NCBI RefSeq assembly: GCF_900220985.1
Contig: NZ_OCPC01000001.1
Location: 474,836-538,835 of the forward strand
DNA: 64,000 nucleotides
Reading direction: 5' to 3'
Origin: Parahoeflea halophila
GTDB lineage: Bacteria > Pseudomonadota > Alphaproteobacteria > Rhizobiales > Rhizobiaceae
The notes beneath the pieces were generated by a model. It searched no databases, was not told the DNA's origin, and saw nothing but the letters and a program-made list of their open reading frames with translations. Position numbers and translations under genes: made by a program. Shown here piece by piece: positions 1-64,000 of this stretch; position 1 is the stretch's first letter; each line of letters starts with the position of its first letter.

Positions 1-605
1 GCAACCGGCCCGGCCAGAGCCGGGGCAAAATGAATCCGTGCGGCTTTTTCGGCGCGCCCGATGTCCGGCTCGCTGAGCCGTGTCGTCAGCGTCATGTGGA
101 AGCGAAACTGATCGAAGACGTAGGGATATCCCCACCGCATCAGGTGTTTGCGCTGCGTCGATGACAGCGACTCCGGGTTGCGGCGTTCAATGTCCCGCTC
201 GGAAAGCTCGGCGCGCAGCGGCTCGAACGCTTCCACGACCGAGCTGGCAAATGCATCGAGTTGAGGCGCGGCCTCGCCGGGCACCAGCGCCAGAAAGCCC
301 TGCAGTCGCCCCACCACCAGCGACGGTATCTCGAAGCCAGAATTCTGCGATGCAAAATCCTCAAGTCCCGCAACCAGATCGGCTTCCGTGACCCCGTGAG
401 CCAGACGAAACGGTGCCTTCAGCGTTGCATGGAAACCATAGCGCCGCGCTTGGCCTGTCATCGCGGCGAGTTCACTCGCACCAAGACTGTCAAGATCGGG
501 ATGCGCCACCGGCCTGCCGCTCTCCGCGTCACGTCCGATCCAGCTGGCGCCGAGTTCGGCCAGATCCTCGCCCGGGCTAGGCGAAAAATACAAGGCATAC
601 CGCAT
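1..605 (-). CDS. DUF1045 family 2H-phosphoesterase-like protein (partial)
   Basis: The gene starts at an ATG at 605 (MRYALYFSPSPGEDLAELGA) and runs off the left edge, so its C-terminus is missing. About 200 residues are visible. Two H-x-T motifs, YGFHATLKAPF near residue 58 and FRFHMTLT near residue 175, are spaced as in 2H phosphoesterases (LigT/cyclic phosphodiesterase fold). This sequence type corresponds to the DUF1045 'putative phosphonate metabolism' family, often found in phn (C-P lyase) loci, where it is thought to act on cyclic ribosyl phosphate intermediates. No other phn gene is visible here, so the phosphonate link rests on the family alone. Confidence 0.85.
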   Translation of the reverse strand, partial: MRYALYFSPSPGEDLAELGASWIGRDAESGRPVAHPDLDSLGASELAAMTGQARRYGFHATLKAPFRLAHGVTEADLVAGLEDFASQNSGFEIPSLVVGRLQGFLALVPGEAAPQLDAFASSVVEAFEPLRAELSERDIERRNPESLSSTQRKHLMRWGYPYVFDQFRFHMTLTTRLSEPDIGRAEKAARIHFAPALAGPV

Positions 606-1119
606 CAAACCTGTCCCCTACCGATCAGCGAATTACGCATTCGCGACGATATCGTATCGAAAATTTAGACCACAATCAGGATTTGCGACACCATATAGGT
701 AACATTCTCTTACTCCGCACTGGTCCGCATCACTTCCCGAAGCTTTAGACCGATAGCGAACGCACCGAAGGCTTCGATGATTGTCGCCGAGCGGGTGTTG
801 GCTTCTCAGAGACAGAGCGACTGGATGACAAACATCGGCAAGACGCGCAAAACAACGACAAAGAGCTGAATCAGAACTGGAAACCATCCTCACCGGGCTT
901 GCACACTCGCCGATTTTTTAAGGGCCCCGGAACACGGTCTTCCTGCTCATGGTGAGACGCGGCCGGATAGCGGAGATGGCGTTGGCGAGCCGTTAAGGCG
1001 GACAATGAACCCTCAGCAAAGCATAAAGCGATAAAACCGGTCGTCCCCGGTGGCGAGTTTCATGTCATCCTTTTTCGGTGAGCAGACTCCCGCATGGACA
1101 GCATTCGACTGCCATCATT
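606..1119. other. Gap without recognisable gene
   Basis: About 510 bases lie between the start of the DUF1045 gene and the 3' end of modC. Both strands carry only short open frames with no recognisable protein. No clear terminator or repeat was seen. It may hold the DUF1045 promoter and the 3' untranslated region of the mod operon. Confidence 0.6.
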
Positions 1120-2208
1120 CTAGAAAGCACCGCCGACATCCGATTGCGCGACGGCGACTGACTTGATGATTGCGAAACAGTCAGCCCCCGGCGCCAGTTC
1201 GAGCGCCTGCGCCGAACGCCGGGTAATGCGTGCCAGGAGCAGATCCTCGCCCGCCCTGAGCTGGATGACCGCGCCCGGCCCGTCTCCGAGACGAAGCGCA
1301 GTCACCGTCGCCGGCAGCACGTTGAGTGCCGATAACCCCTCCGGCCGGGACCGCGACAGGATCACGTCCTGCGCCAGGATCCGGATCGACAATTGGGCCC
1401 CGATGGGCGCATCGACATGCGGCAGATACAATGGACCGGCTGATGCATCCAGCCGGGTCAGGCCATCCTCTTCCTGTGCTGCCACACGTGCATGCAGCGA
1501 TGCACCGGCGGAGCGCACGCCCAGGGCGGGGACATTTTCGGGATCGGACAGCATCTCCACCAGAGGTCCCGAACGGATCACCTGCCCGTTCTCCATCAAC
1601 ACAAGCGTGGTCGCCAGCCGCGCCACCTCGGCAATGGAATGGCTGACATAGAGCAGCGGAATTCCGGCTTCATCACCCAACCGCTCGAGATAGGGCAGGA
1701 TTTCCGCCTTGCGGTCTTCGTCCAGCGCCGCGAGTGGTTCATCCATCAGGAGCAACCGCGGATTTGCCAGAAGCGCACGCCCGATGGCCACACGCTGCTT
1801 TTCGCCCCCCGAAAGGCGCGCCGGTTGCCGTCCGAGAAGGTCGCCGATGCCGAGCATCTCCACCACGCGATCGAAATCCGTCGCTGTCCCGCGCGGCGCA
1901 AACCAACGCCCGTAAGTGAGGTTCTGACGCACGCTCAAATGTGGAAACAGTCGCCCTTCCTGAAACACATAGCCTAGCCGCCGCTTGTGCACCGGGACCA
2001 AGATCTTCCGTCCGGCATCAAACAGGACTGTCTCATCAAACTTTATGTGGCCGCCATCGGGTCTCAGCAAACCGGCCACCGCGTTGACCACCGTCGTCTT
2101 GCCGGAGCCGGACCGCCCGAACAACGCCGTCACCCCGGGTGGCGCTTCGAAGGCCACATCGAGCGCAAAATTCTCGAAGCGGTGGGCGAAACGGACAGAG
2201 AGACTCAT
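1120..2208 (-). CDS. modC: Molybdate ABC transporter ATP-binding protein ModC
   Basis: ATPase that powers molybdate uptake. The N-terminal ABC domain shows Walker A (GRSGSGKTT, near residue 32), the ABC signature (LSGGEKQRVAIGRAL) and Walker B (LLLMDEPLAAL). The C-terminal part, about residues 230-360, resembles the regulatory TOBE/MOP molybdate-binding domain. At 362 residues it has the usual ModC length. I take the start at 2208 (MSLSVRF): its ATG overlaps the modB stop in an ATGA arrangement. A longer frame starting at 2247 would lie inside modB. It is the third gene of modABC, transcribed in the same direction as the sox genes upstream. Confidence 0.93.
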   Translation of the reverse strand: MSLSVRFAHRFENFALDVAFEAPPGVTALFGRSGSGKTTVVNAVAGLLRPDGGHIKFDETVLFDAGRKILVPVHKRRLGYVFQEGRLFPHLSVRQNLTYGRWFAPRGTATDFDRVVEMLGIGDLLGRQPARLSGGEKQRVAIGRALLANPRLLLMDEPLAALDEDRKAEILPYLERLGDEAGIPLLYVSHSIAEVARLATTLVLMENGQVIRSGPLVEMLSDPENVPALGVRSAGASLHARVAAQEEDGLTRLDASAGPLYLPHVDAPIGAQLSIRILAQDVILSRSRPEGLSALNVLPATVTALRLGDGPGAVIQLRAGEDLLLARITRRSAQALELAPGADCFAIIKSVAVAQSDVGGAF

Positions 2209-2903
2209 GATCCCGCGATCCTTCGCGCCACCGCTCGCCCCAGCCATTCCGACAGCACCAGCGCCAGCAGCGCGATCGCCACCGCGATCAGCACCAGCTG
2301 CATCGCCTGCGCGTCACCGCCGGGTACCTGCAGGAAGCTGTAGATCGCCGACGGCAAAGTCTGGGTTTGCCCGGGAATGTTGGAAACGAAGGTAATCGTC
2401 GCCCCGAACTCGCCCATTGCCTTGGCAAAGGCCAGGATCGCCCCGGCTATCACGCCCGGCAGGATCAGCGGCAGTGTGACTGTGGCAAACACCCAGGCCC
2501 GCGATGCCCCCAGCGTCGAGGCCGCCTGTTCTAGCTTAGGATCGACCGCCTCGATCGCCAGCCGGATGGCGCGCACCATCAGCGGAAACGCCATCACCGC
2601 CGCTGCCAGAGCCGCCCCGGTCCAGCGGAACGCGAACACCAGCCCGAAACTCTGTTCCAGGAATTGGCCGACGGCGCCGCGGCGGCCAAATGTCAACAGC
2701 AGCAGGTAGCCGGTGACCACCGGTGGCAGGATTAGCGGCAGGTGAACAAGACCGTTGAGCGCCTGCTTGCCCCAGAACTCGTAGCGCGCCAGCACAAAGG
2801 CCACTGCCAGCCCCAGCGGCAGGCTGAGCAGCGTGGCCCAGAACGACACCTTGAGCGACAACACCACAGCGCTCCACTGTTCCGGAGTGAGCCAGTCAGC
2901 CAT
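2205..2903 (-). CDS. modB: Molybdate ABC transporter permease ModB
   Basis: Inner-membrane permease of 232 residues with several hydrophobic segments. It has the EAA-type loop characteristic of ModB/CysT permeases (QAASTLGASRAWVFATVTLP, around residue 127), which contacts the ATPase. It pairs with ModC to import molybdate delivered by ModA. Its ATG overlaps the modA 3' end by 8 bases and its TGA overlaps the modC ATG by 4, so the three genes are translationally coupled. Confidence 0.93.
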   Translation of the reverse strand: MADWLTPEQWSAVVLSLKVSFWATLLSLPLGLAVAFVLARYEFWGKQALNGLVHLPLILPPVVTGYLLLLTFGRRGAVGQFLEQSFGLVFAFRWTGAALAAAVMAFPLMVRAIRLAIEAVDPKLEQAASTLGASRAWVFATVTLPLILPGVIAGAILAFAKAMGEFGATITFVSNIPGQTQTLPSAIYSFLQVPGGDAQAMQLVLIAVAIALLALVLSEWLGRAVARRIAGS

Positions 2904-3696
2904 CGCCCTGCCCGGATAGCGGTTCGAAGCCCTGCGCTCTGAAGATTTCGGCCGCTTTCGGGCCGTTCAGCGCCTCGAGGAAGTCTGCAGCTTCCATGGA
3001 CTTGGATTGCGCCGTCAGGGCAGCCGGATAGACGATCGGGGCGTGGGTATCTTTGCTGAATTCGGCCACCACGCTGACGCTGTCATCGGCCACCGCATCG
3101 CTGGCATAGACGATCCCGAACGGCGCTTCGCCCGTCGATACCAGCGCCAGCGCGGCGCGCACATTGTCGGTTTGCGCCACTTTGGATGAAACGGCTTCCC
3201 AATGCCCGAGGCTCATCAGCGCCTCTTTGCCGTAGACCCCGGCAGGCACGGAGTCGACGAGCGCCATGGCCAGGCGCTCGTCACCGAGCATGCCGCCAAG
3301 ATCCGTGTCTCGGTCAAGCTCTATCCGTGCAACCCAGGCCCCGTGCGCAATCAGCACCAGACGATTGCCAAGCAAGTCGGTTCGCGTGCCGTCGCGGATG
3401 AGGCCTTCAGCCTCTAGATAATCCATCCAGTCAGCCGAGGCGGAAATGAAGATATCCGCCGGGGCGCCCTGCCCGATCTGCCGCGCCAGGCTGGAGCTTC
3501 CGGCATAGGAGATGGTCACCGTCTTGCCGGTCTGATCCCGCCAGTCGGCCGCCACCTCATCCAGTGCGGTTTTCAGGCTCGATGCGGCGAACACCAGCAC
3601 GTCTGCGGCACGCACCGCGACCGGTGTCATGAGACTTGCCAGAGCCAGGGCCCAGGCCAGAAGCCGTGCCGGAAACCGGAATTTCGAGACCGCCAT
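2896..3696 (-). CDS. modA: Molybdate-binding periplasmic protein ModA
   Basis: Periplasmic substrate-binding protein for molybdate (or tungstate). A signal peptide of about 30 residues ends near VRAAD, followed by the ModA start VLVFAASSLKTALDEVA and the ligand-pocket motif YAGSSSLARQI. At 266 residues it has normal length. The start is the ATG at 3696 with GGAG about 8 bases upstream; a TTG one codon earlier is less likely. It lies 165 bases downstream of soxF on the same strand. Because SoxC is a molybdenum-cofactor protein, co-expression would make functional sense, but no Mo-box was recognised in the gap. Confidence 0.92.
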   Translation of the reverse strand: MAVSKFRFPARLLAWALALASLMTPVAVRAADVLVFAASSLKTALDEVAADWRDQTGKTVTISYAGSSSLARQIGQGAPADIFISASADWMDYLEAEGLIRDGTRTDLLGNRLVLIAHGAWVARIELDRDTDLGGMLGDERLAMALVDSVPAGVYGKEALMSLGHWEAVSSKVAQTDNVRAALALVSTGEAPFGIVYASDAVADDSVSVVAEFSKDTHAPIVYPAALTAQSKSMEAADFLEALNGPKAAEIFRAQGFEPLSGQGDG

Positions 3697-3860
3697 CAAA
3701 CTGGCTCCAGACGCGTTACACCTTCATGGAGATACCAGCGCGCACCCGCTCATGGCAATGGCAACCCTGTAGGCTGCCGCAAACCTGCCGCCAGCGACGA
3801 GCTGAGAGCGGGGGCGCGCCATGCGGTTTCAGCGACCGCCCCCGGCTGTAGTGGGATTCG

Positions 3861-5135
3861 TCAGCCGAACATGTCCTCCGTTATGCCCTCGTACCAGCCG
3901 ACCGATTCCTCGTAATTGGCCTTGCGAAGTGCTGCGTCCTCGTCCATCTGGCTGACGAAGCTCTGCGTCGAAGCGATCTTGCCATCACCGGGCGCGTATT
4001 GGGCGCCGACCTTGATGCTGTCGTCGGTTTCAATCAGGCTCCAGCAGGTATTGGCATATTTCGCCGGAAACACTTTTGCGTCGACCAGATCGCCGCGGAT
4101 CGTCATCGCCGCTACCTTGGCCTGGCTGTTGGCGGAGAAGCCGGATTTCGGCATGTCGCCGGCAATACAGGCGTCGCCGATCACGAAGATCGCCTCGTCC
4201 ATGGACGAGCGCATGCTCTCGGCCTCGATCGGGCAAAATCCGCTGTCGTCGGTCAGCCCGGCGCTGCCCGCGATCTCGCCGGCCTTCTGCGCAGGTATGA
4301 TGTTCATGAATGCGCCCTTGAACGTATCCAGCCCGGTTTCGACTGTTCCGGCTGCCACGTCGACGCTCTCGATGCCGCCATGCACGTCCGGCCCGTACCA
4401 CTCGATCATGCCCGGATAATGCTTCTCCCAGCCTTCCTGGAACACACCCTGCTTCGAGAATTTCGGCTTCGGGTCGAGGATGATCACCTTGGCGTCCATC
4501 AACCCTTTGGACTTCAGCACATGCGCCATCATCGAGGCCCGCTCATAGGGACCGGGCGGGCATCGGTAGGGATTTGGCGGCGCCACCATCAGGATCTGCT
4601 GGCCGTTTTCGATCGCATCCAGTCCGGCTTTCAGCAACTTTGTCTGCTCGCCGGCTTTCCAGGCATGCGGCGCTTTCTGCGAGAGTTCCTCCGAATAGCC
4701 TTCGACCGAATCCCAGATCAGATCAATGCCGGGTGCAACAACCAGCCGGTCATAGGGCACGGTCGCGCCATCCGCCATTGTCACCACCTTGTTCTCGCGG
4801 TCGACCGCGGTCGCCATGCCGGTGACTTTGGTAATCCCGTAGCTCGATTGCAGCGTATCATAGCTGTGGGTGATCGATTCAAAGCTGCGGAAACCGCCGA
4901 CATAAAGATTTGAGTAGAAGCATGTGGTGTAATTGTCGGAATTCTCGATGAGCGTCACATCAATGGCGCCGTCGGAATCCTTGGCGATGTAGCGCGCAGC
5001 TGTGGCCCCGCCGGCTCCGCCTCCGATTACCACCACCCGCGGCTTGCCCTGGGCGCGAAGGTAGGTCGGAAGCGACAGCGCCGCAGCACTGGCTCCCGTG
5101 AAAAGTCCGAATTGGCGTCGTGTCAGCCCTGCCAT
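3861..5135 (-). CDS. soxF: SoxF, flavoprotein subunit of sulfide dehydrogenase (flavocytochrome c type)
   Basis: FAD-binding subunit of a periplasmic flavocytochrome c sulfide dehydrogenase, partner of the SoxE cytochrome encoded just upstream. The N-terminus carries a Tat-type signal (TRRQFGLFTGASAAALSLP), followed by the FAD dinucleotide-binding motif VVVIGGGAGGATAARYI. Cysteine-bearing segments (NYTTCFYSNL, NPYRCPPGPYE) and the C-terminal family domain ending GWYEGITEDMFG follow. At 424 residues it has the expected length. The start at 5135 is preceded by GGGAGGAAATC. It is the last sox gene of the run. SoxEF is not required for thiosulfate oxidation in Paracoccus but can oxidise sulfide. 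Confidence 0.92.
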   Translation of the reverse strand: MAGLTRRQFGLFTGASAAALSLPTYLRAQGKPRVVVIGGGAGGATAARYIAKDSDGAIDVTLIENSDNYTTCFYSNLYVGGFRSFESITHSYDTLQSSYGITKVTGMATAVDRENKVVTMADGATVPYDRLVVAPGIDLIWDSVEGYSEELSQKAPHAWKAGEQTKLLKAGLDAIENGQQILMVAPPNPYRCPPGPYERASMMAHVLKSKGLMDAKVIILDPKPKFSKQGVFQEGWEKHYPGMIEWYGPDVHGGIESVDVAAGTVETGLDTFKGAFMNIIPAQKAGEIAGSAGLTDDSGFCPIEAESMRSSMDEAIFVIGDACIAGDMPKSGFSANSQAKVAAMTIRGDLVDAKVFPAKYANTCWSLIETDDSIKVGAQYAPGDGKIASTQSFVSQMDEDAALRKANYEESVGWYEGITEDMFG

Positions 5136-5163
5136 GATTTCCTCCCGGGTTGCAGGTTGCAGT

Positions 5164-5898
5164 TCATTGCGGATCCAGCGAACTGAAATAGGCCGCCAGC
5201 GCCGCGATCTCCTCATGGGAAAGGTTTGCGACGCGCAATTTCATGACGTCATTTGGCCGCACACCGGTGCTGTACTCAAACAGGGCCGTAACGAAGTAAT
5301 CCTTCGGCAGCCCGACGATCGGCGGTATGCCAGCCGTTTTGCCGGACGCCTGGTGACAGGTCACGCAATCACCGGCGAGATACTCGCCATATTCGGGATC
5401 GCCTTTCATCTGCAGCACGGCATCAGCAAGGTCTCTGACCTGGCTGGAAGTGGACACCTCCCCGGCCGCCGAAGCGGAGGCGGGCTCCTGCTCGCTTGCG
5501 GTTTCAAGCCAGGAGATCAGCGCCTGCCGGTCATCGGCATCTTCCATGCCACGATAGACCATCCGGTTGCCCTTGATGAAGTCACGTGGCTTTTCGAGAT
5601 ACTTATCGAGTGTTTCCGCGGTCCAGACCAGCCCGGCGGCTCCGGCCGCGCGCATGCTTTCCGAATAGCGGAAATCCTCGAGGCTTCCCGCCACACGGCC
5701 AAACAGCCGGTCGAGATGCGGGCCGACCCCGTGTCTGGCACCCTTGCCGAGGTCGTGACACGTCGCACACGGGTCGAACAGCTTTTCGGAGCCCGTCGCC
5801 GCTGAAGCTCCGAACGGGCCGGCCATGCCGGCAAAAAAGGCAGGCACCAGCAGGCATAGCATCTTGATGCGCCCGTGGTGCCTGCCTTGATCAAGCAT
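5164..5898 (-). CDS. soxE: SoxE, diheme c-type cytochrome
   Basis: Periplasmic diheme cytochrome c of 244 residues, electron acceptor for the SoxF flavoprotein. After a hydrophobic leader there are two cytochrome c domains with heme motifs CATCH (residues 44-48) and CVTCH (near residue 182). The domains are joined by an Ala/Glu/Ser-rich linker (SEQEPASASAAGE). It lies between soxD (36-base gap) and soxF (28-base gap). The start at 5898 has a GGGAGATGA ribosome-binding region; an internal ATG at residue 13 (IKMLCLL) would also keep the signal peptide and cannot be excluded. Confidence 0.88.
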   Translation of the reverse strand: MLDQGRHHGRIKMLCLLVPAFFAGMAGPFGASAATGSEKLFDPCATCHDLGKGARHGVGPHLDRLFGRVAGSLEDFRYSESMRAAGAAGLVWTAETLDKYLEKPRDFIKGNRMVYRGMEDADDRQALISWLETASEQEPASASAAGEVSTSSQVRDLADAVLQMKGDPEYGEYLAGDCVTCHQASGKTAGIPPIVGLPKDYFVTALFEYSTGVRPNDVMKLRVANLSHEEIAALAAYFSSLDPQ

Positions 5899-5934
5899 TT
5901 CATCTCCCCTAGGGGCGCCGGACTGCCCCGCCTG

Positions 5935-7056
5935 TCAGTCGATACTGCCTCCGGAACTTTCCTCACCCTCGCTCTCCGGCGTCACGTCGATGACCTGTGC
6001 GCGCGCCGTGATCTGGACCGGTCCCGGTTTGCAGTCGCTCATGCAGGGCTCCTCACCCTTGGCGTAATGCGGCTCGTTCAGCCGGTCGTCAGCAATGAAA
6101 TTTGCCTCGTTCGGTAAACGCATCTGGGTGAAGTTTTCCTTCGACAGCTCGAACTCCTCATCCTCGACAACATCATTAAGATACATCAGATAGGCTGTCA
6201 GCGCATAGACGTCATCATCCGACAGCGAACGGGCATTGCCAAACGGCATCGCGCGGCGGACATAATCGAACACTGTCGACAGGTAAGGCCAGTAGGAACC
6301 AATAGTCTTGACCGGGCGCTCCTTGAGCAGCGAATCCTGCCCACCCGCCAGCACCGGCCAGCGCCCGGCACCCTCGCCGAAATCACCGTGGCACACCGCG
6401 CAAGCCTCGGCATAAATCGGCTCGCCCTCGGCGACCGTGCCCTTGCCGTCGGGAAGCCCGGTACCGTCGGGGCGGATGTCGATGTCCCAGGCCGCGATTT
6501 CATCCGGCATCGCCTTGCGGCCCAGCCCGAATGCGCCTTGGCTGGTTTCAACCACCAATGCTGTCTCGGTTGCGGGCTTATCGGCGGCCGGTGCCGCGGT
6601 CGCATTTTCTGCAGGCTCCGCCCCTTCGGCAGATTCGGACGCGGCCTCGGATGCAGCCGCCTGTTCTGTCGAAAAGCTCTTCAGGTAGGCGAGGATATTG
6701 TCGATATCCTCGTCTTTCTTCAGCCCGCCAAAGGCCATCTTCGTGCCCTTGATCATCGCCTTCGGGTTGGTGAGGTATTCGGTCAGGCTGTCCGCATCCC
6801 AGACCAGCCCCTCCTCGCCGGCGGCAATCATCGCCTTGGAATATTTGTAGCCCTCGGCGCCACCCGCGGCACGGCCGAAAATGTCGTTGAGTTCGGGCCC
6901 GACCTTGTGCTTGGCGCCTTCTCCGACGGCGTGGCAGGCCCGGCACTTCTTGAACACCTTCTCACCGGCATCGATATCGCCATCGGCAAACGCCGGGTTG
7001 GCAAAAGCTGTCAGGGCAAGAACGGAAAGTGCCGCGGACTTAGGAAACTTCAACAT
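5935..7056 (-). CDS. soxD: SoxD, diheme cytochrome c subunit of sulfane dehydrogenase SoxCD
   Basis: Cytochrome subunit of SoxCD, which removes six electrons from the sulfane sulfur bound to SoxY, so that thiosulfate goes fully to sulfate without sulfur globules. A signal peptide ends near NPAFA. The N-terminal class I cytochrome domain has CRACH, a low-complexity Ala/Glu linker follows (about residues 125-160), and the C-terminal domain has CAVCH. At 373 residues it matches SoxD. The start at 7056 (MLKFPKS) overlaps the soxC 3' end by 17 bases, suggesting coupled translation and a fixed subunit ratio. Confidence 0.93.
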   Translation of the reverse strand: MLKFPKSAALSVLALTAFANPAFADGDIDAGEKVFKKCRACHAVGEGAKHKVGPELNDIFGRAAGGAEGYKYSKAMIAAGEEGLVWDADSLTEYLTNPKAMIKGTKMAFGGLKKDEDIDNILAYLKSFSTEQAAASEAASESAEGAEPAENATAAPAADKPATETALVVETSQGAFGLGRKAMPDEIAAWDIDIRPDGTGLPDGKGTVAEGEPIYAEACAVCHGDFGEGAGRWPVLAGGQDSLLKERPVKTIGSYWPYLSTVFDYVRRAMPFGNARSLSDDDVYALTAYLMYLNDVVEDEEFELSKENFTQMRLPNEANFIADDRLNEPHYAKGEEPCMSDCKPGPVQITARAQVIDVTPESEGEESSGGSID

Positions 7057-8323
7057 TTTCAACCACCCCGTCAGTGTTGACGTGCCATGTCTGGATGCCA
7101 TTGTTGTGATAGATCGAGTTTTCGCCGCGTGCTGCGCGCAATTCGTTCTTGGTCGGCTGAACCAGTCCCTGATCATCGATGGCCCGCGACTGCAAAAGCA
7201 GTTCCGAGCCGTCCCAGTTGATGTCGAGATAGAAACGGTGCAGCGCCTTTGGCAGGCTCGGCCCGTCAATCCGCGCCGTTTGCCAGGTCCGCCCGCCATC
7301 GATTGTCACATCGACGCGTTTGATGGTGCCGCTGCCGGACCATGCCAGGCCGGTAATGACCAGCGGCCCTTTGCCATGGGTGACCGGTGCCTGCGGGCTG
7401 GGGCTGGTGATCACCGATTTCACATCCATCACCCAGCTGTGGCGGCGGGCCTTTCCGTTGGCGAGAAGATCAGTGTATTTCGATGTTTCCTCACGCTGTG
7501 CCCAGGGCTTGTCACCCACCTCGAGCCGGCGCAGCCATTTCACCCACATGTTGCCTTCCCAGCCGGGAACGCACAGCCGGAGCGGATAGCCCTGTTCGGG
7601 CCGAAGCGCCTCGCCGTTCATCTTGAAGGCGACGAGGCAATCATCCAGCGCCTTCTCCATCGGGATCGAGCGCGTCATCGCGGACGCATCGGCGCCTTCC
7701 GCCAGCAGCCATTTGCCGCTGGTTTTCACACCCGCCTCTTCCAGCAGATAGCGCAGCGGCACGCCGGTATAGACCACGCAATGGATCATGCCATGGGTGT
7801 ACTGGCAGCCGTTGAGCTGCGAGCCACGCCATTCCATACCGCCATTGGCCGCGCATTCGAGGAAATAGAGCCGGTTCTCACGCGGAAACCGCTTGAGATC
7901 CTCCATGGTGAAGACCAACGGCGTGTCGACCAGGCCATGGATCATCAGCCGGTGGTCGGCGGGCGCAATTGTTGCCGTGCCGCCATGATGCCGCTCGAAG
8001 CACAACCCGTTCGGCGTGATGATGCCGTCGAGTTCATGCAGCGGGGTGAAGTTGACCGACGATACCGGATCGGCGGTCAGCCACGGCACGCTGCGGCGAA
8101 CCACATGGGCTTCGAACTCCGAAGGCTTGCCATACGGTGCCACGTCGACGCCTTCGCCGAGATAACGGTTCCAATCCTGGATCTCGGTGATCAGCGGATC
8201 CCCGGCAGCGCGAGCCACACCGGTGCCTGCCGCAACTGCTGCTCCACCCAGCAGGCTGGCTTTGAGGAAGGAACGGCGCGACGCCGCCGGTTGTGCCTGT
8301 TTGGTGTCGGTCCGGTCTACCAT
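7040..8323 (-). CDS. soxC: SoxC, molybdenum subunit of sulfane dehydrogenase
   Basis: Molybdopterin subunit of SoxCD, of the sulfite oxidase family. A Tat signal (SRRSFLKASLLGGAAVAAG) fits export of a folded cofactor protein. The Mo-ligand cysteine region reads YFLECAANGGMEWRG near residue 155, and a dimerisation domain follows (IKRVDVTIDGGRTWQTA). The protein has 427 residues. The start at 8323 (MVDRTDT) is preceded by GCAGGAGGCTCTC. It lies between soxB and soxD. The molybdate transporter downstream of soxF may serve this enzyme. Confidence 0.94.
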   Translation of the reverse strand: MVDRTDTKQAQPAASRRSFLKASLLGGAAVAAGTGVARAAGDPLITEIQDWNRYLGEGVDVAPYGKPSEFEAHVVRRSVPWLTADPVSSVNFTPLHELDGIITPNGLCFERHHGGTATIAPADHRLMIHGLVDTPLVFTMEDLKRFPRENRLYFLECAANGGMEWRGSQLNGCQYTHGMIHCVVYTGVPLRYLLEEAGVKTSGKWLLAEGADASAMTRSIPMEKALDDCLVAFKMNGEALRPEQGYPLRLCVPGWEGNMWVKWLRRLEVGDKPWAQREETSKYTDLLANGKARRHSWVMDVKSVITSPSPQAPVTHGKGPLVITGLAWSGSGTIKRVDVTIDGGRTWQTARIDGPSLPKALHRFYLDINWDGSELLLQSRAIDDQGLVQPTKNELRAARGENSIYHNNGIQTWHVNTDGVVENVEVS

Positions 8324-8416
8324 GAGAGCCTCCTGCAACAGGTTTCCAGCATCCGCATCTTTGTCTCCGTCGTCATCGCGGCCCCGCGGGGACCGGCCAT
8401 TCAAATCAACTCGGGG

Positions 8417-10117
8417 TCACAGGATGACCCGGACCGCCGCAGCGTCCGGATCGAGTGAAACCACCGATTTCCTGGTGATGTAGTTTTCCATCAGATCGTA
8501 GATGGCGGGTCCTTCGACCCCTTCATTGACCGAAGCCCAGCCGCCGACCGTGTAGCTCTTGCCCGCCTCGATCGGCTCGCCGCTGCCGGTCAGCCGCATG
8601 TCGGAGATGCGTTCGCCCATGCCGGCATTTGGTGTGCAGCTGTAGGTAAAGCCGCCGACGCGCACCATGTCGCCACCCTGCTGCAGGAACGGATCCTTGT
8701 TGAACAGGTTGTCGCAGACATCCTCCATGATGTCTTTCAACTGTGCGCCGGTGAATTCCAGCCTGTACACCGACGGGTAGCTCATCGAGGTTTCCGAATA
8801 GAGATCGTCAATGGTGATCTCGGAGCCAGGAAGCAGCGTCGTGCCCCAGCGGAAGCCCGGCGACAGCGCGATCTCGGTGTCGCGCTCTTCCATGATCCCC
8901 TGACAGATCAGGTCGTCCCAGGTGCCGTTAAAATTGCCGCGCCGGTAGAGCAAGGTGTCGGTGGTGCCGATCACACGTTGTGTCTCGGCCTCGTAAGGGG
9001 CACGCATCTCGTCGATCTTGGCCGCCATCTCCTGATCCGGTGCAATCACATCCGAGAAGACCGGGATCAGGTTGGAGCTGTACCCCGTCACCTTTCCGTC
9101 CCTGACCTCAAGGTCGATGCGGCCGAGATACTTGCCGTGCGAGCCCGACGACATCAAAAGCGTGCCGTCGACTTCAAGGGCAATCGGGGTGGCGTCGTGG
9201 GTGTGGCCGGTCATGATCACGTCGAGCCCACTGACCGTCGAGGCGATCTTGCGGTCGACGTCGAAGCCGTTGTGCGACAGCATCACAACGATCTCTGCCC
9301 CCTCTTCCCGCGCCGCGTTGACATTGGCCTGCAGCACGTCCGGGCGGATGCCGAACGACCATTTCGGGAACATCCAGCTCGGATTGGCGATCGGCGTATA
9401 GGGCATGGCCTGGCCGATGACGGCGACCTTGACACCGCCGCGCTCGAAATAGGCGGTGTGCTCAAATGCCGGCTCGTCCCATTCCGCATCGAAGATGTTG
9501 GAGGCGAGGAACGGATAACCCATCGCATCGACCAGTTCGAGGAAGCGGTCTTCGCCGAAGGTGAATTCCCAATGCCCGGTCATGGCATCGGGTTTCAAAA
9601 GCTTCATGCATTCGACCATATCCATGCCGTTGGTCTTCAGCGATGTATAGGAGCCCTGCCAGGTATCGCCGCCATCCAGGAACAGAACCTTGTCGTCGCC
9701 GCGTTCGGCACGGATCGCCTTGACCAGTGTCGCGGTGCGGTCAAGTCCGCCGAGCTTGCCGTAGGTCCGGGCCAGGTCGACATAATCGACCATCGTGTGG
9801 GCATAGGCGTAACGGCTGCCCTTCTCGATGCCGAAATAGTCGAGAAACGCCTCGCCGACCAGGTGCGGCGGTACGCCGGCATAATCGCCGACGCCGATAT
9901 TGGTGTCGGGCGGCCGGAAGAAAACCGGCTTGAGCTGGGCGTGGCAATCGGTGAAATGCAGCAGCGTCACCTGCCCCTTGGAATCGAACCTGAGCAGATC
10001 GTCCTGAGTCAGCTTCTGCTGCGCCAACGCCCGGGCGGGATTGGCGCCAAGACCGACAGCCCCCAGCACAAAACCGGCATTGAGCGCATATTGCAGAAAA
10101 TCTCTCCTGGTATGCAT
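8417..10117 (-). CDS. soxB: SoxB, thiosulfohydrolase
   Basis: Periplasmic dinuclear-manganese hydrolase of the 5'-nucleotidase/metallophosphoesterase fold that releases sulfate from SoxY-bound S-sulfonate. It has a Tat signal (TRRDFLQYALNAGF) and metal-ligand motifs HFTDCHAQLKP, DGGDTWQGS, TGHWEFTFG (diagnostic for SoxB), LSHNGFDVD and MTGHTHD. The C-terminal 5'-nucleotidase domain covers roughly residues 370-560. I choose the ATG at 10117 (MHTRRDF) because GGAG lies 6 bases upstream; an in-frame ATG at 10129 is possible. It is separated from soxA by a 230-base gap, the largest inside the sox run. Confidence 0.94.
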   Translation of the reverse strand: MHTRRDFLQYALNAGFVLGAVGLGANPARALAQQKLTQDDLLRFDSKGQVTLLHFTDCHAQLKPVFFRPPDTNIGVGDYAGVPPHLVGEAFLDYFGIEKGSRYAYAHTMVDYVDLARTYGKLGGLDRTATLVKAIRAERGDDKVLFLDGGDTWQGSYTSLKTNGMDMVECMKLLKPDAMTGHWEFTFGEDRFLELVDAMGYPFLASNIFDAEWDEPAFEHTAYFERGGVKVAVIGQAMPYTPIANPSWMFPKWSFGIRPDVLQANVNAAREEGAEIVVMLSHNGFDVDRKIASTVSGLDVIMTGHTHDATPIALEVDGTLLMSSGSHGKYLGRIDLEVRDGKVTGYSSNLIPVFSDVIAPDQEMAAKIDEMRAPYEAETQRVIGTTDTLLYRRGNFNGTWDDLICQGIMEERDTEIALSPGFRWGTTLLPGSEITIDDLYSETSMSYPSVYRLEFTGAQLKDIMEDVCDNLFNKDPFLQQGGDMVRVGGFTYSCTPNAGMGERISDMRLTGSGEPIEAGKSYTVGGWASVNEGVEGPAIYDLMENYITRKSVVSLDPDAAAVRVIL

Positions 10118-10309
10118 TTCAGTCTCCATTCGGGCGAAAACGGACGAACAAACCCGCTCCGGCGTTGGCCAGAATCCGTATTCACATTTAATTTCAACTC
10201 GTTAACGCAGAACTTTTCAAGTTTCTCAAAACTGAAGTCAGCTGTTCTGCACCATCAAACTGCAGCTGGGGCAAAGGCGGATCCGACCGGACACGCGGAC
10301 CCTGCCGGG

Positions 10310-10337
10310 TGCCGGAGGCGCCAACACGCCTCCGGCA
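10310..10337 (-). other. Stem-loop in the soxA-soxB gap
   Basis: A perfect 11-bp inverted repeat (TGCCGGAGGCG, six-base loop, then its complement) lies 10 bases after the soxA stop codon. On the transcribed minus strand no run of T follows, so it is not a standard intrinsic terminator. It may be a transcript-stabilising or processing element, or a weak attenuator that makes soxXYZA mRNA more abundant than soxBCDEF mRNA. Confidence 0.6.
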
Positions 10338-10347
10338 GTTTCAAAGC

Positions 10348-11196
10348 TTACTGGCGCACCGACGGGGTTTCGACCGAAAGGCCGGTGCCGCGCCATGTCA
10401 CATAAGTCTCAAGCGCCATCAGATCGTCCGAAAACGCGTCGGGCTGTACTGCTCGGGTGTCACGGATACATCCGCGGAAACGCTGGTGCAGCGAAGTCAG
10501 CCCGCTCTTGAGCCGGTAGGTCGGAAACCCGTTGACCTGGCCCTGGCTCAGGTGGTCGGCGCGGATCATCTTGCCCATGGCCACCTCATGGCAGCTTGCG
10601 CAGGCGAGGTTCAGCTGACCGGTGCGGGTGTAGTAGACATCCTTGCCCCGCTCCCACCAGCTCTGCATCTCGCCCTCTGTCAGATCCAGCTTGACCGGCA
10701 TGCCCAGCGACTGATGCTTGATATAGGCAGTCAGTTCCTGTTGGCCGCCCTTGTTGAAGGGCAGCGCCTCTGCGCCCATCTGCTCGGTCCGGCACTTGTT
10801 GATCTGCAGCTCGACATTGATCGGCCTGCCCGAATCCGCATCCCATTTCGGGAAGCTTGCGCCCACGCCCTTCATGCTTTCGGCAGCATCACCATGACAC
10901 GAAGCGCAGGACTTCCCCGCCGTGCCCTCGACCGTGTTCCACATGGCTTCGCCGTCCTCGACGGCGATCATGCCGGGATTTTCGAACGAGTCACGCGACA
11001 GGTCGCGGGTTTCCTTCTCACGGAACAGCCACCCCGAATACAGCTCGTCGAAGGGATGACCTTCAGGCGCAGCTGTGCGGGTGACAATCGGAACGCCATC
11101 GATCTCGAGCGTGTCGTCGACAGGATCGGCCCAAATCGGACCGGACCCCGCAAGCGAGGCCGCCAACACAACACCGGCAACTAAAAGTCTCTTCAT
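10348..11196 (-). CDS. soxA: SoxA, diheme cytochrome c of the SoxAX complex
   Basis: Catalytic cytochrome of SoxAX, which oxidatively couples thiosulfate to the SoxY cysteine. A signal peptide ends near IWADP. There are two heme motifs, both CASCH (residues 97-101 and 199-203), so this is the diheme SoxA form. The cysteine that becomes the persulfide heme ligand is C243 in QRFRGCIRDTR. The protein has 282 residues. GGAG lies about 7 bases before the ATG. Upstream, soxZ ends 66 bases away. Confidence 0.94.
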   Translation of the reverse strand: MKRLLVAGVVLAASLAGSGPIWADPVDDTLEIDGVPIVTRTAAPEGHPFDELYSGWLFREKETRDLSRDSFENPGMIAVEDGEAMWNTVEGTAGKSCASCHGDAAESMKGVGASFPKWDADSGRPINVELQINKCRTEQMGAEALPFNKGGQQELTAYIKHQSLGMPVKLDLTEGEMQSWWERGKDVYYTRTGQLNLACASCHEVAMGKMIRADHLSQGQVNGFPTYRLKSGLTSLHQRFRGCIRDTRAVQPDAFSDDLMALETYVTWRGTGLSVETPSVRQ

Positions 11197-11262
11197 AACA
11201 GTCTCCGTCCTCCCGGGATCTCCCTTGCGCGAAACTCCCCCGCGCCCGGGACCCTCCCACAG

Positions 11263-11586
11263 TTATTTGACTTCGATCGGTGCCTCGGCCTCGTAAACCG
11301 ACCCGTCATCATCGAGCCAGGTGAACTTGAAGGTGCCGCTGGCCGGGACCTTGGCGTTGAACTCGAAATAGGGATTGGCGGAAATCGCCGGATCCAGATC
11401 ACATTGGAACACCATCTGCCCTTCGAAGGTGCAGGTGAACTTGTTGATGATCTGACGCGGAATGGGATTGCCATCCTTGTCCTTGCGCTGGCCAGATTCC
11501 ATCTCGTGGCTTATCAGCGTCTTGATGGTGATCACCTCACCGGCCGAAGCCGACTTGGGCACCTTGATGCGTGGTTTTGATGCCAT
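11263..11586 (-). CDS. soxZ: SoxZ, sulfur carrier complex subunit
   Basis: Small periplasmic beta-sandwich protein of 107 residues that forms the SoxYZ carrier with SoxY. The sequence begins MASKPRIKVPKSASAGEVI and keeps the family segment ISHEMESGQRKDKDGNPIPR. As is normal for SoxZ there is no signal peptide; it is carried across the membrane with SoxY by the Tat system. It lies 21 bases downstream of soxY, so the two subunits are likely made together. Confidence 0.95.
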   Translation of the reverse strand: MASKPRIKVPKSASAGEVITIKTLISHEMESGQRKDKDGNPIPRQIINKFTCTFEGQMVFQCDLDPAISANPYFEFNAKVPASGTFKFTWLDDDGSVYEAEAPIEVK

Positions 11587-11607
11587 TTTTCAAATTCCTG
11601 TCCTGGC

Positions 11608-12063
11608 TCAGCCGCCGCAGCCGCCGATGGTTACCTTGACTTGCTTCTTGTCCATGAAGAACGAGCCGTCCTTCATCTTCGCGACCGCGATGACGTTCTG
11701 GGTCTTGGCAAGACGCATCCGGGTCGTCGCAAGGGCTTCGCCGCTCAACTCGGTAAAGTGAAACGTGGCGACCGCCGGGTTGGGGTTGCCGTCGGCGAAG
11801 ATGACCACGGATTCGACCAGATCGTCGCCCTCCATGGCGCTGTCGACACTGATCGACACCGGCACCGTGTTGCCGTTCTCCGCGATTTCAGGCGCGGTCA
11901 AGGTGATCTTGCCTTCCGCCGGGGTAGCCCCGCCGGTGAAATCCATGACCATCTTCTCCGCGTCCTCCGCAGAGGCCATTGCCGGCGAGATCCGCCCGCC
12001 GGCGATCGCGAATGCTGCCGCACCCGCAGTCAGTCCTAAGACATTGCGTCTTGTCAGTTGCAT
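11608..12063 (-). CDS. soxY: SoxY, sulfur-carrying subunit
   Basis: Sulfur carrier of the Sox pathway; intermediates stay covalently bound to the cysteine of its C-terminal swinging arm. The arm is visible as the C-terminal GGCGG. A Tat signal (TRRNVLGLTAGAAAFA) exports the SoxYZ pair. The mature domain is an immunoglobulin-like sandwich of about 115 residues. The start at 12063 (MQLTRRN) has AAAGGAG 11 bases upstream; a longer frame back to 12120 would run into soxX. Soxz follows after 21 bases. Confidence 0.95.
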   Translation of the reverse strand: MQLTRRNVLGLTAGAAAFAIAGGRISPAMASAEDAEKMVMDFTGGATPAEGKITLTAPEIAENGNTVPVSISVDSAMEGDDLVESVVIFADGNPNPAVATFHFTELSGEALATTRMRLAKTQNVIAVAKMKDGSFFMDKKQVKVTIGGCGG

Positions 12064-12088
12064 TGGCTTCGAGCTCCTTTGCTCCAGA

Positions 12089-12553
12089 TTATTCCTTGAG
12101 GGTGCCGAGATAGGCCACAACGTCCTCTACCTGCTGCGCAGTCAGGATCGTCTGCCCTTCCAGATCTTCCCTCAGATGTTTTCCCACCTCCAGCGAGTAG
12201 AAACCGGGCATGATCGTTGCTTCGGTGAAGATCTGCTTGGAATTGGCCACGATGGCCCGCAGCATCGGCTCTTCCCAGCGATCCGCCACACCATCCAGGG
12301 AGGGCCCGACATCGCCGTGGAACAGCTCGCCCGACATGTCGGCATTGGCGTGGCAAGCCAGGCAATTTCCAAGCTTGCGGCTCTTGAATGTTTCCGCACC
12401 GGCAACAGGATCGCCCGCCACACCGGTCAGCGAGGTCATGACCCCTTCATCGCCGAACTCGACCGCGTCAGGCGCAACTTCGCTCGCAAACGCCGCGGTC
12501 GACAGCGTCATTGCCGCGATCGCCCCCAGTGTAAAATGCATCCGCCTTGTCAT
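12089..12553 (-). CDS. soxX: SoxX, monoheme cytochrome c of the SoxAX complex
   Basis: Electron-accepting cytochrome of SoxAX. A signal peptide ends near AAFASE, followed by a single CLACH heme motif (residues 64-68) and a distal methionine candidate in TIMPGFYS. The protein has 154 residues. The start at 12553 is preceded by GAGGAGGAAGCGCCAA. It is the first gene of the XYZABCDEF run and lies 124 bases downstream of soxW. That gap contains an inverted-repeat candidate operator, so this is a probable promoter. Confidence 0.93.
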   Translation of the reverse strand: MTRRMHFTLGAIAAMTLSTAAFASEVAPDAVEFGDEGVMTSLTGVAGDPVAGAETFKSRKLGNCLACHANADMSGELFHGDVGPSLDGVADRWEEPMLRAIVANSKQIFTEATIMPGFYSLEVGKHLREDLEGQTILTAQQVEDVVAYLGTLKE

Positions 12554-12638
12554 TTGGCGCTTCCTCCTCCGATTTCCCGGACACAAGCCGTCCGGTTCCG
12601 CTCCGATTCCACGATACGCATACTCCGCCCCACAATCA

Positions 12639-12662
12639 ATGCAAAAATATGATTTCTTGAAT
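12639..12662 (-). promoter_or_regulatory. Candidate sox operator upstream of soxX
   Basis: On the transcribed strand the site reads ATTCAAGA, ten bases, then TTGCAT: imperfect half-sites 24 bases across in an AT-rich pocket of otherwise G+C-rich DNA. The half-sites and spacing resemble the stronger inverted repeat in front of soxS (ATGCAAGA, then TTGCAAT). It lies 86 bases upstream of the soxX start. An ArsR-type SoxR repressor is the known regulator of such clusters; assignment to it is an inference, because no soxR is in the window. Confidence 0.4.
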
Positions 12663-12677
12663 GTATGATCCTGCGCT

Positions 12678-13277
12678 CTACTCCGCCTCGAGACGCCCCG
12701 CGGCGCGCAACTCGTTTATGATACGGGCGTGATATTTCTGGAAGTGCTCGTCCCCCTCATAGCCCTTTTCGGCCACCCATTTGAACATGTTGAGGAACGT
12801 CCATTTGCCAAAAGCGCCGGGCATGGTCGCCACCGCCGCCTCGGCCACAGTCATCCCTTCCGGCACATCCTCCGGCAGGAACACCAATGTTGGCGTGAAG
12901 ACATAGCCCCATTTGCGCGCCGCCGTCTTCTCGGTCAGGACGTCGCCATCGAGATCGGTCACTTCTTCGTCACCGAACATGTTGTACTGCACGACCTTGA
13001 AATTCGCCTTGATGAAATCCGAGACTTCCGGATCTGACAGCAGGTCCTCGTGCATCTTGGCGCAATAGATGCAGCCGCGCTGTTCGAAGACCATCACCAG
13101 CCGCTTGCCCTCGTCCCTTGCCGCCTCGATATCCTCGGCGACATCGCGGAAGGTGAGCGCGAACCAGTCCTGCTTGTGCAGCCCGTCCTCGCCGATCCCG
13201 GCGGTCAGAGCCTGACTTGTCAGCCCTGTCAGCGCCGTCAGGGCGGCGAGTGCCAAAAATGCGCGTCTGATCATCAT
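12678..13277 (-). CDS. soxW: SoxW, periplasmic thioredoxin
   Basis: Thioredoxin-fold protein of about 200 residues with a signal peptide and the redox motif RGCIYCAKMHEDLL, as in SoxW. It takes electrons from membrane protein SoxV and is thought to keep the SoxY cysteine reduced. The downstream cis-proline region reads YVFTPTLVFL. AGGAG lies 4 and 7 bases before two consecutive ATGs at 13277 and 13274, so the exact start is undecided by one codon. It begins 8 bases after the soxV stop. Confidence 0.9.
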   Translation of the reverse strand: MMIRRAFLALAALTALTGLTSQALTAGIGEDGLHKQDWFALTFRDVAEDIEAARDEGKRLVMVFEQRGCIYCAKMHEDLLSDPEVSDFIKANFKVVQYNMFGDEEVTDLDGDVLTEKTAARKWGYVFTPTLVFLPEDVPEGMTVAEAAVATMPGAFGKWTFLNMFKWVAEKGYEGDEHFQKYHARIINELRAAGRLEAE

Positions 13278-13284
13278 ACCTCTC

Positions 13285-14019
13285 CTAACCGATGGTAGCG
13301 AAAGCGGGAAACATCTCAAGCAGCCACTGGGCGATCCGCGACATCTGCCCGGTCATGAACAGGATGCCGGTTATGACCAGAAGTACGCCCATGGCCTTTT
13401 CGATCACAGCCATATGCTTCTTGATCCGGGTCGAAAACCGGATGAAGCGGCTTGCGAAAAACCCGGCAACGACAAAGGGAATCCCGATCCCGAGCGCGTA
13501 AAGCCCCAGGAGCAGCGCACCCTGCCCGGCGCTTTCCTTGGCCGCGGCCATGAACAGGATCGCCGCCAGGATGGGCCCCACGCAAGGCGTCCAGCCGAAG
13601 GCAAAGGCAAGTCCCATCACATAGGCGCCGATCATGCCGGCCGGCTTTCGCTCGACCTGGACCCGCGCCTCGCGGTAAAGCAGCGCAAACCGGAACACGC
13701 CGAGAAAGTGCAGCCCCATTACAAGGATCAGCACCCCGGCAATGATCGACAATACGTCGAAATAGCGGGCAACCGATTGCCCGATCACGCTGGCGGTTGC
13801 GCCTAGTGACACGAAAACCGTGCTGAACCCCAGCACGAAGAAAATCGAGGCCAGCGCGATGCGCCGTGATGCCACCGCATCGGCATCGGCATTCTTGACC
13901 TCGTTGAAACTCATTCCCGCCAGATAGGCGAGATAGGGCGGCACGATCGGCAGCACGCAGGGCGAGAAGAATGACAGCAGTCCCGCCAGCAGTGCTGCGC
14001 CGTACCCGACATCAATCAT
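13285..14019 (-). CDS. soxV: SoxV, CcdA/DsbD-like membrane electron carrier
   Basis: Polytopic CcdA-family membrane protein of 244 residues that passes electrons from cytoplasmic thioredoxin to the periplasmic SoxW. The two conserved membrane cysteines are in FFSPCVLPIVPPYLAYL (near residue 21) and FGWTPCVGPILAA. Six hydrophobic segments are apparent. The ATG at 14019 has GGAGG 8 bases upstream; a TTG one codon earlier is also open. It heads the minus-strand sox run and faces soxS across a 253-base divergent region. Confidence 0.92.
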   Translation of the reverse strand: MIDVGYGAALLAGLLSFFSPCVLPIVPPYLAYLAGMSFNEVKNADADAVASRRIALASIFFVLGFSTVFVSLGATASVIGQSVARYFDVLSIIAGVLILVMGLHFLGVFRFALLYREARVQVERKPAGMIGAYVMGLAFAFGWTPCVGPILAAILFMAAAKESAGQGALLLGLYALGIGIPFVVAGFFASRFIRFSTRIKKHMAVIEKAMGVLLVITGILFMTGQMSRIAQWLLEMFPAFATIG

Positions 14020-14207
14020 CAATCAGTCCTCCACTGCGGTACTGCAACATCGCCCCTGCCACGGCAGTATCAGGCTCCGGCACGGTCCGGATCCCTGCCG
14101 TTTGTGGTCATGCCCCGTTGTGTTCACGCATGGCCGATTGCGCAAGCCACGAAGCGAACCTATCCCTGAAACCCGCGCATCCCCAAGGACAGGATCAGCA
14201 CCAAGGC

Positions 14208-14245
14208 GATTGCAAGATATGCAAGATTATATATATATTGCAATC
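14208..14245. promoter_or_regulatory. 38-bp inverted repeat in the soxV-soxS divergent promoter region
   Basis: The left arm GATTGCAAGATAT (14208-14220) and right arm ATATATTGCAATC (14233-14245) are complementary at 12 of 13 positions around a 12-base AT-rich spacer. It ends 27 bases before the soxS ATG, placing it over the likely soxS promoter core. A second TGCAAGAT half-site sits in the spacer. Size and composition fit a winged-helix ArsR-type operator such as that of SoxR. Binding is not shown by the sequence. Confidence 0.55.
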
Positions 14246-14272
14246 ACTATTTCACGGAACCGGACCGGGCTC

Positions 14273-14626
14273 ATGTCCTCAGTTTACGCAGCGGCGCTGG
14301 CCTTTCTCCTTGTCCTGTCAGCTCCTGTTACGGCTGCGGAAATGGTGATGTTCGAGCAGCCCGGCTGCTTCTGGTGCAAGCGCTTCAACGAGGAGATCGC
14401 GCCCGCCTGGCCAAAGACCGAACAGGGCCGGCGCGCGCCGCTGCGCCGGGTCGACATACACGAGCCGCTGCCCGAAGACCTGGCCGGAATCCCGGTCGAG
14501 CGTTTCACCCCGACCTTTGTGCTGGTCGAAGAGGGGCGCGAAATTGCCCGGCTGCGAGGCTATCCGGGCGACCAGTTCTTCTGGGCACTGGTCGACGAGA
14601 TGCTGGCAAAGCTGGATGAGAAATGA
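14273..14626 (+). CDS. soxS: SoxS, periplasmic thioredoxin-like protein
   Basis: Small thioredoxin-like protein of 117 residues with a signal peptide ending near PVTAA and the motif QPGCFWCKRFNEEI (C32, C35). The cis-proline region is RFTPTFVLVEEG. In Paracoccus, SoxS is a periplasmic thiol-disulfide protein needed for full activity of the Sox system. It is divergent from soxV and just upstream of a soxT-like gene. The start at 14273 (MSSVYAAAL) leaves a normal leader; an upstream in-frame extension from 14102 would cross the inverted repeat and is rejected. The ribosome-binding site is weak. Confidence 0.85.
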   Translation: MSSVYAAALAFLLVLSAPVTAAEMVMFEQPGCFWCKRFNEEIAPAWPKTEQGRRAPLRRVDIHEPLPEDLAGIPVERFTPTFVLVEEGREIARLRGYPGDQFFWALVDEMLAKLDEK

Positions 14627-14932
14627 TCGCCCCGCGCCAGGCCCGAATTGTGGCGCTGCCGCAGGGGGCCGTTTCGCAGCAACGCGCACGGCTTCGCTGC
14701 GACCGCCTGGTCACGTCCCGGCGTGAAGGCCGCAGCAGTCACTGCTTGATTGCCGGTCCTGATGTATCCGGGGTCGCTGACTCGCTCGAGGGCTTTCTCA
14801 GCGACGCCGATGACCCGGGAAGGATCAGTGGTCAGGACCGAAACGGAAGCATTGCTTGCGCGAGACGCAGGCACTGCCTAAGCTTGAAACCAGGGCCGGT
14901 GGGACGGCCGTGACCGGGAGGAAGTCGCCGTC
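14627..14932. other. Gap between soxS and the soxT-like gene
   Basis: About 306 bases with only short, unsupported open frames on both strands. No clear terminator was found. The only signal identified is the GGGAGG ribosome-binding site of the next gene. Confidence 0.5.
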
Positions 14933-16024
14933 ATGATGGATTTTGGATGGGTGCTGGCGCTGTCGGGCTGCCTGGTCGGCTCGATCATCGGCTTTGTTGC
15001 CAGGCGCAGCCATTTTTGCACCATGGCAGCGCTTGAACGGCACTGGTACGCCGCCGACGACAACCCGCTGCGTGCCTGGGCGCTGGCAGCGTTCACGGCG
15101 CTGCTTGCCACCCAGGTGCTCGGCGCGGCAGGGTTCGCAAACGTGGAAAACTCCTTCTATCTTACCGAGCCGCTGCCCGTCGCCGGCGCCATTGTCGGCG
15201 GCTTGATGTTCGGCCTCGGCATGGCGCTGGTCGGCACCTGCGGCTTCGGCGCTCTGGTGCGGCTTGGTGGCGGCAATCTGCGGGCGCTGGTGGTGCTCAC
15301 CGGCCTCGGACTGGCAGCACTCGCCGCCCAGCGCGGCATCACCGGCCATGTCCGCGTCGCCCTGCTCGACCCGCTCGCCGTTGATTTGTCGGGCTTCGGC
15401 GGACAATCGGCAGGTGCCCTGCTGTCACATGTGTTCGGCTTTGACGTCAGCCTGATCCTGGCTCTGCTCCTCGGCCTTGCCGGGCTCTGGTGGGTGTTCG
15501 GATCGGCAAGCTTCCGCGCCGACCGCGGCCGCGTCCTCGCAGGCCTTGTCATCGGCCTGTGCATTGCGGCGGGTTGGCTCATCACCAGCTTTGTCGCCGA
15601 CCACGCGCTCTATCCGGTGCAGCTTGAGGCCGGATCCTTTGTCATGCCGGTTGGCGACACCATCCTGCAGATCATCACCGTGACTGGGGAATTACCCGAT
15701 TACGGCGTCGGCGTTGTGGTCGGCGTGTTTTTGGGCGCGGCCATCTCCGCCTTTCGCTCCCACGACATGCGCTGGGAGGCCTGCGACGATGCCCGCGAAC
15801 TCTCCCGCCACCTGCTCGGCGCCTTCCTGATGGGAACCGGCGGCGTTTTCGCCATGGGCTGCACCATCGGCCAGGGCGTCAGCGCCGTCTCGGTCCTGGC
15901 CATTTCCGCTCCCATCGTCATGCTTTCCATCGCCGCCGGCGCCCGCATCGGCCTCGGTCTGCTGATGGAGGGCAAGGCGTTTGGCTTCCTGGCCGACTGG
16001 CGGGCCACCGAAAAGAGGCTATGA
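14933..16024 (+). CDS. soxT: SoxT-like YeeE/YedE sulfur transporter
   Basis: Polytopic membrane protein of 363 residues in the YeeE/YedE (thiosulfate/sulfur permease) family. Conserved cysteine motifs line the expected sulfur path: RRSHFCTMAALE, GTCGFGALVRLGGG and MGCTIGQGVSA, in two pseudo-symmetric halves. Family members such as TsuA import thiosulfate through cysteine relays. In other alphaproteobacterial sox loci soxT neighbours soxR/soxS, which matches this position. Substrate here could be thiosulfate, sulfide or a persulfide. GGGAGG lies 11 bases before the first of two ATGs. Confidence 0.85.
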   Translation: MMDFGWVLALSGCLVGSIIGFVARRSHFCTMAALERHWYAADDNPLRAWALAAFTALLATQVLGAAGFANVENSFYLTEPLPVAGAIVGGLMFGLGMALVGTCGFGALVRLGGGNLRALVVLTGLGLAALAAQRGITGHVRVALLDPLAVDLSGFGGQSAGALLSHVFGFDVSLILALLLGLAGLWWVFGSASFRADRGRVLAGLVIGLCIAAGWLITSFVADHALYPVQLEAGSFVMPVGDTILQIITVTGELPDYGVGVVVGVFLGAAISAFRSHDMRWEACDDARELSRHLLGAFLMGTGGVFAMGCTIGQGVSAVSVLAISAPIVMLSIAAGARIGLGLLMEGKAFGFLADWRATEKRL

Positions 16025-16100
16025 CGGGCTGTTGCTCCGTGCCATTATTCTTGCCGAACTCGATATTTGTCTTTTCAACAAGTTCCCAGAGCCAGAACAA

Positions 16101-16409
16101 ATGAACATGAAGATTTCAGCTGGCCTTGTCCACGAGATGCCGGACGATCTGCGCGATGCACTGACGCAGAAATCAGAAATCACCATCCGTTGGGAAGGCC
16201 TGACACCGATCGGCCGAAACGAGTTCATCTGCTGGGTTGAGGATGCAAAACAGGACAAGACCCGGACGAGACGAATCAAGCGAACTGTCGAAGAGCTTCT
16301 CGAAGGTCAGAAGCGCCCCTGCTGCTGGGCAGGCTGTATCCATCGCACCGACAAGAAGCCCGGTAAATGGCAGCAGGCAGTGCTGATCGACAAGAAATCG
16401 AACAGGTAG
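16101..16409 (+). CDS. OmdA/YdeI-like small protein
   Basis: A 102-residue protein with the OmdA (YdeI/OmpD-associated, 'bacteriocin-protection') pattern: a WVEDAKQDKTRTRRIKRTVE helix followed by KRPCCWAGCIHR. The N-terminus (ISAGLVHEMPDDLRDAL) fits the same family. Molecular function is not established. It is tandem to soxT with a 76-base gap but has no obvious link to sulfur metabolism. The start may be 16101 or the second ATG at 16107; no strong ribosome-binding site distinguishes them. Confidence 0.7.
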   Translation: MNMKISAGLVHEMPDDLRDALTQKSEITIRWEGLTPIGRNEFICWVEDAKQDKTRTRRIKRTVEELLEGQKRPCCWAGCIHRTDKKPGKWQQAVLIDKKSNR

Positions 16410-16521
16410 AGATCAGCACCAGTCTCGTGTGCTCGTCCGGAACTCCGTTCCTTAAGACTGCTTATTTACGTGACGTGATTGGCCGGCATGCAAAATCCAC
16501 TGCGCGCCGCAAGCGCACCCA

Positions 16522-17448
16522 TCACCCTTCCGCGACAAACCGGTACGCCGCTCCCTCACGCTCCACCCTGCCCTCGCCGGGTGCCGGCAGATGATAGGCC
16601 GTCAGCTTCGCCTTGTCGGCCGACAGCCGGTCGAGCAGTTTCTTCCGGGTGGCGATGCCCATTTCCGGGTCCTGGTCCGAGCCGCTCGGCCAGCCGGGAT
16701 GGGCGAACGACACCACGAAATGGGTGATCGCATCACCGGCAATCAGCACCGGATCCGAGCCGCCATGCAGCATGAATGACATGTGGCCGGGCGTGTGTCC
16801 CGCCGTATCGACCGCCTCGACGCCCGGCAGCACTTCGGCGCCTGGCTCGAACAGCGTGATCATGTCTTCGAGATGGGAAAGCCGGTTCTGTGCGCCCACC
16901 GCAAAGCTCTTTCGGGCTTCCGGCATCGCGTCCACCGTGCCAGGGTCGCGCCAGAACTCCCACTCGGCGCGGCCCATGTGGAAGCTGGCGTTCGGAAACA
17001 CGATCTCGTCGAAATCATCAATCAGCCCCCAGAGGTGATCGGGATGGCAATGGGTGAAGACCACGTCGGTGACATTCGCCGGATCGAAGCCGGCGTCCGC
17101 CATGTTCTCGATGAGACTGCCCGCTGTCGGCATGAAATTCGGCCCCGAACCAGCATCGAACACGATCAGCCGATCTCCGGATTTTAGGACCGGAACATTG
17201 CAATCGGGCGTCAGGCTGTCGGTCGGCTGACCATGGGCTTCGAGCAGGGCGATGAACTCGTCTTGCGGCACGTCCGGATAGGAAAAGCCAAGCGGCAGCA
17301 ACAGATTGCCGTCGCTGACGCTGGTCAGCACCGCTTCGCCGATCTGCAAGGCTTGCGCCGGGCGCAAGCTTACCGGCAGCACCGCGCTTGCTGCCGCGGC
17401 CATGCCGCCTCGCATGAGTGTGCGTCGCGTCAGATCAAACGGTGCCAT
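16522..17448 (-). CDS. Metallo-beta-lactamase-fold hydrolase (SoxH-like), Tat-exported
   Basis: Exported MBL-fold protein of 308 residues. The N-terminal Tat signal (TRRTLMRGGMAAAASAVLP) precedes the zinc motif VFTHCHPDHLWGL (HxHxDH), with later ligands in TAGHTPGHMSF and IAGDAITHF. Periplasmic MBL proteins SoxG and SoxH sit at the end of several sox clusters, and its proximity here suggests the same role, though it is convergent to soxT and separated by the OmdA-like gene. A more general periplasmic MBL hydrolase is the alternative. The ribosome-binding region is GGGAGAGAGG. Confidence 0.8.
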   Translation of the reverse strand: MAPFDLTRRTLMRGGMAAAASAVLPVSLRPAQALQIGEAVLTSVSDGNLLLPLGFSYPDVPQDEFIALLEAHGQPTDSLTPDCNVPVLKSGDRLIVFDAGSGPNFMPTAGSLIENMADAGFDPANVTDVVFTHCHPDHLWGLIDDFDEIVFPNASFHMGRAEWEFWRDPGTVDAMPEARKSFAVGAQNRLSHLEDMITLFEPGAEVLPGVEAVDTAGHTPGHMSFMLHGGSDPVLIAGDAITHFVVSFAHPGWPSGSDQDPEMGIATRKKLLDRLSADKAKLTAYHLPAPGEGRVEREGAAYRFVAEG

Positions 17449-17807
17449 GATGCCTCTCTCCCATATAGATTTATTTGAATATTTGCCTTTGTCTCGGCTG
17501 AGGTCAATGCCCCGTCATCCATACCGGCAGATTTAGCAGCCCTGGGGTAGCGTGAGCGAACTCGAAATGACGGGCGAAACCTCCTGCTTGGGTCTCGATC
17601 AAAGCCGTCTGTTAAACCGAAACAACCGATTGGCTGGTTTACAGCAAATAATTCGTCAGTGTTTCGTTGCAGTGCAAACCGAACCCACAGGTCAAGAACA
17701 TTCATCCCCATGTCGGACTTGCGTATCATTTGGTTTTGCACTTTTATGGTCGCGGATTAAGGCCACCGGCTTTTCAGACAACTGGCAATCAAGGAACTCG
17801 TCACTCT
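17449..17807. other. Divergent intergenic region between SoxH-like and BTLCP genes
   Basis: About 360 bases, partly AT-rich next to the MBL gene (TTTATTTGAATATTTGCC near 17468), which probably holds its promoter. Open frames crossing the region match nothing recognised. Confidence 0.5.
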
Positions 17808-18377
17808 ATGAGCATGCCTCTTTTCTTGCTGGTCGCACTTGCGGCCTGGGTGGCAACTCTGGCCCCCGCATCCGCATCGACTTGGCTGAAGACCGGCAGC
17901 GAGACCACGCGCCCTTATGGTCATGTCGAGTACTGCACCCGCAACGCGTCCGACTGCCGCAATCGCTCTGCCAGCTCGGCGCTCCCTGCAGCGCGCCTCA
18001 ACCTCTTGCAAAGCATCAACAGCAAGATCAACAGGGCGATCAAGCCGGCCTCGGACCGGGCCGCCTTCGGCCGCAAGGAGTTCTGGACCGCCAGAACACG
18101 CTCGGGGGATTGCGAGGATTTCGCCCTCGCCAAGCGCGCCAGGCTTTTGCGCAAAGGCTTCAAACCCTCGCAGCTTCTGCTGACCATGGGGTACAAGGGA
18201 AATGAGGCGCATACCGTGCTGGTGGTCAGAACCAGGGACGGAGACTATGTGCTCGACAATCTCGAAGACGACGTGCAGCCGGTTCAGTCGGCCCGCATGA
18301 GCTTTCGCAAGATCCAGTCGCCGACCCATGGCGGGCGCTGGCTGAAGATCACCGGCAAGACCGGAAAGACTCCCTGA
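17808..18377 (+). CDS. Transglutaminase-like cysteine peptidase (BTLCP family)
   Basis: Periplasmic protein of 189 residues in the bacterial transglutaminase-like cysteine proteinase family (DUF920), related to LapG. A signal peptide ends near APASAS. The catalytic triad is visible as Cys in SGDCEDFALAK, His in NEAHTVLVV and Asp in VLDNLEDDV. LapG homologues cleave large surface adhesins under c-di-GMP control; no LapD or adhesin gene is in the window, so the substrate is unknown. The start is at 17808, or 6 bases later at the next ATG. Confidence 0.85.
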   Translation: MSMPLFLLVALAAWVATLAPASASTWLKTGSETTRPYGHVEYCTRNASDCRNRSASSALPAARLNLLQSINSKINRAIKPASDRAAFGRKEFWTARTRSGDCEDFALAKRARLLRKGFKPSQLLLTMGYKGNEAHTVLVVRTRDGDYVLDNLEDDVQPVQSARMSFRKIQSPTHGGRWLKITGKTGKTP

Positions 18378-18537
18378 CCCGAGGCGTCTCTGGCGATCAC
18401 GCATCGCGGTCATCGTTTGGTCCCGCGAACCTGGCGCACCGGCGAACGCGAAAATCCTGTGGCAACGACAGTCGCCTGTGCTATGCCTCCACGCTCTATT
18501 GGCACGGACGGTTTGACATACGCCGGAGGACATTTCG

Positions 18538-19821
18538 ATCACGGCTTTTCGCTTCATCCATACCGCTGACATCCACCTTGATTCGCCCCTCAGATCGCTC
18601 GCCTTGCGCAATCCGGAGCTTGCCGACCTGATTGGCGGCGCCACGCGGCAGGCATTCAGCACTATCATCGATCTGTGCATCAGCGAGCGCGTCGATGCAC
18701 TCGTGATAGCCGGCGACCTCTATGACGGCGACCAGACCTCGATGAAGACTGCCCGGTTCCTTGCCGGTGAACTTGGCCGTCTGGCAAATGCCGGCATCCG
18801 CACCTTCATCATCCGGGGCAATCATGATGCCCTGTCGCGGATCTCGCGCGAACTAGTGCTTCCGGGCGAAGTCAAGCTGTTTGGCGGACGCGCCGAACAT
18901 GTAATGATCGAACGTGATCAGGGCGAAAAACCCGTTGCCATCCACGGGCTGAGCTTCGCCCAGCCCACCGCCCCCGAAAGCCTGCTGCCGAAACATGCCG
19001 GTGCCGTTCCCGATGCCATCAATATCGGCATCATGCACACAAGCCTCGGAGGCGCGCCCGGCCATGACGCCTACGCCCCCTGCAGCCCGGCCGAACTGCA
19101 GGCCACCGGATTCGATTACTGGGCCTTGGGCCATATCCACAAGCGCTCCGTCCTCACCGGATCGACGACCATCGTCATGCCCGGCATGCCGCAAGGCCGC
19201 GACATCAACGAGGACGGCCCAAAATCAGCAACCCTCGTGTCGATCAGCGCGGATGGCAGCGTCAGCCTGGAAGAAAAACCGACAGCGCTGGCCGAGTTCA
19301 GCCGTATTTCTGTGGGTGCAGGCGGCCTGAGCGACTGGACAGACCTGGCCCACACGCTGAGCCACGCCCTGAAACAGGCGCGCGCGGCTTCGGCGGCCCC
19401 AGAACTGGTCGCCCGGATAGGCTTTACCGGCGAGACGGCGCTTGCCTGGCGCATGCGCCGGGACGCCGACCTGCTGCTGGCCGAGGCCGAAGAACGTGCA
19501 GCCCAGATCGGAGGCATCTGGGTCGAAAAGCTCGAAATCGGCTGCACGCCCCCAACCAACGCCCAAACTTCTACGGCCGATCCATTGCACGAGCTGCGCA
19601 GCCTCATTGACTCGGGCATCTTGAATTCCGGCGCCTTTGAAACCGCCCTGTCTGAGGTGGCCGACACGCTTCAGGGCCAGCTGCCGGCTGATCTGCGCGA
19701 TCTCTTCGGCACCGATGAGACCGAGACCAGGGCCCGGCGCATGGAGCTCGCACGCCAGGGCACGCACGACGTGCTGGCGCGGCTGCAGGCCTCCTCCGGC
19801 TCGCGGAGCGAGCCTGCCTGA
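18538..19821 (+). CDS. SbcD/YhaO-like DNA repair metallophosphoesterase
   Basis: Mre11/SbcD-type nuclease that should pair with the SMC-like ATPase encoded next. Metal motifs are HTADIHLD, VIAGDLYDGD, IRGNHDALSR and WALGHIHKR. The conserved N-terminus (FRFIHTADIHLDSPLRSLAL) lies upstream of the first ordinary start codon (TTG at 18604), and the reading frame is open back to a stop at 18514 with no ATG, GTG or TTG. Translation must therefore start at a rare codon: ATC at 18538 (7 bases after GGAGGA) or ACG at 18541, where relatives have ATG. Length is about 427 residues. Its stop overlaps the next ATG (TGATG). Confidence 0.88.
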   Translation: MTAFRFIHTADIHLDSPLRSLALRNPELADLIGGATRQAFSTIIDLCISERVDALVIAGDLYDGDQTSMKTARFLAGELGRLANAGIRTFIIRGNHDALSRISRELVLPGEVKLFGGRAEHVMIERDQGEKPVAIHGLSFAQPTAPESLLPKHAGAVPDAINIGIMHTSLGGAPGHDAYAPCSPAELQATGFDYWALGHIHKRSVLTGSTTIVMPGMPQGRDINEDGPKSATLVSISADGSVSLEEKPTALAEFSRISVGAGGLSDWTDLAHTLSHALKQARAASAAPELVARIGFTGETALAWRMRRDADLLLAEAEERAAQIGGIWVEKLEIGCTPPTNAQTSTADPLHELRSLIDSGILNSGAFETALSEVADTLQGQLPADLRDLFGTDETETRARRMELARQGTHDVLARLQASSGSRSEPA

Positions 19822-22800
19822 TGCGCCTCAACCGTCTCGATCTGACCCGCTACGGCAAGTTCACCGACCATGTCATCGACTTCGGCGCTACCGGTTTCGG
19901 TGGCTGCGACCTGCACATCGTCTACGGTCCCAACGAAGCCGGCAAGTCGACACTGTTCAGCGCCTGGCTCGACCTGCTCTTCGGCATCGGCGCGCAAAGC
20001 AGTTACAATTTCATCCACCCCTACCCGAACATGCAGATCGGCGCGTCGATCGACATTGATGGCGCGCCTGCGGAATACATTCGCATCAAGCGTGCACAAA
20101 ATAGCTTGCTGGACGGGCAGAGCCGGCCGGTCTCCGACCGCGCCTTGCTTGCCGGCCTCGGCGGGCTCGACCGCACCAACTACCAGACCATGTTCTCACT
20201 CGATGACGAGAGCCTGGAACAGGGTGGCGAGAGCATACTGGCAAGCCGTGGAGATCTCGGTGAACTCCTGTTTTCGGCCAGCGCCGGCCTGGGCGAGCTG
20301 TCGCAAAAATTGGTACAACTACGCGGCGAAACCGAGGTTTTTTACAAGCCTCGCGCACAAAAACGCGTCTTGGGAGAACTCAAGGCCGAGCTCGCCAAAC
20401 TCAAGGCGGAGCGCGACGCGATCGACGTTCAGGCCAGCAAGTACGCTCAGCTGAGCAGGGAGCTTGAGGAAGCGGAACATCGCTACAATGAGGCCTGTGA
20501 AAAACGCAAAAGCCTGCGCGGGCGTCTGGCTTCTGTCGACCGGCAGCTCACGGCAGGGCCGCGCATGGCAGATTTCGACAGGCTGCAACACCAGCTGCTC
20601 GAGCTCGCCGACCTGCCTGAAGTGGTCCCGGAATGGCGGCAGCAGGTTCGCGACCTCGGCAACGCGGAAGCCGCTCTAGAGGCAGGTGGCGCAGCACTGA
20701 GCGAGGAAATCGACCGCCTGTCGGCCGAGCGTGAAAACATCGGTCTCGACACGCAGATCCTCTCGCTGGAGAGCCAGCTCACCGAACTTGAGCGGCTGCG
20801 CACCCGCCATGACACCGCCGCGGAAGACCTGCCTGAACGGCGGACGGCGCTGATCCGCATCGACGGCGTCATCAGTCAGCTTCTGCTTCGCCTCGGACAA
20901 CCCGATAGCCGCGAGCCCGGGGAATTGCTGCTGAGCACCGCGAGAACCGCAACGCTGCGCGAACTTGTCGACGCCCGGGCAAGCCTGGATGTCCGTCTTG
21001 ACACTGCCCGTAAGGAAGTGGTGGACGCGAGCGCCGGGCGCGATGAGTCCCGGGCGATACTGCAGGCAGCCGGCGGCAGCGACAGCGCACCAGCCCAGCG
21101 TCAGAACCAGGTCGACGCCCTGACTGAAACCCTGACCGTGCTGCGCAACAGCGATCATGAACTCAGACGCCAAAGCGCAGAACGCGCCATCGCCCCGGCC
21201 CGTCAGGAACGCGACGCACGCCTTGCGGCGCTGACCCCATGGCATGGCGGGATCGCTGAGCTGCGCACGATGCGCCCGCCCTTGCCGGACACGCTGCGCA
21301 GGTGGAAGGTCCAGAGCGAACAGGCCGAGCGCAAGGACGCGGAACTGGCGCAGGAGATCAGCCGGCTTGGTCAGACGCTACGGCGTTTCGAGGCCGAGGC
21401 AGAGGCGCTGGCCCGATCGCGCGCCCTGCCGTCCACGGCCGAGACCCAGGCGCTCAGGGCCGCAAGGGATGAAGCCTGGGCCGGGCACAAGAACGCGCTC
21501 GATCCTGAGACCGCCAAAACCTTCGAAACCGCCATGCAGAGCTATGATGAGGCCGCGGACAGCCGTGCGGCGCATCAGGCAGAGGTAGCAAAGCTCAACG
21601 AGATCGCCGTGCAATCCGCGATTGCCAAGGCCGATCTCGACACCGCAAATACGGCCAGATCGGAAAACGACAAGGCGCGCACGGAACTTCGCGATTCGAT
21701 CGCCACGGCCATAGGCGAATTGGCGGATACTCTGCCCGCCGACATGACGCTCGCGGCGCTGGAAGACTGGCTTGAGCGCCGCGAGCTTGCACTTGAGGCC
21801 GATGACGCGCTGCGCCGACACCTGCACGACCTGGAGATCGCCGAGCAGGGCCGGCAGGCTGCAACGGCCCGTCTTGCGAAGGCGCTGAAACCGCTTGATC
21901 CCGAAGCAGCAGCTGACGACGATCTGGAGGCGCTCGCTGCCCGCGCCCAGCAGCTTATCAGCCAAGAAGCCCGGCTCGACGCCCATCGCCGCGATCTGGC
22001 CGAGCAGGAGCGCAATCTCAGGCGGCGCGAACTGAATCTCAGAAACGCCGAGGAGCAAGCCGAAGCCTGGATGCTGGCCTGGAAACAGGCCTGCTCCGGA
22101 TGCTGGCTCGGTGAAAACGAAACAGCCCCGACCGCGGCTGAAATCCGCGAGGCGCTGCCCCTGCTCGGCGAATTGGCGTCCGCGTTGCACGACCGCGCAG
22201 GCCTGGCCGACCGCATCGCCAAGATGGAACGCGACCAGGCCGGCTACATCGCAGCCCTTCACGCCGCAGCTTCGCAGGTCGGGCTCGAAACCGACACCGT
22301 GGCTCCTGCCCTCATCGCCCGGCAGCTCGCCGAACGGCTTGCAGCCGCCGAAAAGGCGCGCGCCCGTCAGCAAGACCTGTCCCGGCAGATCGAAGAGGCT
22401 GCGGAGCGCCAGCGCAAGCACGCCGAGACCAGCGCTGCGCATACCGTGAAGAAAACCCAGATGCTCGAGAGCCTTGGCGCCGCGACACTGGCCGAAGCCG
22501 CCCTGCGCATTGAACAGGCGCTTGAGCGCAAGCAGCTCGCCGGCCGTGCCGAGCAGAGCGCCTCCGAAATCTGCGAAACCCTCGGAGCGACTTCGCTGGA
22601 AAACGCCCGTGCTCAACTCGAAGACGCCGACACCGAAGAACTCAGAGAAGAAAAACAGGAGCTCGAAACCGCGCTGGAAACGCTCGACGCCGAGGTCCAG
22701 CATCTGTTCGCAGCCCGCACCCGCGCCTCCGACGCCATGGATACGGTGGGTGGAGATGATGCGGTGGCCCGTATCGAGCAGCAACGCAAGACCACCCTTC

Positions 22801-23300
22801 TCGCCATCGCCGAGGGCGCCGAGCGCTATCTTAGGCTGTCGGCCGGTATCATCGCCATGGAACAGGCGCTAACGCTTTACCGTGAGCGCCACAGCTCATC
22901 GATGATGCAACGTGCTTCGGATGCCATCCGCACCATCAGCCGCGGCCGTTACACAGGTCTCGCCTCCCAGCCGGACAACGGCAAGGAATTGCTGATCGCG
23001 CTTCAGAACGACGGCACTTCCAAACAGGCCAAGGATCTGTCCAAAGGCGCCCGCTTCCAGCTCTACCTGGCGCTCCGGGTCGCCGGTTACCACGAATTCG
23101 CCGCAACCCGCCAGACGGTGCCCTTCATCGCCGACGACATCATGGAAACCTTTGATGATTTCCGCGCCGAGGAAACCTTCCGGCTGTTTGCCGGCATGGC
23201 AAATGTCGGCCAGGTGATCTACCTCACCCACCACCGACACCTCTGCGACATCGCGAAGTCGGTCTGCCCGAATGTCACGATCCACGAATTGGCGCCCTGA
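19821..23300 (+). CDS. SbcC/YhaN-like SMC-type ATPase
   Basis: Large Rad50/SbcC-like ATPase of 1159 residues. The Walker A motif is YGPNEAGKST (residues 35-44). A long central region rich in Glu, Arg, Ala and Leu heptads (about 170-1000) should form coiled coil. The C-terminal half-site has a signature LSKGARFQLYLALR, Walker B PFIADDIMETFD and a switch region YLTHHRHL. It belongs to the YhaN branch, which works with YhaO-type nucleases at DNA ends. A CSGC near residue 757 is not at the coiled-coil apex and is unlikely to be a zinc hook. It overlaps the nuclease gene by one base. Confidence 0.9.
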   Translation: MRLNRLDLTRYGKFTDHVIDFGATGFGGCDLHIVYGPNEAGKSTLFSAWLDLLFGIGAQSSYNFIHPYPNMQIGASIDIDGAPAEYIRIKRAQNSLLDGQSRPVSDRALLAGLGGLDRTNYQTMFSLDDESLEQGGESILASRGDLGELLFSASAGLGELSQKLVQLRGETEVFYKPRAQKRVLGELKAELAKLKAERDAIDVQASKYAQLSRELEEAEHRYNEACEKRKSLRGRLASVDRQLTAGPRMADFDRLQHQLLELADLPEVVPEWRQQVRDLGNAEAALEAGGAALSEEIDRLSAERENIGLDTQILSLESQLTELERLRTRHDTAAEDLPERRTALIRIDGVISQLLLRLGQPDSREPGELLLSTARTATLRELVDARASLDVRLDTARKEVVDASAGRDESRAILQAAGGSDSAPAQRQNQVDALTETLTVLRNSDHELRRQSAERAIAPARQERDARLAALTPWHGGIAELRTMRPPLPDTLRRWKVQSEQAERKDAELAQEISRLGQTLRRFEAEAEALARSRALPSTAETQALRAARDEAWAGHKNALDPETAKTFETAMQSYDEAADSRAAHQAEVAKLNEIAVQSAIAKADLDTANTARSENDKARTELRDSIATAIGELADTLPADMTLAALEDWLERRELALEADDALRRHLHDLEIAEQGRQAATARLAKALKPLDPEAAADDDLEALAARAQQLISQEARLDAHRRDLAEQERNLRRRELNLRNAEEQAEAWMLAWKQACSGCWLGENETAPTAAEIREALPLLGELASALHDRAGLADRIAKMERDQAGYIAALHAAASQVGLETDTVAPALIARQLAERLAAAEKARARQQDLSRQIEEAAERQRKHAETSAAHTVKKTQMLESLGAATLAEAALRIEQALERKQLAGRAEQSASEICETLGATSLENARAQLEDADTEELREEKQELETALETLDAEVQHLFAARTRASDAMDTVGGDDAVARIEQQRKTTLLAIAEGAERYLRLSAGIIAMEQALTLYRERHSSSMMQRASDAIRTISRGRYTGLASQPDNGKELLIALQNDGTSKQAKDLSKGARFQLYLALRVAGYHEFAATRQTVPFIADDIMETFDDFRAEETFRLFAGMANVGQVIYLTHHRHLCDIAKSVCPNVTIHELAP

Positions 23301-23519
23301 CTTCCCCGTTATTGGCAGTTTTTCCGCAGTTGCGAACAGGCGTGACTTGGCAGAGGCCGCATATGCCTGTATCGAGGCCGCATTCTCGTTAACCCGCAGC
23401 CGGTTCCATATGCGAGATGGCCGTGAAAAACAAAGGCCAGGCACTAAGCCTCCCCAGCCCACTTTTGTGGCCATCGCATTGCCGAACCATCCTATCACCG
23501 GACAGGACGACCACTCTCC

Positions 23520-25007
23520 ATGATCTCGCTCAACAGCTACGCCTCGCAATGGACCAGCAATGTCCGCGGCGACATTCTTTCAGGCCTCGTCGTGGCGCTG
23601 GCGCTGATCCCTGAGGCCATCGCCTTTTCGATCATCGCTGGCGTCGACCCCAAGGTCGGCCTTTACGCCTCCTTTTCGATTGCCGTCATCACCGCGATCG
23701 TCGGCGGACGTCCTGGCATGATCTCGGCTGCGACAGCGGCGACCGCAGTGCTGATGGTCACCCTGGTCAAGGAGCACGGGCTTGAGTACCTGCTCGCCGC
23801 CACCGTGCTCGCGGGTCTCATCCAGATCGCAGCCGGCATCGCCAAACTCGGCTATGTCATGCGCTTTGTCTCGAAATCGGTAATGACCGGCTTCGTCAAC
23901 GCGCTGGCCATCCTGATCTTCATGGCGCAGTTGCCGGAGCTCATCGGCGTGCCCTGGCTCACCTATGTCATGGTCGCGGGCGGTCTTGCGATCATTTACC
24001 TGTTTCCGCTTGTCACCACAGCTATTCCCTCGCCGCTGGTCACCATCGTGGTGCTGACCGCCATCACCTGGTTCTTCGGCTTCGACAATCTGCGCACCGT
24101 CGGCGACATGGGCGCCCTGCCCGACACGCTGCCGGTATTCCTGATCCCCGACATCCCGCTCAACCTTGAGACGCTCTGGATCATCCTGCCCTATTCGGTC
24201 GCCGTCGCCGCCGTCGGCCTGCTCGAGTCATTGATGACCCAGACCATTGTCGATGACCTCACCGACACCACATCGAGCCGCAACATGGAATGTGTCGGCC
24301 AGGGCATCGCCAACACCGCCACCGGCTTCATAGGCGGCATGGCCGGTTGCGCCATGATCGGCCAGTCGATCATCAACGTGAAATCTGGCGGTCGTGGACG
24401 CCTGTCGACCTTCGTCGCCGGAACCATGCTGCTGTTCTTCATCGTGGTGCTCGGTGACTCGGTGGCTGCAATTCCAATGGCAGCCCTGGTCGCCATCATG
24501 ATCATGGTCTCGATCGGCACCTTCTCATGGTCCTCGCTCAAAAGCCTGCGCACCCATCCACGCTCATCCTCGGTGGTGATGCTGGCGACAGTGCTGTTCG
24601 TGGTCTTCACCCACAACCTCGCCATCGGCGTCCTCGTCGGTGTGCTGCTCTCGGGCCTGTTCTTCGCCTGGAAGATTTCCCAGCTCTTCGGCGTCCGCTC
24701 GACGCTGTCCAAAGACGGCCGCACCCGCACCTATATCGTCGAAGGCCAGCTGTTCTTTGCCTCGGCGGAGGATTTCATGAAGGCGTTTGACTTCCGCGAA
24801 GTGTTGGAAAAGGTCGTCATCGACGTCTCCCGCGCCCACATCTGGGACATTTCCAGCGTTGCCGCCCTCGACATGGCAGTGCTCAAGTTTCGCCGCGACG
24901 GCGCCGAAGTCGAGATCATCGGCATGAACGAAGCCTCGGAAACCATCGTCGACCGGCTCGCCATTCATGACAAGCCTGGTGCCATGGACAAGTTGATGTC
25001 GCACTGA
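23520..25007 (+). CDS. SulP family anion transporter with STAS domain
   Basis: SLC26/SulP membrane transporter of 495 residues. The transmembrane domain covers about residues 15-385, beginning with the family motif [21 protein letters not shown]. The cytoplasmic STAS domain is at about 400-490 ([27 protein letters not shown]). SulP proteins move sulfate, bicarbonate or other anions; this SulP type linked to a UspA gene is often proposed to carry bicarbonate or sulfate. Nearness to sox genes, whose end product is sulfate, is suggestive only. The UspA gene follows after 115 bases. Confidence 0.88.
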
Positions 25008-25122
25008 CGCAGCCTGGATCCGGCGGAAACGCTTGATCCAGCCCAAATGCCGTAGATAGATTGATGTAGAGCGGCCCCGGCGTCCGAATGGACGTATTCC
25101 ACGCTCTAAGGAGGAGCAGACC

Positions 25123-25977
25123 ATGACCAACATCCTTTTGGCCCTTGTCGACGGGTCCACCTATTCGAAAAGCGTGTGCGACCATGCCGCCTGGGCCGCT
25201 GGAAGGATGGATGCCGGTGTCGACCTGTTGCATGTGCTCGACCGCAACATGGGTGCCGACAAGTCCGACCTTTCCGGCTCGATCGCGCTGGGCGCCCGCA
25301 CCGCGCTGCTTGAGGAACTCTCCTCGCTTGATGAACAGCGCGCAAAGCTGCTGCAGCAAAAGGGCCGCGCCATTCTCGACGACGCCCGCGCCATCATCGA
25401 AAAAGCCGGCCAGAAGGTCGTCGGCGCGCATCTGCGCCAGGGTGAGATTGTCGAAACCGTAATCGAGCAGGAAGGCCCTGCCAGCATGATCATGATCGGC
25501 AAACGCGGCGAGGAAGCCGATTTTGCCAGCCTCAGGCTGGGCGCGCATCTCGAGCGTTTCATTCGTTCGAGCAACAAGCCGGTCTTTGTCGCCTCGCGCG
25601 CATTCAAGCCGATTGACACCGTCATCGTTGCCTTTGACGGCGGCGCTTCGAGCCAGCGCGTGGTCGACCACATCGCCCGCAACAAGCTGTTTGCGGGCCT
25701 GAAGATCGATCTGGTCACCGTCGGACAGAAGAACCGCGACACCGAAAAAGCGCTGGAAGACGCAAAAGCCATCCTCGCCGGCGCTGGGCTGGAGACCGAA
25801 ACCACCATCCTCTCAGGCCAGCCCGACGAGGTTCTCGGCAAACGCGTCGAGGACTGCGGCTCATGCCTGGTCGCCATGGGCGCCTATGGTCACTCCCGCA
25901 TCCGCGCCTTCGTTCTGGGCTCGACGACGAGCGAAATGCTGAGATCCTGCAAGTCACCGGTGCTGTTGATGCGTTGA
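25123..25977 (+). CDS. Tandem-domain universal stress protein (UspA family)
   Basis: Cytoplasmic protein of 284 residues with two Usp folds, about residues 1-150 and 155-284. The first begins NILLALVDGSTYSKSV, the second IDTVIVAFDGGASSQRV. The second domain ends with the nucleotide-binding pattern MGAYGHSRIRAFVLGSTT. AAGGAGGAGCAGACC precedes the ATG. Cotranscription with the SulP transporter upstream is likely and is a recurring arrangement; the Usp partner may modulate the transporter. Confidence 0.88.
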   Translation: MTNILLALVDGSTYSKSVCDHAAWAAGRMDAGVDLLHVLDRNMGADKSDLSGSIALGARTALLEELSSLDEQRAKLLQQKGRAILDDARAIIEKAGQKVVGAHLRQGEIVETVIEQEGPASMIMIGKRGEEADFASLRLGAHLERFIRSSNKPVFVASRAFKPIDTVIVAFDGGASSQRVVDHIARNKLFAGLKIDLVTVGQKNRDTEKALEDAKAILAGAGLETETTILSGQPDEVLGKRVEDCGSCLVAMGAYGHSRIRAFVLGSTTSEMLRSCKSPVLLMR

Positions 25978-26321
25978 GTTCAGAGACATGCCGGTCCTTC
26001 GGAATCAGTAGTGCCGGAAAACTGATTTGTGCCGGACTGCCATCGAAGCCGACGCGACGTTCGACCCGGATTGCGCCTCCAAACGCAACATCACGAAAGC
26101 CAGCCGCAAAACCGCTTCTGTACTTCGGCCCTTGCAGATGGCCGCAAGGTCACCCCCATCTCAAGCGCTCAAGCGGGCCCCGTCACCGATCTTCGAAAGT
26201 GATCGCGAGTCGATGTTCTTGCTCCTTTTCCTTGTGCATCCGGTCCTCTGTGCCTCGAGGCAGGGGATCGGCAACCAAGGTATTAGCGATAGACTAGCAA
26301 GGAATACCACTAATATCAGGC
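25978..26321. other. Gap between uspA and the histidine kinase
   Basis: About 344 bases without a recognisable gene. An imperfect inverted repeat, GGTATT at 26278-26283 and AATACC about 18 bases further on, lies shortly before the kinase start and may be regulatory. Nothing else was identified. Confidence 0.4.
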
Positions 26322-28130
26322 ATGCCTAAATTAGGGGTATGTTTACTCACGCGTGTGAGCCTAGCCGCTAGATTAAATCACCGGTCAGGCGAAACTGTGC
26401 TCAGATACGAAAAGCAAAGCAAAGATGCGCCGCCGTGGCTGCAAGCGGCTGGACGGAAGATACTTCGTCTTGGTTACTCCGACCATGTGATCGGTGAGAT
26501 TATTCCCGATGTTTTGCGCGTCATTGTCGAAACCGTTCCGCTTGAATTGATCCCCAAGGCCGCGATCTATCTCAAAGACAAAGCCTCAATGAAAGAGACT
26601 CTGGCAGGGTTCTACAATTTCCATTGGTCTCAGATTGAAACCCTGATTGAACCGGCCGGCAATCCGCACTCTGTGTCCGATGCCGATAGCAAATTGACCC
26701 GGTTGCAGGTCCCGATAACGGCTCCCGGACACGAACCCCTCGGCACCTTGGTGGTCTATTACGGCACGGAGGGAGAGTATGGCCATCTGGAGGCCTTGAC
26801 GGACCTGGTCAGGGACTTGGCAACCGTGGTTACGCACAAGCTGCACAGTGACGACGAGCAACCCCGATCCGCTAGAGGCACCATCATTGCAAATGGGTCC
26901 GCTACGGAGAACCCGGCAATGAACGACAACGTGTTCGAGCTGTTGCGGACAACCATCGACAGTTTTCCTGGTGGAATCTGCGTGCTGTTGGACGATTTGA
27001 CGGTGGCAATGACCAACCGGCGGATCTACGAGATTCTAGATCTGCCTGAGCATATGTTTCCACCGGGATGCAATTTCGCTGACATATTGCGCTACTACGC
27101 CGAACGCGGCGAGTACGGGCCAGGTGATGTCGAGAAACTGGCGCAGGCTCGCATTCGCCGCGCGAAGCTGTTCGTCGACCATGCCTTTGACCGCGAGACG
27201 GTTTCGGGCCGGGTCCTCGAAGTGCGAACCACCCCCATTTCCGGCGGCGGCTGCATCTTGACCTATCTTGATGTGACCGCACGCAAGCGAGCCGAGCGCG
27301 AGTTGATGCATCATCGCGACAGACTGGAAGATCTTGTCTCGAAGCGGACAGCCGAAATCGAGCAGCAGGCCAGGAAACTGGAACATTTGCTTGACCACGA
27401 GCGCCGTGTGAACGAGCAGCAACGCCAGTTCGTCGCCATGGCATCGCATGAGTTCCGAACTCCCCTGGCCATCATTGATGGCGCTGCCCAGCGCCTGATG
27501 CGAAGCAAAGCCGAGATCACCCCCGACTTCATCGGTGACAAGGTCGACAAGATCCGGGGATCTGTGTCGCGGATGGTCGGACTGATGAACAGTATCCTGG
27601 CCGTCGGGCGGCTCGATCATGGCCTCATCGATATCAATCCCGAGCCCTGTGCGATCGAGGAACTGATCCGGTCGTGTGCTGCAAACCAACGGGATATCAC
27701 GCCCAGCCAAAGGTTCATTCTCGACCTCGACAACCTGCCTGAAACAATCGTGGCCGACCGGTCTGCCTTGCATCAGGTCTTCACCAATCTGTTTTCCAAT
27801 GCGGTGAAATACGCGCCCGGATCTCCCTATGTCTTTATCCGCGGCTGGACAGACGCCACCCACGTACATGTCTCCGTGACGGACCGGGGTGTGGGCATCG
27901 ATGCCGAAGATCTTCCAAAGATGTTTCAACGATACTTCCGCGCGCGGACATCGTCCGGGATTGCCGGCACGGGCATCGGTCTCAATCTGGTCCAGCAAAT
28001 CGTCGAGCTTCACAAAGGCAAGATCAGCGTCACCAGCAAAATTGACCAGGGCACGGTTTTCACCGTCGTTCTTCCCATTGGCATTGAGCAACAGCCCAAT
28101 TCCATCACACCAGAGACACAAGTCGCCTGA
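26322..28130 (+). CDS. PAS-domain sensor histidine kinase
   Basis: Cytoplasmic sensor kinase of up to 602 residues without clear membrane segments. The N-terminal part (about 40-180) resembles a GAF-like sensor. A PAS domain follows (about 200-330, starting TTIDSFPGGICVLLDD), then a coiled linker, a HisKA domain with phospho-acceptor H376 in MASHEFRTPLAI, and an ATPase domain with N box (FTNLFSNAVKYA) and G boxes (DRGVGID, GTGIGLNLV). The first 30 residues look unstructured, so the true start may be later. A receiver gene follows after 14 bases, presumably its partner. Confidence 0.87.
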   Translation: MPKLGVCLLTRVSLAARLNHRSGETVLRYEKQSKDAPPWLQAAGRKILRLGYSDHVIGEIIPDVLRVIVETVPLELIPKAAIYLKDKASMKETLAGFYNFHWSQIETLIEPAGNPHSVSDADSKLTRLQVPITAPGHEPLGTLVVYYGTEGEYGHLEALTDLVRDLATVVTHKLHSDDEQPRSARGTIIANGSATENPAMNDNVFELLRTTIDSFPGGICVLLDDLTVAMTNRRIYEILDLPEHMFPPGCNFADILRYYAERGEYGPGDVEKLAQARIRRAKLFVDHAFDRETVSGRVLEVRTTPISGGGCILTYLDVTARKRAERELMHHRDRLEDLVSKRTAEIEQQARKLEHLLDHERRVNEQQRQFVAMASHEFRTPLAIIDGAAQRLMRSKAEITPDFIGDKVDKIRGSVSRMVGLMNSILAVGRLDHGLIDINPEPCAIEELIRSCAANQRDITPSQRFILDLDNLPETIVADRSALHQVFTNLFSNAVKYAPGSPYVFIRGWTDATHVHVSVTDRGVGIDAEDLPKMFQRYFRARTSSGIAGTGIGLNLVQQIVELHKGKISVTSKIDQGTVFTVVLPIGIEQQPNSITPETQVA

Positions 28131-28144
28131 AACGAGATAAGCAG

Positions 28145-28552
28145 ATGAGCAAGATAACAATCCTTTGCATTGAAGACGAGGCCGAGATCCGGACGCTGGT
28201 GGTGGAGGAACTCGAGGATGCCGGCTTTGCCACCTTGCAGGCCAGCAACGGGCGCGAGGGATTGGAGATGATGCTGACCAAATGGCCAGATATCGTCATC
28301 TGTGACATCACCATGCCGGAGATGGACGGTCATCAGGTGCTGGCGGAAATCCAGCTCAACCATCCGGAATTGTCCAACGTTCCGTTCATTTTCCTCACGG
28401 CGATGTCCGACAAGGACAACATGATCACCGGGCTGCAGAGCGGCGCCGCCGATTACCTGACCAAGCCAATCGATTTCGATATCCTGATGGCGAAGATCAC
28501 CGGATGCGTAACCCGGATCGAAAACGACAGGAAAACCGGCCGAGCCTTCTGA
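28145..28552 (+). CDS. Single-domain response regulator (CheY-like receiver)
   Basis: Receiver-only protein of 135 residues with acidic pocket E10-D11, phospho-acceptor D54 in ICDITMPEMDG, the switch Thr in FIFLTAMSDK and Lys in LTKPID. There is no DNA-binding or enzymatic output domain, so it probably relays phosphate or acts by protein contact. It is encoded immediately after the PAS kinase, and the pair should form a phosphorelay unit whose output lies elsewhere. Confidence 0.92.
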   Translation: MSKITILCIEDEAEIRTLVVEELEDAGFATLQASNGREGLEMMLTKWPDIVICDITMPEMDGHQVLAEIQLNHPELSNVPFIFLTAMSDKDNMITGLQSGAADYLTKPIDFDILMAKITGCVTRIENDRKTGRAF

Positions 28553-28733
28553 GCCCTGTCGCTAGCGCAAATCGCCAATGGCTATGCCCCTCTTGGGACA
28601 CCAACATTCAGCTGACCAAGCCGCTCCGCACCACTGACAGATCGAGACGGTACCGTATCTCGACCTGGAAAATAAACCGCAACGGTGCACTTGGCGACGA
28701 AGGCAGAGAGCATATACCCCACCGACTAGCCCC

Positions 28734-29951
28734 TCACCTCCCCGTCAGAATCTTCGGCACCTTGTTCGGCCTGAGCCGGTGCGCATCGGGCATGCCTGAA
28801 CCCAGCAACGGGCGCAGATACATGCGGAATGCGTCGGTGACGTCGTGGCCGGAGGCTGCGATGTAGTCGTCGGGCATGGTCCGGGTCTTGCCGGCCACCA
28901 GTTCCAGCGGCACCAGTTCGTAGTCGACCGAGTAATGGCCGGTGCGCTTGATCGCCACCGATCCGTCGCGGTCGCCGAACATGCCGTATTGCACCGCCTT
29001 CTCGCCCACCTCGCGGGCCTCGTTCTGGTCGACGTCGGACACGCAGCCGACAAAACTGCGCTGGATATAGCCGAGCGTGTCGCCCCGCACCCGGGTGATC
29101 TTGAGTTTATCCTTGACCTGCTGCGTCAAGAGATCGGCCAGCGCACCGCTGCCGGAGAGTTGCACATTGCCATGCGCATCGCGTTCGACCTCACTGGCGA
29201 GCTTGGCGATGATCGGCTGGCCCGAGCCGTCATGGATGCCCTCGCTGACGGCAACGACGCAGCGCCCGAGTCGGTCATGGACCTGCTTGACCTCGTTCAG
29301 GAACCGGTCGATGTCAAAGCTGCGCTCGGGCATGTAGATCAAATGCGGCCCGTCATCGGAAAACTTCTTGCCCAAGGCCGAAGCGGCGGTGAGAAAGCCC
29401 GCATGGCGGCCCATGACCACGCCGATATAGACGCCCGGAAGTGCCGCATTGTCGAGATTGATGCCCATGAAGGCCTGCGCCACATAACGCGCGGCCGACG
29501 GAAAGCCCGGCGTATGGTCGTTTTCGACCAGGTCATTGTCGATGGTCTTGGGAATGTGGATACAGCGCAGCTTGTAGCCCGCCTTGCGCGCTTCGTCATT
29601 GACGATGCGGACCGTGTCGGAGGAATCATTGCCGCCGGTGTAGAAGAAATAGCCGATCTTGTGCGCTTTCAGCACCTTGAAGATCTCCTGGCAGTATTTC
29701 AGATCCGGCTTGTCGCGCGTCGAACCCAGCGCCGAGGACGGCGTGTTGGCGACCATCTCCAGATTGTGGGTGGTCTCCTGGGTCAGATCGTAAAAATCCT
29801 CGTCGAGAATCCCGCGCACGCCGTGCACCGCGCCGTAGATCAGCTCGACCTCGCGGAACTTGCGCGATTCCAGCACCGCACCCACCATTGACTGATTGAT
29901 AACCGCAGTCGGTCCGCCTCCCTGGGCGACCAGCACCTTGCCATGAAACAC
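28734..29951 (-). CDS. pfp: Pyrophosphate-dependent 6-phosphofructokinase
   Basis: Reversible PPi:fructose-6-phosphate phosphotransferase of 405 residues. The donor-site motif is GGNDSSDT, where ATP-dependent enzymes have GGDGS; with the PKTIDNDL loop this supports PPi use. The N-terminus (KVLVAQGGGPTAVINQSMVG) is the PFK nucleotide-fold start. It could run in either the glycolytic or gluconeogenic direction. It lies downstream of the MaoC-Pta gene on the same strand (180-base gap) and is convergent with the receiver gene. Confidence 0.92.
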   Translation of the reverse strand: MFHGKVLVAQGGGPTAVINQSMVGAVLESRKFREVELIYGAVHGVRGILDEDFYDLTQETTHNLEMVANTPSSALGSTRDKPDLKYCQEIFKVLKAHKIGYFFYTGGNDSSDTVRIVNDEARKAGYKLRCIHIPKTIDNDLVENDHTPGFPSAARYVAQAFMGINLDNAALPGVYIGVVMGRHAGFLTAASALGKKFSDDGPHLIYMPERSFDIDRFLNEVKQVHDRLGRCVVAVSEGIHDGSGQPIIAKLASEVERDAHGNVQLSGSGALADLLTQQVKDKLKITRVRGDTLGYIQRSFVGCVSDVDQNEAREVGEKAVQYGMFGDRDGSVAIKRTGHYSVDYELVPLELVAGKTRTMPDDYIAASGHDVTDAFRMYLRPLLGSGMPDAHRLRPNKVPKILTGR

Positions 29952-30131
29952 TGAGATCTCCTTTTATCCACCGATCTACAGTCAGCACCATTTGCGGCCG
30001 GCAAACAAGTGCCGGCACAAGTCTGCTGTCCTGTTCCCGCAATCCCGGTGGTGAGTCCGGCCGCTTCCTGGACAACCGGAGCGTTTGCGGCACGGCACAA
30101 ATTCCCGGGATGCGAAGCTCTCCCGCTGCCC

Positions 30132-31538
30132 CTACCCCGGCACCCCGAGCGGTCTCTGCCGGCGCCAATGAGAAAACACCTTTGCCAGCGCCGCCGACAC
30201 GATCCGCGCGTCCACCGTGTCCGACCGGCTGGTCAGCATGATCGGAACCCGCGCACCAAGCGCGATGCCGGCTGATGACGCGCCGGCCAGGTGAATCAGC
30301 TGCTTGGCGATCATGTTGCCGCTTTCGAGATCCGGTGTCACAAGGATGTCGGCGTGACCGGCCACATCGGATACGATGCCCTTGGCGGCGACGGCGGCAG
30401 GCGAGATGGCGTTGTCGAAGGCCAGCGGCCCGTCGATCTTTCCGCCCACAATCTGGCCGCGGTCATGCATCTTGCAGATCGCCGCTGCCAGCAGCGTCGA
30501 GGGCAGCTTGCCGGTCACGGTTTCCACCGCCGAAAGCAGCGCCACCCGCGGCGCCTCAACGCCAATGGCGATGACCATGTCGATGGCATTCTGGACGATG
30601 TCCTTCAGAGCTTCGAGGTCAGGCGAGATGTTGATCGCCGCGTCGGTGACAAACAATGTCCGGTCCTGCCCCGGCACGTCGAGCGCGAAGACGTGGCTTA
30701 ATCGCCGTTCGGTGCGCAATCCCCCGGTCTTGTGAAGCACAGCGGTCAACAACTCGTCGGTGTGCAGCTTGCCTTTCATCAGCGCTTCTGCGCGGCCCTC
30801 GTGCACCAGCGCCACGGCTCTTTCCGCTGCCGCATGGCTGTGCGGCGCATCGACGATGTCAACGCCCTTGAGGTCTATCCCGGCCTGCTCGGCCGTCGCC
30901 TCGATCTTCGCCACCGGTCCTACCAGCACCGGGACGATCATGCCCTCGTCACGCGCGGCAATCGCGCCGCCCAGGCTCAGATCATCACAAGGATGCACAA
31001 TGGCTGTGAGCAGCGGATCAAGCGCCCGCGCCTGCTCGACCAGCGTAGCAAAGCGCACACCCGGCGCCTTGAGCCGGGAGCCAGGCATGCGCGCCGGATG
31101 ACGCCTGATCTTCGTCCGTGGCGCCTGCACCTCCGCCTGGCCGGACACCACCGTCTCGCCTTTTGCATCAAGGCACAGGCACGCAAGCTCGACCCGTGCC
31201 TCCTTCTTGTCGACGCCTGTCACTTCCACCCGCACGGTGATGCGGTCGCCGGTGCGGACCGGCTGGTGGTATCGAAAGGTCTGACCCAGAAGAACCGTCC
31301 CCGGGCCGGGCAGTTGCGTCGCCAGAAGCGATGAAATCAGCGAGCCCGCCCACATCCCATGGGCGACGGACTGCTGCAACTGAGGTCTGTCCGCGTCACC
31401 GTCCTCCAGGCTGGCCGGATGTACGTCGGCGGAGACCGTGGCGAAAAGCGCCATATCCGGTGAGGTCAAGACGCGCTCGATCTCCGCCCGGTCGCCGATC
31501 CCGATTTCGTCGATCGTGCGGTTTTCAATCGGATCCAT
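30132..31538 (-). CDS. Bifunctional MaoC-like hydratase / phosphate acetyltransferase-type protein
   Basis: Fusion of 468 residues. Residues 1-145 form a MaoC hot-dog domain (HGMWAGSLISSLLATQLPGPG) like (R)-enoyl-CoA hydratases. Residues about 165-465 form a phosphate acetyl/butyryltransferase domain (EGRAEALMKGKLHTDEL, VTPDLESGNMIAKQL). Such fusions are annotated as bifunctional enoyl-CoA hydratase/phosphate acetyltransferase and are common in alphaproteobacteria. It would interconvert acyl-CoA and acyl phosphate. No acetate kinase or phosphoketolase lies beside it, unlike in many relatives. GGGGAG precedes the start. Confidence 0.9.
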   Translation of the reverse strand: MDPIENRTIDEIGIGDRAEIERVLTSPDMALFATVSADVHPASLEDGDADRPQLQQSVAHGMWAGSLISSLLATQLPGPGTVLLGQTFRYHQPVRTGDRITVRVEVTGVDKKEARVELACLCLDAKGETVVSGQAEVQAPRTKIRRHPARMPGSRLKAPGVRFATLVEQARALDPLLTAIVHPCDDLSLGGAIAARDEGMIVPVLVGPVAKIEATAEQAGIDLKGVDIVDAPHSHAAAERAVALVHEGRAEALMKGKLHTDELLTAVLHKTGGLRTERRLSHVFALDVPGQDRTLFVTDAAINISPDLEALKDIVQNAIDMVIAIGVEAPRVALLSAVETVTGKLPSTLLAAAICKMHDRGQIVGGKIDGPLAFDNAISPAAVAAKGIVSDVAGHADILVTPDLESGNMIAKQLIHLAGASSAGIALGARVPIMLTSRSDTVDARIVSAALAKVFSHWRRQRPLGVPG

Positions 31539-31753
31539 GCCAACTCCCCAAGGTTACTTTGTAAGGCTGCAGCAGTTCCTCAGCGCGACAACCGCCAGCA
31601 CCGCGACAGGCGACCCGCCTTGTCCGGACGGCAGAGAACTTGCCCCAGCGAAGCCAGGGATACAAGACGCGCAGACATCCATGCATCGAATGGCATTTCG
31701 CCACCTGATGAAGGACCGCTTTCACGCCTTCTTCCCGGTCCTGCTCACAGAGC

Positions 31754-32890
31754 CTAATCCAGCGTGCGGGGAAACCGCATCAGTGCCAGCAAGGTAAAGA
31801 CCGCGACAAAGATCATCAGTGCCGCAAGCGGCGTGGCGACGCCCTGCAGGTCCGCGCCCTTGAGCATGACCGCCCGGATGATCCTGAGAAAATGCGTCAG
31901 CGGGAAGATCTCGCCCAAAACCTGCGCCCAGTCCGGCATGCCGCGATAGGGAAACATGAAGCCCGTCAGCAAGAGCGACGGCAGGAAAAAGAAAAACGTC
32001 AGCTGCATTGCCTGAATCTGGGTTCGCGCCGGCGTCGAAAACGCGTAGCCCAGCAATACCAGCGCCAGCACGAAGATAAAAATACTGACCAGCAACAGCG
32101 TCAGCGAGCCGACAAACGGTACATTGAGCAGGAATTTCGCCGCCGTCAGCACCGCCACCACCTGCACCCCGCCGATCACCAGGAATGGCAACACCTTGCC
32201 GAGCATGATCTCCAGCGGGCTTGCCGGCATCGCCAGCAGGTTCTCCATGGTGCCGCGTTCGGTCTCCCGGGTCAGCGCCATCGAGGTCATCATCACCATC
32301 GTCAGCTGCAGGATCACCCCGAGCAGGCCCGGCACGATGTTGTACTGGGTGATACCTTCGGGATTGTAGAGCCGGTGCACCACCACCTCGAGCGCGGCTG
32401 TGGATTGCTCGGCCGCGAGCGCTTCCGCTGATTGCCCGCGCAACAGCGCCTGTGCCGCCACCGTGCCGAGTGTCGAAATCGCACCTGACGCCACCGACGG
32501 GTCCGTTGCATCCGCCTCGATCAGGATCTGCGGGTGATCGCCACGCTGCACCCGGCGGGCGAAATCGGACGGCACGGTGACAACGAAGGAGACGGCGCCC
32601 GACTGGATCAGCCGCTCGGCTACGGCCGCACTCGCCACCACATGGTCGAAGCGGTAGTAGCCGGTGTTCTCGATCGCCGAAACCATGGCGCGGGTGTAGT
32701 GATCCTGGCTGGTGGTCACCAGCGCCGCCGGCAGCCCCTTGGGGTCGTTGTTGATGGCAAAGCCGAACAGCACCAGCTGTATCAGCGGTACGCCCAGCAC
32801 CATCGCGAAGGTGATGCGGTCGCGCCGCATCTGGATGCTTTCCTTGCTGATGATCGCCATCAGCCGCCGAAACGAGAACATTGCGCTCAT
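31754..32890 (-). CDS. ABC-2 type transporter permease (YbhS/YbhR-like)
   Basis: ABC-2 membrane permease of 378 residues: one N-terminal membrane helix (FAMVLGVPLIQLVLFGFAI), a periplasmic domain of about 150 residues, then five helices, with the cytoplasmic loop TRETERGTMENLLAMP typical of this family. It begins with an ATGA overlap on the ATPase gene. In E. coli the equivalent exporter has two permeases (YbhS, YbhR); only one is seen here, so it may work as a homodimer. Confidence 0.9.
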   Translation of the reverse strand: MSAMFSFRRLMAIISKESIQMRRDRITFAMVLGVPLIQLVLFGFAINNDPKGLPAALVTTSQDHYTRAMVSAIENTGYYRFDHVVASAAVAERLIQSGAVSFVVTVPSDFARRVQRGDHPQILIEADATDPSVASGAISTLGTVAAQALLRGQSAEALAAEQSTAALEVVVHRLYNPEGITQYNIVPGLLGVILQLTMVMMTSMALTRETERGTMENLLAMPASPLEIMLGKVLPFLVIGGVQVVAVLTAAKFLLNVPFVGSLTLLLVSIFIFVLALVLLGYAFSTPARTQIQAMQLTFFFFLPSLLLTGFMFPYRGMPDWAQVLGEIFPLTHFLRIIRAVMLKGADLQGVATPLAALMIFVAVFTLLALMRFPRTLD

Positions 32891-33798
32891 GCCATGTTGT
32901 CCGTCGATTGGCCCATGAACTGGATGAACACATCCTCCAGGCTGGTGCTGCCTTGCTTGTATGCCACGCCGGTCTCTGCGGCCACGTCTGCAACCGCCGC
33001 CTCTAGCGCCACCCCGTCCCGGCCGACCACATGCAGCGTCAGGCCGAACGGGGCCACCTGGTCGACGCCATTCCTGCCCTGCAGCAGCTTCGCCGCCCGG
33101 GTGATGTCGTCCCCTTCCATCACGAAGGTCGTCAACGCCGCGTCGCGGATCACTTCCGCCACCGAGCCGCTGGCCAGCAACTTGCCATAGGAGATGTAAT
33201 GGATGCGGTGACAGCGCTCCGCCTCGTCCATGTAGTGGGTGGAAACCAGCACCGTCAGCCCGGCGCTGGCGCGCATGTGGATCTCGTCCCAGAACTCCCG
33301 CCGCGCCTTCGGGTCGACGCCCGCCGTCGGTTCGTCGAGAAGCAGCAGCTTCGGCCTGTGCATGATGCAGGCAGCCAGCGCCAGTCGCTGTTTCCAGCCG
33401 CCGGACAGTGTCCCCGCCAATTGCTTGCGGCGCGATGTGGGCCCGAGATCTTCCAGCGTGTCACGCACGGACACCGGATCAAGATCGTAAAGCCGGGCGA
33501 CGAAAGTCAGGTTTTCCTCGATCGACAGATCCTCGTAGAACGAGAATTTCTGCGTCATGTAGCCGACTTCCCGCTTGATCCGCAGGCCTTCACTGCGAAT
33601 GTCATGGTCAAGCACCCGGCCCTCGCCCTCATCCGGCGTCAACAACCCGCACATGACGCGTATGGTGGTGGTCTTGCCCGATCCGTTGGGGCCGAGGAAC
33701 CCTGAAATCTCGCCTTCAGCCACCGACATCGAGACATGGTCGACCACCGTCTTGTCGCCAAAACGCTTGACCAGCCCGCTGACCTCGATGGCGTTCAC
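32887..33798 (-). CDS. ABC exporter ATP-binding protein (YbhF-like)
   Basis: ATPase of 303 residues with Walker A (GPNGSGKTTT), signature (LSGGWKQRLALAA), Walker B (LLLLDEPTAGVD) and the H-loop (STHYMDEAERC). It is about half the length of E. coli YbhF, which has two ABC domains; this protein has one. It overlaps the membrane fusion gene upstream and the permease gene downstream by 4 bases each. Probable substrate class is drugs or other amphipathic compounds, by analogy only. Confidence 0.92.
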   Translation of the reverse strand: MNAIEVSGLVKRFGDKTVVDHVSMSVAEGEISGFLGPNGSGKTTTIRVMCGLLTPDEGEGRVLDHDIRSEGLRIKREVGYMTQKFSFYEDLSIEENLTFVARLYDLDPVSVRDTLEDLGPTSRRKQLAGTLSGGWKQRLALAACIMHRPKLLLLDEPTAGVDPKARREFWDEIHMRASAGLTVLVSTHYMDEAERCHRIHYISYGKLLASGSVAEVIRDAALTTFVMEGDDITRAAKLLQGRNGVDQVAPFGLTLHVVGRDGVALEAAVADVAAETGVAYKQGSTSLEDVFIQFMGQSTDNMA

Positions 33799-34751
33799 GG
33801 CTTCCTACCTTGCAAAACCACATCGACAATCTGCCCCGGCGCCAGCGCCCAGGCATCTGCATGGGGCCGGGCTTCTACCAGGTAGACCAGCTTCTGCCGG
33901 TTATCGAGCGAGTAGATTACCGGCGGAGTAAACTCGGGATCGGGCGAGACATAGCTGACCGTCGCCTCCATGCCCTCGCCACAGCCGTCACAACGCACCG
34001 ACAGCACTCGGCCGACGGCAATGCGTGACAGTGCTGTTTCAGGTACGTAGACCCTGAGCTTGAGCGCATCATCCGGCAACACCGAAAGCACCGGCGCCTG
34101 CGGTCCCGCCACCTCACCGCTGTTGCGGATGATGTCGGAAACCACACCCGATTGCGGGATCGTCAGTACCCGCTTGGCAAGCCGCCATTGAGCCGATTCC
34201 AGTACGGCACCGGCCTGGTCGACCGCAGCCTGCGCCGCCTTGATCTCGTTGACCCGGGCGGGAAGCTTGGCAACGGCGAGATTGGCTTCGAGTTCGCTCA
34301 CCTTGGCGCGGTTGAGCTCCACCGCGGTCGCGGCGGAATCGTAGGATGCCTGGGTAGAGATGCCCTGCTTGAGAAGATCCGCCTGTCGCTGCAGCACCCG
34401 CTCGGCCTCAGTAGCCTGAGCTTCGGCCGAGCGCAGCGAGGCGGCGATGCTGGCGACTTCCTCGGGCCGGCGCCCCTGTTCGAGGTTTGCAAGTTGCCGT
34501 TCGGCCTGTGCCAGGCCCGCGGCGGCTTGGGCCACGGCGATTTCCGCGTCGCGCTTCTCAAGCCGTGCCAGAGGCGATCCGGCGGTAACCCTGTCGCCGC
34601 GCCGGACCGCAAGTTCCACGATCTGCGCTGTCTCGATCGGCGAAACCAGAACATATTCGCCCTCGACATAGCCGACCGCCAGCGGCTCATCGGCCGTACA
34701 GGCCGAAAACAGGCCGGCGACAAGGGGAATGGCGCAGAGGAACGACATCAT
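33795..34751 (-). CDS. HlyD-family membrane fusion protein (YbhG-like), probable lipoprotein
   Basis: Periplasmic adaptor of 318 residues linking the ABC-2 exporter to the outer envelope. The N-terminus (MMSFLCAIPLVAGLFSACTA) looks like a lipoprotein signal with Cys18. A lipoyl/barrel-sandwich half (VLVSPIETAQIVELAVRRGD), an alpha-helical hairpin (about 70-180) and the second barrel-sandwich half (LTIPQSGVVSDIIRN) follow. The first ATG at 34751 overlaps the tetR stop by one base (TGATG); the next codon is also ATG. Gene order regulator-adaptor-ATPase-permease matches cecR-ybhG-ybhF-ybhS of E. coli. Confidence 0.88.
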   Translation of the reverse strand: MMSFLCAIPLVAGLFSACTADEPLAVGYVEGEYVLVSPIETAQIVELAVRRGDRVTAGSPLARLEKRDAEIAVAQAAAGLAQAERQLANLEQGRRPEEVASIAASLRSAEAQATEAERVLQRQADLLKQGISTQASYDSAATAVELNRAKVSELEANLAVAKLPARVNEIKAAQAAVDQAGAVLESAQWRLAKRVLTIPQSGVVSDIIRNSGEVAGPQAPVLSVLPDDALKLRVYVPETALSRIAVGRVLSVRCDGCGEGMEATVSYVSPDPEFTPPVIYSLDNRQKLVYLVEARPHADAWALAPGQIVDVVLQGRKP

Positions 34752-35464
34752 CAGCCCGGCTTTCTGTTGGTTGCGACAAACGCCCTTATGTTGGAGAGGA
34801 TGACTGCCTTGATCGCCTCGACCTCGCCCGGCCCCACCTCTTTCCATTCCATGCGTTTCGCCACGATGGCATGGCCGATGCGGAAATAGACGACCTGACC
34901 CGCAATGCTGAAGGTGCCAAGGCGGATCAGGTCGCTTTCCGGGTCATGGCCGGTGGTCAGCCCCAGAAGTCCGCACAGGCTGCGATGCACCGGCACAATG
35001 AAGTCGGCATAGACCTTGTCGAACACCGGCCCGGCAGCGCCCATTTCACGGACCATGAAACTTGCAATGTCGCGGGCTTCCACCTGTCCGAGCATGAAAT
35101 CGGCCACGCCCATGATCACCCGCTCGAACCCCGCCTGCGCTGCAGCCGGGTCCTTTCCGGGATCGATCGCGCGCAGCGCCGGTCCCGCCACCGCCTGAAT
35201 GCGCCGCCCAACCATTTCGGCACAGGCCAGCCGCAACCCCGCCTTGCCGCCGAAATGATAGGCAATGGACGCGATGTTGGCCTTCGCCTCAGCGGCGATC
35301 TCCCGCGTCGAGGTTGCCTCGAAGCCTTTTGCGCCGAACAGCCGGATACCAGCCATGATCAGGGCCATCCGGGTTTGCTCGCCCGCAGTCCCGGCTTCGG
35401 CTTCGGGGAATGATGAAGAATTCGTCGCCACGGCGGTCCTCGCTGACACGGATTGTGCCCGCAC
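34751..35464 (-). CDS. TetR-family regulator, CecR-like, of the ABC exporter
   Basis: Repressor-type regulator of 237 residues. The helix-turn-helix is at about 35-80 (GAKGFEATSTREIAAEAKANIASIAYHFGGKAGL), and the C-terminal domain resembles CecR/DUF1956 proteins. I take a GTG start at 35464 with GAGG four bases upstream; internal GTG codons are alternatives. It heads the operon and probably represses itself and the exporter through the large palindrome that ends 8 bases upstream of the start. Confidence 0.88.
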   Translation of the reverse strand: MRAQSVSARTAVATNSSSFPEAEAGTAGEQTRMALIMAGIRLFGAKGFEATSTREIAAEAKANIASIAYHFGGKAGLRLACAEMVGRRIQAVAGPALRAIDPGKDPAAAQAGFERVIMGVADFMLGQVEARDIASFMVREMGAAGPVFDKVYADFIVPVHRSLCGLLGLTTGHDPESDLIRLGTFSIAGQVVYFRIGHAIVAKRMEWKEVGPGEVEAIKAVILSNIRAFVATNRKPG

Positions 35465-35472
35465 TCTACCTC

Positions 35473-35514
35473 AGCCTGAGAATTTAATCAATCGATTGAT
35501 TAAATTCTCAGGCT
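35473..35514. promoter_or_regulatory. 42-bp perfect palindrome upstream of the CecR-like regulator
   Basis: The site is fully self-complementary over 42 bases, centred on ATCGAT, with core TTAATCAATCGATTGATTAA flanked by AATT and CTGAG/CTCAG arms. It lies between the acyl-CoA ligase stop and the regulator start, over the likely regulator promoter. The core has the symmetry expected for a TetR operator. As RNA it would fold into a long hairpin, so it may also insulate the upstream gene, though no T-run follows on the minus strand. Confidence 0.7.
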
Positions 35515-35543
35515 TGCAAAGCCATGGCTCCGCAGCTCCCGGA

Positions 35544-37106
35544 TCAGATCGAACCGGGCTCGCTCGCCGTTTCCGCCGCGAAGGCATTGCGCAGTTCGGT
35601 CTTGAGCACCTTGCCGTAATTGTTCTTTGGCAGCTCGGAGACGAACCGGTACACCTTGGGCCGCTTGAACCGGGCAATCAGATTGAGGCAATGCCGGTCG
35701 AGCTCCGACGCATCCGGCGCCGTTCCCGTCTCCGTCTCCGGCTCAGCAACCACATAGGCCAGAATGCTCTCGCCCCATTCGGGATCCGGCACACCGATGA
35801 CGCTGACTTCGCGCACACCGGCATGGGTCAGCAGCGCCTCCTCCACCTCGCGCGGATAGATATTGGTGCCACCGGAGATGATCACGTCCTTGGACCGGTC
35901 CTTCAGCGTCAGGAACCCGTCTGAATCAAGCACACCCATGTCGCCGGTCCAGAGCCAGCCGTCGCGCAGTGCGGATGCCGTGGCCTCCGGATCGCGCCAG
36001 TAACCCTGCATCACCGGCGCGCCCCGCACCAGGATTTCGCCGGTTTCGCCCGTGGCCACGGAAACGCCGGTTTCATCGGCAATCCGCACTTCCACACTCG
36101 ATTGCGCGGTGCCCACCGAGGCCAGCCGCTCGCGCCAGCGCGGGTGCGCACGATCGGCCACCGAAGCGCGGTCAAGCGCGGTAATCGTCATCGGGCTCTC
36201 GCCCTGGCCGTAGATCTGGCAGAACCGCGGTCCCAGCACGTCGACCGCCTCGACAATGTCGCTGAGATACATCGGCCCGCCGCCATAGACGATGGTGCGG
36301 ATCCCTTCGCCGGTCTCGCCGCGCTCCCGGGCTGCAGCAACCAGCCGCTTGACCATGGTCGGCGCGGCAAACATCTGGATGTCGCCCAGACTGCGGGCCA
36401 GTGCGAAGATTTCCTCGGGATCGAACCCGCCCGAGACCGGCACCACGTGCCGCGCTCCCTTGAGCACGTGCTGAATGCAGTAAAGCCCGGCGCCGTGGCT
36501 CAGCGGCGCCGCATAGAGCGCCGCGTCAGTCGGGTACACCGCGTCCACATCGGCAAAGTAGGACGCCACCATCGCCTGCATGTTGCCATGGCTGATCATC
36601 ACGCCCTTGGGCCGGCCGGTTGTGCCGGAGGTGTAAAACAGCCAGGCCATATCCATATTGGCCCGCTCCACCGGTGCGTCCAGCGGCACGCTCTGACGCA
36701 GGGTCTCGAACTCCGCGCTCTCAAGGTCGAGCAGTTTGAGCTCCCGGTCCGCCAGCGCCCCGGCCAACTCGCCACCCAGCGGCGCTGTGGCAAACACCAG
36801 CCCCGCCCCGGAGTTTTCGATGATAAAGGCAGCTTCTTTCGAATGCAGCTTGGCGTTGATCGGAACGATGGCCGCACCGGCAAACCAGGCGCCGAACATC
36901 GCCTCCAGATAAGCCGGCGTGTTCTTGGCAAAGATCGCCACCCGGTCGCCGGGCGCGATGCCATATCGCACGCGCAGACCCGCACCGATGGCGGCCGCAC
37001 TGCGCGCAAACCCCTGATAGTCCGTGAGCTGTGTCTCGCCCGAGAACAGCGCCGGATAACCCGGATATCTCCGGCCGCTGCGCGCCAGCCATTCCGCGAC
37101 ATTCAT
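35544..37106 (-). CDS. AMP-forming acyl-CoA synthetase
   Basis: Adenylate-forming ligase of 520 residues (class I acyl/aryl-CoA ligase). The P-loop is YTSGTTGRPKGVMISH, the A5-type motif IYGQGESPMT, the A7-type motif LWTGDMGVLDSDGFLTLKDR, and the C-terminal catalytic lysine is in PKNNYGKVLKTELR. It activates a carboxylic acid to its CoA thioester; the acid is not predictable. It is downstream of the SDR gene by 97 bases and is likely the last gene of the FMO-BASS-SDR cluster. Confidence 0.9.
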   Translation of the reverse strand: MNVAEWLARSGRRYPGYPALFSGETQLTDYQGFARSAAAIGAGLRVRYGIAPGDRVAIFAKNTPAYLEAMFGAWFAGAAIVPINAKLHSKEAAFIIENSGAGLVFATAPLGGELAGALADRELKLLDLESAEFETLRQSVPLDAPVERANMDMAWLFYTSGTTGRPKGVMISHGNMQAMVASYFADVDAVYPTDAALYAAPLSHGAGLYCIQHVLKGARHVVPVSGGFDPEEIFALARSLGDIQMFAAPTMVKRLVAAARERGETGEGIRTIVYGGGPMYLSDIVEAVDVLGPRFCQIYGQGESPMTITALDRASVADRAHPRWRERLASVGTAQSSVEVRIADETGVSVATGETGEILVRGAPVMQGYWRDPEATASALRDGWLWTGDMGVLDSDGFLTLKDRSKDVIISGGTNIYPREVEEALLTHAGVREVSVIGVPDPEWGESILAYVVAEPETETGTAPDASELDRHCLNLIARFKRPKVYRFVSELPKNNYGKVLKTELRNAFAAETASEPGSI

Positions 37107-37203
37107 GATTCTCTTCCCCAGGTTTCAAGGCCAAACCATCGCGCCGCAACGGAAAAATGGCAATGCGCCTTCGGGCAAGAGAACAGCAGGCAGGCGAAGT
37201 TTC

Positions 37204-37971
37204 TCAGGGACGGATCTTGCGCATCATCAGCCAGCTGTAGAGCCGCGGCGACAGCCGGTTGATGCGCCAGCCAAGGCTCGCCACCCGCCCCACCGGAACA
37301 AAGCGCTTGCCCCGACGCCAGCCTTTGAGAATGATCCCGGCAGCCTGTTCCGGCGTCATTTCGTCAAACCCGTCCGTTGCAGCCCCCGGCCTTCCGATGC
37401 CGTCCTCGCCCGCATCGAGCCGCCCCGGATTGGTGGCAACAAAAGAAGGGGCTGCAATCACCACGTTCACCCCGTGCCGCGCCTCTTCAGAGGCCAGCGA
37501 CGAAAAGAAGCCGTTCATCGCATGCTTGCTCGCTGCATAGGCGGTGCGCTTGTAAAGCGGCGCGAATCCCGCCACCGACGAGATCGCCAGATGGGTCCCC
37601 TGCCCCTTGCGAACCGCGTGGAGCAGCCCTGCCGCCATTCGCACCGAGCCGAAATAGTTGATCTCCATCACCATCCGCTGGGAGGCTAGCGTGGTCTCGT
37701 CAAACAACCCGATCTGGGTCACGCCGGCATTGTGAATGACGAGATCGAGCGCCGGGTGCCGCGCCGAAATCCCGGCACAGACCGCAGCAACCGCTGCATC
37801 GTCGGTGAGATCACAGGAAATTTTCTCGACCCCCACACCCTCATTCGGCAACCCTGCCAAAGCGCCCGGCAGGTCGATCAGCACAACTATCCAGCCGTCT
37901 TTTAGCAATTGCCGCGTAAACGCCTGCCCCAGCCCACCGGCCCCGCCGGTAATCACAGCCACGCCGCTCAT
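37204..37971 (-). CDS. Short-chain dehydrogenase/reductase
   Basis: Classical SDR of 255 residues with cofactor motif TGGAGGLGQAF, NAG motif IHNAGV, and catalytic Ser and Tyr-x3-Lys in ISSVAGF and YAASKHA. The C-terminal extension after residue 190 (GWRRGKRFVPVGRVASLGWRINRL) is shared with SDRs acting on lipid-like substrates. The start at 37971 overlaps the stop of the epimerase-like gene by 4 bases (ATGA), so the two are coupled. Confidence 0.9.
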   Translation of the reverse strand: MSGVAVITGGAGGLGQAFTRQLLKDGWIVVLIDLPGALAGLPNEGVGVEKISCDLTDDAAVAAVCAGISARHPALDLVIHNAGVTQIGLFDETTLASQRMVMEINYFGSVRMAAGLLHAVRKGQGTHLAISSVAGFAPLYKRTAYAASKHAMNGFFSSLASEEARHGVNVVIAAPSFVATNPGRLDAGEDGIGRPGAATDGFDEMTPEQAAGIILKGWRRGKRFVPVGRVASLGWRINRLSPRLYSWLMMRKIRP

Positions 37972-38906
37972 AAGCCTGCCGCCTTGCGCCACAGCTCAAA
38001 TGTCTGCGCGCTGGTCAGTTCCGGTCGATAGCCGAATTCCTTTTTCAAGGCCGTGTTGTCGAGCACCGGACGGTATTGCAGAAACCGCACCTGCTCGGGC
38101 CCGTAGCGCGACAGGCCGAGCGGTCGGGCAAAGCCAAGCGCCGTCTTCAGCACCCAGGCCGGCAGTGCCATCACCGGCTTGCCGAGCGCATCCGCCAGCT
38201 CATGCACGGTCAATGTGCCATCGCCGCAGACATTGAAGATGCCGGCAGGCCCATCGCCTGCGGCCCGCAACAGGATGCGCGCCAGGTCGACCGTCCAGAT
38301 GAAGACGAACGGACTGTCCGCACCTCGGACCGCGATCAGCTTTGGCCGGTGAAACAACTCGGTGATCTGGTTTTCTAGCCCCGCCCCGAGCACGGTTCCC
38401 ACCCTGAGCACCACCTGTTCCAGCGCTGGATGCGATACGCGCGCAGCGGCCAGCAGCTCCTCGACCTGCCGCTTGTGGTCGGAATAGGCGAACTCGCGGT
38501 TTCCGCGCACCGGATCGGATTCGCTGAGCGGCACCGGATTGTCCGCATGGTAGCCATAGGCTGCACCCGACGAGGTGACGACAAGGCGTCTCACCCCGTG
38601 CGCAACGGCCGCGTCCAGCACGTTCTTCGTGCCCTTCACATCCACATCATGCGCAAATTCGCGGGTCATGTCGCGCGAGGGAGAGACAATCGAGGCCAGG
38701 TGAACAATCACCTGCGGCTTGAACTCACCGACAATCCGCGCCGCATCGTCTCCGCGCACATCCAGCGCTTCGAACCCGATCCCGTCGGGCAGTTTTGCGG
38801 GCTTGCGTAGATCCGTCGCCAGCGCCTCGATCCCGGCCCCCGCCAGTTCCTCGAGCAGCACCTGGCCCACAGCGCCGGCCGCGCCCGTCACCAGCACACG
38901 GCTCAT
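37968..38906 (-). CDS. NAD-dependent epimerase/dehydratase (extended SDR)
   Basis: Extended SDR of 312 residues with N-terminal TGAAGAVGQVLLEEL, the HLASIVSP strand and an SSGAAYGYH active-site region. The catalytic tyrosine is probably in FAYSDHKRQVEELL (YxxxK). It resembles 3-beta-hydroxysteroid dehydrogenase/UDP-sugar epimerase-type proteins; the position among monooxygenase, BASS transporter and CoA ligase genes favours a catabolic dehydrogenase over a sugar enzyme. It is coupled by 4-base overlaps to the BASS gene upstream and the SDR gene downstream. Confidence 0.87.
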   Translation of the reverse strand: MSRVLVTGAAGAVGQVLLEELAGAGIEALATDLRKPAKLPDGIGFEALDVRGDDAARIVGEFKPQVIVHLASIVSPSRDMTREFAHDVDVKGTKNVLDAAVAHGVRRLVVTSSGAAYGYHADNPVPLSESDPVRGNREFAYSDHKRQVEELLAAARVSHPALEQVVLRVGTVLGAGLENQITELFHRPKLIAVRGADSPFVFIWTVDLARILLRAAGDGPAGIFNVCGDGTLTVHELADALGKPVMALPAWVLKTALGFARPLGLSRYGPEQVRFLQYRPVLDNTALKKEFGYRPELTSAQTFELWRKAAGL

Positions 38907-39805
38907 CGCTGCGCCTCCCGCCGCGACCAGAGCGTGGCCAGCGCGAGGCCGGAGATTGCATGCCAGATGCCCCAGAACGCAGCAGCCACCGCCATGCCGC
39001 CAAGCCCGCCAAAGAAGGCAAAGATCAGCACCAGCCCGAGTCCCGAGTTCTGAATGCCGGTTTCAATTGTGATCGCCCGGCGGTCATAACTCGACAAACG
39101 CATGACGCTGGCCGACAGAAAACCGCCTGTCAGCGCCAGCCCATTGTGCAGGATCACCAGCCCGGCCACAGCAGCAGCATAAGACAGAAAGAAACTCCAG
39201 TTCGCAGCCAGTGCGAGCACGATGAAGGCGATGAAGATGGCCATCGAGATCCGCTGCATGGTCTTGCGGATCCGTGCGGCAAAGTCCGGCCGCCGGACAT
39301 TGGTCAGGACCCCCACCGCCAAAGGCAGGATCAGCATGAAGAACACGGTGATGGCAATGGAAACCGGGTCGAGGGTTGTCTGCCTGAGGATCGCCCGCGT
39401 CGGCTCATAGAGATTGCCCCACAACGCGATATTGAACGGTGTCATGAAAATGGCTGCGACAGTCGCAATGCCGGTCATCGACACCGACAGAGCCGAATTG
39501 CCGCCGGCACGGTGGGTGATGAAATTCGAGATATTTCCGCCCGGGCAGGACGCCACCAGGATCAGACCCAATGCAATCGAGGGCCGCGGATTTGTCACCA
39601 GCAGCATCGCGAAGGTCAGTGCCGGCAGCACAAGGAATTGCGACGCCATGCCGGTCAGCAAGGCTTTGGGCGTGCGCATCAGGGCCTTGAAATCGGATGG
39701 CTTTAGATCCAGCGCGATCGAGAACATGACAATGGCCAGAATGGCATTGAGCAGCATCAGGCTTTCGGGGCTGAAATTTAATCGTATCGTGTCGATATCG
39801 GTCAT
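38903..39805 (-). CDS. BASS-family sodium-dependent transporter
   Basis: Bile acid:sodium symporter (BASS/ACR3-like fold) of 300 residues with nine to ten hydrophobic segments. The core-domain crossover sequences are visible as SCPGGNISNFITHRAGGN and ETGIQNSGLGLVLI, which bind sodium and substrate. Members import organic acids, including bile acids and pantoate. The start at 39805 (MTDIDTIR) overlaps the monooxygenase stop by 4 bases. Given its partners, uptake of a steroid, terpenoid or similar acid is a reasonable guess. Confidence 0.88.
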   Translation of the reverse strand: MTDIDTIRLNFSPESLMLLNAILAIVMFSIALDLKPSDFKALMRTPKALLTGMASQFLVLPALTFAMLLVTNPRPSIALGLILVASCPGGNISNFITHRAGGNSALSVSMTGIATVAAIFMTPFNIALWGNLYEPTRAILRQTTLDPVSIAITVFFMLILPLAVGVLTNVRRPDFAARIRKTMQRISMAIFIAFIVLALAANWSFFLSYAAAVAGLVILHNGLALTGGFLSASVMRLSSYDRRAITIETGIQNSGLGLVLIFAFFGGLGGMAVAAAFWGIWHAISGLALATLWSRREAQR

Positions 39806-41163
39806 TTGCCGCCGCCTTTCAGCGCCGCAATCCAACTGGTGACGGCGTTGCGATAGGTCGCCTTGTCGACGTAATAGGCCATGCGCGGCAGGTCGATATA
39901 GTTCATGCCCCCCGTTGCGCGGGTGAAACCGGCAGCCTTTTCCTCGCGCAAGGCCTTGGCCGCCATGATGCCTTTCTTGAGCCCGGCAATGTAGCGCGCC
40001 ACCATTTCCGCCTGTTCGTGCCGGCCCTGCCAGCCAAGCCCGGAAGCCTCGACCATGCCGAGTACAAACAGGTCATCCCGTTCCGGGTGCAGGCAGTTTA
40101 GAAACAGATGCGGCGCATCGCCCTGCCAGTTCAACAGCGCCTTCTCGATGAACGGATAATGCAGCTTGTAGCCGGTCGCAGCCAGCGCAATGTCGTAATC
40201 GGCCTGGCTGCCATCCTTGAAATGAACCGTATGTCCATCAAAACGGTCGATGTCGGGCCGGACGGTGATGTCCCCGTGACCGGCATGAAACAGGATCAGC
40301 GAGTTCACCACCGGGTGCGATTCATAAAGCTGGTAGTCTGGCTTCGGGAAGCCATATTTTGCCGGATCGCCGGTGAACCATTTCAGGATCATGCCGTCGA
40401 CCCGGCGCTTGAGCCACATCGGCAGCTTGATCGCCCCGCCCATCGTATCGGCAGGCCGACCGAAGACATATTTGGGCACGAAGTAATAGCCGCGCCGCAT
40501 CGAGATATCGCAGCTCTTGCCGTGATGAATGGCGTCAACGGCAATGTCGCAGCCCGAATTGCCCGCCCCGATGATCAGCACCCGTTTGCCCTTGAAGACG
40601 TCTGGATTTCGGTATCCGCTGGAATGCATCAAGTCGCCTGCGAAACTGCCCTTGAACACCGGCATGTTCGGCTCTGACAGGGTGCCGTTTGCAATCAGCA
40701 GTCCGGCGAAATCCGCACTTTTCTGCTTGCCATCGGCCTCCCGCCATGTGACCCGCCAACCTTCGCCGGACTTGCCCAGCGGCAGAGCCGACAGGACTTC
40801 CGTCTTGAAGCGGAAATGCCGATAGAGTCCGAAATGCTCGGCAAATTTGCGAAAATAGCTCTTCAGTTCGCGGTGCGACGGATACTCGGCCACTTCCGGG
40901 TCCATCGGGAAATCGGCGAACTCGGTCATCTTCTTCGACGAGATCAGATGCGCAGTTTCGTACATCGTCGATTTCGGGCCATCGATGTCCCACAACCCGC
41001 CGACATCGGAGTTGAGCTCGAAGCCGGTAAAGGCGATACCCTGCTCGATCAGCGTCTTGGCCATCGCCAGCCCCATCGGCCCGGCGCCGACCAGCGCATA
41101 CTGATCGGAAAAATCTCCTGTAGCGGACGGATCCGGGCCGGCCTTCGTCATCGGCATGTCCAT
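39802..41163 (-). CDS. Flavin-containing monooxygenase (FMO/BVMO-like)
   Basis: FAD- and NADPH-dependent monooxygenase of 453 residues. The FAD-binding motif is LVGAGPMGLAMAKTL (near residue 25) and the NADPH-binding motif is VLIIGAGNSGCDIA (near residue 195). An FMO-type ATG motif appears as ALAATGYKLHYPF. It could oxygenate ketones (Baeyer-Villiger) or N/S atoms. It is the first gene of the coupled minus-strand cluster and is divergent from a TetR gene, with two palindromes between them. Confidence 0.88.
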   Translation of the reverse strand: MDMPMTKAGPDPSATGDFSDQYALVGAGPMGLAMAKTLIEQGIAFTGFELNSDVGGLWDIDGPKSTMYETAHLISSKKMTEFADFPMDPEVAEYPSHRELKSYFRKFAEHFGLYRHFRFKTEVLSALPLGKSGEGWRVTWREADGKQKSADFAGLLIANGTLSEPNMPVFKGSFAGDLMHSSGYRNPDVFKGKRVLIIGAGNSGCDIAVDAIHHGKSCDISMRRGYYFVPKYVFGRPADTMGGAIKLPMWLKRRVDGMILKWFTGDPAKYGFPKPDYQLYESHPVVNSLILFHAGHGDITVRPDIDRFDGHTVHFKDGSQADYDIALAATGYKLHYPFIEKALLNWQGDAPHLFLNCLHPERDDLFVLGMVEASGLGWQGRHEQAEMVARYIAGLKKGIMAAKALREEKAAGFTRATGGMNYIDLPRMAYYVDKATYRNAVTSWIAALKGGGK

Positions 41164-41193
41164 CTGTCCCCCTCCCTGGTTTCAGCGGAATCC

Positions 41194-41209
41194 TGTTGTC
41201 GCGACAACA
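41194..41209. promoter_or_regulatory. 16-bp perfect palindrome (first of a twin pair)
   Basis: TGTTGTCGCGACAACA is fully palindromic and directly abuts a second palindrome at 41210-41225. It lies in the 80-base divergent region between the FMO cluster and the tetR gene. Together they probably form the operator or operators of the TetR protein. Confidence 0.6.
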
Positions 41210-41225
41210 TTGAACGATCGTTCAA
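41210..41225. promoter_or_regulatory. 16-bp perfect palindrome, TetR-type operator candidate
   Basis: TTGAACGATCGTTCAA has the form of well-known TetR/AcrR-family operators (GAACG/CGTTC half-sites). It lies 18 bases upstream of the TetR start and 47 bases upstream of the FMO start, so one bound repressor could block both promoters. Confidence 0.7.
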
Positions 41226-41243
41226 ATTAAGGCAAGATGATTC

Positions 41244-41924
41244 ATGAGTTCGATTTCCTCAGGCTCCGCATCGCCGCGCCAGCCGCGTCGCCGCGCCGTC
41301 TCAAAACGCTCACTGGCCACCAGCCTGAGCATCCTGAATGCTGCGGAACGGCTGTTTGCCGAGCGTGGTTATGAGGGCGCTTCGATACGCGACATCGCAA
41401 AGGCAGCCGGGGCGCAGGTCGCCTCGGTCAACTTCCACCATGTCAGCAAGGAAACCCTGTTTGAGCGCGTCGTCGAACGGCGCGCTTCGGAACTGTCAAA
41501 ACTGCGGCTTGATGCCCTCGCGGAGCTCAAGCAGAAGCAGCAGCCGCTCACGCTCGAGGCCCTATTGTCTGCATTCCTGCGGCCTTATCTGGAGAAGGCA
41601 GGCGCCGGCGACCCGCAATGGCTCGCCTATGCCAGGCTTGTGGCGATGGTCTCCGCCGAGGCCCGCTGGCATAAGATATCGGAGCGCTGCTTCGACCCGA
41701 CAGCCGGTGTCTTCATCGCTGAGATCGCAAAGCTCTTTCCCCGCGTCAGCGGCTCCGCCATCGCGGTCAGCTTCATCTTCTCGGTCGCCTCCATGCTGTC
41801 GCTGTCAACCTCGTCGTGGCGCATTGAAGCCCTGGCAGGCGGCAACCAGCAGGCCATGGACCAACTTGCCAATCAACTGATCAGATTCTGCGAGGCGGGC
41901 ATGCGCGCGACCCTTGAAGCTTGA
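41244..41924 (+). CDS. TetR-family transcriptional regulator
   Basis: Regulator of 226 residues with the helix-turn-helix at about 25-75 (AERGYEGASIRDIAKAAGAQVASVNFHHVSKETL). The basic N-terminus (RQPRRRAVSKR) may add DNA contacts. The ligand domain (about 90-226) resembles regulators of catabolic genes. It is divergent from the FMO-BASS-SDR cluster, which it most likely represses until an inducer appears. It converges on usg. Confidence 0.88.
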   Translation: MSSISSGSASPRQPRRRAVSKRSLATSLSILNAAERLFAERGYEGASIRDIAKAAGAQVASVNFHHVSKETLFERVVERRASELSKLRLDALAELKQKQQPLTLEALLSAFLRPYLEKAGAGDPQWLAYARLVAMVSAEARWHKISERCFDPTAGVFIAEIAKLFPRVSGSAIAVSFIFSVASMLSLSTSSWRIEALAGGNQQAMDQLANQLIRFCEAGMRATLEA

Positions 41925-41960
41925 GATCAGCCCTTGGGGCGGCCTTCCGTCTGATAGCGG

Positions 41961-42230
41961 TCAGTTCAACAGTATTTCCCCGTCCACCCGCCGCCACTCA
42001 TTCGGCCCGATGAGCTTCTGGTGGGCATAGCGGACCGAGTGGAGCTTGCCATCGAGCTTGGCTTCCCAGAAGTCGAGAAACTTGCGCATGCCCGGGAAAT
42101 CCGGGGCCAGGTCGTATTCCTGCCAGACATAGGTCTGCAGCAGGGATTCAAAATCCGGCATTCGGTAAAATATGTGCGCAGTCGTCAGGCCGTAGCCATC
42201 CATCTGCCGTTCGAACTCAGGTGAAACCAT
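41961..42230 (-). CDS. Usg family protein
   Basis: Small protein of 89 residues matching the alphaproteobacterial Usg family along its length (FERQMDGYGLTTAHIFYRMP, WQEYDLAPDFPGMRKFLDFW, WRRVDGEILLN). The family is named from its location near tryptophan biosynthesis genes in some genomes; its biochemical role is unknown. It is divergent from groES. Confidence 0.88.
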   Translation of the reverse strand: MVSPEFERQMDGYGLTTAHIFYRMPDFESLLQTYVWQEYDLAPDFPGMRKFLDFWEAKLDGKLHSVRYAHQKLIGPNEWRRVDGEILLN

Positions 42231-42326
42231 TGCTCAGTGGACCTCCTGTGCTTTGACATTCAAAGAACACCAAAAGATCGTCCACCTGGCAAGAGAAATC
42301 GAAAATCTCTATGCATTTTCAATCTG

Positions 42327-42353
42327 TTAGCAGCCACCTTGTGTGAGTGCTGA
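42327..42353. promoter_or_regulatory. Degenerate CIRCE (HrcA operator) upstream of groES
   Basis: The 27-base site reads TTAGCAGCC, nine bases, GAGTGCTGA. Compared with the CIRCE consensus (TTAGCACTC-N9-GAGTGCTAA) the left arm has two mismatches and the right arm one, with the exact 9-base spacer. It lies about 150 bases upstream of the groES start. HrcA control is therefore likely, possibly with reduced affinity. Confidence 0.7.
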
Positions 42354-42370
42354 TTTTTTTCGAACAGGCT

Positions 42371-42399
42371 CTTGAAAACGCATTTTTGAGAAACCAAAT
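42371..42399 (+). promoter_or_regulatory. Candidate RpoH-type heat-shock promoter of groESL
   Basis: CTTGAAA at 42371 and CCAAAT at 42394 resemble the alphaproteobacterial sigma-32 elements (CTTGAA, about 17 bases, CCAT-like -10). The site lies between the CIRCE-like element and groES, leaving a leader of about 100 bases. Confidence 0.45.
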
Positions 42400-42502
42400 C
42401 GTCTCGCGCCAGACGCCGCAAGCTAAGGGTCTGGCTTCCGCCGGGAGGCCATCGGCTCCAGGCGGAATGGGAGCCAATACTATGTTTGTCCAGGAGGAAA
42501 AC

Positions 42503-42817
42503 ATGAAATTCCGACCTCTGCATGACCGTATCCTTGTCCGTCGCGTCGAAAGCGATGAGCGCACCAAGGGCGGCATCATCATTCCCGACACTGCCAAGGA
42601 AAAGCCGCAGGAAGGCGAAGTCATCGCCACCGGCCCCGGAGCCCGCAACGACCAGGGCGAGATCGTCGCACTCGACGTCAAGCCGGGCGATCGCGTGCTG
42701 TTCGGCAAATGGTCCGGTACCGAGATCCGGCTTGATGGCGAAGATCTTCTGATCATGAAGGAATCCGACGTCATGGGCATCCTCGACGCGGAAGCCGCAG
42801 TCAAGGCGGCAGCCTGA
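42503..42817 (+). CDS. groES: Co-chaperonin GroES
   Basis: Cap of the GroEL folding chamber, 104 residues. It starts [20 protein letters not shown] and has the mobile-loop region [20 protein letters not shown]. The start at 42503 is preceded by AGGAGGAAAAC. An in-frame upstream extension exists but lacks family similarity. GroEL follows after 41 bases. Regulation is probably through the CIRCE-like element and an RpoH promoter upstream. Confidence 0.97.
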
Positions 42818-42846
42818 TTAGGTGCCGATCCACTTGGGAAGATTGA

Positions 42847-44484
<1,638 letters not shown>

Positions 44485-44507
44485 TTAATCAACGGCTGAA
44501 ACAATCG

Positions 44508-44537
44508 AAGCCGCCTCGTCTCCGGGGCGGCTTTTTT
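44508..44537 (+). terminator. Intrinsic terminator after groEL
   Basis: An 8-bp stem (AAGCCGCC with GGCGGCTT) with a ten-base loop is followed by six T residues, 23 bases after the groEL stop codon. It is the clearest rho-independent terminator in the window. The gene beyond it is convergent. Confidence 0.9.
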
Positions 44538-44578
44538 CATGTTCGGCCACGCTCCAAGCTTCCGGCGAAACAGGCGGT

Positions 44579-45868
44579 TCACGCCTTCTTGGTGGTCTCC
44601 GGGTCGCCTTCGACATCGTGACGCTTGCGGATCGACCGCACAACCATCCAGGTAAATCCGATCGCCACCGGCACGAACAGCGCCGACAAGGTGCCCGCCT
44701 TGACCGGCAATCCCAGCGCATCAAGCGGCTTGGCGAGATAGCCGAATAGTCCGACGATATAGTAGGAGATCGCCGCCACCGAAAGCCCTTCCACCGTCTG
44801 TTGCATGCGCAATTGTAACTTCACCCGGCGGTTCATCGAACCCAGCAGGGCGCTGTTTTGCCGTTCTAGCTCGACATCGATCCAGCTTCGCAGAAGTGTC
44901 GTGGCGCGAGACAGCTTGCGCGACAGGTTGGCCTGACGTTCCTCGATCGACTGGCAGGTTCTCATCGCCGGCGCCAGCCGCTTTTCCAGAAATGCGCCGA
45001 TGGTCTCGTAGCCGGGCTGCTGCGTTTCGTCCAGCGTGGCGATGCGCTCGCGCACGATGGTGTAATATGCCCGGCTCGCGCCGAAACGGAACAGGCTCAG
45101 CGCTGCATTGGCCTCAAGTTCTGCGGCCAGAACCGTGATCTCCGCAAGCAGGCTGTCGGCGTTCTCGCGCGCGCCGTTCTTCATGGCTTGGGTGATCTTG
45201 GTCAGATTGTCCTCGATCCGCCGCATCTCCGGCGACAGCGAACGCGCCAGTGACAGCCCCATTGCGGCCAGCGTCCGGTAGGTCTCGATGTCGAGAAGCC
45301 GCTGCACCACCGCCCCCCGGCCGGCGTCGGTCATGCCCTTGTCGATCACCAGAATGCGCGTCAGCCCGTCGCCGTCCTGACGGAAATCGGTAACGATCGT
45401 TGCACGCCCGCCCTTGACTTCGCTCAGGCACAGGCTGGTCGGATCGAAGCTTTCCAGCGCGGCCCTGGTCTCGGCCGAATCTGCCCGCACCTCGAGCCTG
45501 ATCCCTGAAATCATGGAGCCGGGCGGTGAAAACTGGTCTCCGAACGGGTGAGTCTCGACGGGACCACCAAACTGTACCGGCGCCGGTGCATCCCAGAAAT
45601 AGGTCGAAAACTCCGCGTGCCGTTCCCAGCGCAACGTGCCCTGCCCCCAGGCCATGGCGAAATGTGCGGTGTCGCGTCCCGGCACCGCCACGCCGCGCCC
45701 CCGGGCCAGTTCGGCCAGTACCGCATGATCGACTGCCGCACCGCCATCCGTGAGAAAGGCCACCTGGAAGATAACCCGTGATTGCCCCACCAGCGCGAAT
45801 GGCCGCGCGTGTATTTCGCCCAGGGCCTCGGATCGGCCCGGAGCCATTGGAAATGAAAATCTGCCCAT
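44579..45868 (-). CDS. DUF3422 family membrane-anchored protein
   Basis: Protein of 429 residues matching the proteobacterial DUF3422 family: N-terminal soluble domain (EALGEIHARPFALV), a helical region (about 200-350) and two C-terminal membrane helices (VAAISYYIVGLFGYLAKPL and LSALFVPVAIGFTWMVV). Function unknown. It is convergent with groEL and not obviously in an operon with the DUF1850 gene upstream. Confidence 0.88.
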   Translation of the reverse strand: MGRFSFPMAPGRSEALGEIHARPFALVGQSRVIFQVAFLTDGGAAVDHAVLAELARGRGVAVPGRDTAHFAMAWGQGTLRWERHAEFSTYFWDAPAPVQFGGPVETHPFGDQFSPPGSMISGIRLEVRADSAETRAALESFDPTSLCLSEVKGGRATIVTDFRQDGDGLTRILVIDKGMTDAGRGAVVQRLLDIETYRTLAAMGLSLARSLSPEMRRIEDNLTKITQAMKNGARENADSLLAEITVLAAELEANAALSLFRFGASRAYYTIVRERIATLDETQQPGYETIGAFLEKRLAPAMRTCQSIEERQANLSRKLSRATTLLRSWIDVELERQNSALLGSMNRRVKLQLRMQQTVEGLSVAAISYYIVGLFGYLAKPLDALGLPVKAGTLSALFVPVAIGFTWMVVRSIRKRHDVEGDPETTKKA

Positions 45869-45992
45869 AATGCCGCCCTTTCGCTCCCCCCGCGCACCGC
45901 GATCATAGCAGACCCGCCCGTACAGGGATCACCCCCAACAATGCACCGACGCTATTGGTAACGGTAAGGGCCTGCCGCGGTAAAGCGACACT

Positions 45993-46361
45993 TCAGCGCT
46001 GGCAAGCCCCGAGCCGCACCGGCTGATCTGCCTTGGCGCCAAGCTGCTGGCAGCCGCCGGTATGGCACAGCGTCCAGGCCGACACGGTCGCCCCCGACGA
46101 CGCCAGCACCAGTTCGGGCACCGCTGGCAGATCCGGCGACCAGACCCACCAGCCATCTTCGAGCCGTGCCCCCTCGCCCGGATCCATCCCGGCACCTGAG
46201 CCCTTGACCCGCGCTTGTGTCAATTCGAGCCCATGCGGCGTCACTTGCCAGGTTTCCGCCCATACGGTCTTCTCCACCGAATGGGTCCAGGACAGCGTGA
46301 ACAGCGTTGTGGAGATCGCCATCACCTTTCCGGCGGCCGCGACACACAACGCCATTCCCAT
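45993..46361 (-). CDS. DUF1850 domain protein of the TAXI-TRAP system
   Basis: Small exported or membrane-anchored protein of 122 residues with the DUF1850 pattern (FTLSWTHSVEKTVWAETWQV). Family members are encoded with TAXI-type TRAP transporters and may act as an accessory protein; the role is unproven. Its ATG directly abuts the stop of the TRAP permease gene. Two cysteines near the C-terminus (TLCHTGGCQQ) could form a disulfide. Confidence 0.85.
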   Translation of the reverse strand: MGMALCVAAAGKVMAISTTLFTLSWTHSVEKTVWAETWQVTPHGLELTQARVKGSGAGMDPGEGARLEDGWWVWSPDLPAVPELVLASSGATVSAWTLCHTGGCQQLGAKADQPVRLGACQR

Positions 46362-48467
46362 CTAGGCCGTCTCCGCGCCCGCGCGCATCTGCCGCCAGGC
46401 CAGCAACACGAACACTGCCGAAAGCGCAAAGCCGATTTCGTCGGTCAGCGGCATCGCGGCGATCAGGGTGAAGGCTGCGACCATGCCGAGCGCCCTGAGC
46501 GGCCAACCGAGCCGGCTGCCGAGGAAGCCGATCACCGCAGCCCCCCAAAGCCCGATGGCGAGCGCAGTCTTGCCGACAATGTAGATCACAGCCGGCACAT
46601 AGCCGAACTCGGCCGCCAGCGGTCCGCCATCCTGCAGCATCAGCGCCGGAGTGTAGACCGCCATGAACGGGATGACGAAGCCTGCTGCAGCAACCTTGAT
46701 TGCCTCCCCCGAGATCTTCAGCCCGCTCTCCTTGGCAATCGGAGCGGCCGCGAAACAGGCCAGCGCCACCGGTGGCGTCAGATCCGCCAGAATGCCGAAA
46801 TAGAACACGAACATGTGGCTGACGATCAGCGGTACGCCGAGTTCCAGCAGTGCAGGCCCCGCGATCGACGAGGTGATGATGTAGTTGGGAATGGTCGGGA
46901 TCCCCATGCCGAGCACGATGCAGGTAATCATCGTCAGCAGCAGCGACAGGAACAGGCTGTTCTGGCCGACGGACACTATGAACTGGCCGAAAGTGTTCGC
47001 CGCCCCCGTCAGTGTCATGGTGCCGATGATGATGCCGACAACGGCGCAGGCAACACCCACCGGCAGCGCCGTCTTGGCGCCCTCCGCAAGCGAATCCCGG
47101 CAGATCGCAAGCGTCTCTCGCCCGCCCTTCGACAGTGCGTTCCAGGCGACCAGCGCCAGCACCGCAATCAGGATCACCATGATGCCGAACTGCAGGAAGG
47201 CTGCCGCCACGAGACCGAGGCCGACCCAGAAGATGATGCGGATCACCCCGGCCGGCAAGCCCAGCGCCACCGACCCGCCGAGAATGAGCAGCACCGTCAG
47301 TGCCAGGCCGACCGTACCGGCAAACAGCGGCGTGTAGCCCGAGAACAAGAGATAGATCAGCATCAGCAGCGGCAGCACCAGAAACCACTGGTCCTTCAGC
47401 GCCTTTAGCGGAGACGGAAGCTCGCTTTTCGGCAGACCGACGAGATTGTACTTGCCCGCTTCCAGATGCACCATCCAGAAGGCCGAGGCGAAATAGAGCA
47501 CCGCCGGGATGATCGCCGCCTGCACCACTTCGTAATACTCGACACCAAGTGTCTCGGCCATGATGAAGGCAACCGCGCCCATCACCGGCGGCATCAGCTG
47601 CCCGCCCATCGACGAGGTTGATTCCACCCCGCCGGCAAAGGCTGATCGGTAGCCGAACCTCTTCATCAGCGGAATGGTGAACTGGCCGGTCGTCACCACA
47701 TTGGCAACACCGGAGCCCGAGATCGTGCCCATCAGGCCCGACGAGATCACCGACACCTTGGCCGCGCCGCCGCGCTTGTGGCCGACAAGGCCCAGCGACA
47801 CGTCGGTAAACAGCTGGATCATGCCCGCCTTTTCGAGAAACGAGCCGAACAGGATGAACAGGAAGATGAAGCTCGAAGACACGAAGATCGGGATGCCGTA
47901 GATGCCTTCGGTGCCGTAGGCCATGTGGTCGATCACCTGGGCAAAGTCATAGCCACGGTGGTCGAACGGCGCCGGCAGATATTCGCCGAACAGGCAATAG
48001 GCGAGAAACGCGCCTGAAATGATCGGTAGCGCCGGGCCCATGATCACCCAGGCCGCGGCAAACACCGTTGTCAGCGCAATCACGCCCAGAACGATGTCGC
48101 GGGTCAGCGGGTCGCCCGCGCGCAGCAAAAGCTCGGTGTATTCATACCACTGGTAAAGGGCGACAACCACGCCGAGCCCGGCCATGATCCAGGCAAGCGC
48201 CCTGACTGCCGGGCCGGATTTGCGTGCCAGCGCCACCAGCGGAAAGGTCAACAGCATCAGGAAGCCGACATGGATGGCGCGCACCACCTGGCTGGCAAAG
48301 TCGACAATGTGAGCGGCGGTGGCAATCTGGAACACCGAGAAGGTCAGCGCGATCCAGAACAGCAGCCGCCCTTCCGGGGTCGAGGGAAAACTTTCCGCCA
48401 ACGGATCATGCAGACCCAGATCGGGTTGATCTTCGGGAACCTGGTGCGGTGTCTGATCATGAAGCAT
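46362..48467 (-). CDS. TRAP transporter fused permease (4TM/12TM, TAXI type)
   Basis: Fused small and large TRAP membrane subunits, 701 residues with about 17-19 hydrophobic segments. The large-subunit part carries GTISGSGVANVVTTGQFTIP and GTMTLTGAANTFGQFIV-like motifs of the DctM core. It uses an ion gradient to import a substrate delivered by the TAXI-type binding protein encoded just upstream. The start at 48467 (MLHDQTPH) has GGGGGAGAA upstream; a longer frame to 48512 is not needed. The substrate is unknown; C4-dicarboxylates or glutamate are typical candidates. Confidence 0.92.
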   Translation of the reverse strand: MLHDQTPHQVPEDQPDLGLHDPLAESFPSTPEGRLLFWIALTFSVFQIATAAHIVDFASQVVRAIHVGFLMLLTFPLVALARKSGPAVRALAWIMAGLGVVVALYQWYEYTELLLRAGDPLTRDIVLGVIALTTVFAAAWVIMGPALPIISGAFLAYCLFGEYLPAPFDHRGYDFAQVIDHMAYGTEGIYGIPIFVSSSFIFLFILFGSFLEKAGMIQLFTDVSLGLVGHKRGGAAKVSVISSGLMGTISGSGVANVVTTGQFTIPLMKRFGYRSAFAGGVESTSSMGGQLMPPVMGAVAFIMAETLGVEYYEVVQAAIIPAVLYFASAFWMVHLEAGKYNLVGLPKSELPSPLKALKDQWFLVLPLLMLIYLLFSGYTPLFAGTVGLALTVLLILGGSVALGLPAGVIRIIFWVGLGLVAAAFLQFGIMVILIAVLALVAWNALSKGGRETLAICRDSLAEGAKTALPVGVACAVVGIIIGTMTLTGAANTFGQFIVSVGQNSLFLSLLLTMITCIVLGMGIPTIPNYIITSSIAGPALLELGVPLIVSHMFVFYFGILADLTPPVALACFAAAPIAKESGLKISGEAIKVAAAGFVIPFMAVYTPALMLQDGGPLAAEFGYVPAVIYIVGKTALAIGLWGAAVIGFLGSRLGWPLRALGMVAAFTLIAAMPLTDEIGFALSAVFVLLAWRQMRAGAETA

Positions 48468-48562
48468 GCGATGTTCTCCCCCAAAACACGACGGCCGTGG
48501 CGGCTCACGCATTGCGAGCCGCCACGGTCAATTGGCGATGTAACCCGACGTCAGGCCCGGTC

Positions 48563-49519
48563 TTACATCAAGCCTTTTTCCTTGTAGTAGCGCTCGGCAC
48601 CCGGGTGCAGCGGCACAGGCATGCCCTTGAGCGCGTTCTCCAGCTTGATCTGTGCAGCAGCATTGTGCGCGGCTTCCAGCTCAGGCAGGTTTTCAAACAG
48701 CTGCTTGGTCATCTCGTAGGCCAGGTCATCGCTGACGTCGGAATGGGTGACCAGGAAGTTGACCACGGCGACGGTCTGAACATCGCTGTCCTGACCGTTA
48801 TAGGTGCCTGCCGGAATGGTCGCAGAGATGTAGGGCGCGCCAAGCGCATCGACCACATCGGACGGCACGGCGACCATCTGGATGTCGATCGAGGTCGACA
48901 GGTCCTTGATCGACGACACGCCGAGACCGGCCGACTGCAAGGTTGCATCCAGCTGACGGTTCTTGATCAGCTCGACCGACTCCGCAAACGGCAGATATTC
49001 AGTCTTGGAAAGATCGTCATATGACATGCCGGCAGCTTCGAAGATCTTGCGGGCGTTGAGCTCGGTACCGGACTTGGCAGCACCAACCGACAGGCTCTTG
49101 CCCTTGAGGTCGGCAAAGTTCGCAATGCCGGATTCCTTCGAAGCTACGATCTGGATGTAATTCGGATAGACCGCAGAAATGCCGCGCAGCTTGTCGAGCG
49201 GCGCCTTGAAACCGGCTTCCGCGTCACCTTCCCATGCTAGCTTGACGGAATCGCCAAGTGCCAGCGCCAACTCGCCCTTGCCCTGCTGCAGCAGGTTGAG
49301 GTTTTCCACCGACGCCTTGGTCGACTGCACCTGGGTACGCACGCCGTCGATCTTTTCGGCGTAGATCTTCGACAGGCCGACACCGAGCGGGTAATAGACG
49401 CCCGAAGTGCCGCCGGTCAGAATGTTGACGAATTCACTGGCCTTTGCAGGCGCCAGCGAAAGGCCCATGGCCGTCGCGGCCATCAGGGTGACAAGGCTTC
49501 TTCGTTTGATGCTGAACAT
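48563..49519 (-). CDS. TAXI family TRAP transporter solute-binding protein
   Basis: Periplasmic binding protein of 318 residues. A signal peptide (RRSLVTLMAATAMGLSLAPAKAS) is followed by the TAXI start FVNILTGGTSGVYYPLGVGL. It delivers substrate to the fused permease encoded 95 bases downstream. The start at 49519 (MFSIKRR) has GAGGAAAT upstream; an in-frame extension back to 49720 has no signal-like or conserved sequence. Confidence 0.93.
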   Translation of the reverse strand: MFSIKRRSLVTLMAATAMGLSLAPAKASEFVNILTGGTSGVYYPLGVGLSKIYAEKIDGVRTQVQSTKASVENLNLLQQGKGELALALGDSVKLAWEGDAEAGFKAPLDKLRGISAVYPNYIQIVASKESGIANFADLKGKSLSVGAAKSGTELNARKIFEAAGMSYDDLSKTEYLPFAESVELIKNRQLDATLQSAGLGVSSIKDLSTSIDIQMVAVPSDVVDALGAPYISATIPAGTYNGQDSDVQTVAVVNFLVTHSDVSDDLAYEMTKQLFENLPELEAAHNAAAQIKLENALKGMPVPLHPGAERYYKEKGLM

Positions 49520-49880
49520 GGGGATTTCCTCCACTGTGTTATCTGATTGGCGAGCACGCGGTTTCGCTGCACTCTCGCACGCGCAGTTGCTAGCAACGAA
49601 CGTGCCAGTTCCCACTTCACGGGAAGCAGGGCATTCGCGGCGCTGCTGCCATCTGGATAGTGGCAATTTATTGCCCACATGCAAGCCCTCATGGGCACGA
49701 GACTGCACATCCGCGCCCATGCATCAGCGCGCCCATCCATTCGGATGCGCGGCGAAGTAGCACTTTGAAATGTACGTTATCGTTCGAATGGATCCATTTG
49801 AGCACGACGTGGATCTGGCCCTTTGCGGGAAGCATCGATGCGGGCGGCTGCCCTTCTCGCCCCGGCGAGATTCGCCGCCC
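49520..49880. other. Region upstream of the TAXI operon
   Basis: About 360 bases between the TAXI binding protein gene and the ArsR gene, both on the minus strand. It should contain the TAXI-TRAP promoter. No gene, clear operator or terminator was recognised. Confidence 0.5.
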
Positions 49881-50249
49881 TCAATCGGACTGGCTTTCCT
49901 CCTCGGCAGGTTCCGCCAGATGCGCCTGCAGCCGGTCAAGCGCGTCATCCCATTTCGCCCCGACCGCTTCGAGAAAGGCGCTGGCCTCCTGCAACCGGTC
50001 ACGATCAAGCGCGTAATGCGTCTCGCGTCCCTGTTTGCTGCAGGTGACAAGCCGGGCCTCGTCGAGCAATTTGAGATGCTTGCTCACGGCCTGACGCGTC
50101 ACATCCATTCCGTCGCACAGCGCCGTGACCGGCAACGGGCCGGCTCGTTGAAGCCTTTCGACAAGCGCCAGACGCCGGGCGTCGCCCAGCGCGGCGAAAA
50201 CCTTCGCCGCGTCTGCGCTCGTGATCGAAGCCGCCGGACTACTCGACAT
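49881..50249 (-). CDS. ArsR-family transcriptional regulator
   Basis: Winged-helix repressor of 122 residues with recognition region VTALCDGMDVTRQAVSKHLKLLDEARLVTCSKQGRETHYALD. Metal-binding cysteine pairs of classical ArsR are absent, so the signal may be a small organic molecule or its own abundance. It overlaps the 3' end of the SRPBCC gene by 11 bases, the usual pairing for this subfamily. Confidence 0.9.
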   Translation of the reverse strand: MSSSPAASITSADAAKVFAALGDARRLALVERLQRAGPLPVTALCDGMDVTRQAVSKHLKLLDEARLVTCSKQGRETHYALDRDRLQEASAFLEAVGAKWDDALDRLQAHLAEPAEEESQSD

Positions 50250-50685
50250 GGGCTTTCAGATTGCCCATCTGCAGGGTCCAACCTCCCTCATTGTCCCTGA
50301 AAGCCTGCAACCGCCGCGCTTCCGGCAAGTTTTCAAAACCGCTTTCCCGCAGCGTCAGGCGGGTTCCACCGCCCTCGGCCTCAAGCGTGAATTCCACCAG
50401 CGTCGTCTTGCTTTCGAGATCGGGATCTTCCGGCACGACCATCTCGTCATAGGGCCAGGTGAAGCTGAAACGCTTCGGCTCCTCCATCGCCTCGACGCGA
50501 AGCCAGAATGGCAATCCCTCATGTCCCGGATAGGCGGTAACGCCCCTGGTGATCTCGCCGGGCCGGAACCCCTCATGCAGCTCCAGCCGGAACCAGGCCG
50601 CAAACTCCTTGGCGTCTGTCAGCGCCTTCCACACCCTGTGAACCGGCGCCTGCAACATCACGATGCGATCGATTCTGTCGGTCAT
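50239..50685 (-). CDS. SRPBCC (START/AHA1-like) domain protein
   Basis: Hydrophobic-pocket protein of 148 residues in the AHSA1/SRPBCC superfamily (RIVMLQAPVHRVWKALTDAKEFAAWF; FSFTWPYDE; LVEFTLEAEGGGTRLTLRESGF). Probably binds a small hydrophobic ligand; often paired with an ArsR regulator. The start at 50685 (MTDRIDR) has AAGGAG seven bases upstream. It is first in a two-gene operon with arsR. Confidence 0.9.
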   Translation of the reverse strand: MTDRIDRIVMLQAPVHRVWKALTDAKEFAAWFRLELHEGFRPGEITRGVTAYPGHEGLPFWLRVEAMEEPKRFSFTWPYDEMVVPEDPDLESKTTLVEFTLEAEGGGTRLTLRESGFENLPEARRLQAFRDNEGGWTLQMGNLKAHVE

Positions 50686-50731
50686 ATGCAACTCCTTGGT
50701 TGCGTGTACCATACACAATTCACACAATTAC

Positions 50732-50747
50732 GCAACCATATAGTTGC
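50732..50747. promoter_or_regulatory. Candidate ArsR operator upstream of the SRPBCC-arsR operon
   Basis: GCAACCATATAGTTGC is an inverted repeat with 14 of 16 positions symmetric, 47 bases upstream of the SRPBCC start codon. Its size and A+T centre suit ArsR-family autoregulation. Confidence 0.55.
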
Positions 50748-50791
50748 CATTCGAATCTCGCAGCGCCGGCAAGACCTGCAAGACCAGGCGT

Positions 50792-52204
50792 TCAACTGCC
50801 TGCCCAGGCCGCGGAAGAGCTTCCCAGCCGGGTAGCGGGCGTTGCCCAGCTCATCGACGCCGCGCCGACGGTGACGGGCGCGCGCAGGCGCAGTGCCGGG
50901 CCCCAGTCGGTAGGCTCCATGCTGTCGCAGAAATCATCCGGTTCGGGCTCTCCGAAATCTACCTCACCGATACCTGTTTCATCGGCGCGGTGTGGCCACA
51001 CTTTGAGAAACTCCGCGACGCGTACCAATGATGTCCGCCACACCGATCCTCTCCCCTCTTTCGCCCGCAGCGTCAGCCCGCGCAGCGTTGCCGCCGCGAG
51101 CAGGTAGCCGGTGCCGTGATCGAGCGCCTGCACCGGCAATGGCACCGGATGCCCGGCAGTCCGTGCGATCATCCCGGCCTCGGCAATGCCCGAACTCATC
51201 TGCACCAGGCTGTCAAAGCCGCGCCGGTTCCTCCAGGCACCGGTCCAGCCATAGGCATTGTGCGCCACGTCGATAAGCCCCGGGCGGATCTCGCGCCGGA
51301 CATCTTCGCCAAGGCCAAGCGCCTCCAGTGCGTCTGCACGGTAGCCGTGCACCAGCACATCGGCGTCAGCCAGCAATTGCTTGAACCTCTCACAGCCCGC
51401 GTGGCTTTTCAGATCCAGCCGTGCACAACGCTTGCCTAGCGTGACGTCCGGAACAATAGCCCCCTCATCCCAGCCGGGTGGATCGACGCGCAATACCTCC
51501 GCACCGAAACCGGCGAGAAACCGTGTCGCCACCGGCCCAGCCAGCACCCGCGTCAGATCGAGAACTTTCACACCAGCCAATGGCCGCTTCGGCTCGAACC
51601 GGTGGCGCGGCACCGCACCCATCGAGGTCAACTTATGATGCATCAGCGGCTCGGCCATGACGGCCCTGCCCTGCGGATGCAGGCGCCAGGCATCGGAACG
51701 ATGCATCGTCGCGGCACAGCCTCCTGCGGAAACAATGGCCGCTTCCAGCGCATCCGCGTTCCAGCCGGCAACCGCGGCGGCCACAACGTCACGCTCAGCC
51801 GCAACGCCGAGCACTGAAAGCGCAGCCGCACGATGGTGCGGCGCATTGGTGTGCAGCCTGATCCACCCGTCCGAGCTTCGGTAGTCTCCGGCGATGGCAT
51901 CCCATACCGGAGGCAATGGCCAGCCTTGCGGAGCCACGGAGAAGCCGAACCACAACGACGCCAGCCGCCGGTCCACACGGATCGCCGGCGCCGCATCCCC
52001 ATGCAATACGCTCCATTCGGCGAGCGCCAACCCGGCAGTGGCTATTGCAGACGCCGCAAAATCACTCACCGCAAAGACCGACGGCAGCGAGCCTTCACCA
52101 GCCATCTCCAGCCCACCGGGCATCTCAGGCGCCCCGTCCAGCGCCCGCCAAAGCTCCGCCGTCATGCGCTGCGCCGCCAGTTTCTCTCCGCTGTTGTCAT
52201 TCAT
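50792..52204 (-). CDS. Class III CoA transferase (CaiB/BaiF family)
   Basis: CoA transferase family protein of 470 residues. The core CaiB/BaiF segment is LAGVKVLDLTRVLAGPVATRFLAGFGAEVLRV (about 210-245), with the catalytic-Asp region GFDSLVQMSSGIAE. The N-terminal 200 residues are a diverged half of the same fold. It is divergent from the HTH-citrate synthase gene, 92 bases away. The start at 52204 (MNDNSGEK) is preferred; an in-frame extension would cover the divergent promoter. Substrate unknown. Confidence 0.85.
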   Translation of the reverse strand: MNDNSGEKLAAQRMTAELWRALDGAPEMPGGLEMAGEGSLPSVFAVSDFAASAIATAGLALAEWSVLHGDAAPAIRVDRRLASLWFGFSVAPQGWPLPPVWDAIAGDYRSSDGWIRLHTNAPHHRAAALSVLGVAAERDVVAAAVAGWNADALEAAIVSAGGCAATMHRSDAWRLHPQGRAVMAEPLMHHKLTSMGAVPRHRFEPKRPLAGVKVLDLTRVLAGPVATRFLAGFGAEVLRVDPPGWDEGAIVPDVTLGKRCARLDLKSHAGCERFKQLLADADVLVHGYRADALEALGLGEDVRREIRPGLIDVAHNAYGWTGAWRNRRGFDSLVQMSSGIAEAGMIARTAGHPVPLPVQALDHGTGYLLAAATLRGLTLRAKEGRGSVWRTSLVRVAEFLKVWPHRADETGIGEVDFGEPEPDDFCDSMEPTDWGPALRLRAPVTVGAASMSWATPATRLGSSSAAWAGS

Positions 52205-52265
52205 GATGCGAGACTCCCTTGCCGTTAGAGCTTCACAACAGCCGAGCATCCGGATATCGTCAATA

Positions 52266-52282
52266 TTGATTATATTAATCAA
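52266..52282. promoter_or_regulatory. Inverted repeat upstream of the HTH-citrate synthase gene
   Basis: TTGATTA, spacer TAT, TAATCAA: a perfect 7-bp inverted repeat ending 14 bases before the chosen start codon and 61 bases upstream of the divergent CoA transferase. It is a good candidate binding site for the protein's own N-terminal DNA-binding domain, which would regulate both genes. Confidence 0.55.
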
Positions 52283-52296
52283 CCATGAGGATTGGC

Positions 52297-53493
52297 ATGG
52301 CGGACTACATCGACGCCAAACAGGCGGCACAACGCCTCGGCATCTCGCGGCAGACGCTTTACGCCTATGTCAGCCGCGGCCTGATAAAGGCCGTGCCCGG
52401 CAATGATCCGCGGGAGAGCCGCTATCTGGCCGCGGCTGTCGATCAGCTTGCCCAGAGCCGCCGGCGCGGCCGCAAACCGAAGGAGGTTGCCAGGGCCACG
52501 CTCGACTGGGGCATGCCGGTGCTTGAATCCGGATTGACGCTGATCGACCAGGGCCAGTGCTGGTACCGGGGGCAGAATACGGTGACGCTCGCCCGAACCA
52601 GCACCCTGGAAGAAGTCGCCGGATTGCTGTGGCAAACCCCGGCGGCAGACGCCTTTCCGCGCCGGGCGCCTGAATACCTCAAGGCCTATGCCGGCCTTCT
52701 GCACCAGGCGGAACTGGCACCCTCAAGCGAGACCCTGCTCCCCCTGCTTGCGGTCGCTGCCCGCGACGAGGCCACCGCCGCCTGGCAGGGCGATCCCACC
52801 CTGCTGGCACGCGGCTGCGGCGATCTGGTCCGCATTCTTGCCGCCGCGGCCCTGCGTCAGGCGCCCGCTTCCGCTCCGGTCCACCAGCAACTGGCGGAGG
52901 CCTGGGGCGTAGATGACACAAACGCGGATCTGATCCGCCAGGCCCTGGTGCTTTGCGCCGACCACGAACTCAATGCGTCGAGCTTCACGGCCCGTTGTGT
53001 GGCTTCGACCGGCGCGTCGTTGAAAGCGGCTGTCATTGCGGCCCTTGCAGCTCTCGGCGGCGTCAAGCACGGCGCCATGACCACCCGCGTCGAACGTCTC
53101 TGGAGCAGCCTTGATCTCAACGATCCGGCGCCAGCGCTTAGGCAGAGACTGGAGGCCGGAGAGGATATTCCCGGCTTCGGCCATCCGCTCTATCCGGAGG
53201 GAGACATTCGCGCAAAGACATTGCTCGGCGCCATCCTGCCGGATTCTCCCGAGACAGCCCGCTTTGCCGCGGCGGTCAAACAGCTGACCGGGGCCGAGCC
53301 TTCGATCGACTTCGCCCTGGTCGCCCTCAGACGCCATCTCGACCTGCCTGAAGGCGCAGCCTTTCTGATCTTTGCCATCGGCCGGTCCACCGGCTGGATA
53401 GCCCACGCACTCGAACAGCGCGGCACGGACCAGCTCATCCGCCCGCGGGCACTCTATACAGGGCCAATGCCCGGTCAGGACCAAAGGGTGTAA
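52297..53493 (+). CDS. Citrate synthase-family enzyme with N-terminal helix-turn-helix
   Basis: Fusion of 398 residues. Residues 1-40 (DAKQAAQRLGISRQTLYAYV) form a MerR/excisionase-like helix-turn-helix, followed by a basic linker (QSRRRGRKPKEVAR). The rest is a citrate synthase domain with the catalytic triad preserved: His223 in CADHELNASSF, His296 in PGFGHPLYPEGD and Asp338 in SIDFALVAL. It may be a 2-methylcitrate-type or citrate synthase, an acyl-CoA sensor, or both. GAGG lies six bases before the ATG at 52297; an ATG at 52285 is the alternative. Stand-alone citrate synthases lack the N-terminal domain. Confidence 0.85.
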   Translation: MADYIDAKQAAQRLGISRQTLYAYVSRGLIKAVPGNDPRESRYLAAAVDQLAQSRRRGRKPKEVARATLDWGMPVLESGLTLIDQGQCWYRGQNTVTLARTSTLEEVAGLLWQTPAADAFPRRAPEYLKAYAGLLHQAELAPSSETLLPLLAVAARDEATAAWQGDPTLLARGCGDLVRILAAAALRQAPASAPVHQQLAEAWGVDDTNADLIRQALVLCADHELNASSFTARCVASTGASLKAAVIAALAALGGVKHGAMTTRVERLWSSLDLNDPAPALRQRLEAGEDIPGFGHPLYPEGDIRAKTLLGAILPDSPETARFAAAVKQLTGAEPSIDFALVALRRHLDLPEGAAFLIFAIGRSTGWIAHALEQRGTDQLIRPRALYTGPMPGQDQRV

Positions 53494-53810
53494 GGTTGAA
53501 TGCAATCGGAACAGGCAGTTTCGGCCCAATGCTGCCGTTGGATCAAACTGCAACGAAGGGCAGGTACGCGCCCCAGTGGAAGCTGGCATGTTGCGAAATG
53601 GAAGGTTTTTGCAACGGTTTTTCGCACCGCGTTGTTTCAGCTAGTTAATTGTCGCATAAAAGGCAGGCGAAATTCCGCTCTGAACCCTTACCTGCTGGAT
53701 GCCCCACTTTCCTCGAATGTCCGGTGTCCAGAAAGGTCAAACGTTTGAGACCTTGCAAGTAGTTCGCTACTGGGATCACATTTGGGCAGCCTTTTTTACG
53801 GAGAAAGCAG
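53494..53810. other. Left flank of the low-G+C insert
   Basis: About 317 bases in which base composition shifts from G+C-rich to nearly balanced. No gene was recognised. It should carry the promoter of the Abi_C-like gene. No direct repeat, integrase or tRNA end was detected. Confidence 0.45.
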
Positions 53811-54584
53811 ATGTCCTATGGTGATTTCGGTGAACCAGAAATTCCTGACGACCTTTTTGAATGCGCGTTGTTCCTAAGGAATAACATTATTGGCCTGACG
53901 ACCCAGGGTGGTTCGGAGTCTGAGTACAAGTTGGCCAGAAGAAGGCTAATGGAGAACCCGGCAAGCAAACGGCTTTTGCCGAACTTTGTGCGTTTCTCAA
54001 ATGATGCCGCTTCGGTGCAGTCAGCGTTATCAAGCGTTGCGAGCGGCTCAGGTTCCTGGGCCATACGCCGAGGCCACGTTACCGAGTCTTTCATGCCACT
54101 ATTGACCTTCCTAGAATCAGGCGGCGGTGCGGCAGATGTCACAATCACAGATGGTCTTGATGGCTATGATGCTCCTGCTATCCAAGCCTTTTGGGCGAAG
54201 GCTCTGGACAGGCGAGCAACGGACCCGGACGGTGCTGTTACAGCCGCAAGTACGCTACTTGAAGAGGTCTGCAAACACATCATCGAAGACAGCGGCGCAA
54301 AGTGGGAGGCAAAGTGGAATGTTCCGAAACTTCACAGTGAAGCCGCAAAGGTATTGAAGCTCGCACCATCGCAGCACCAGGAAGAAGTGTTCAAAACGAT
54401 TTTGGGAAACTGCCAGAGCGTCGTTCAGAGTATCGGCTCTCTGCGCAACAAGGGTGGTGATGCCCATGCTGGGGGGCGCTCGCGAGTTCCATTTAAGCCG
54501 CGTCATGCCGCTTTGACGGTTAACCTGGCTGGGTCCATGGCCCTATTTCTCATCGAAACCTGGCAAGCGAGAATTGAGGAGTAA
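53811..54584 (+). CDS. Abortive infection (Abi_C domain) family protein
   Basis: Protein of 257 residues whose C-terminal half (about 135-257) fits the Abi_C domain of phage abortive-infection proteins: TAASTLLEEVCKHIIEDSG, then GNCQSVVQSIGSLRNKGGDA and HAALTVNLAGSMALFLIETW. The RNKGGDAH stretch (R212 to H219) resembles the R-N-x(4-6)-H motif of HEPN ribonucleases, suggesting RNA cleavage, though this is inference. The N-terminal half (1-130) is not recognised and may sense infection. G+C is visibly lower than in neighbouring genes, and a PIN-like gene follows after 72 bases. GGAG lies seven bases upstream. Confidence 0.8.
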   Translation: MSYGDFGEPEIPDDLFECALFLRNNIIGLTTQGGSESEYKLARRRLMENPASKRLLPNFVRFSNDAASVQSALSSVASGSGSWAIRRGHVTESFMPLLTFLESGGGAADVTITDGLDGYDAPAIQAFWAKALDRRATDPDGAVTAASTLLEEVCKHIIEDSGAKWEAKWNVPKLHSEAAKVLKLAPSQHQEEVFKTILGNCQSVVQSIGSLRNKGGDAHAGGRSRVPFKPRHAALTVNLAGSMALFLIETWQARIEE

Positions 54585-54656
54585 GGGATCAGTAAACATT
54601 AGCTGCAGCACAATCCTGAAGCAGCCATTTGCGCAAACGCAGCGAAAGGAACCACG

Positions 54657-55520
54657 ATGCTAACAATCCAACAGCGTTGGTGCAAAATTAGGGAGCATAT
54701 TCGCTTCAAGTACCTTCCAAAGATCGTTGAAGGAATGGTTCACTTGTCGACCCAAAAAGCCCGTTTTAGGCTGCGGAAGGACGGAAGAATAAGAATTCTC
54801 GTAGACAGCACTGTGCTTGGGCATGGCGTAACCCACGAAAGCAGTTGGGTTTCTACCGGTCCGAAGAAGTGGGGCGGGACCGAAATTGCGACAGGTTATT
54901 TGGCTCGGATGCCCGTCCATTCATTCGACGATGACAGTGCCGAGTATCAAAATGTCTGCTTTCTTCCTGGGATTGCGCATTTAGCGCGGACTGGGCTAGT
55001 TGGCCTTTGTACATCCGCTGAGTTAAGAGCCGAAGTTGATCGACAGCCATTGGGACGTTTCCGCGGATACGGGTTATTCAGCTACGGCATATTCAACGAC
55101 ATCCAGCTAGAATCGGTGGACGGCTTCGTTATAGAGCGAAACGCATTGAATGGCATGCCGCCCGTAAACTATGCTCAGCAGCAAAGAGATCGAATTAACA
55201 GCTCGCAAGACCCACTCTTTCATTCCCTCGTGTCATTACTGGGGGAGAGTAACAGTCAAGATGCTTGGCACTTAACCACAGCGGAAAGGCATGGGCTTTT
55301 CTGCTTCCTGACGATGGATTTCAAGTTGCTGCGCACCGTCGCGAGCCGCCGCAATCAAGAACCGCTTAGTTCACTCAAAACAAAAATTTTGACGCCTCAG
55401 GAACTTGGAATGTATTTGGAAATTCGGCCGATACAGCCGCATCTATTGAGTTATAATAAAGCGAGTTTTTTTGTTCGTTCCGATCTTGTCAGACCTCGGA
55501 AAAATCGTCGGGTGAATTGA
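54657..55520 (+). CDS. PIN-like domain protein (putative RNase)
   Basis: Protein of 287 residues with a PIN-like order of acidic residues: D50 in RILVDSTVL, E122/E126 in TSAELRAEVDR, D202 in SQDAWHLTTAE and D221 in FLTMDFKLLRTV. PIN domains are magnesium-dependent ribonucleases found in toxins and RNA processing. Residues 1-40 and about 130-185 are extra to a minimal PIN fold. It has about 50% G+C in sampled lines and carries AAAGGA six bases before the ATG. Cotranscription with the Abi_C-like gene is likely. No small antitoxin gene is visible. Confidence 0.65.
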   Translation: MLTIQQRWCKIREHIRFKYLPKIVEGMVHLSTQKARFRLRKDGRIRILVDSTVLGHGVTHESSWVSTGPKKWGGTEIATGYLARMPVHSFDDDSAEYQNVCFLPGIAHLARTGLVGLCTSAELRAEVDRQPLGRFRGYGLFSYGIFNDIQLESVDGFVIERNALNGMPPVNYAQQQRDRINSSQDPLFHSLVSLLGESNSQDAWHLTTAERHGLFCFLTMDFKLLRTVASRRNQEPLSSLKTKILTPQELGMYLEIRPIQPHLLSYNKASFFVRSDLVRPRKNRRVN

Positions 55521-55748
55521 GGCGGTCCGGCGCTGTTTCGAGTAGTGTCTTGTAAATTTGGAGTTTCGTTTCCACGCTAAGGATGATCGCTAATTCAATT
55601 GCTGCTGGCATCCACTACATCCACATAGCCTCAGCTGCACCCATTGCAACAAACGTCTGCCTTCCGCCCGTTCTTGATCGAGACGATTTTCAAGATGCAT
55701 GGAGATTCGACTTGGTGACGCCCCATCAGCCCTCGCCAAACATTCTTG
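55521..55748. other. Right flank of the low-G+C insert
   Basis: No supported gene in this stretch after the PIN-like gene; short frames match nothing recognised. It leads into the tetR relic at 55749-55820. The remaining bases to 55876 are also without a gene. Confidence 0.45.
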
Positions 55749-55820
55749 CTACGAGCTGCCCATCCCACCGGCGCACACCGCAGGCAATCTGACGATCATC
55801 AGGTCGGCGACGATATCGGC
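55749..55820 (-). pseudogene. Relic of a paaR-type TetR C-terminus
   Basis: On the minus strand this piece reads ADIVADLMIVRLPAVCAGGM and ends at a TAG. The paaR product encoded at 57906-58541 ends ADIVADLVIGGLPAVCAGEA before its last residues; 15 of 18 aligned residues are identical. A 22-base stretch (55800-55821) is identical to 57971-57992. A stop codon lies in frame three codons upstream, so only the tail of a paaR-like gene remains. It points to past recombination or deletion beside the Abi/PIN insert. Confidence 0.7.
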
Positions 55821-55876
55821 AGAGCGCGCTCACAAGCGGTTTAAGCTCCCAGCCATACCCCGGCACATGATCCGGC

Positions 55877-56404
55877 TCACGCCATCACGCGTTTCTTGAT
55901 GCGGCTCAGCCCGACCGGTGTGACGCCGAGATAGCGGGCGATCTCGTTCTGGGTCACGAGTTTCAGCAGATCCGGCGTGTTTTCCATGAGCCTCCTGTAG
56001 CGCTCCTCCGCCGAAAGACACAGAAGTTCGTACTCGCGGATCTCCTTCTTCATTGCGAAGTTCAGCAGGAAGTCGACGGCAGCAGCGGAGATTTCGGGAT
56101 CGGTTCGCACCGCCTCGTAGAGGGTGGCGAACGGCAGCTTCGTCAATTCACACGGCCTGAGGCAGAGAAGGCTGAAGCTGCAGGGCTTGCCCGCATGGCT
56201 CGCCATCAGGCTGCCGATGTGATCCCCCGGCAGGATGAAGGACTTGATGTTCTCCTTGCCATCCGCGGACAGGTAATAGGCCTTCAGCAGACCGGTCTTG
56301 ACGAAGTAAAGCGATGTGTCCTGCTCGCCTTGCCGGAACACATACTGCCCCTCCGTCCTCGAAAGCGGGATGCCGTTCTGTGCAACAAATTCACCGAGTT
56401 TCAT
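55877..56404 (-). CDS. Crp/Fnr-family transcriptional regulator
   Basis: Regulator of 175 residues: cyclic-nucleotide-type sensor domain (about 10-120; YVFRQGEQDTSLYFVKTGLLKAYY, ILPGDHIGSL) and a short winged-helix domain with LVTQNEIARYLGVTPVGLSRIKKR. It lacks the N-terminal cysteine cluster of oxygen-sensing FNR. The C-terminal domain is short compared with Crp. It is divergent from the SDR-VTT gene pair and probably controls it. Confidence 0.88.
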   Translation of the reverse strand: MKLGEFVAQNGIPLSRTEGQYVFRQGEQDTSLYFVKTGLLKAYYLSADGKENIKSFILPGDHIGSLMASHAGKPCSFSLLCLRPCELTKLPFATLYEAVRTDPEISAAAVDFLLNFAMKKEIREYELLCLSAEERYRRLMENTPDLLKLVTQNEIARYLGVTPVGLSRIKKRVMA

Positions 56405-56493
56405 GACTTTTGACCTGGGTTAATTCCAGAACCGATGCGCCCGCCTAGCTTGCCCGAAAACCGGACATCAACCAACCACGATGGACCATATCC

Positions 56494-57225
56494 ATGAACA
56501 TTACCGGCAAGCACATCGTCATAACCGGAGCCGCATCCGGCCTCGGCCTTGAACTGCTCAAGCAGCTTCAGCCCGAAAACCGGATTTCTGCCATCGCCCG
56601 CGCCTCCACTGGCCTGGAAACCCTGCGGCGTACCTTTCCGGGGGTGCAGATCCATGAGGCAGACCTTGCCGATCTGGCAAGCGTCGAGGCAGCCGCTGAC
56701 CAACTCGCCCGCGGCGGAAGAAAGATCGATGTCCTGATCAACAACGCGGCCGAGCAATACACGCCGCACTTCCTCGACGAGGATTTCCGCTATGAAACCA
56801 TCAGGCGGGAAATCGACATCAACTTCACCTCCGTGTGCTCTCTCATCTACCTGTTGCTGCCCAGCCTGCTGCAATCCGGCCCGTCCCTGATCGTCAACAT
56901 CAATTCCGGCCTCGGCCTGGTGCCGAAGACGAGTTCGGCCGTCTACTGCGCCACCAAAGGCGCGCTCAACATTTTCTCGCAAGCACTGGCGCACCAGCTC
57001 GAAGACACCAACATTCGGGTCAAACAGGTGTTCCTGCCACTGGTCGACACGGCCATGACCCGGGGAAGAGGCAAGGCGAAATTGCCGCCCGAGAAGGCCG
57101 CAGCCGCAATCATCCGCGGGATGCAATCCTCACGCCCTAACATCGACATCGGCAAAACCAGGCTGCTGCGCTTGATCCAACGCCTTTCTCCCCGTCTGGC
57201 TCAAACCATCATGAAGGAGGCATGA
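56494..57225 (+). CDS. Short-chain dehydrogenase (DltE-like)
   Basis: SDR of 243 residues with TGAASGLGLELLKQL cofactor motif, NNAAEQY and active-site YCATKGA. Sequence features resemble DltE-type oxidoreductases. The substrate is unknown. It is four bases upstream of the VTT-domain gene, so the pair is coupled, and divergent from a Crp-family regulator. Confidence 0.87.
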   Translation: MNITGKHIVITGAASGLGLELLKQLQPENRISAIARASTGLETLRRTFPGVQIHEADLADLASVEAAADQLARGGRKIDVLINNAAEQYTPHFLDEDFRYETIRREIDINFTSVCSLIYLLLPSLLQSGPSLIVNINSGLGLVPKTSSAVYCATKGALNIFSQALAHQLEDTNIRVKQVFLPLVDTAMTRGRGKAKLPPEKAAAAIIRGMQSSRPNIDIGKTRLLRLIQRLSPRLAQTIMKEA

Positions 57226-57229
57226 GCGC

Positions 57230-57889
57230 ATGAAACCGCTCCTCAAGGTCATGCTGTTGCTGGCAACAGCCTTCGCGCTTACCTTTTTCATCGGTCGTAT
57301 CCTCGGCATCCTGACGGTCGAGAATGTCCGGCACTGGCTCGAACTGGCTGGAAGCGTCGATCCGCTCTGGCTTGCAGGAACGGTCGTTGTGCTGTTGTTT
57401 CTCGATCTGTTCGTCGCCGTGCCGACGCTGACCATCACCATTCTGGCGGGGTTTTTCCTGGGTTTTCCAGCCGGTGCCGCAGCCGCGTTCACCGGCATGT
57501 CGCTGGCCGCTTTCTGCGGCTACGGGATCAGCCGGGTCTGGGGTGACCGGATCACCTCATTTCTGCTGCGCAACCCTTCCGACCGGCTGCAGATGGCTCA
57601 GGCGTTCCAGCGCAACGGCCCGGCCATGATCATGCTGTCCCGCGCGGCTCCGATCGTTCCCGAAGTCACGGCCTGCATGGCAGGCGCCACCAGAATGCCA
57701 TTCGTCCGCTATCTGGCCTATTACAGCCTGAGCACGCTGCCCTATGTGCTGATCGCGTCCTATGCGGGCTCGATCAGCTCGCCCGAGAGCCCGCAACCGG
57801 CCATCTACGCGGCCCTGGCGCTCTATGCGGCTCTATGGATCGGCTGGTACCTGTTTCGGCGCCACACCGGGAAAATTTCCGTCAGTTGA
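57230..57889 (+). CDS. TVP38/DedA-like VTT domain membrane protein
   Basis: Membrane protein of 219 residues with five to six hydrophobic segments and the VTT (SNARE-associated) core: TITILAGFFLGFPAGAAAAF, FCGYGISRVWGD, and MIMLSRAAPIVPEVTACMAG with its conserved Arg and Pro. The family is linked to phospholipid scrambling and membrane homeostasis. It is cotranscribed with the SDR gene and ends 16 bases from the convergent paaR. Confidence 0.87.
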   Translation: MKPLLKVMLLLATAFALTFFIGRILGILTVENVRHWLELAGSVDPLWLAGTVVVLLFLDLFVAVPTLTITILAGFFLGFPAGAAAAFTGMSLAAFCGYGISRVWGDRITSFLLRNPSDRLQMAQAFQRNGPAMIMLSRAAPIVPEVTACMAGATRMPFVRYLAYYSLSTLPYVLIASYAGSISSPESPQPAIYAALALYAALWIGWYLFRRHTGKISVS

Positions 57890-57905
57890 GCCGGGCTGCG
57901 AACGA

Positions 57906-58541
57906 TCACACCGGGTTTGCTTCCCGTCGATCCGCCTCACCCGCGCACACGGCCGGCAACCCTCCAATCACCAGGTCGGCGACGATATCGGCATAGGCGT
58001 CGCGGTCGACAGGCCCGCCAGGCTTGTACCAGAGGTAGAACCAGTTGAGCATGCCGAACACCGACATGGTCACCGGCGCCAGCAGTTCCGGCCGACTCGA
58101 AAACCGCTCCGGCTCGATCTCGCGCACGCTGTCGGACATGCAGGCAACCAGCCGCCGCTGCAAGGCGCGCAAATGCGCCTGGCTGTCTTCGGGTAACGAT
58201 GACAAGGCATCAAGCTGCACCTTGTGCTCGGCGTCGGAATCCCGGTAGGCGATCAGGATCGCGCGGACCAGTGCCCGTAATCGTGCGGAGGCCGAGCGCG
58301 GCTCGGCTGCGGCGGATTCCACCACCTCCACCAGAGCTGTCAGATGCGTGTCGAGGATGTCGAACAAAAGCGCATCCTTGGACGGATAGTAATGGTAGAT
58401 CAGCGCCTTGGACACGCCACAGGCTTCCGCCAGCTTGCCCATCGAGGCCCGGTCGAAGCCCTGCTCGGCAAAGAACAAGGCGGCGGTCTTGAGGATCGCC
58501 TCTCGTTTGGCCTCGTGATCCTTGGCGATGGTCCGGGCCAT
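57906..58541 (-). CDS. paaR: TetR-family regulator of phenylacetate degradation (PaaR-like)
   Basis: Regulator of 211 residues with helix-turn-helix FAEQGFDRASMGKLAEACGVSKALIYHYYPSKDAL and the ligand domain of TetR proteins found in paa operons, which respond to phenylacetyl-CoA. It lies four bases downstream of paaK and is the last gene of the minus-strand paa run. Its likely operator is the palindrome at 61199-61210. The end of its C-terminus is duplicated as a relic at 55749-55820. Confidence 0.85.
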   Translation of the reverse strand: MARTIAKDHEAKREAILKTAALFFAEQGFDRASMGKLAEACGVSKALIYHYYPSKDALLFDILDTHLTALVEVVESAAAEPRSASARLRALVRAILIAYRDSDAEHKVQLDALSSLPEDSQAHLRALQRRLVACMSDSVREIEPERFSSRPELLAPVTMSVFGMLNWFYLWYKPGGPVDRDAYADIVADLVIGGLPAVCAGEADRREANPV

Positions 58542-58545
58542 CGCC

Positions 58546-59856
58546 TCAGGTCCGGTTCCTGTTGTCGACCACGCGCTTGGCCTTGCCTTCCGAGCGCGCC
58601 ACCTTGCCGGGCTCGGCGACGTTGATACGTGCGGTCACCCCGACCACGCTCTTGATGTGGTGCGCAAGCTCCTTGCCCGATGCCGTTCGCGCCTCCTCGC
58701 TCGCATTCGCCGCGGTGCATTCGACATGAACCGTCATGTCGTCCATCCGGCCGCTTGAAGTCAGCTCGATCTGGAAATGCGGTGCCAGCCCGTCGCATTT
58801 TAGGATCTGTTCCTCGATCTGGGTCGGAAACACATTGACCCCGCGCAGGATGATCATGTCGTCCGAGCGGCCGGTGATCTTCTCCATCCGCCGCATCGAC
58901 CGTGCGGTCCCCGGCAGGAGCCGGGTCAGGTCGCGGGTGCGGTAGCGCACCATCGGCAGCGCCTCTTTTGACAGCGTGGTGAACACCAGCTCGCCGATCT
59001 CGCCATCCGGCAGCACCTCTTCCGTCACCGGATCGATCACCTCGGGGTAGAAATGATCCTCCCAGATATGCAGCCCGTCCTTGGTCTCGACGCACTCGTT
59101 GGCAACGCCCGGCCCCATGATTTCCGACAGCCCGTAGATGTCCACCGCATGCATGTCGAAGGCCTGTTCGATCTCGCTGCGCATCGAATTGGTCCACGGT
59201 TCGGCGCCGAAGATGCCCACCTTGAGCGAGCTTTCGCGCGGATCCAGCCCCTGACGGCGGAACTCGTCAAGGATCGAGAGCATGTAGGACGGCGTCACCA
59301 TGATCACCTGCGGCCTGAAATCGGTGATCAGCTGCACCTGCCGCTCGGTCATGCCGCCCGAAACCGGCACCACGGTGCAGCCGAACCGCTCCGCGCCGTA
59401 ATGCGCGCCAAGCCCGCCGGTAAACAGCCCGTAGCCGTAGGATACATGCACGATCTCACCCGGGCGCCCGCCCGAAGCGCGGATCGAGCGCGCCACCAGA
59501 TCCGACCAGATATCGATGTCGCCCGCAGTGTAGCCCACGACTGTCGGCTTGCCGGTGGTGCCCGACGAGGCGTGAATCCGCACCACCTTCTCGCGCGCCA
59601 CCGCGAACATGCCGAAGGGATAATTGTCCCTCAGATCGTTCTTCGTCGTGAACGGATACTTCGACAGGTCGGCCAGCGTCTTGAGATCATCCGGATGCAC
59701 GCCCTTGGCGTCGAACGCTGCCCTCGTGTGCGGCACATTCTCGTAGGCATGGGCCAGCGACCATTTCATGCGGCTGAGCTGCAGCGCGGAAATCTCGTCA
59801 CGCGACGCGGTCTCGATCGGATCAAGGCTTGCCCTGTCGGGCGTCAAATCAAGCAT
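58546..59856 (-). CDS. paaK: Phenylacetate-CoA ligase
   Basis: First enzyme of aerobic phenylacetate degradation: phenylacetate + ATP + CoA to phenylacetyl-CoA. It has 436 residues, the usual PaaK length. Motifs are ASSGTTGKPTVVGYTAGDID (ATP loop), YGLSEIMGPGVANECVE and the C-terminal domain with GRSDDMIILRGVNVFPTQIE. The ribosome-binding region GGAGGCAGGAGG is strong. It lies downstream of paaI. Confidence 0.95.
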   Translation of the reverse strand: MLDLTPDRASLDPIETASRDEISALQLSRMKWSLAHAYENVPHTRAAFDAKGVHPDDLKTLADLSKYPFTTKNDLRDNYPFGMFAVAREKVVRIHASSGTTGKPTVVGYTAGDIDIWSDLVARSIRASGGRPGEIVHVSYGYGLFTGGLGAHYGAERFGCTVVPVSGGMTERQVQLITDFRPQVIMVTPSYMLSILDEFRRQGLDPRESSLKVGIFGAEPWTNSMRSEIEQAFDMHAVDIYGLSEIMGPGVANECVETKDGLHIWEDHFYPEVIDPVTEEVLPDGEIGELVFTTLSKEALPMVRYRTRDLTRLLPGTARSMRRMEKITGRSDDMIILRGVNVFPTQIEEQILKCDGLAPHFQIELTSSGRMDDMTVHVECTAANASEEARTASGKELAHHIKSVVGVTARINVAEPGKVARSEGKAKRVVDNRNRT

Positions 59857-59931
59857 CGGGGCCTCCTGCCTCCTTAGGCGGCGCTATCGGGATCACGCGC
59901 CGCCTCCCAAACTTTTGCCGGCGCCCGCAGC

Positions 59932-60375
59932 TCAGGCGTCCGGCTCCTCGAAATGCGTGCCCGAAATCGTCCGCGACAGCCCGCGGAACTCGGCAATGGC
60001 CGTTCCGTCCTCGCGATTGACCGTCACGTCGTAGATCCCGGACCGGCCGGCCAGCGCCACCTCGCGCGCCGTGGCCGTCAGCCGGTCGCCCTCGCGTCCC
60101 GGCGCCAGAAAGGTCACCGAGCAATGCTGCGCCACCGTCACCTTGTTGTGGCTGTTGCAGGCAAAGGCAAAGGCGCTGTCGGCCAGCGTGAAGATCGCGC
60201 CGCCGTGGCAGGAGCCGTGCCCGTTGAGATGATCCTTGCGCACAACCATCGACAGCGTCGCCGTGCCGGGTCCGACCGCGTCGATGCTCATGCCCATGCC
60301 CTTAGTGGTGTGGTCATCCTTGAGCATCGCCTCGGACGACCGCTCAGCACGCTCCTGATCCGAAACGCTACTCAT
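59932..60375 (-). CDS. paaI: Phenylacetate-pathway thioesterase PaaI
   Basis: Hot-dog acyl-CoA thioesterase of 147 residues that rescues CoA from stalled ring-hydroxylated phenylacetyl-CoA intermediates. The family core is visible as GHGSCHGGAIFTLADSAFAF with the catalytic Asp. Its start overlaps the paaG stop by four bases. Confidence 0.92.
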   Translation of the reverse strand: MSSVSDQERAERSSEAMLKDDHTTKGMGMSIDAVGPGTATLSMVVRKDHLNGHGSCHGGAIFTLADSAFAFACNSHNKVTVAQHCSVTFLAPGREGDRLTATAREVALAGRSGIYDVTVNREDGTAIAEFRGLSRTISGTHFEEPDA

Positions 60376-61163
60376 TTCGATCCGCCGAAGTTCGGCTCGC
60401 GTTTTTCAAGAAATGCCCGCACGCCTTCGGCATAATCATTGGAAGCACCGGCCTTGCGCTGATACTCCGCTTCCATGTCGAGATGCGCATCAAGGTCCTG
60501 CCCCGCAGCCGACTGGATCAGGTCCTTCATCAGCCCCAGGCCTGCGGTCGATCCGGCGGCCAGCCGGGTGGCCAGCGCCCGCGCCTCGGTCATCAGCTCG
60601 GCATCATCGACCACCTTTGAGATCATGCCCCAGTCGGCCGCTTTTTCGGCCGGCACCGGCTCGGCGGTCATGGCGATCATCTTGGCCCGCGCCTCGCCGA
60701 TCAGCCGCGGCAGCATCCAGGACCCGCCGGCGTCTGGGATGAGCCCGACGCGCGCAAAGGACTGGATGAATTTTGCACTGCGCGCAACCAGCACGATGTC
60801 GCATGCCAGCGCCAGATTTGCGCCCGCCCCCGCGGCCACGCCATTGACCGCGCAGACCACGGGCTTGGGCAGGTCCCGGATCCGCCGGATCATCGGATTG
60901 TAGAACTTCATCAGCGTCTCGCCGAGATCGGGCGGGCCGGACATCGTTTCCGGATCTCGCGCACTGAGATCCTGACCGGCGCAAAAACCCCGCCCGGCAC
61001 CGGTCAGCAGCACCGCCCGGCAACGGTCATCGTCGCGCGCCATTTCCAGGCAGGCTGCCATCGCTGCATGCATGTCCTCATTGAAAGAGTTCAGTCGATC
61101 CGGCCGGTTGAGCGTGATTTCCAGCACGCTGCCGTTCCAGGAATGTCTCACCGGTTCACTCAT
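60372..61163 (-). CDS. paaG: PaaG-type enoyl-CoA hydratase/isomerase
   Basis: Crotonase-fold enzyme of 263 residues; in the paa pathway PaaG isomerises the ring epoxide to oxepin-CoA. Oxyanion-hole motifs are GAGRGFCAGQDLSARD and NGVAAGAGANLALACD, with the acidic residue in IPDAGGSWMLPRLIG. The start at 61163 (MSEPVRHSW) has AGGAGG ten bases upstream. First gene of the minus-strand paa run. Confidence 0.9.
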   Translation of the reverse strand: MSEPVRHSWNGSVLEITLNRPDRLNSFNEDMHAAMAACLEMARDDDRCRAVLLTGAGRGFCAGQDLSARDPETMSGPPDLGETLMKFYNPMIRRIRDLPKPVVCAVNGVAAGAGANLALACDIVLVARSAKFIQSFARVGLIPDAGGSWMLPRLIGEARAKMIAMTAEPVPAEKAADWGMISKVVDDAELMTEARALATRLAAGSTAGLGLMKDLIQSAAGQDLDAHLDMEAEYQRKAGASNDYAEGVRAFLEKREPNFGGSK

Positions 61164-61198
61164 TGCCAGGGTCCTCCTGAAAAATAAGGTTGCATAAG

Positions 61199-61210
61199 CC
61201 GACCGGTTGG
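61199..61210. promoter_or_regulatory. PaaR-type operator in the divergent paa promoter region
   Basis: CCGACCGGTTGG is a near-perfect palindrome (10 of 12 positions), in the ACCGACCGGTCGGT style of PaaR operators. It lies 36 bases upstream of the paaG start and 66 bases upstream of the divergent dehydrogenase gene. It overlaps a TTGACC -35-like element for paaG. Confidence 0.6.
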
Positions 61211-61275
61211 TCAATTAATAATCAATCGATATTTCAAACCTAAAACTTCGCACAATTGACGCAGGAGCCGACAGC

Positions 61276-63339
61276 ATGACCACCCCATCCGCCGCCTCGC
61301 CTTCAGGTCCGGACACAAGGGTGGTCGAGGTCGCGATCAGCGACGGTCACGCCCTGGTCACGATCGACAATCCGCCGGTCAACCCGCTTTCCGTCAGCGT
61401 CAGAAAAGGCCTGATGGAAGCCGTCAGCCAGGTCAACGAAGCCGGGTGCAAGACTGCAGCAATTGTCTGCGCTGGCCGCGCCTTTGTCGCTGGCGGCGAT
61501 ATCTCCGAATTCGCCGGGCCGCCGCCGCTGCCGCATCTGCCGGACGTGCTCAACGCCATCGAGGCGAGCGAAACGCCCTTCATTGCCGTCATGCACGGCA
61601 CCGTGCTCGGCGGCGGGCTGGAACTGGCGCTGGCCTGCGCCTGGCGCATTGCCGACGAAAAGACAAAATTCGGCCTCCCGGAAGTCAATCTCGGCCTGAT
61701 CCCCGGCGCCGGCGGCACCCAGCGCCTGCCCCGCGTCATCGGGCTTGAGCGCGCCGCCCGCATGGCAGCGAACGGCAAGCCGGTCAATGCCAAGACATTC
61801 GAAGATTTTGGCGGGCTTGACCGCATCTTTTCGGGCGATCCGATGGACGCCCTCACCGCGTTCCGGACCGCCCTGCCGGCACGTCCCGCCCACATCTCGG
61901 AACGGTCGGTCGACAACGCCGATCTCACCGCGCTCAAGGCCGAGATCACGAAATCCGCCAAGGGCGCCGACGCCCCGATGATCGCGCTTGAAACCACGGC
62001 GCTGGCCGCAACTCTGCCATTCGGCGAGGGCAGCCAGATCGAGCGCCAGACCCATCTTGATCTGCGCCAGAGCGCCCAGTCGCGCGCCCTGCGCCGGTTG
62101 TTTTTTGCCAGCCGTTCGGTCACAAGGCCGGAGCGGCTGAAAGCCTTCGAGCCCGCTGACATCAGACACGTTGCCATCGTCGGCGGCGGCCTGATGGGTG
62201 CAGGCATCGCAGCCGCCTGTCTGGCTGCCGGTCACCGCGTCACGCTGCTCGAACGCGATGCTGAAAGTGCCAATGCCGGACGCAGCCGCGTCGAAGCCAT
62301 CATCTCCAAGGATCTTGCCTCCGGCCGCATCACGGAAGCCAGGGCCGAGGCCCGTCGCAGCGCCTTCGCCGCAGGTGTCGATTACGACGCAGCAGCCGAT
62401 GCCGACATCGCCATCGAAGCCGTCTTCGAGGATCCGGACGTCAAACGCGCGGTGTTCAAGCAGCTCTCTGATGTCATGTCGGAAACCGCGCTGATCGCCA
62501 CCAACACCTCCTATCTCGATCCCAACATGATTTCGGAAGGCATGCCGGGACCAGGCCGTTTCCTCGGCCTGCATTTCTTCTCGCCCGCCAACATCATGAA
62601 GCTGGTCGAAGTTATCGGAACATCGGTCACCGCCGACCAGACCATGGCGACGGCCTTCGCCTTCGCCCGCGGTCTCGGCAAGATACCTGTCGAAACCGGC
62701 GTCTGCGACGGCTTTATCGGCAACCGGATTCTCTCCGCCTATCGCCGCCAGGCCGACTATATGGTCGCCGATGGCGCCTCGCCCTATGATGTCGACAAGG
62801 CCATGCGCAAGCTTGGCATGCCGATGGGTCCCTACGAATTGCAGGATCTGACGGGGTTGCAGATCAGCTGGGCCAACCGCAAGCGCCAGCTTGCGGCCGG
62901 CACCTGGCCCGGCCGCTATGTCGATATCGCCGACAGGCTGTGCGCGATGGGCCGGCAGGGCCGCGGCAGCCCGATGAAAAAGGGCTGGTACGATCACACC
63001 GGCGGCACCGGCCAGCCCGATCCCGAAATCGAGGCGATCGTCACGGCCTGGCGCACGGAGCACGGCACCGCGCAAGAGACATTTGCCCCCGACGAAATCA
63101 TCGTCCGCATCATGGCGGCCATCGTCAACGAGGCCAACCTGATCGTCGAAGAAGGCATCGCCACCAGCGACACAGCTGTCGATATTGTCTGGACCGAAGG
63201 CTATGGTTTTCCAAAACATCTCGGCGGACCGATGTTCTGGGCCGACGAGACAGGGATCGAGCGGATGCGCGAAGCCTTCGCGGCCATCGAGACACAGAGC
63301 CCCGGCTCGTGGAAGGCTTCAGATACATTCAAGGGATAG
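61276..63339 (+). CDS. Bifunctional enoyl-CoA hydratase/3-hydroxyacyl-CoA dehydrogenase
   Basis: Multifunctional FadJ-like enzyme of 687 residues. The crotonase domain is at about 10-200 (GRAFVAGGDISEF, HGTVLGGGLELALAC), the NAD-binding domain of 3-hydroxyacyl-CoA dehydrogenase at about 295-480 (HVAIVGGGLMGAGIAAACL; ATNTSYLD; LHFFSPANIMKLVEVI) and the C-terminal dehydrogenase domains to 680. In a paa context it can replace separate PaaF and PaaH in the beta-oxidation steps that yield succinyl-CoA and acetyl-CoA. It is divergent from paaG and just upstream of paaZ. Confidence 0.92.
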   Translation: MTTPSAASPSGPDTRVVEVAISDGHALVTIDNPPVNPLSVSVRKGLMEAVSQVNEAGCKTAAIVCAGRAFVAGGDISEFAGPPPLPHLPDVLNAIEASETPFIAVMHGTVLGGGLELALACAWRIADEKTKFGLPEVNLGLIPGAGGTQRLPRVIGLERAARMAANGKPVNAKTFEDFGGLDRIFSGDPMDALTAFRTALPARPAHISERSVDNADLTALKAEITKSAKGADAPMIALETTALAATLPFGEGSQIERQTHLDLRQSAQSRALRRLFFASRSVTRPERLKAFEPADIRHVAIVGGGLMGAGIAAACLAAGHRVTLLERDAESANAGRSRVEAIISKDLASGRITEARAEARRSAFAAGVDYDAAADADIAIEAVFEDPDVKRAVFKQLSDVMSETALIATNTSYLDPNMISEGMPGPGRFLGLHFFSPANIMKLVEVIGTSVTADQTMATAFAFARGLGKIPVETGVCDGFIGNRILSAYRRQADYMVADGASPYDVDKAMRKLGMPMGPYELQDLTGLQISWANRKRQLAAGTWPGRYVDIADRLCAMGRQGRGSPMKKGWYDHTGGTGQPDPEIEAIVTAWRTEHGTAQETFAPDEIIVRIMAAIVNEANLIVEEGIATSDTAVDIVWTEGYGFPKHLGGPMFWADETGIERMREAFAAIETQSPGSWKASDTFKG

Positions 63340-63404
63340 CCGCCCTTCCTTTCGCGAACAGGGCATACGGCTGACGGCGGTTTATCGCCAAAAGGGAGAG
63401 AGAC

Positions 63405-64000
63405 ATGGGCCTGATCAACGTACACAGCTATCTCGCCGGCCAGTGGCTGGCTGCCGATGAGGGCGGCCGCCCCATTGCCAGTGCAGTCACCGGAAAGCCG
63501 CTGGCCATTGCCGGCCGGGCGTCGATCGACACGCAAGCCATGATCGATTTCGCCAAAAAGAAGGGCGGCCCGGCATTGCGCGCCATGAGTTTCCACGACC
63601 GTGCCCGGATGCTCAAGGCACTGGCGCTGGAACTCGGCAAGCACAAGGACGAGCTCTATCACCTCTCCTACACCACCGGCGCCACCAAACCGGACGCAAT
63701 GATCGACATAGACGGCGGTATCGGCACCATGCTGGTCTACGCTTCCAAGGGCCGCCGCGAAATGCCCGATGGCCACATCTATATCGATGGCGAACTGGAA
63801 ATGCTCTCGCGCAATGGCAGTTTCGTCGGCCAACATGTCGCCACCTCGCTTCAGGGCGTCGCCGTCCACATCAACGCCTTCAACTTCCCGGTCTGGGGCA
63901 TGCTCGAGAAGCTCGCGCCCACCCTGCTCGCTGGCATGCCGGCGATCGTCAAGCCGGCCACCGCCACCTGTCATGTTACCGAGCAAGCGGTCCGCCGCAT
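63405..64000 (+). CDS. paaZ: PaaZ, oxepin-CoA hydrolase/dehydrogenase (partial)
   Basis: Start of the bifunctional ring-cleavage protein; 198 residues are visible before the right edge. The N-terminal aldehyde dehydrogenase domain begins VHSYLAGQWLAADEGGRPIA and contains VAVHINAFNFPVWGMLEKLA and the cofactor region PAIVKPATATCHVTE, as in PaaZ. The C-terminal hydratase domain would lie outside. AAAGGGAGAG precedes the ATG. It follows the dehydrogenase gene by 65 bases. Confidence 0.93.
   Translation, partial: MGLINVHSYLAGQWLAADEGGRPIASAVTGKPLAIAGRASIDTQAMIDFAKKKGGPALRAMSFHDRARMLKALALELGKHKDELYHLSYTTGATKPDAMIDIDGGIGTMLVYASKGRREMPDGHIYIDGELEMLSRNGSFVGQHVATSLQGVAVHINAFNFPVWGMLEKLAPTLLAGMPAIVKPATATCHVTEQAVRR

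Follow-up and report, generated by a model that had tools for sequence, protein, structure and literature searches.

Genes A and B, which lie next to each other in the genome of Parahoeflea halophila, are probably two autonomous single-gene defence genes of RNase type that became neighbours by chance in one acquired insert, and the searches show that each family spreads without the other. All collected loci were searched with profiles of B, of A and of the C-terminal half of A, each place being counted once, and the two genes were found together only in copies of the window (the whole 64,000-nucleotide stretch analysed here, part of a 4.19-Mb genome). An Abi_C gene was found beside B at 0/21 other B places and B beside A at 0/61 other A places, in flanks of mostly 6 kb for B (short upstream in L060, L062, L063 and L069) and between 1.5 and about 9 kb for A; since the flanks are limited and many viral contigs end at or near A, the absence of a partner is firm for close neighbours only. 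No B was found in the genome with the closest A relative (G110), which is among the 151 genomes searched. The original prediction had suggested that A and B could form a defence or toxin operon, either of two RNases or of one effector and one regulator; the RNase-type identity is upheld for A and likely for B, but these co-occurrence counts do not support a two-gene module.

The insert and its setting

Both genes begin with ATG, and a gap of 72 bases separates them.

53494..55765, no strand: accessory insert with A and B (G+C 0.51; A and B absent from this place in 5/5 congeners read; boundaries approximate, the TetR remnant setting the right edge)
53811..54584, plus strand: gene A (257 aa), with a helical N-terminal part and a C-terminal Abi_C/HEPN domain (phrog_23253)
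54657..55520, plus strand: gene B, 287 aa, likely PIN-fold protein of an unnamed family
55766..55824, minus strand: TetR remnant, 59 bases, 83% identical to the TetR gene (57906-58541) in its 3' part

The G+C content is 0.53 in A, 0.49 in B and 0.51 over 53494-55765, compared to 0.62 in the window and 0.66 in the upstream citrate-synthase-like gene, and the third-position G+C is 0.55 in A and 0.51 in B compared to 0.75 in that upstream gene. These figures and the coordinates bear out the earlier description of two same-strand genes 72 bases apart with G+C below their flanks. Full-length matches to the citrate-synthase-like gene were found in six congeners, and the surrounding region was read in five of them (L042-L046, with G005 left out). 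In these five, 20 to about 880 bases without A or B lie between the citrate-synthase-like gene and the TetR-PaaK-PaaI genes, with other short DNA at this place in three, while in the window 4.4 kb separates the same genes. Neither A nor B was matched in 17 congeners.

The 59-base remnant aligns with the TetR gene 3' end at 57938-57996. It has the A-B insert on one side and the Crp-, SDR- and DedA-like genes on the other (SDR and DedA being names given from the sequence), so the extra DNA seems to be in two parts, namely 53494-55765 with G+C of 0.51, which seems to hold A and B alone, and a second stretch with the Crp-, SDR- and DedA-like genes and G+C of 0.60. The remnant suggests that this spot underwent another insertion or a recombination, in an order of events that we infer. 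A simple scan of 53400-56000 found no promoter-like sites (mean of 1.8 in shuffles) and four terminator-like sites, about the shuffle level (mean of 3.1); neither kind was found in the 72-base gap, and A and B may share one transcript in this genome. An Rfam scan of 53000-58600 gave no match, and no tRNA genes were found within the window.

Gene A, an AbiJ-type HEPN protein

Gene A belongs to an already known kind, the AbiJ-type HEPN proteins. Abi_C (PF14355) matches residues 172-249 (Pfam E 2e-19, 69.8 bits with a cut-off of 24), and PADLOC AbiJ matches residues 135-249. The HEPN motif is R-x4-6-H, and A has R212-N-K-G-G-D-A-H219 at the positions given in the original prediction. R212, N213, D217 and H219 are invariant in 24/24 aligned A sequences, R212 and H219 also in a second set (11/11), and Abi_C is matched by all 24 members of the alignment (A6; E up to 0.1). 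The Abi_C-type C-terminus first read from the letters is a real Pfam match, and the residues of the HEPN-like motif go beyond chance.

54162..54581, plus strand: HEPN domain, roughly residues 118-257 of A (range of the best structure matches)
54444..54467, plus strand: R212-x6-H219 motif of A

The structure check proposed for A was favourable, and the model firmly indicates a HEPN fold; the best Foldseek E, 0.22, is not significant. Like the AbiJ/Abi_C HEPN proteins, A combines Abi_C above the cut-off with the R-x6-H motif and the modelled HEPN fold. It differs in its N-terminal half, which had no match in Pfam or to the N-terminal part of PADLOC AbiJ. In the literature, AbiJ is listed as HEPN with a conserved motif, fused to varied N-terminal domains and with some members solo (PMC3710099). 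A PDB sequence search with A gave no credible match.

A was matched in 14/151 genomes, its own included. Its closest relative (about 80% identical, in G110) has opposite-strand genes on both sides, and the gene that follows A is different in all 13 other A places compared. In four viral-contig loci, similar 290-aa genes lie 72-74 bases after an A relative (L083 5756-6628, L095 5757-6629, L101 5759-6631 and L115 408-1280) and are candidates for a true partner of A in this lineage; the one scanned, from L083, had no PHROG match. Size and gap had made these genes look like B, which was rejected, as the B profile gave no match and the sequences read are unrelated.

Gene B and its family

PIN domains carry three to four conserved acidic residues in a set order. 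In B, this order is found along the sequence as D50, E126, D202 and D221. All the PIN-like acids of the original prediction, which also named E122, are present at the positions it gave and are conserved: E126, D202 and D221 are invariant in 20/20 B sequences, and D50 and E122 occur in at least 90%. L060, which has the gene already counted in L059, and L070, which seems broken in its 3' part, were left out of the alignment of 20; when L070 is added (21 rows), E126 and D202 are still invariant and D221 falls to the 90% class. E122 is a weaker candidate than E126, being missing in L004/L057.

54804..54806, plus strand: D50 of B, just after the first strand
55032..55034, plus strand: E126 of B
55260..55262, plus strand: D202 of B
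55317..55319, plus strand: D221 of B

The proposed structure check gave a mixed answer for B: judging from the model a PIN fold is likely, but the best Foldseek E (0.055) is not significant and the structure-match Z stays below 8. The best structure matches of B include VapBC-type complexes, and RNase P-type and exosome entries also occur among its matches. The likely PIN core is interrupted, with insertions at about residues 58-86 and 130-172, and the family has the motifs T-H-E-T-x-W and Q-P-x-G-R-x-x-G-Y. In contrast to VapC, with chains of 136-137 residues, B is about twice as long (287 residues), and no conserved antitoxin or neighbour gene was found at 21 other B loci (ORFs of at least 60 aa). 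It also differs from HARP (protein-only RNase P): Z is lower, the PDB gave no match by sequence, and B is patchy and accessory in its occurrence. A parallel is DS-3, which is reported to be one PIN-domain protein without antitoxin that protects against phage, loses protection when its catalytic residues are changed, may be auto-inhibited and has its PIN domain split between the N- and C-terminus (PMC13092281). By that description, B would be alike as a single protein with a likely PIN domain, itself interrupted, and no conserved partner.

B had no name in our scans of Pfam, PADLOC, NCBIfam or PHROGs, and annotation with those libraries would therefore miss it. A SIR2 match in PADLOC (1/20 members, E 0.017) was taken as chance, and three further Pfam families match one member each (E 0.076-0.28). 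A PDB sequence search with B gave no credible match, and a search of literature listings and abstract openings found no paper on B or on the A-B pairing. Four relatives of B (L066, L067, L068 and L069) have a common extra C-terminal region of about 100 residues. Two distant relatives of 266-271 aa (L118 976-1773 and L119 1033-1845) have a region with E, D and D in PIN order, which at the sequence level suggests a wider unnamed family.

B was matched in 3/151 genomes, its own included, and its hosts, judged from the organism names, are alpha-, beta- and gammaproteobacteria. No match to B was found in 50,697 phage records (E up to 0.01) or in viral contigs, a structure search against a viral library gave no usable match, and DNA searches with two B genes found no match in 5426 E. 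coli genomes. One 4.9-Mb E. coli record labelled as a plasmid (NZ_CP141089.1) is probably a chromosome.

Several B genes lie among cassette-like repeats. One attC-like site in L065 (Vibrio sinaloensis) begins at 6838, where B stops, and a repeat of the same array (5828-5963, 63% to its reference copy) ends where B starts, which leaves B as the only gene of its cassette. In V. furnissii L064, an attC-like site (5843-5963) ends at the start of B and no site was seen between B and the gene after it, and on plasmid pFORC4 (L005) a site (7873-7964) lies at the B start and none was found after B. The attC pattern gave 10 attC-like sites in L065, three in L064, two in L005 and none in L063; 20 plain shuffles of L065 gave a mean of 0.1 sites compared to the 10 observed. 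An integron integrase scored above the curated cut-off in both Vibrio genomes and in 0/14 control genomes, and none was above it on pFORC4. The two repeat families that flank B in Photobacterium (L063), with repeats of 103 bases (44-146 and 1021-1123), do not match the attC pattern. Further along the L065 array, 11212-11274 is a 63-base repeat (89%) of the 3' end of B.

Other B genes have defence-type neighbours. In L052, a DUF6602 gene ends 13 bases before B. That locus (about 2805-6864) also has a HORMA gene (at about 3785-4282, 205 bits) and, in another gene, a cyclase-like motif, and is probably a HORMA-containing CBASS locus. TIR-type PDC-S35 genes occur in L051 (by PADLOC) and L058 (by similarity); in L056, an AAA_15 gene ends at the first possible start of B and there is a weak AriA match; and in L062, a UvrD-type helicase gene adjoins B on the opposite strand. 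PADLOC on 80 B neighbours, a selection from the 159 listed that left out L063, L064, L065 and other genes, also gave one cyclase, one NucC and one AriAB, as raw counts, and 17 of the 20 neighbours scanned singly had no PADLOC match. Ordinary neighbours occur as well; L054, for one, has a trypsin-like gene and L061 a carbon-nitrogen hydrolase. Neighbour families recur only within L059 and L060, which are the same locus in two species, in the TIR gene of L051 and L058, and in a conjugation-type gene of L057 and L058. At eight B loci besides the window, a same-strand non-cassette gene lies within 150 bases upstream, different each time, so B may share transcripts with a variety of genes.

A function in RNA processing or elsewhere outside defence is unlikely for one or both genes, as is their being passengers in decay. 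The structure matches of B do include exosome and RNase P-type entries, the broken-looking L070 is a B relative, and the defence role of both genes is a prediction; against this stand the patchy distribution of both families with no match in the congeners, the mobile and defence-type settings, the intact frames and the conserved residues.

Neighbours in one insert

A genuine two-gene defence module, formed by a rare recombination that joined two cooperating RNases or an RNase with its regulator, is improbable. The shared strand, the 72-base gap with no promoter-like or terminator-like site in the simple scan and the common low-G+C insert favour it, and since the insert seemingly holds just A and B, joint acquisition of a module would look alike, which counts against chance. 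The empty partner counts at the other B and A places, the opposite-strand genes around the closest A relative and the L065 B gene standing alone between two cassette repeats argue the other way. The VapB gene lies upstream of its toxin gene, the place that A takes before B, and VapBC-type complexes are among the structures that B matches best, but a PIN toxin B with A as its antitoxin or regulator is highly implausible, given that no conserved gene lies upstream of B in the 21 other loci, that A is of HEPN type with an intact motif rather than a small DNA-binding antitoxin, and that A and B do not co-occur in the flanks searched at other places.

With A and B as independent genes, A would form dimers, as other HEPN proteins of AbiJ type do. 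The helical N-terminal part of A (about residues 15-117) would respond to infection, and the R-x6-H site would then cut RNA and thereby halt growth of the infected cell. B would be a metal-dependent PIN ribonuclease acting through D50, E126, D202 and D221 without a partner antitoxin, kept inactive by its own chain, perhaps by the insertions, until infection. Neither protein would be expected to need the other, even on a shared transcript.

The supposed HEPN and PIN operon gives way to two testable single-gene candidates. A is of a known kind; B, as an unnamed, compact and mobile family of probable PIN type, is likely the more noteworthy part of the pair. We tentatively suggest that B could be a new autonomous anti-phage PIN ribonuclease family, marked by its two motifs. 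Moving as a single gene, it would use integron arrays and plasmids, enter loci that belong to other defence systems and stack with unrelated effectors, HEPN genes among them. If B protects alone, it would be one more family among single-protein PIN defences such as DS-3.
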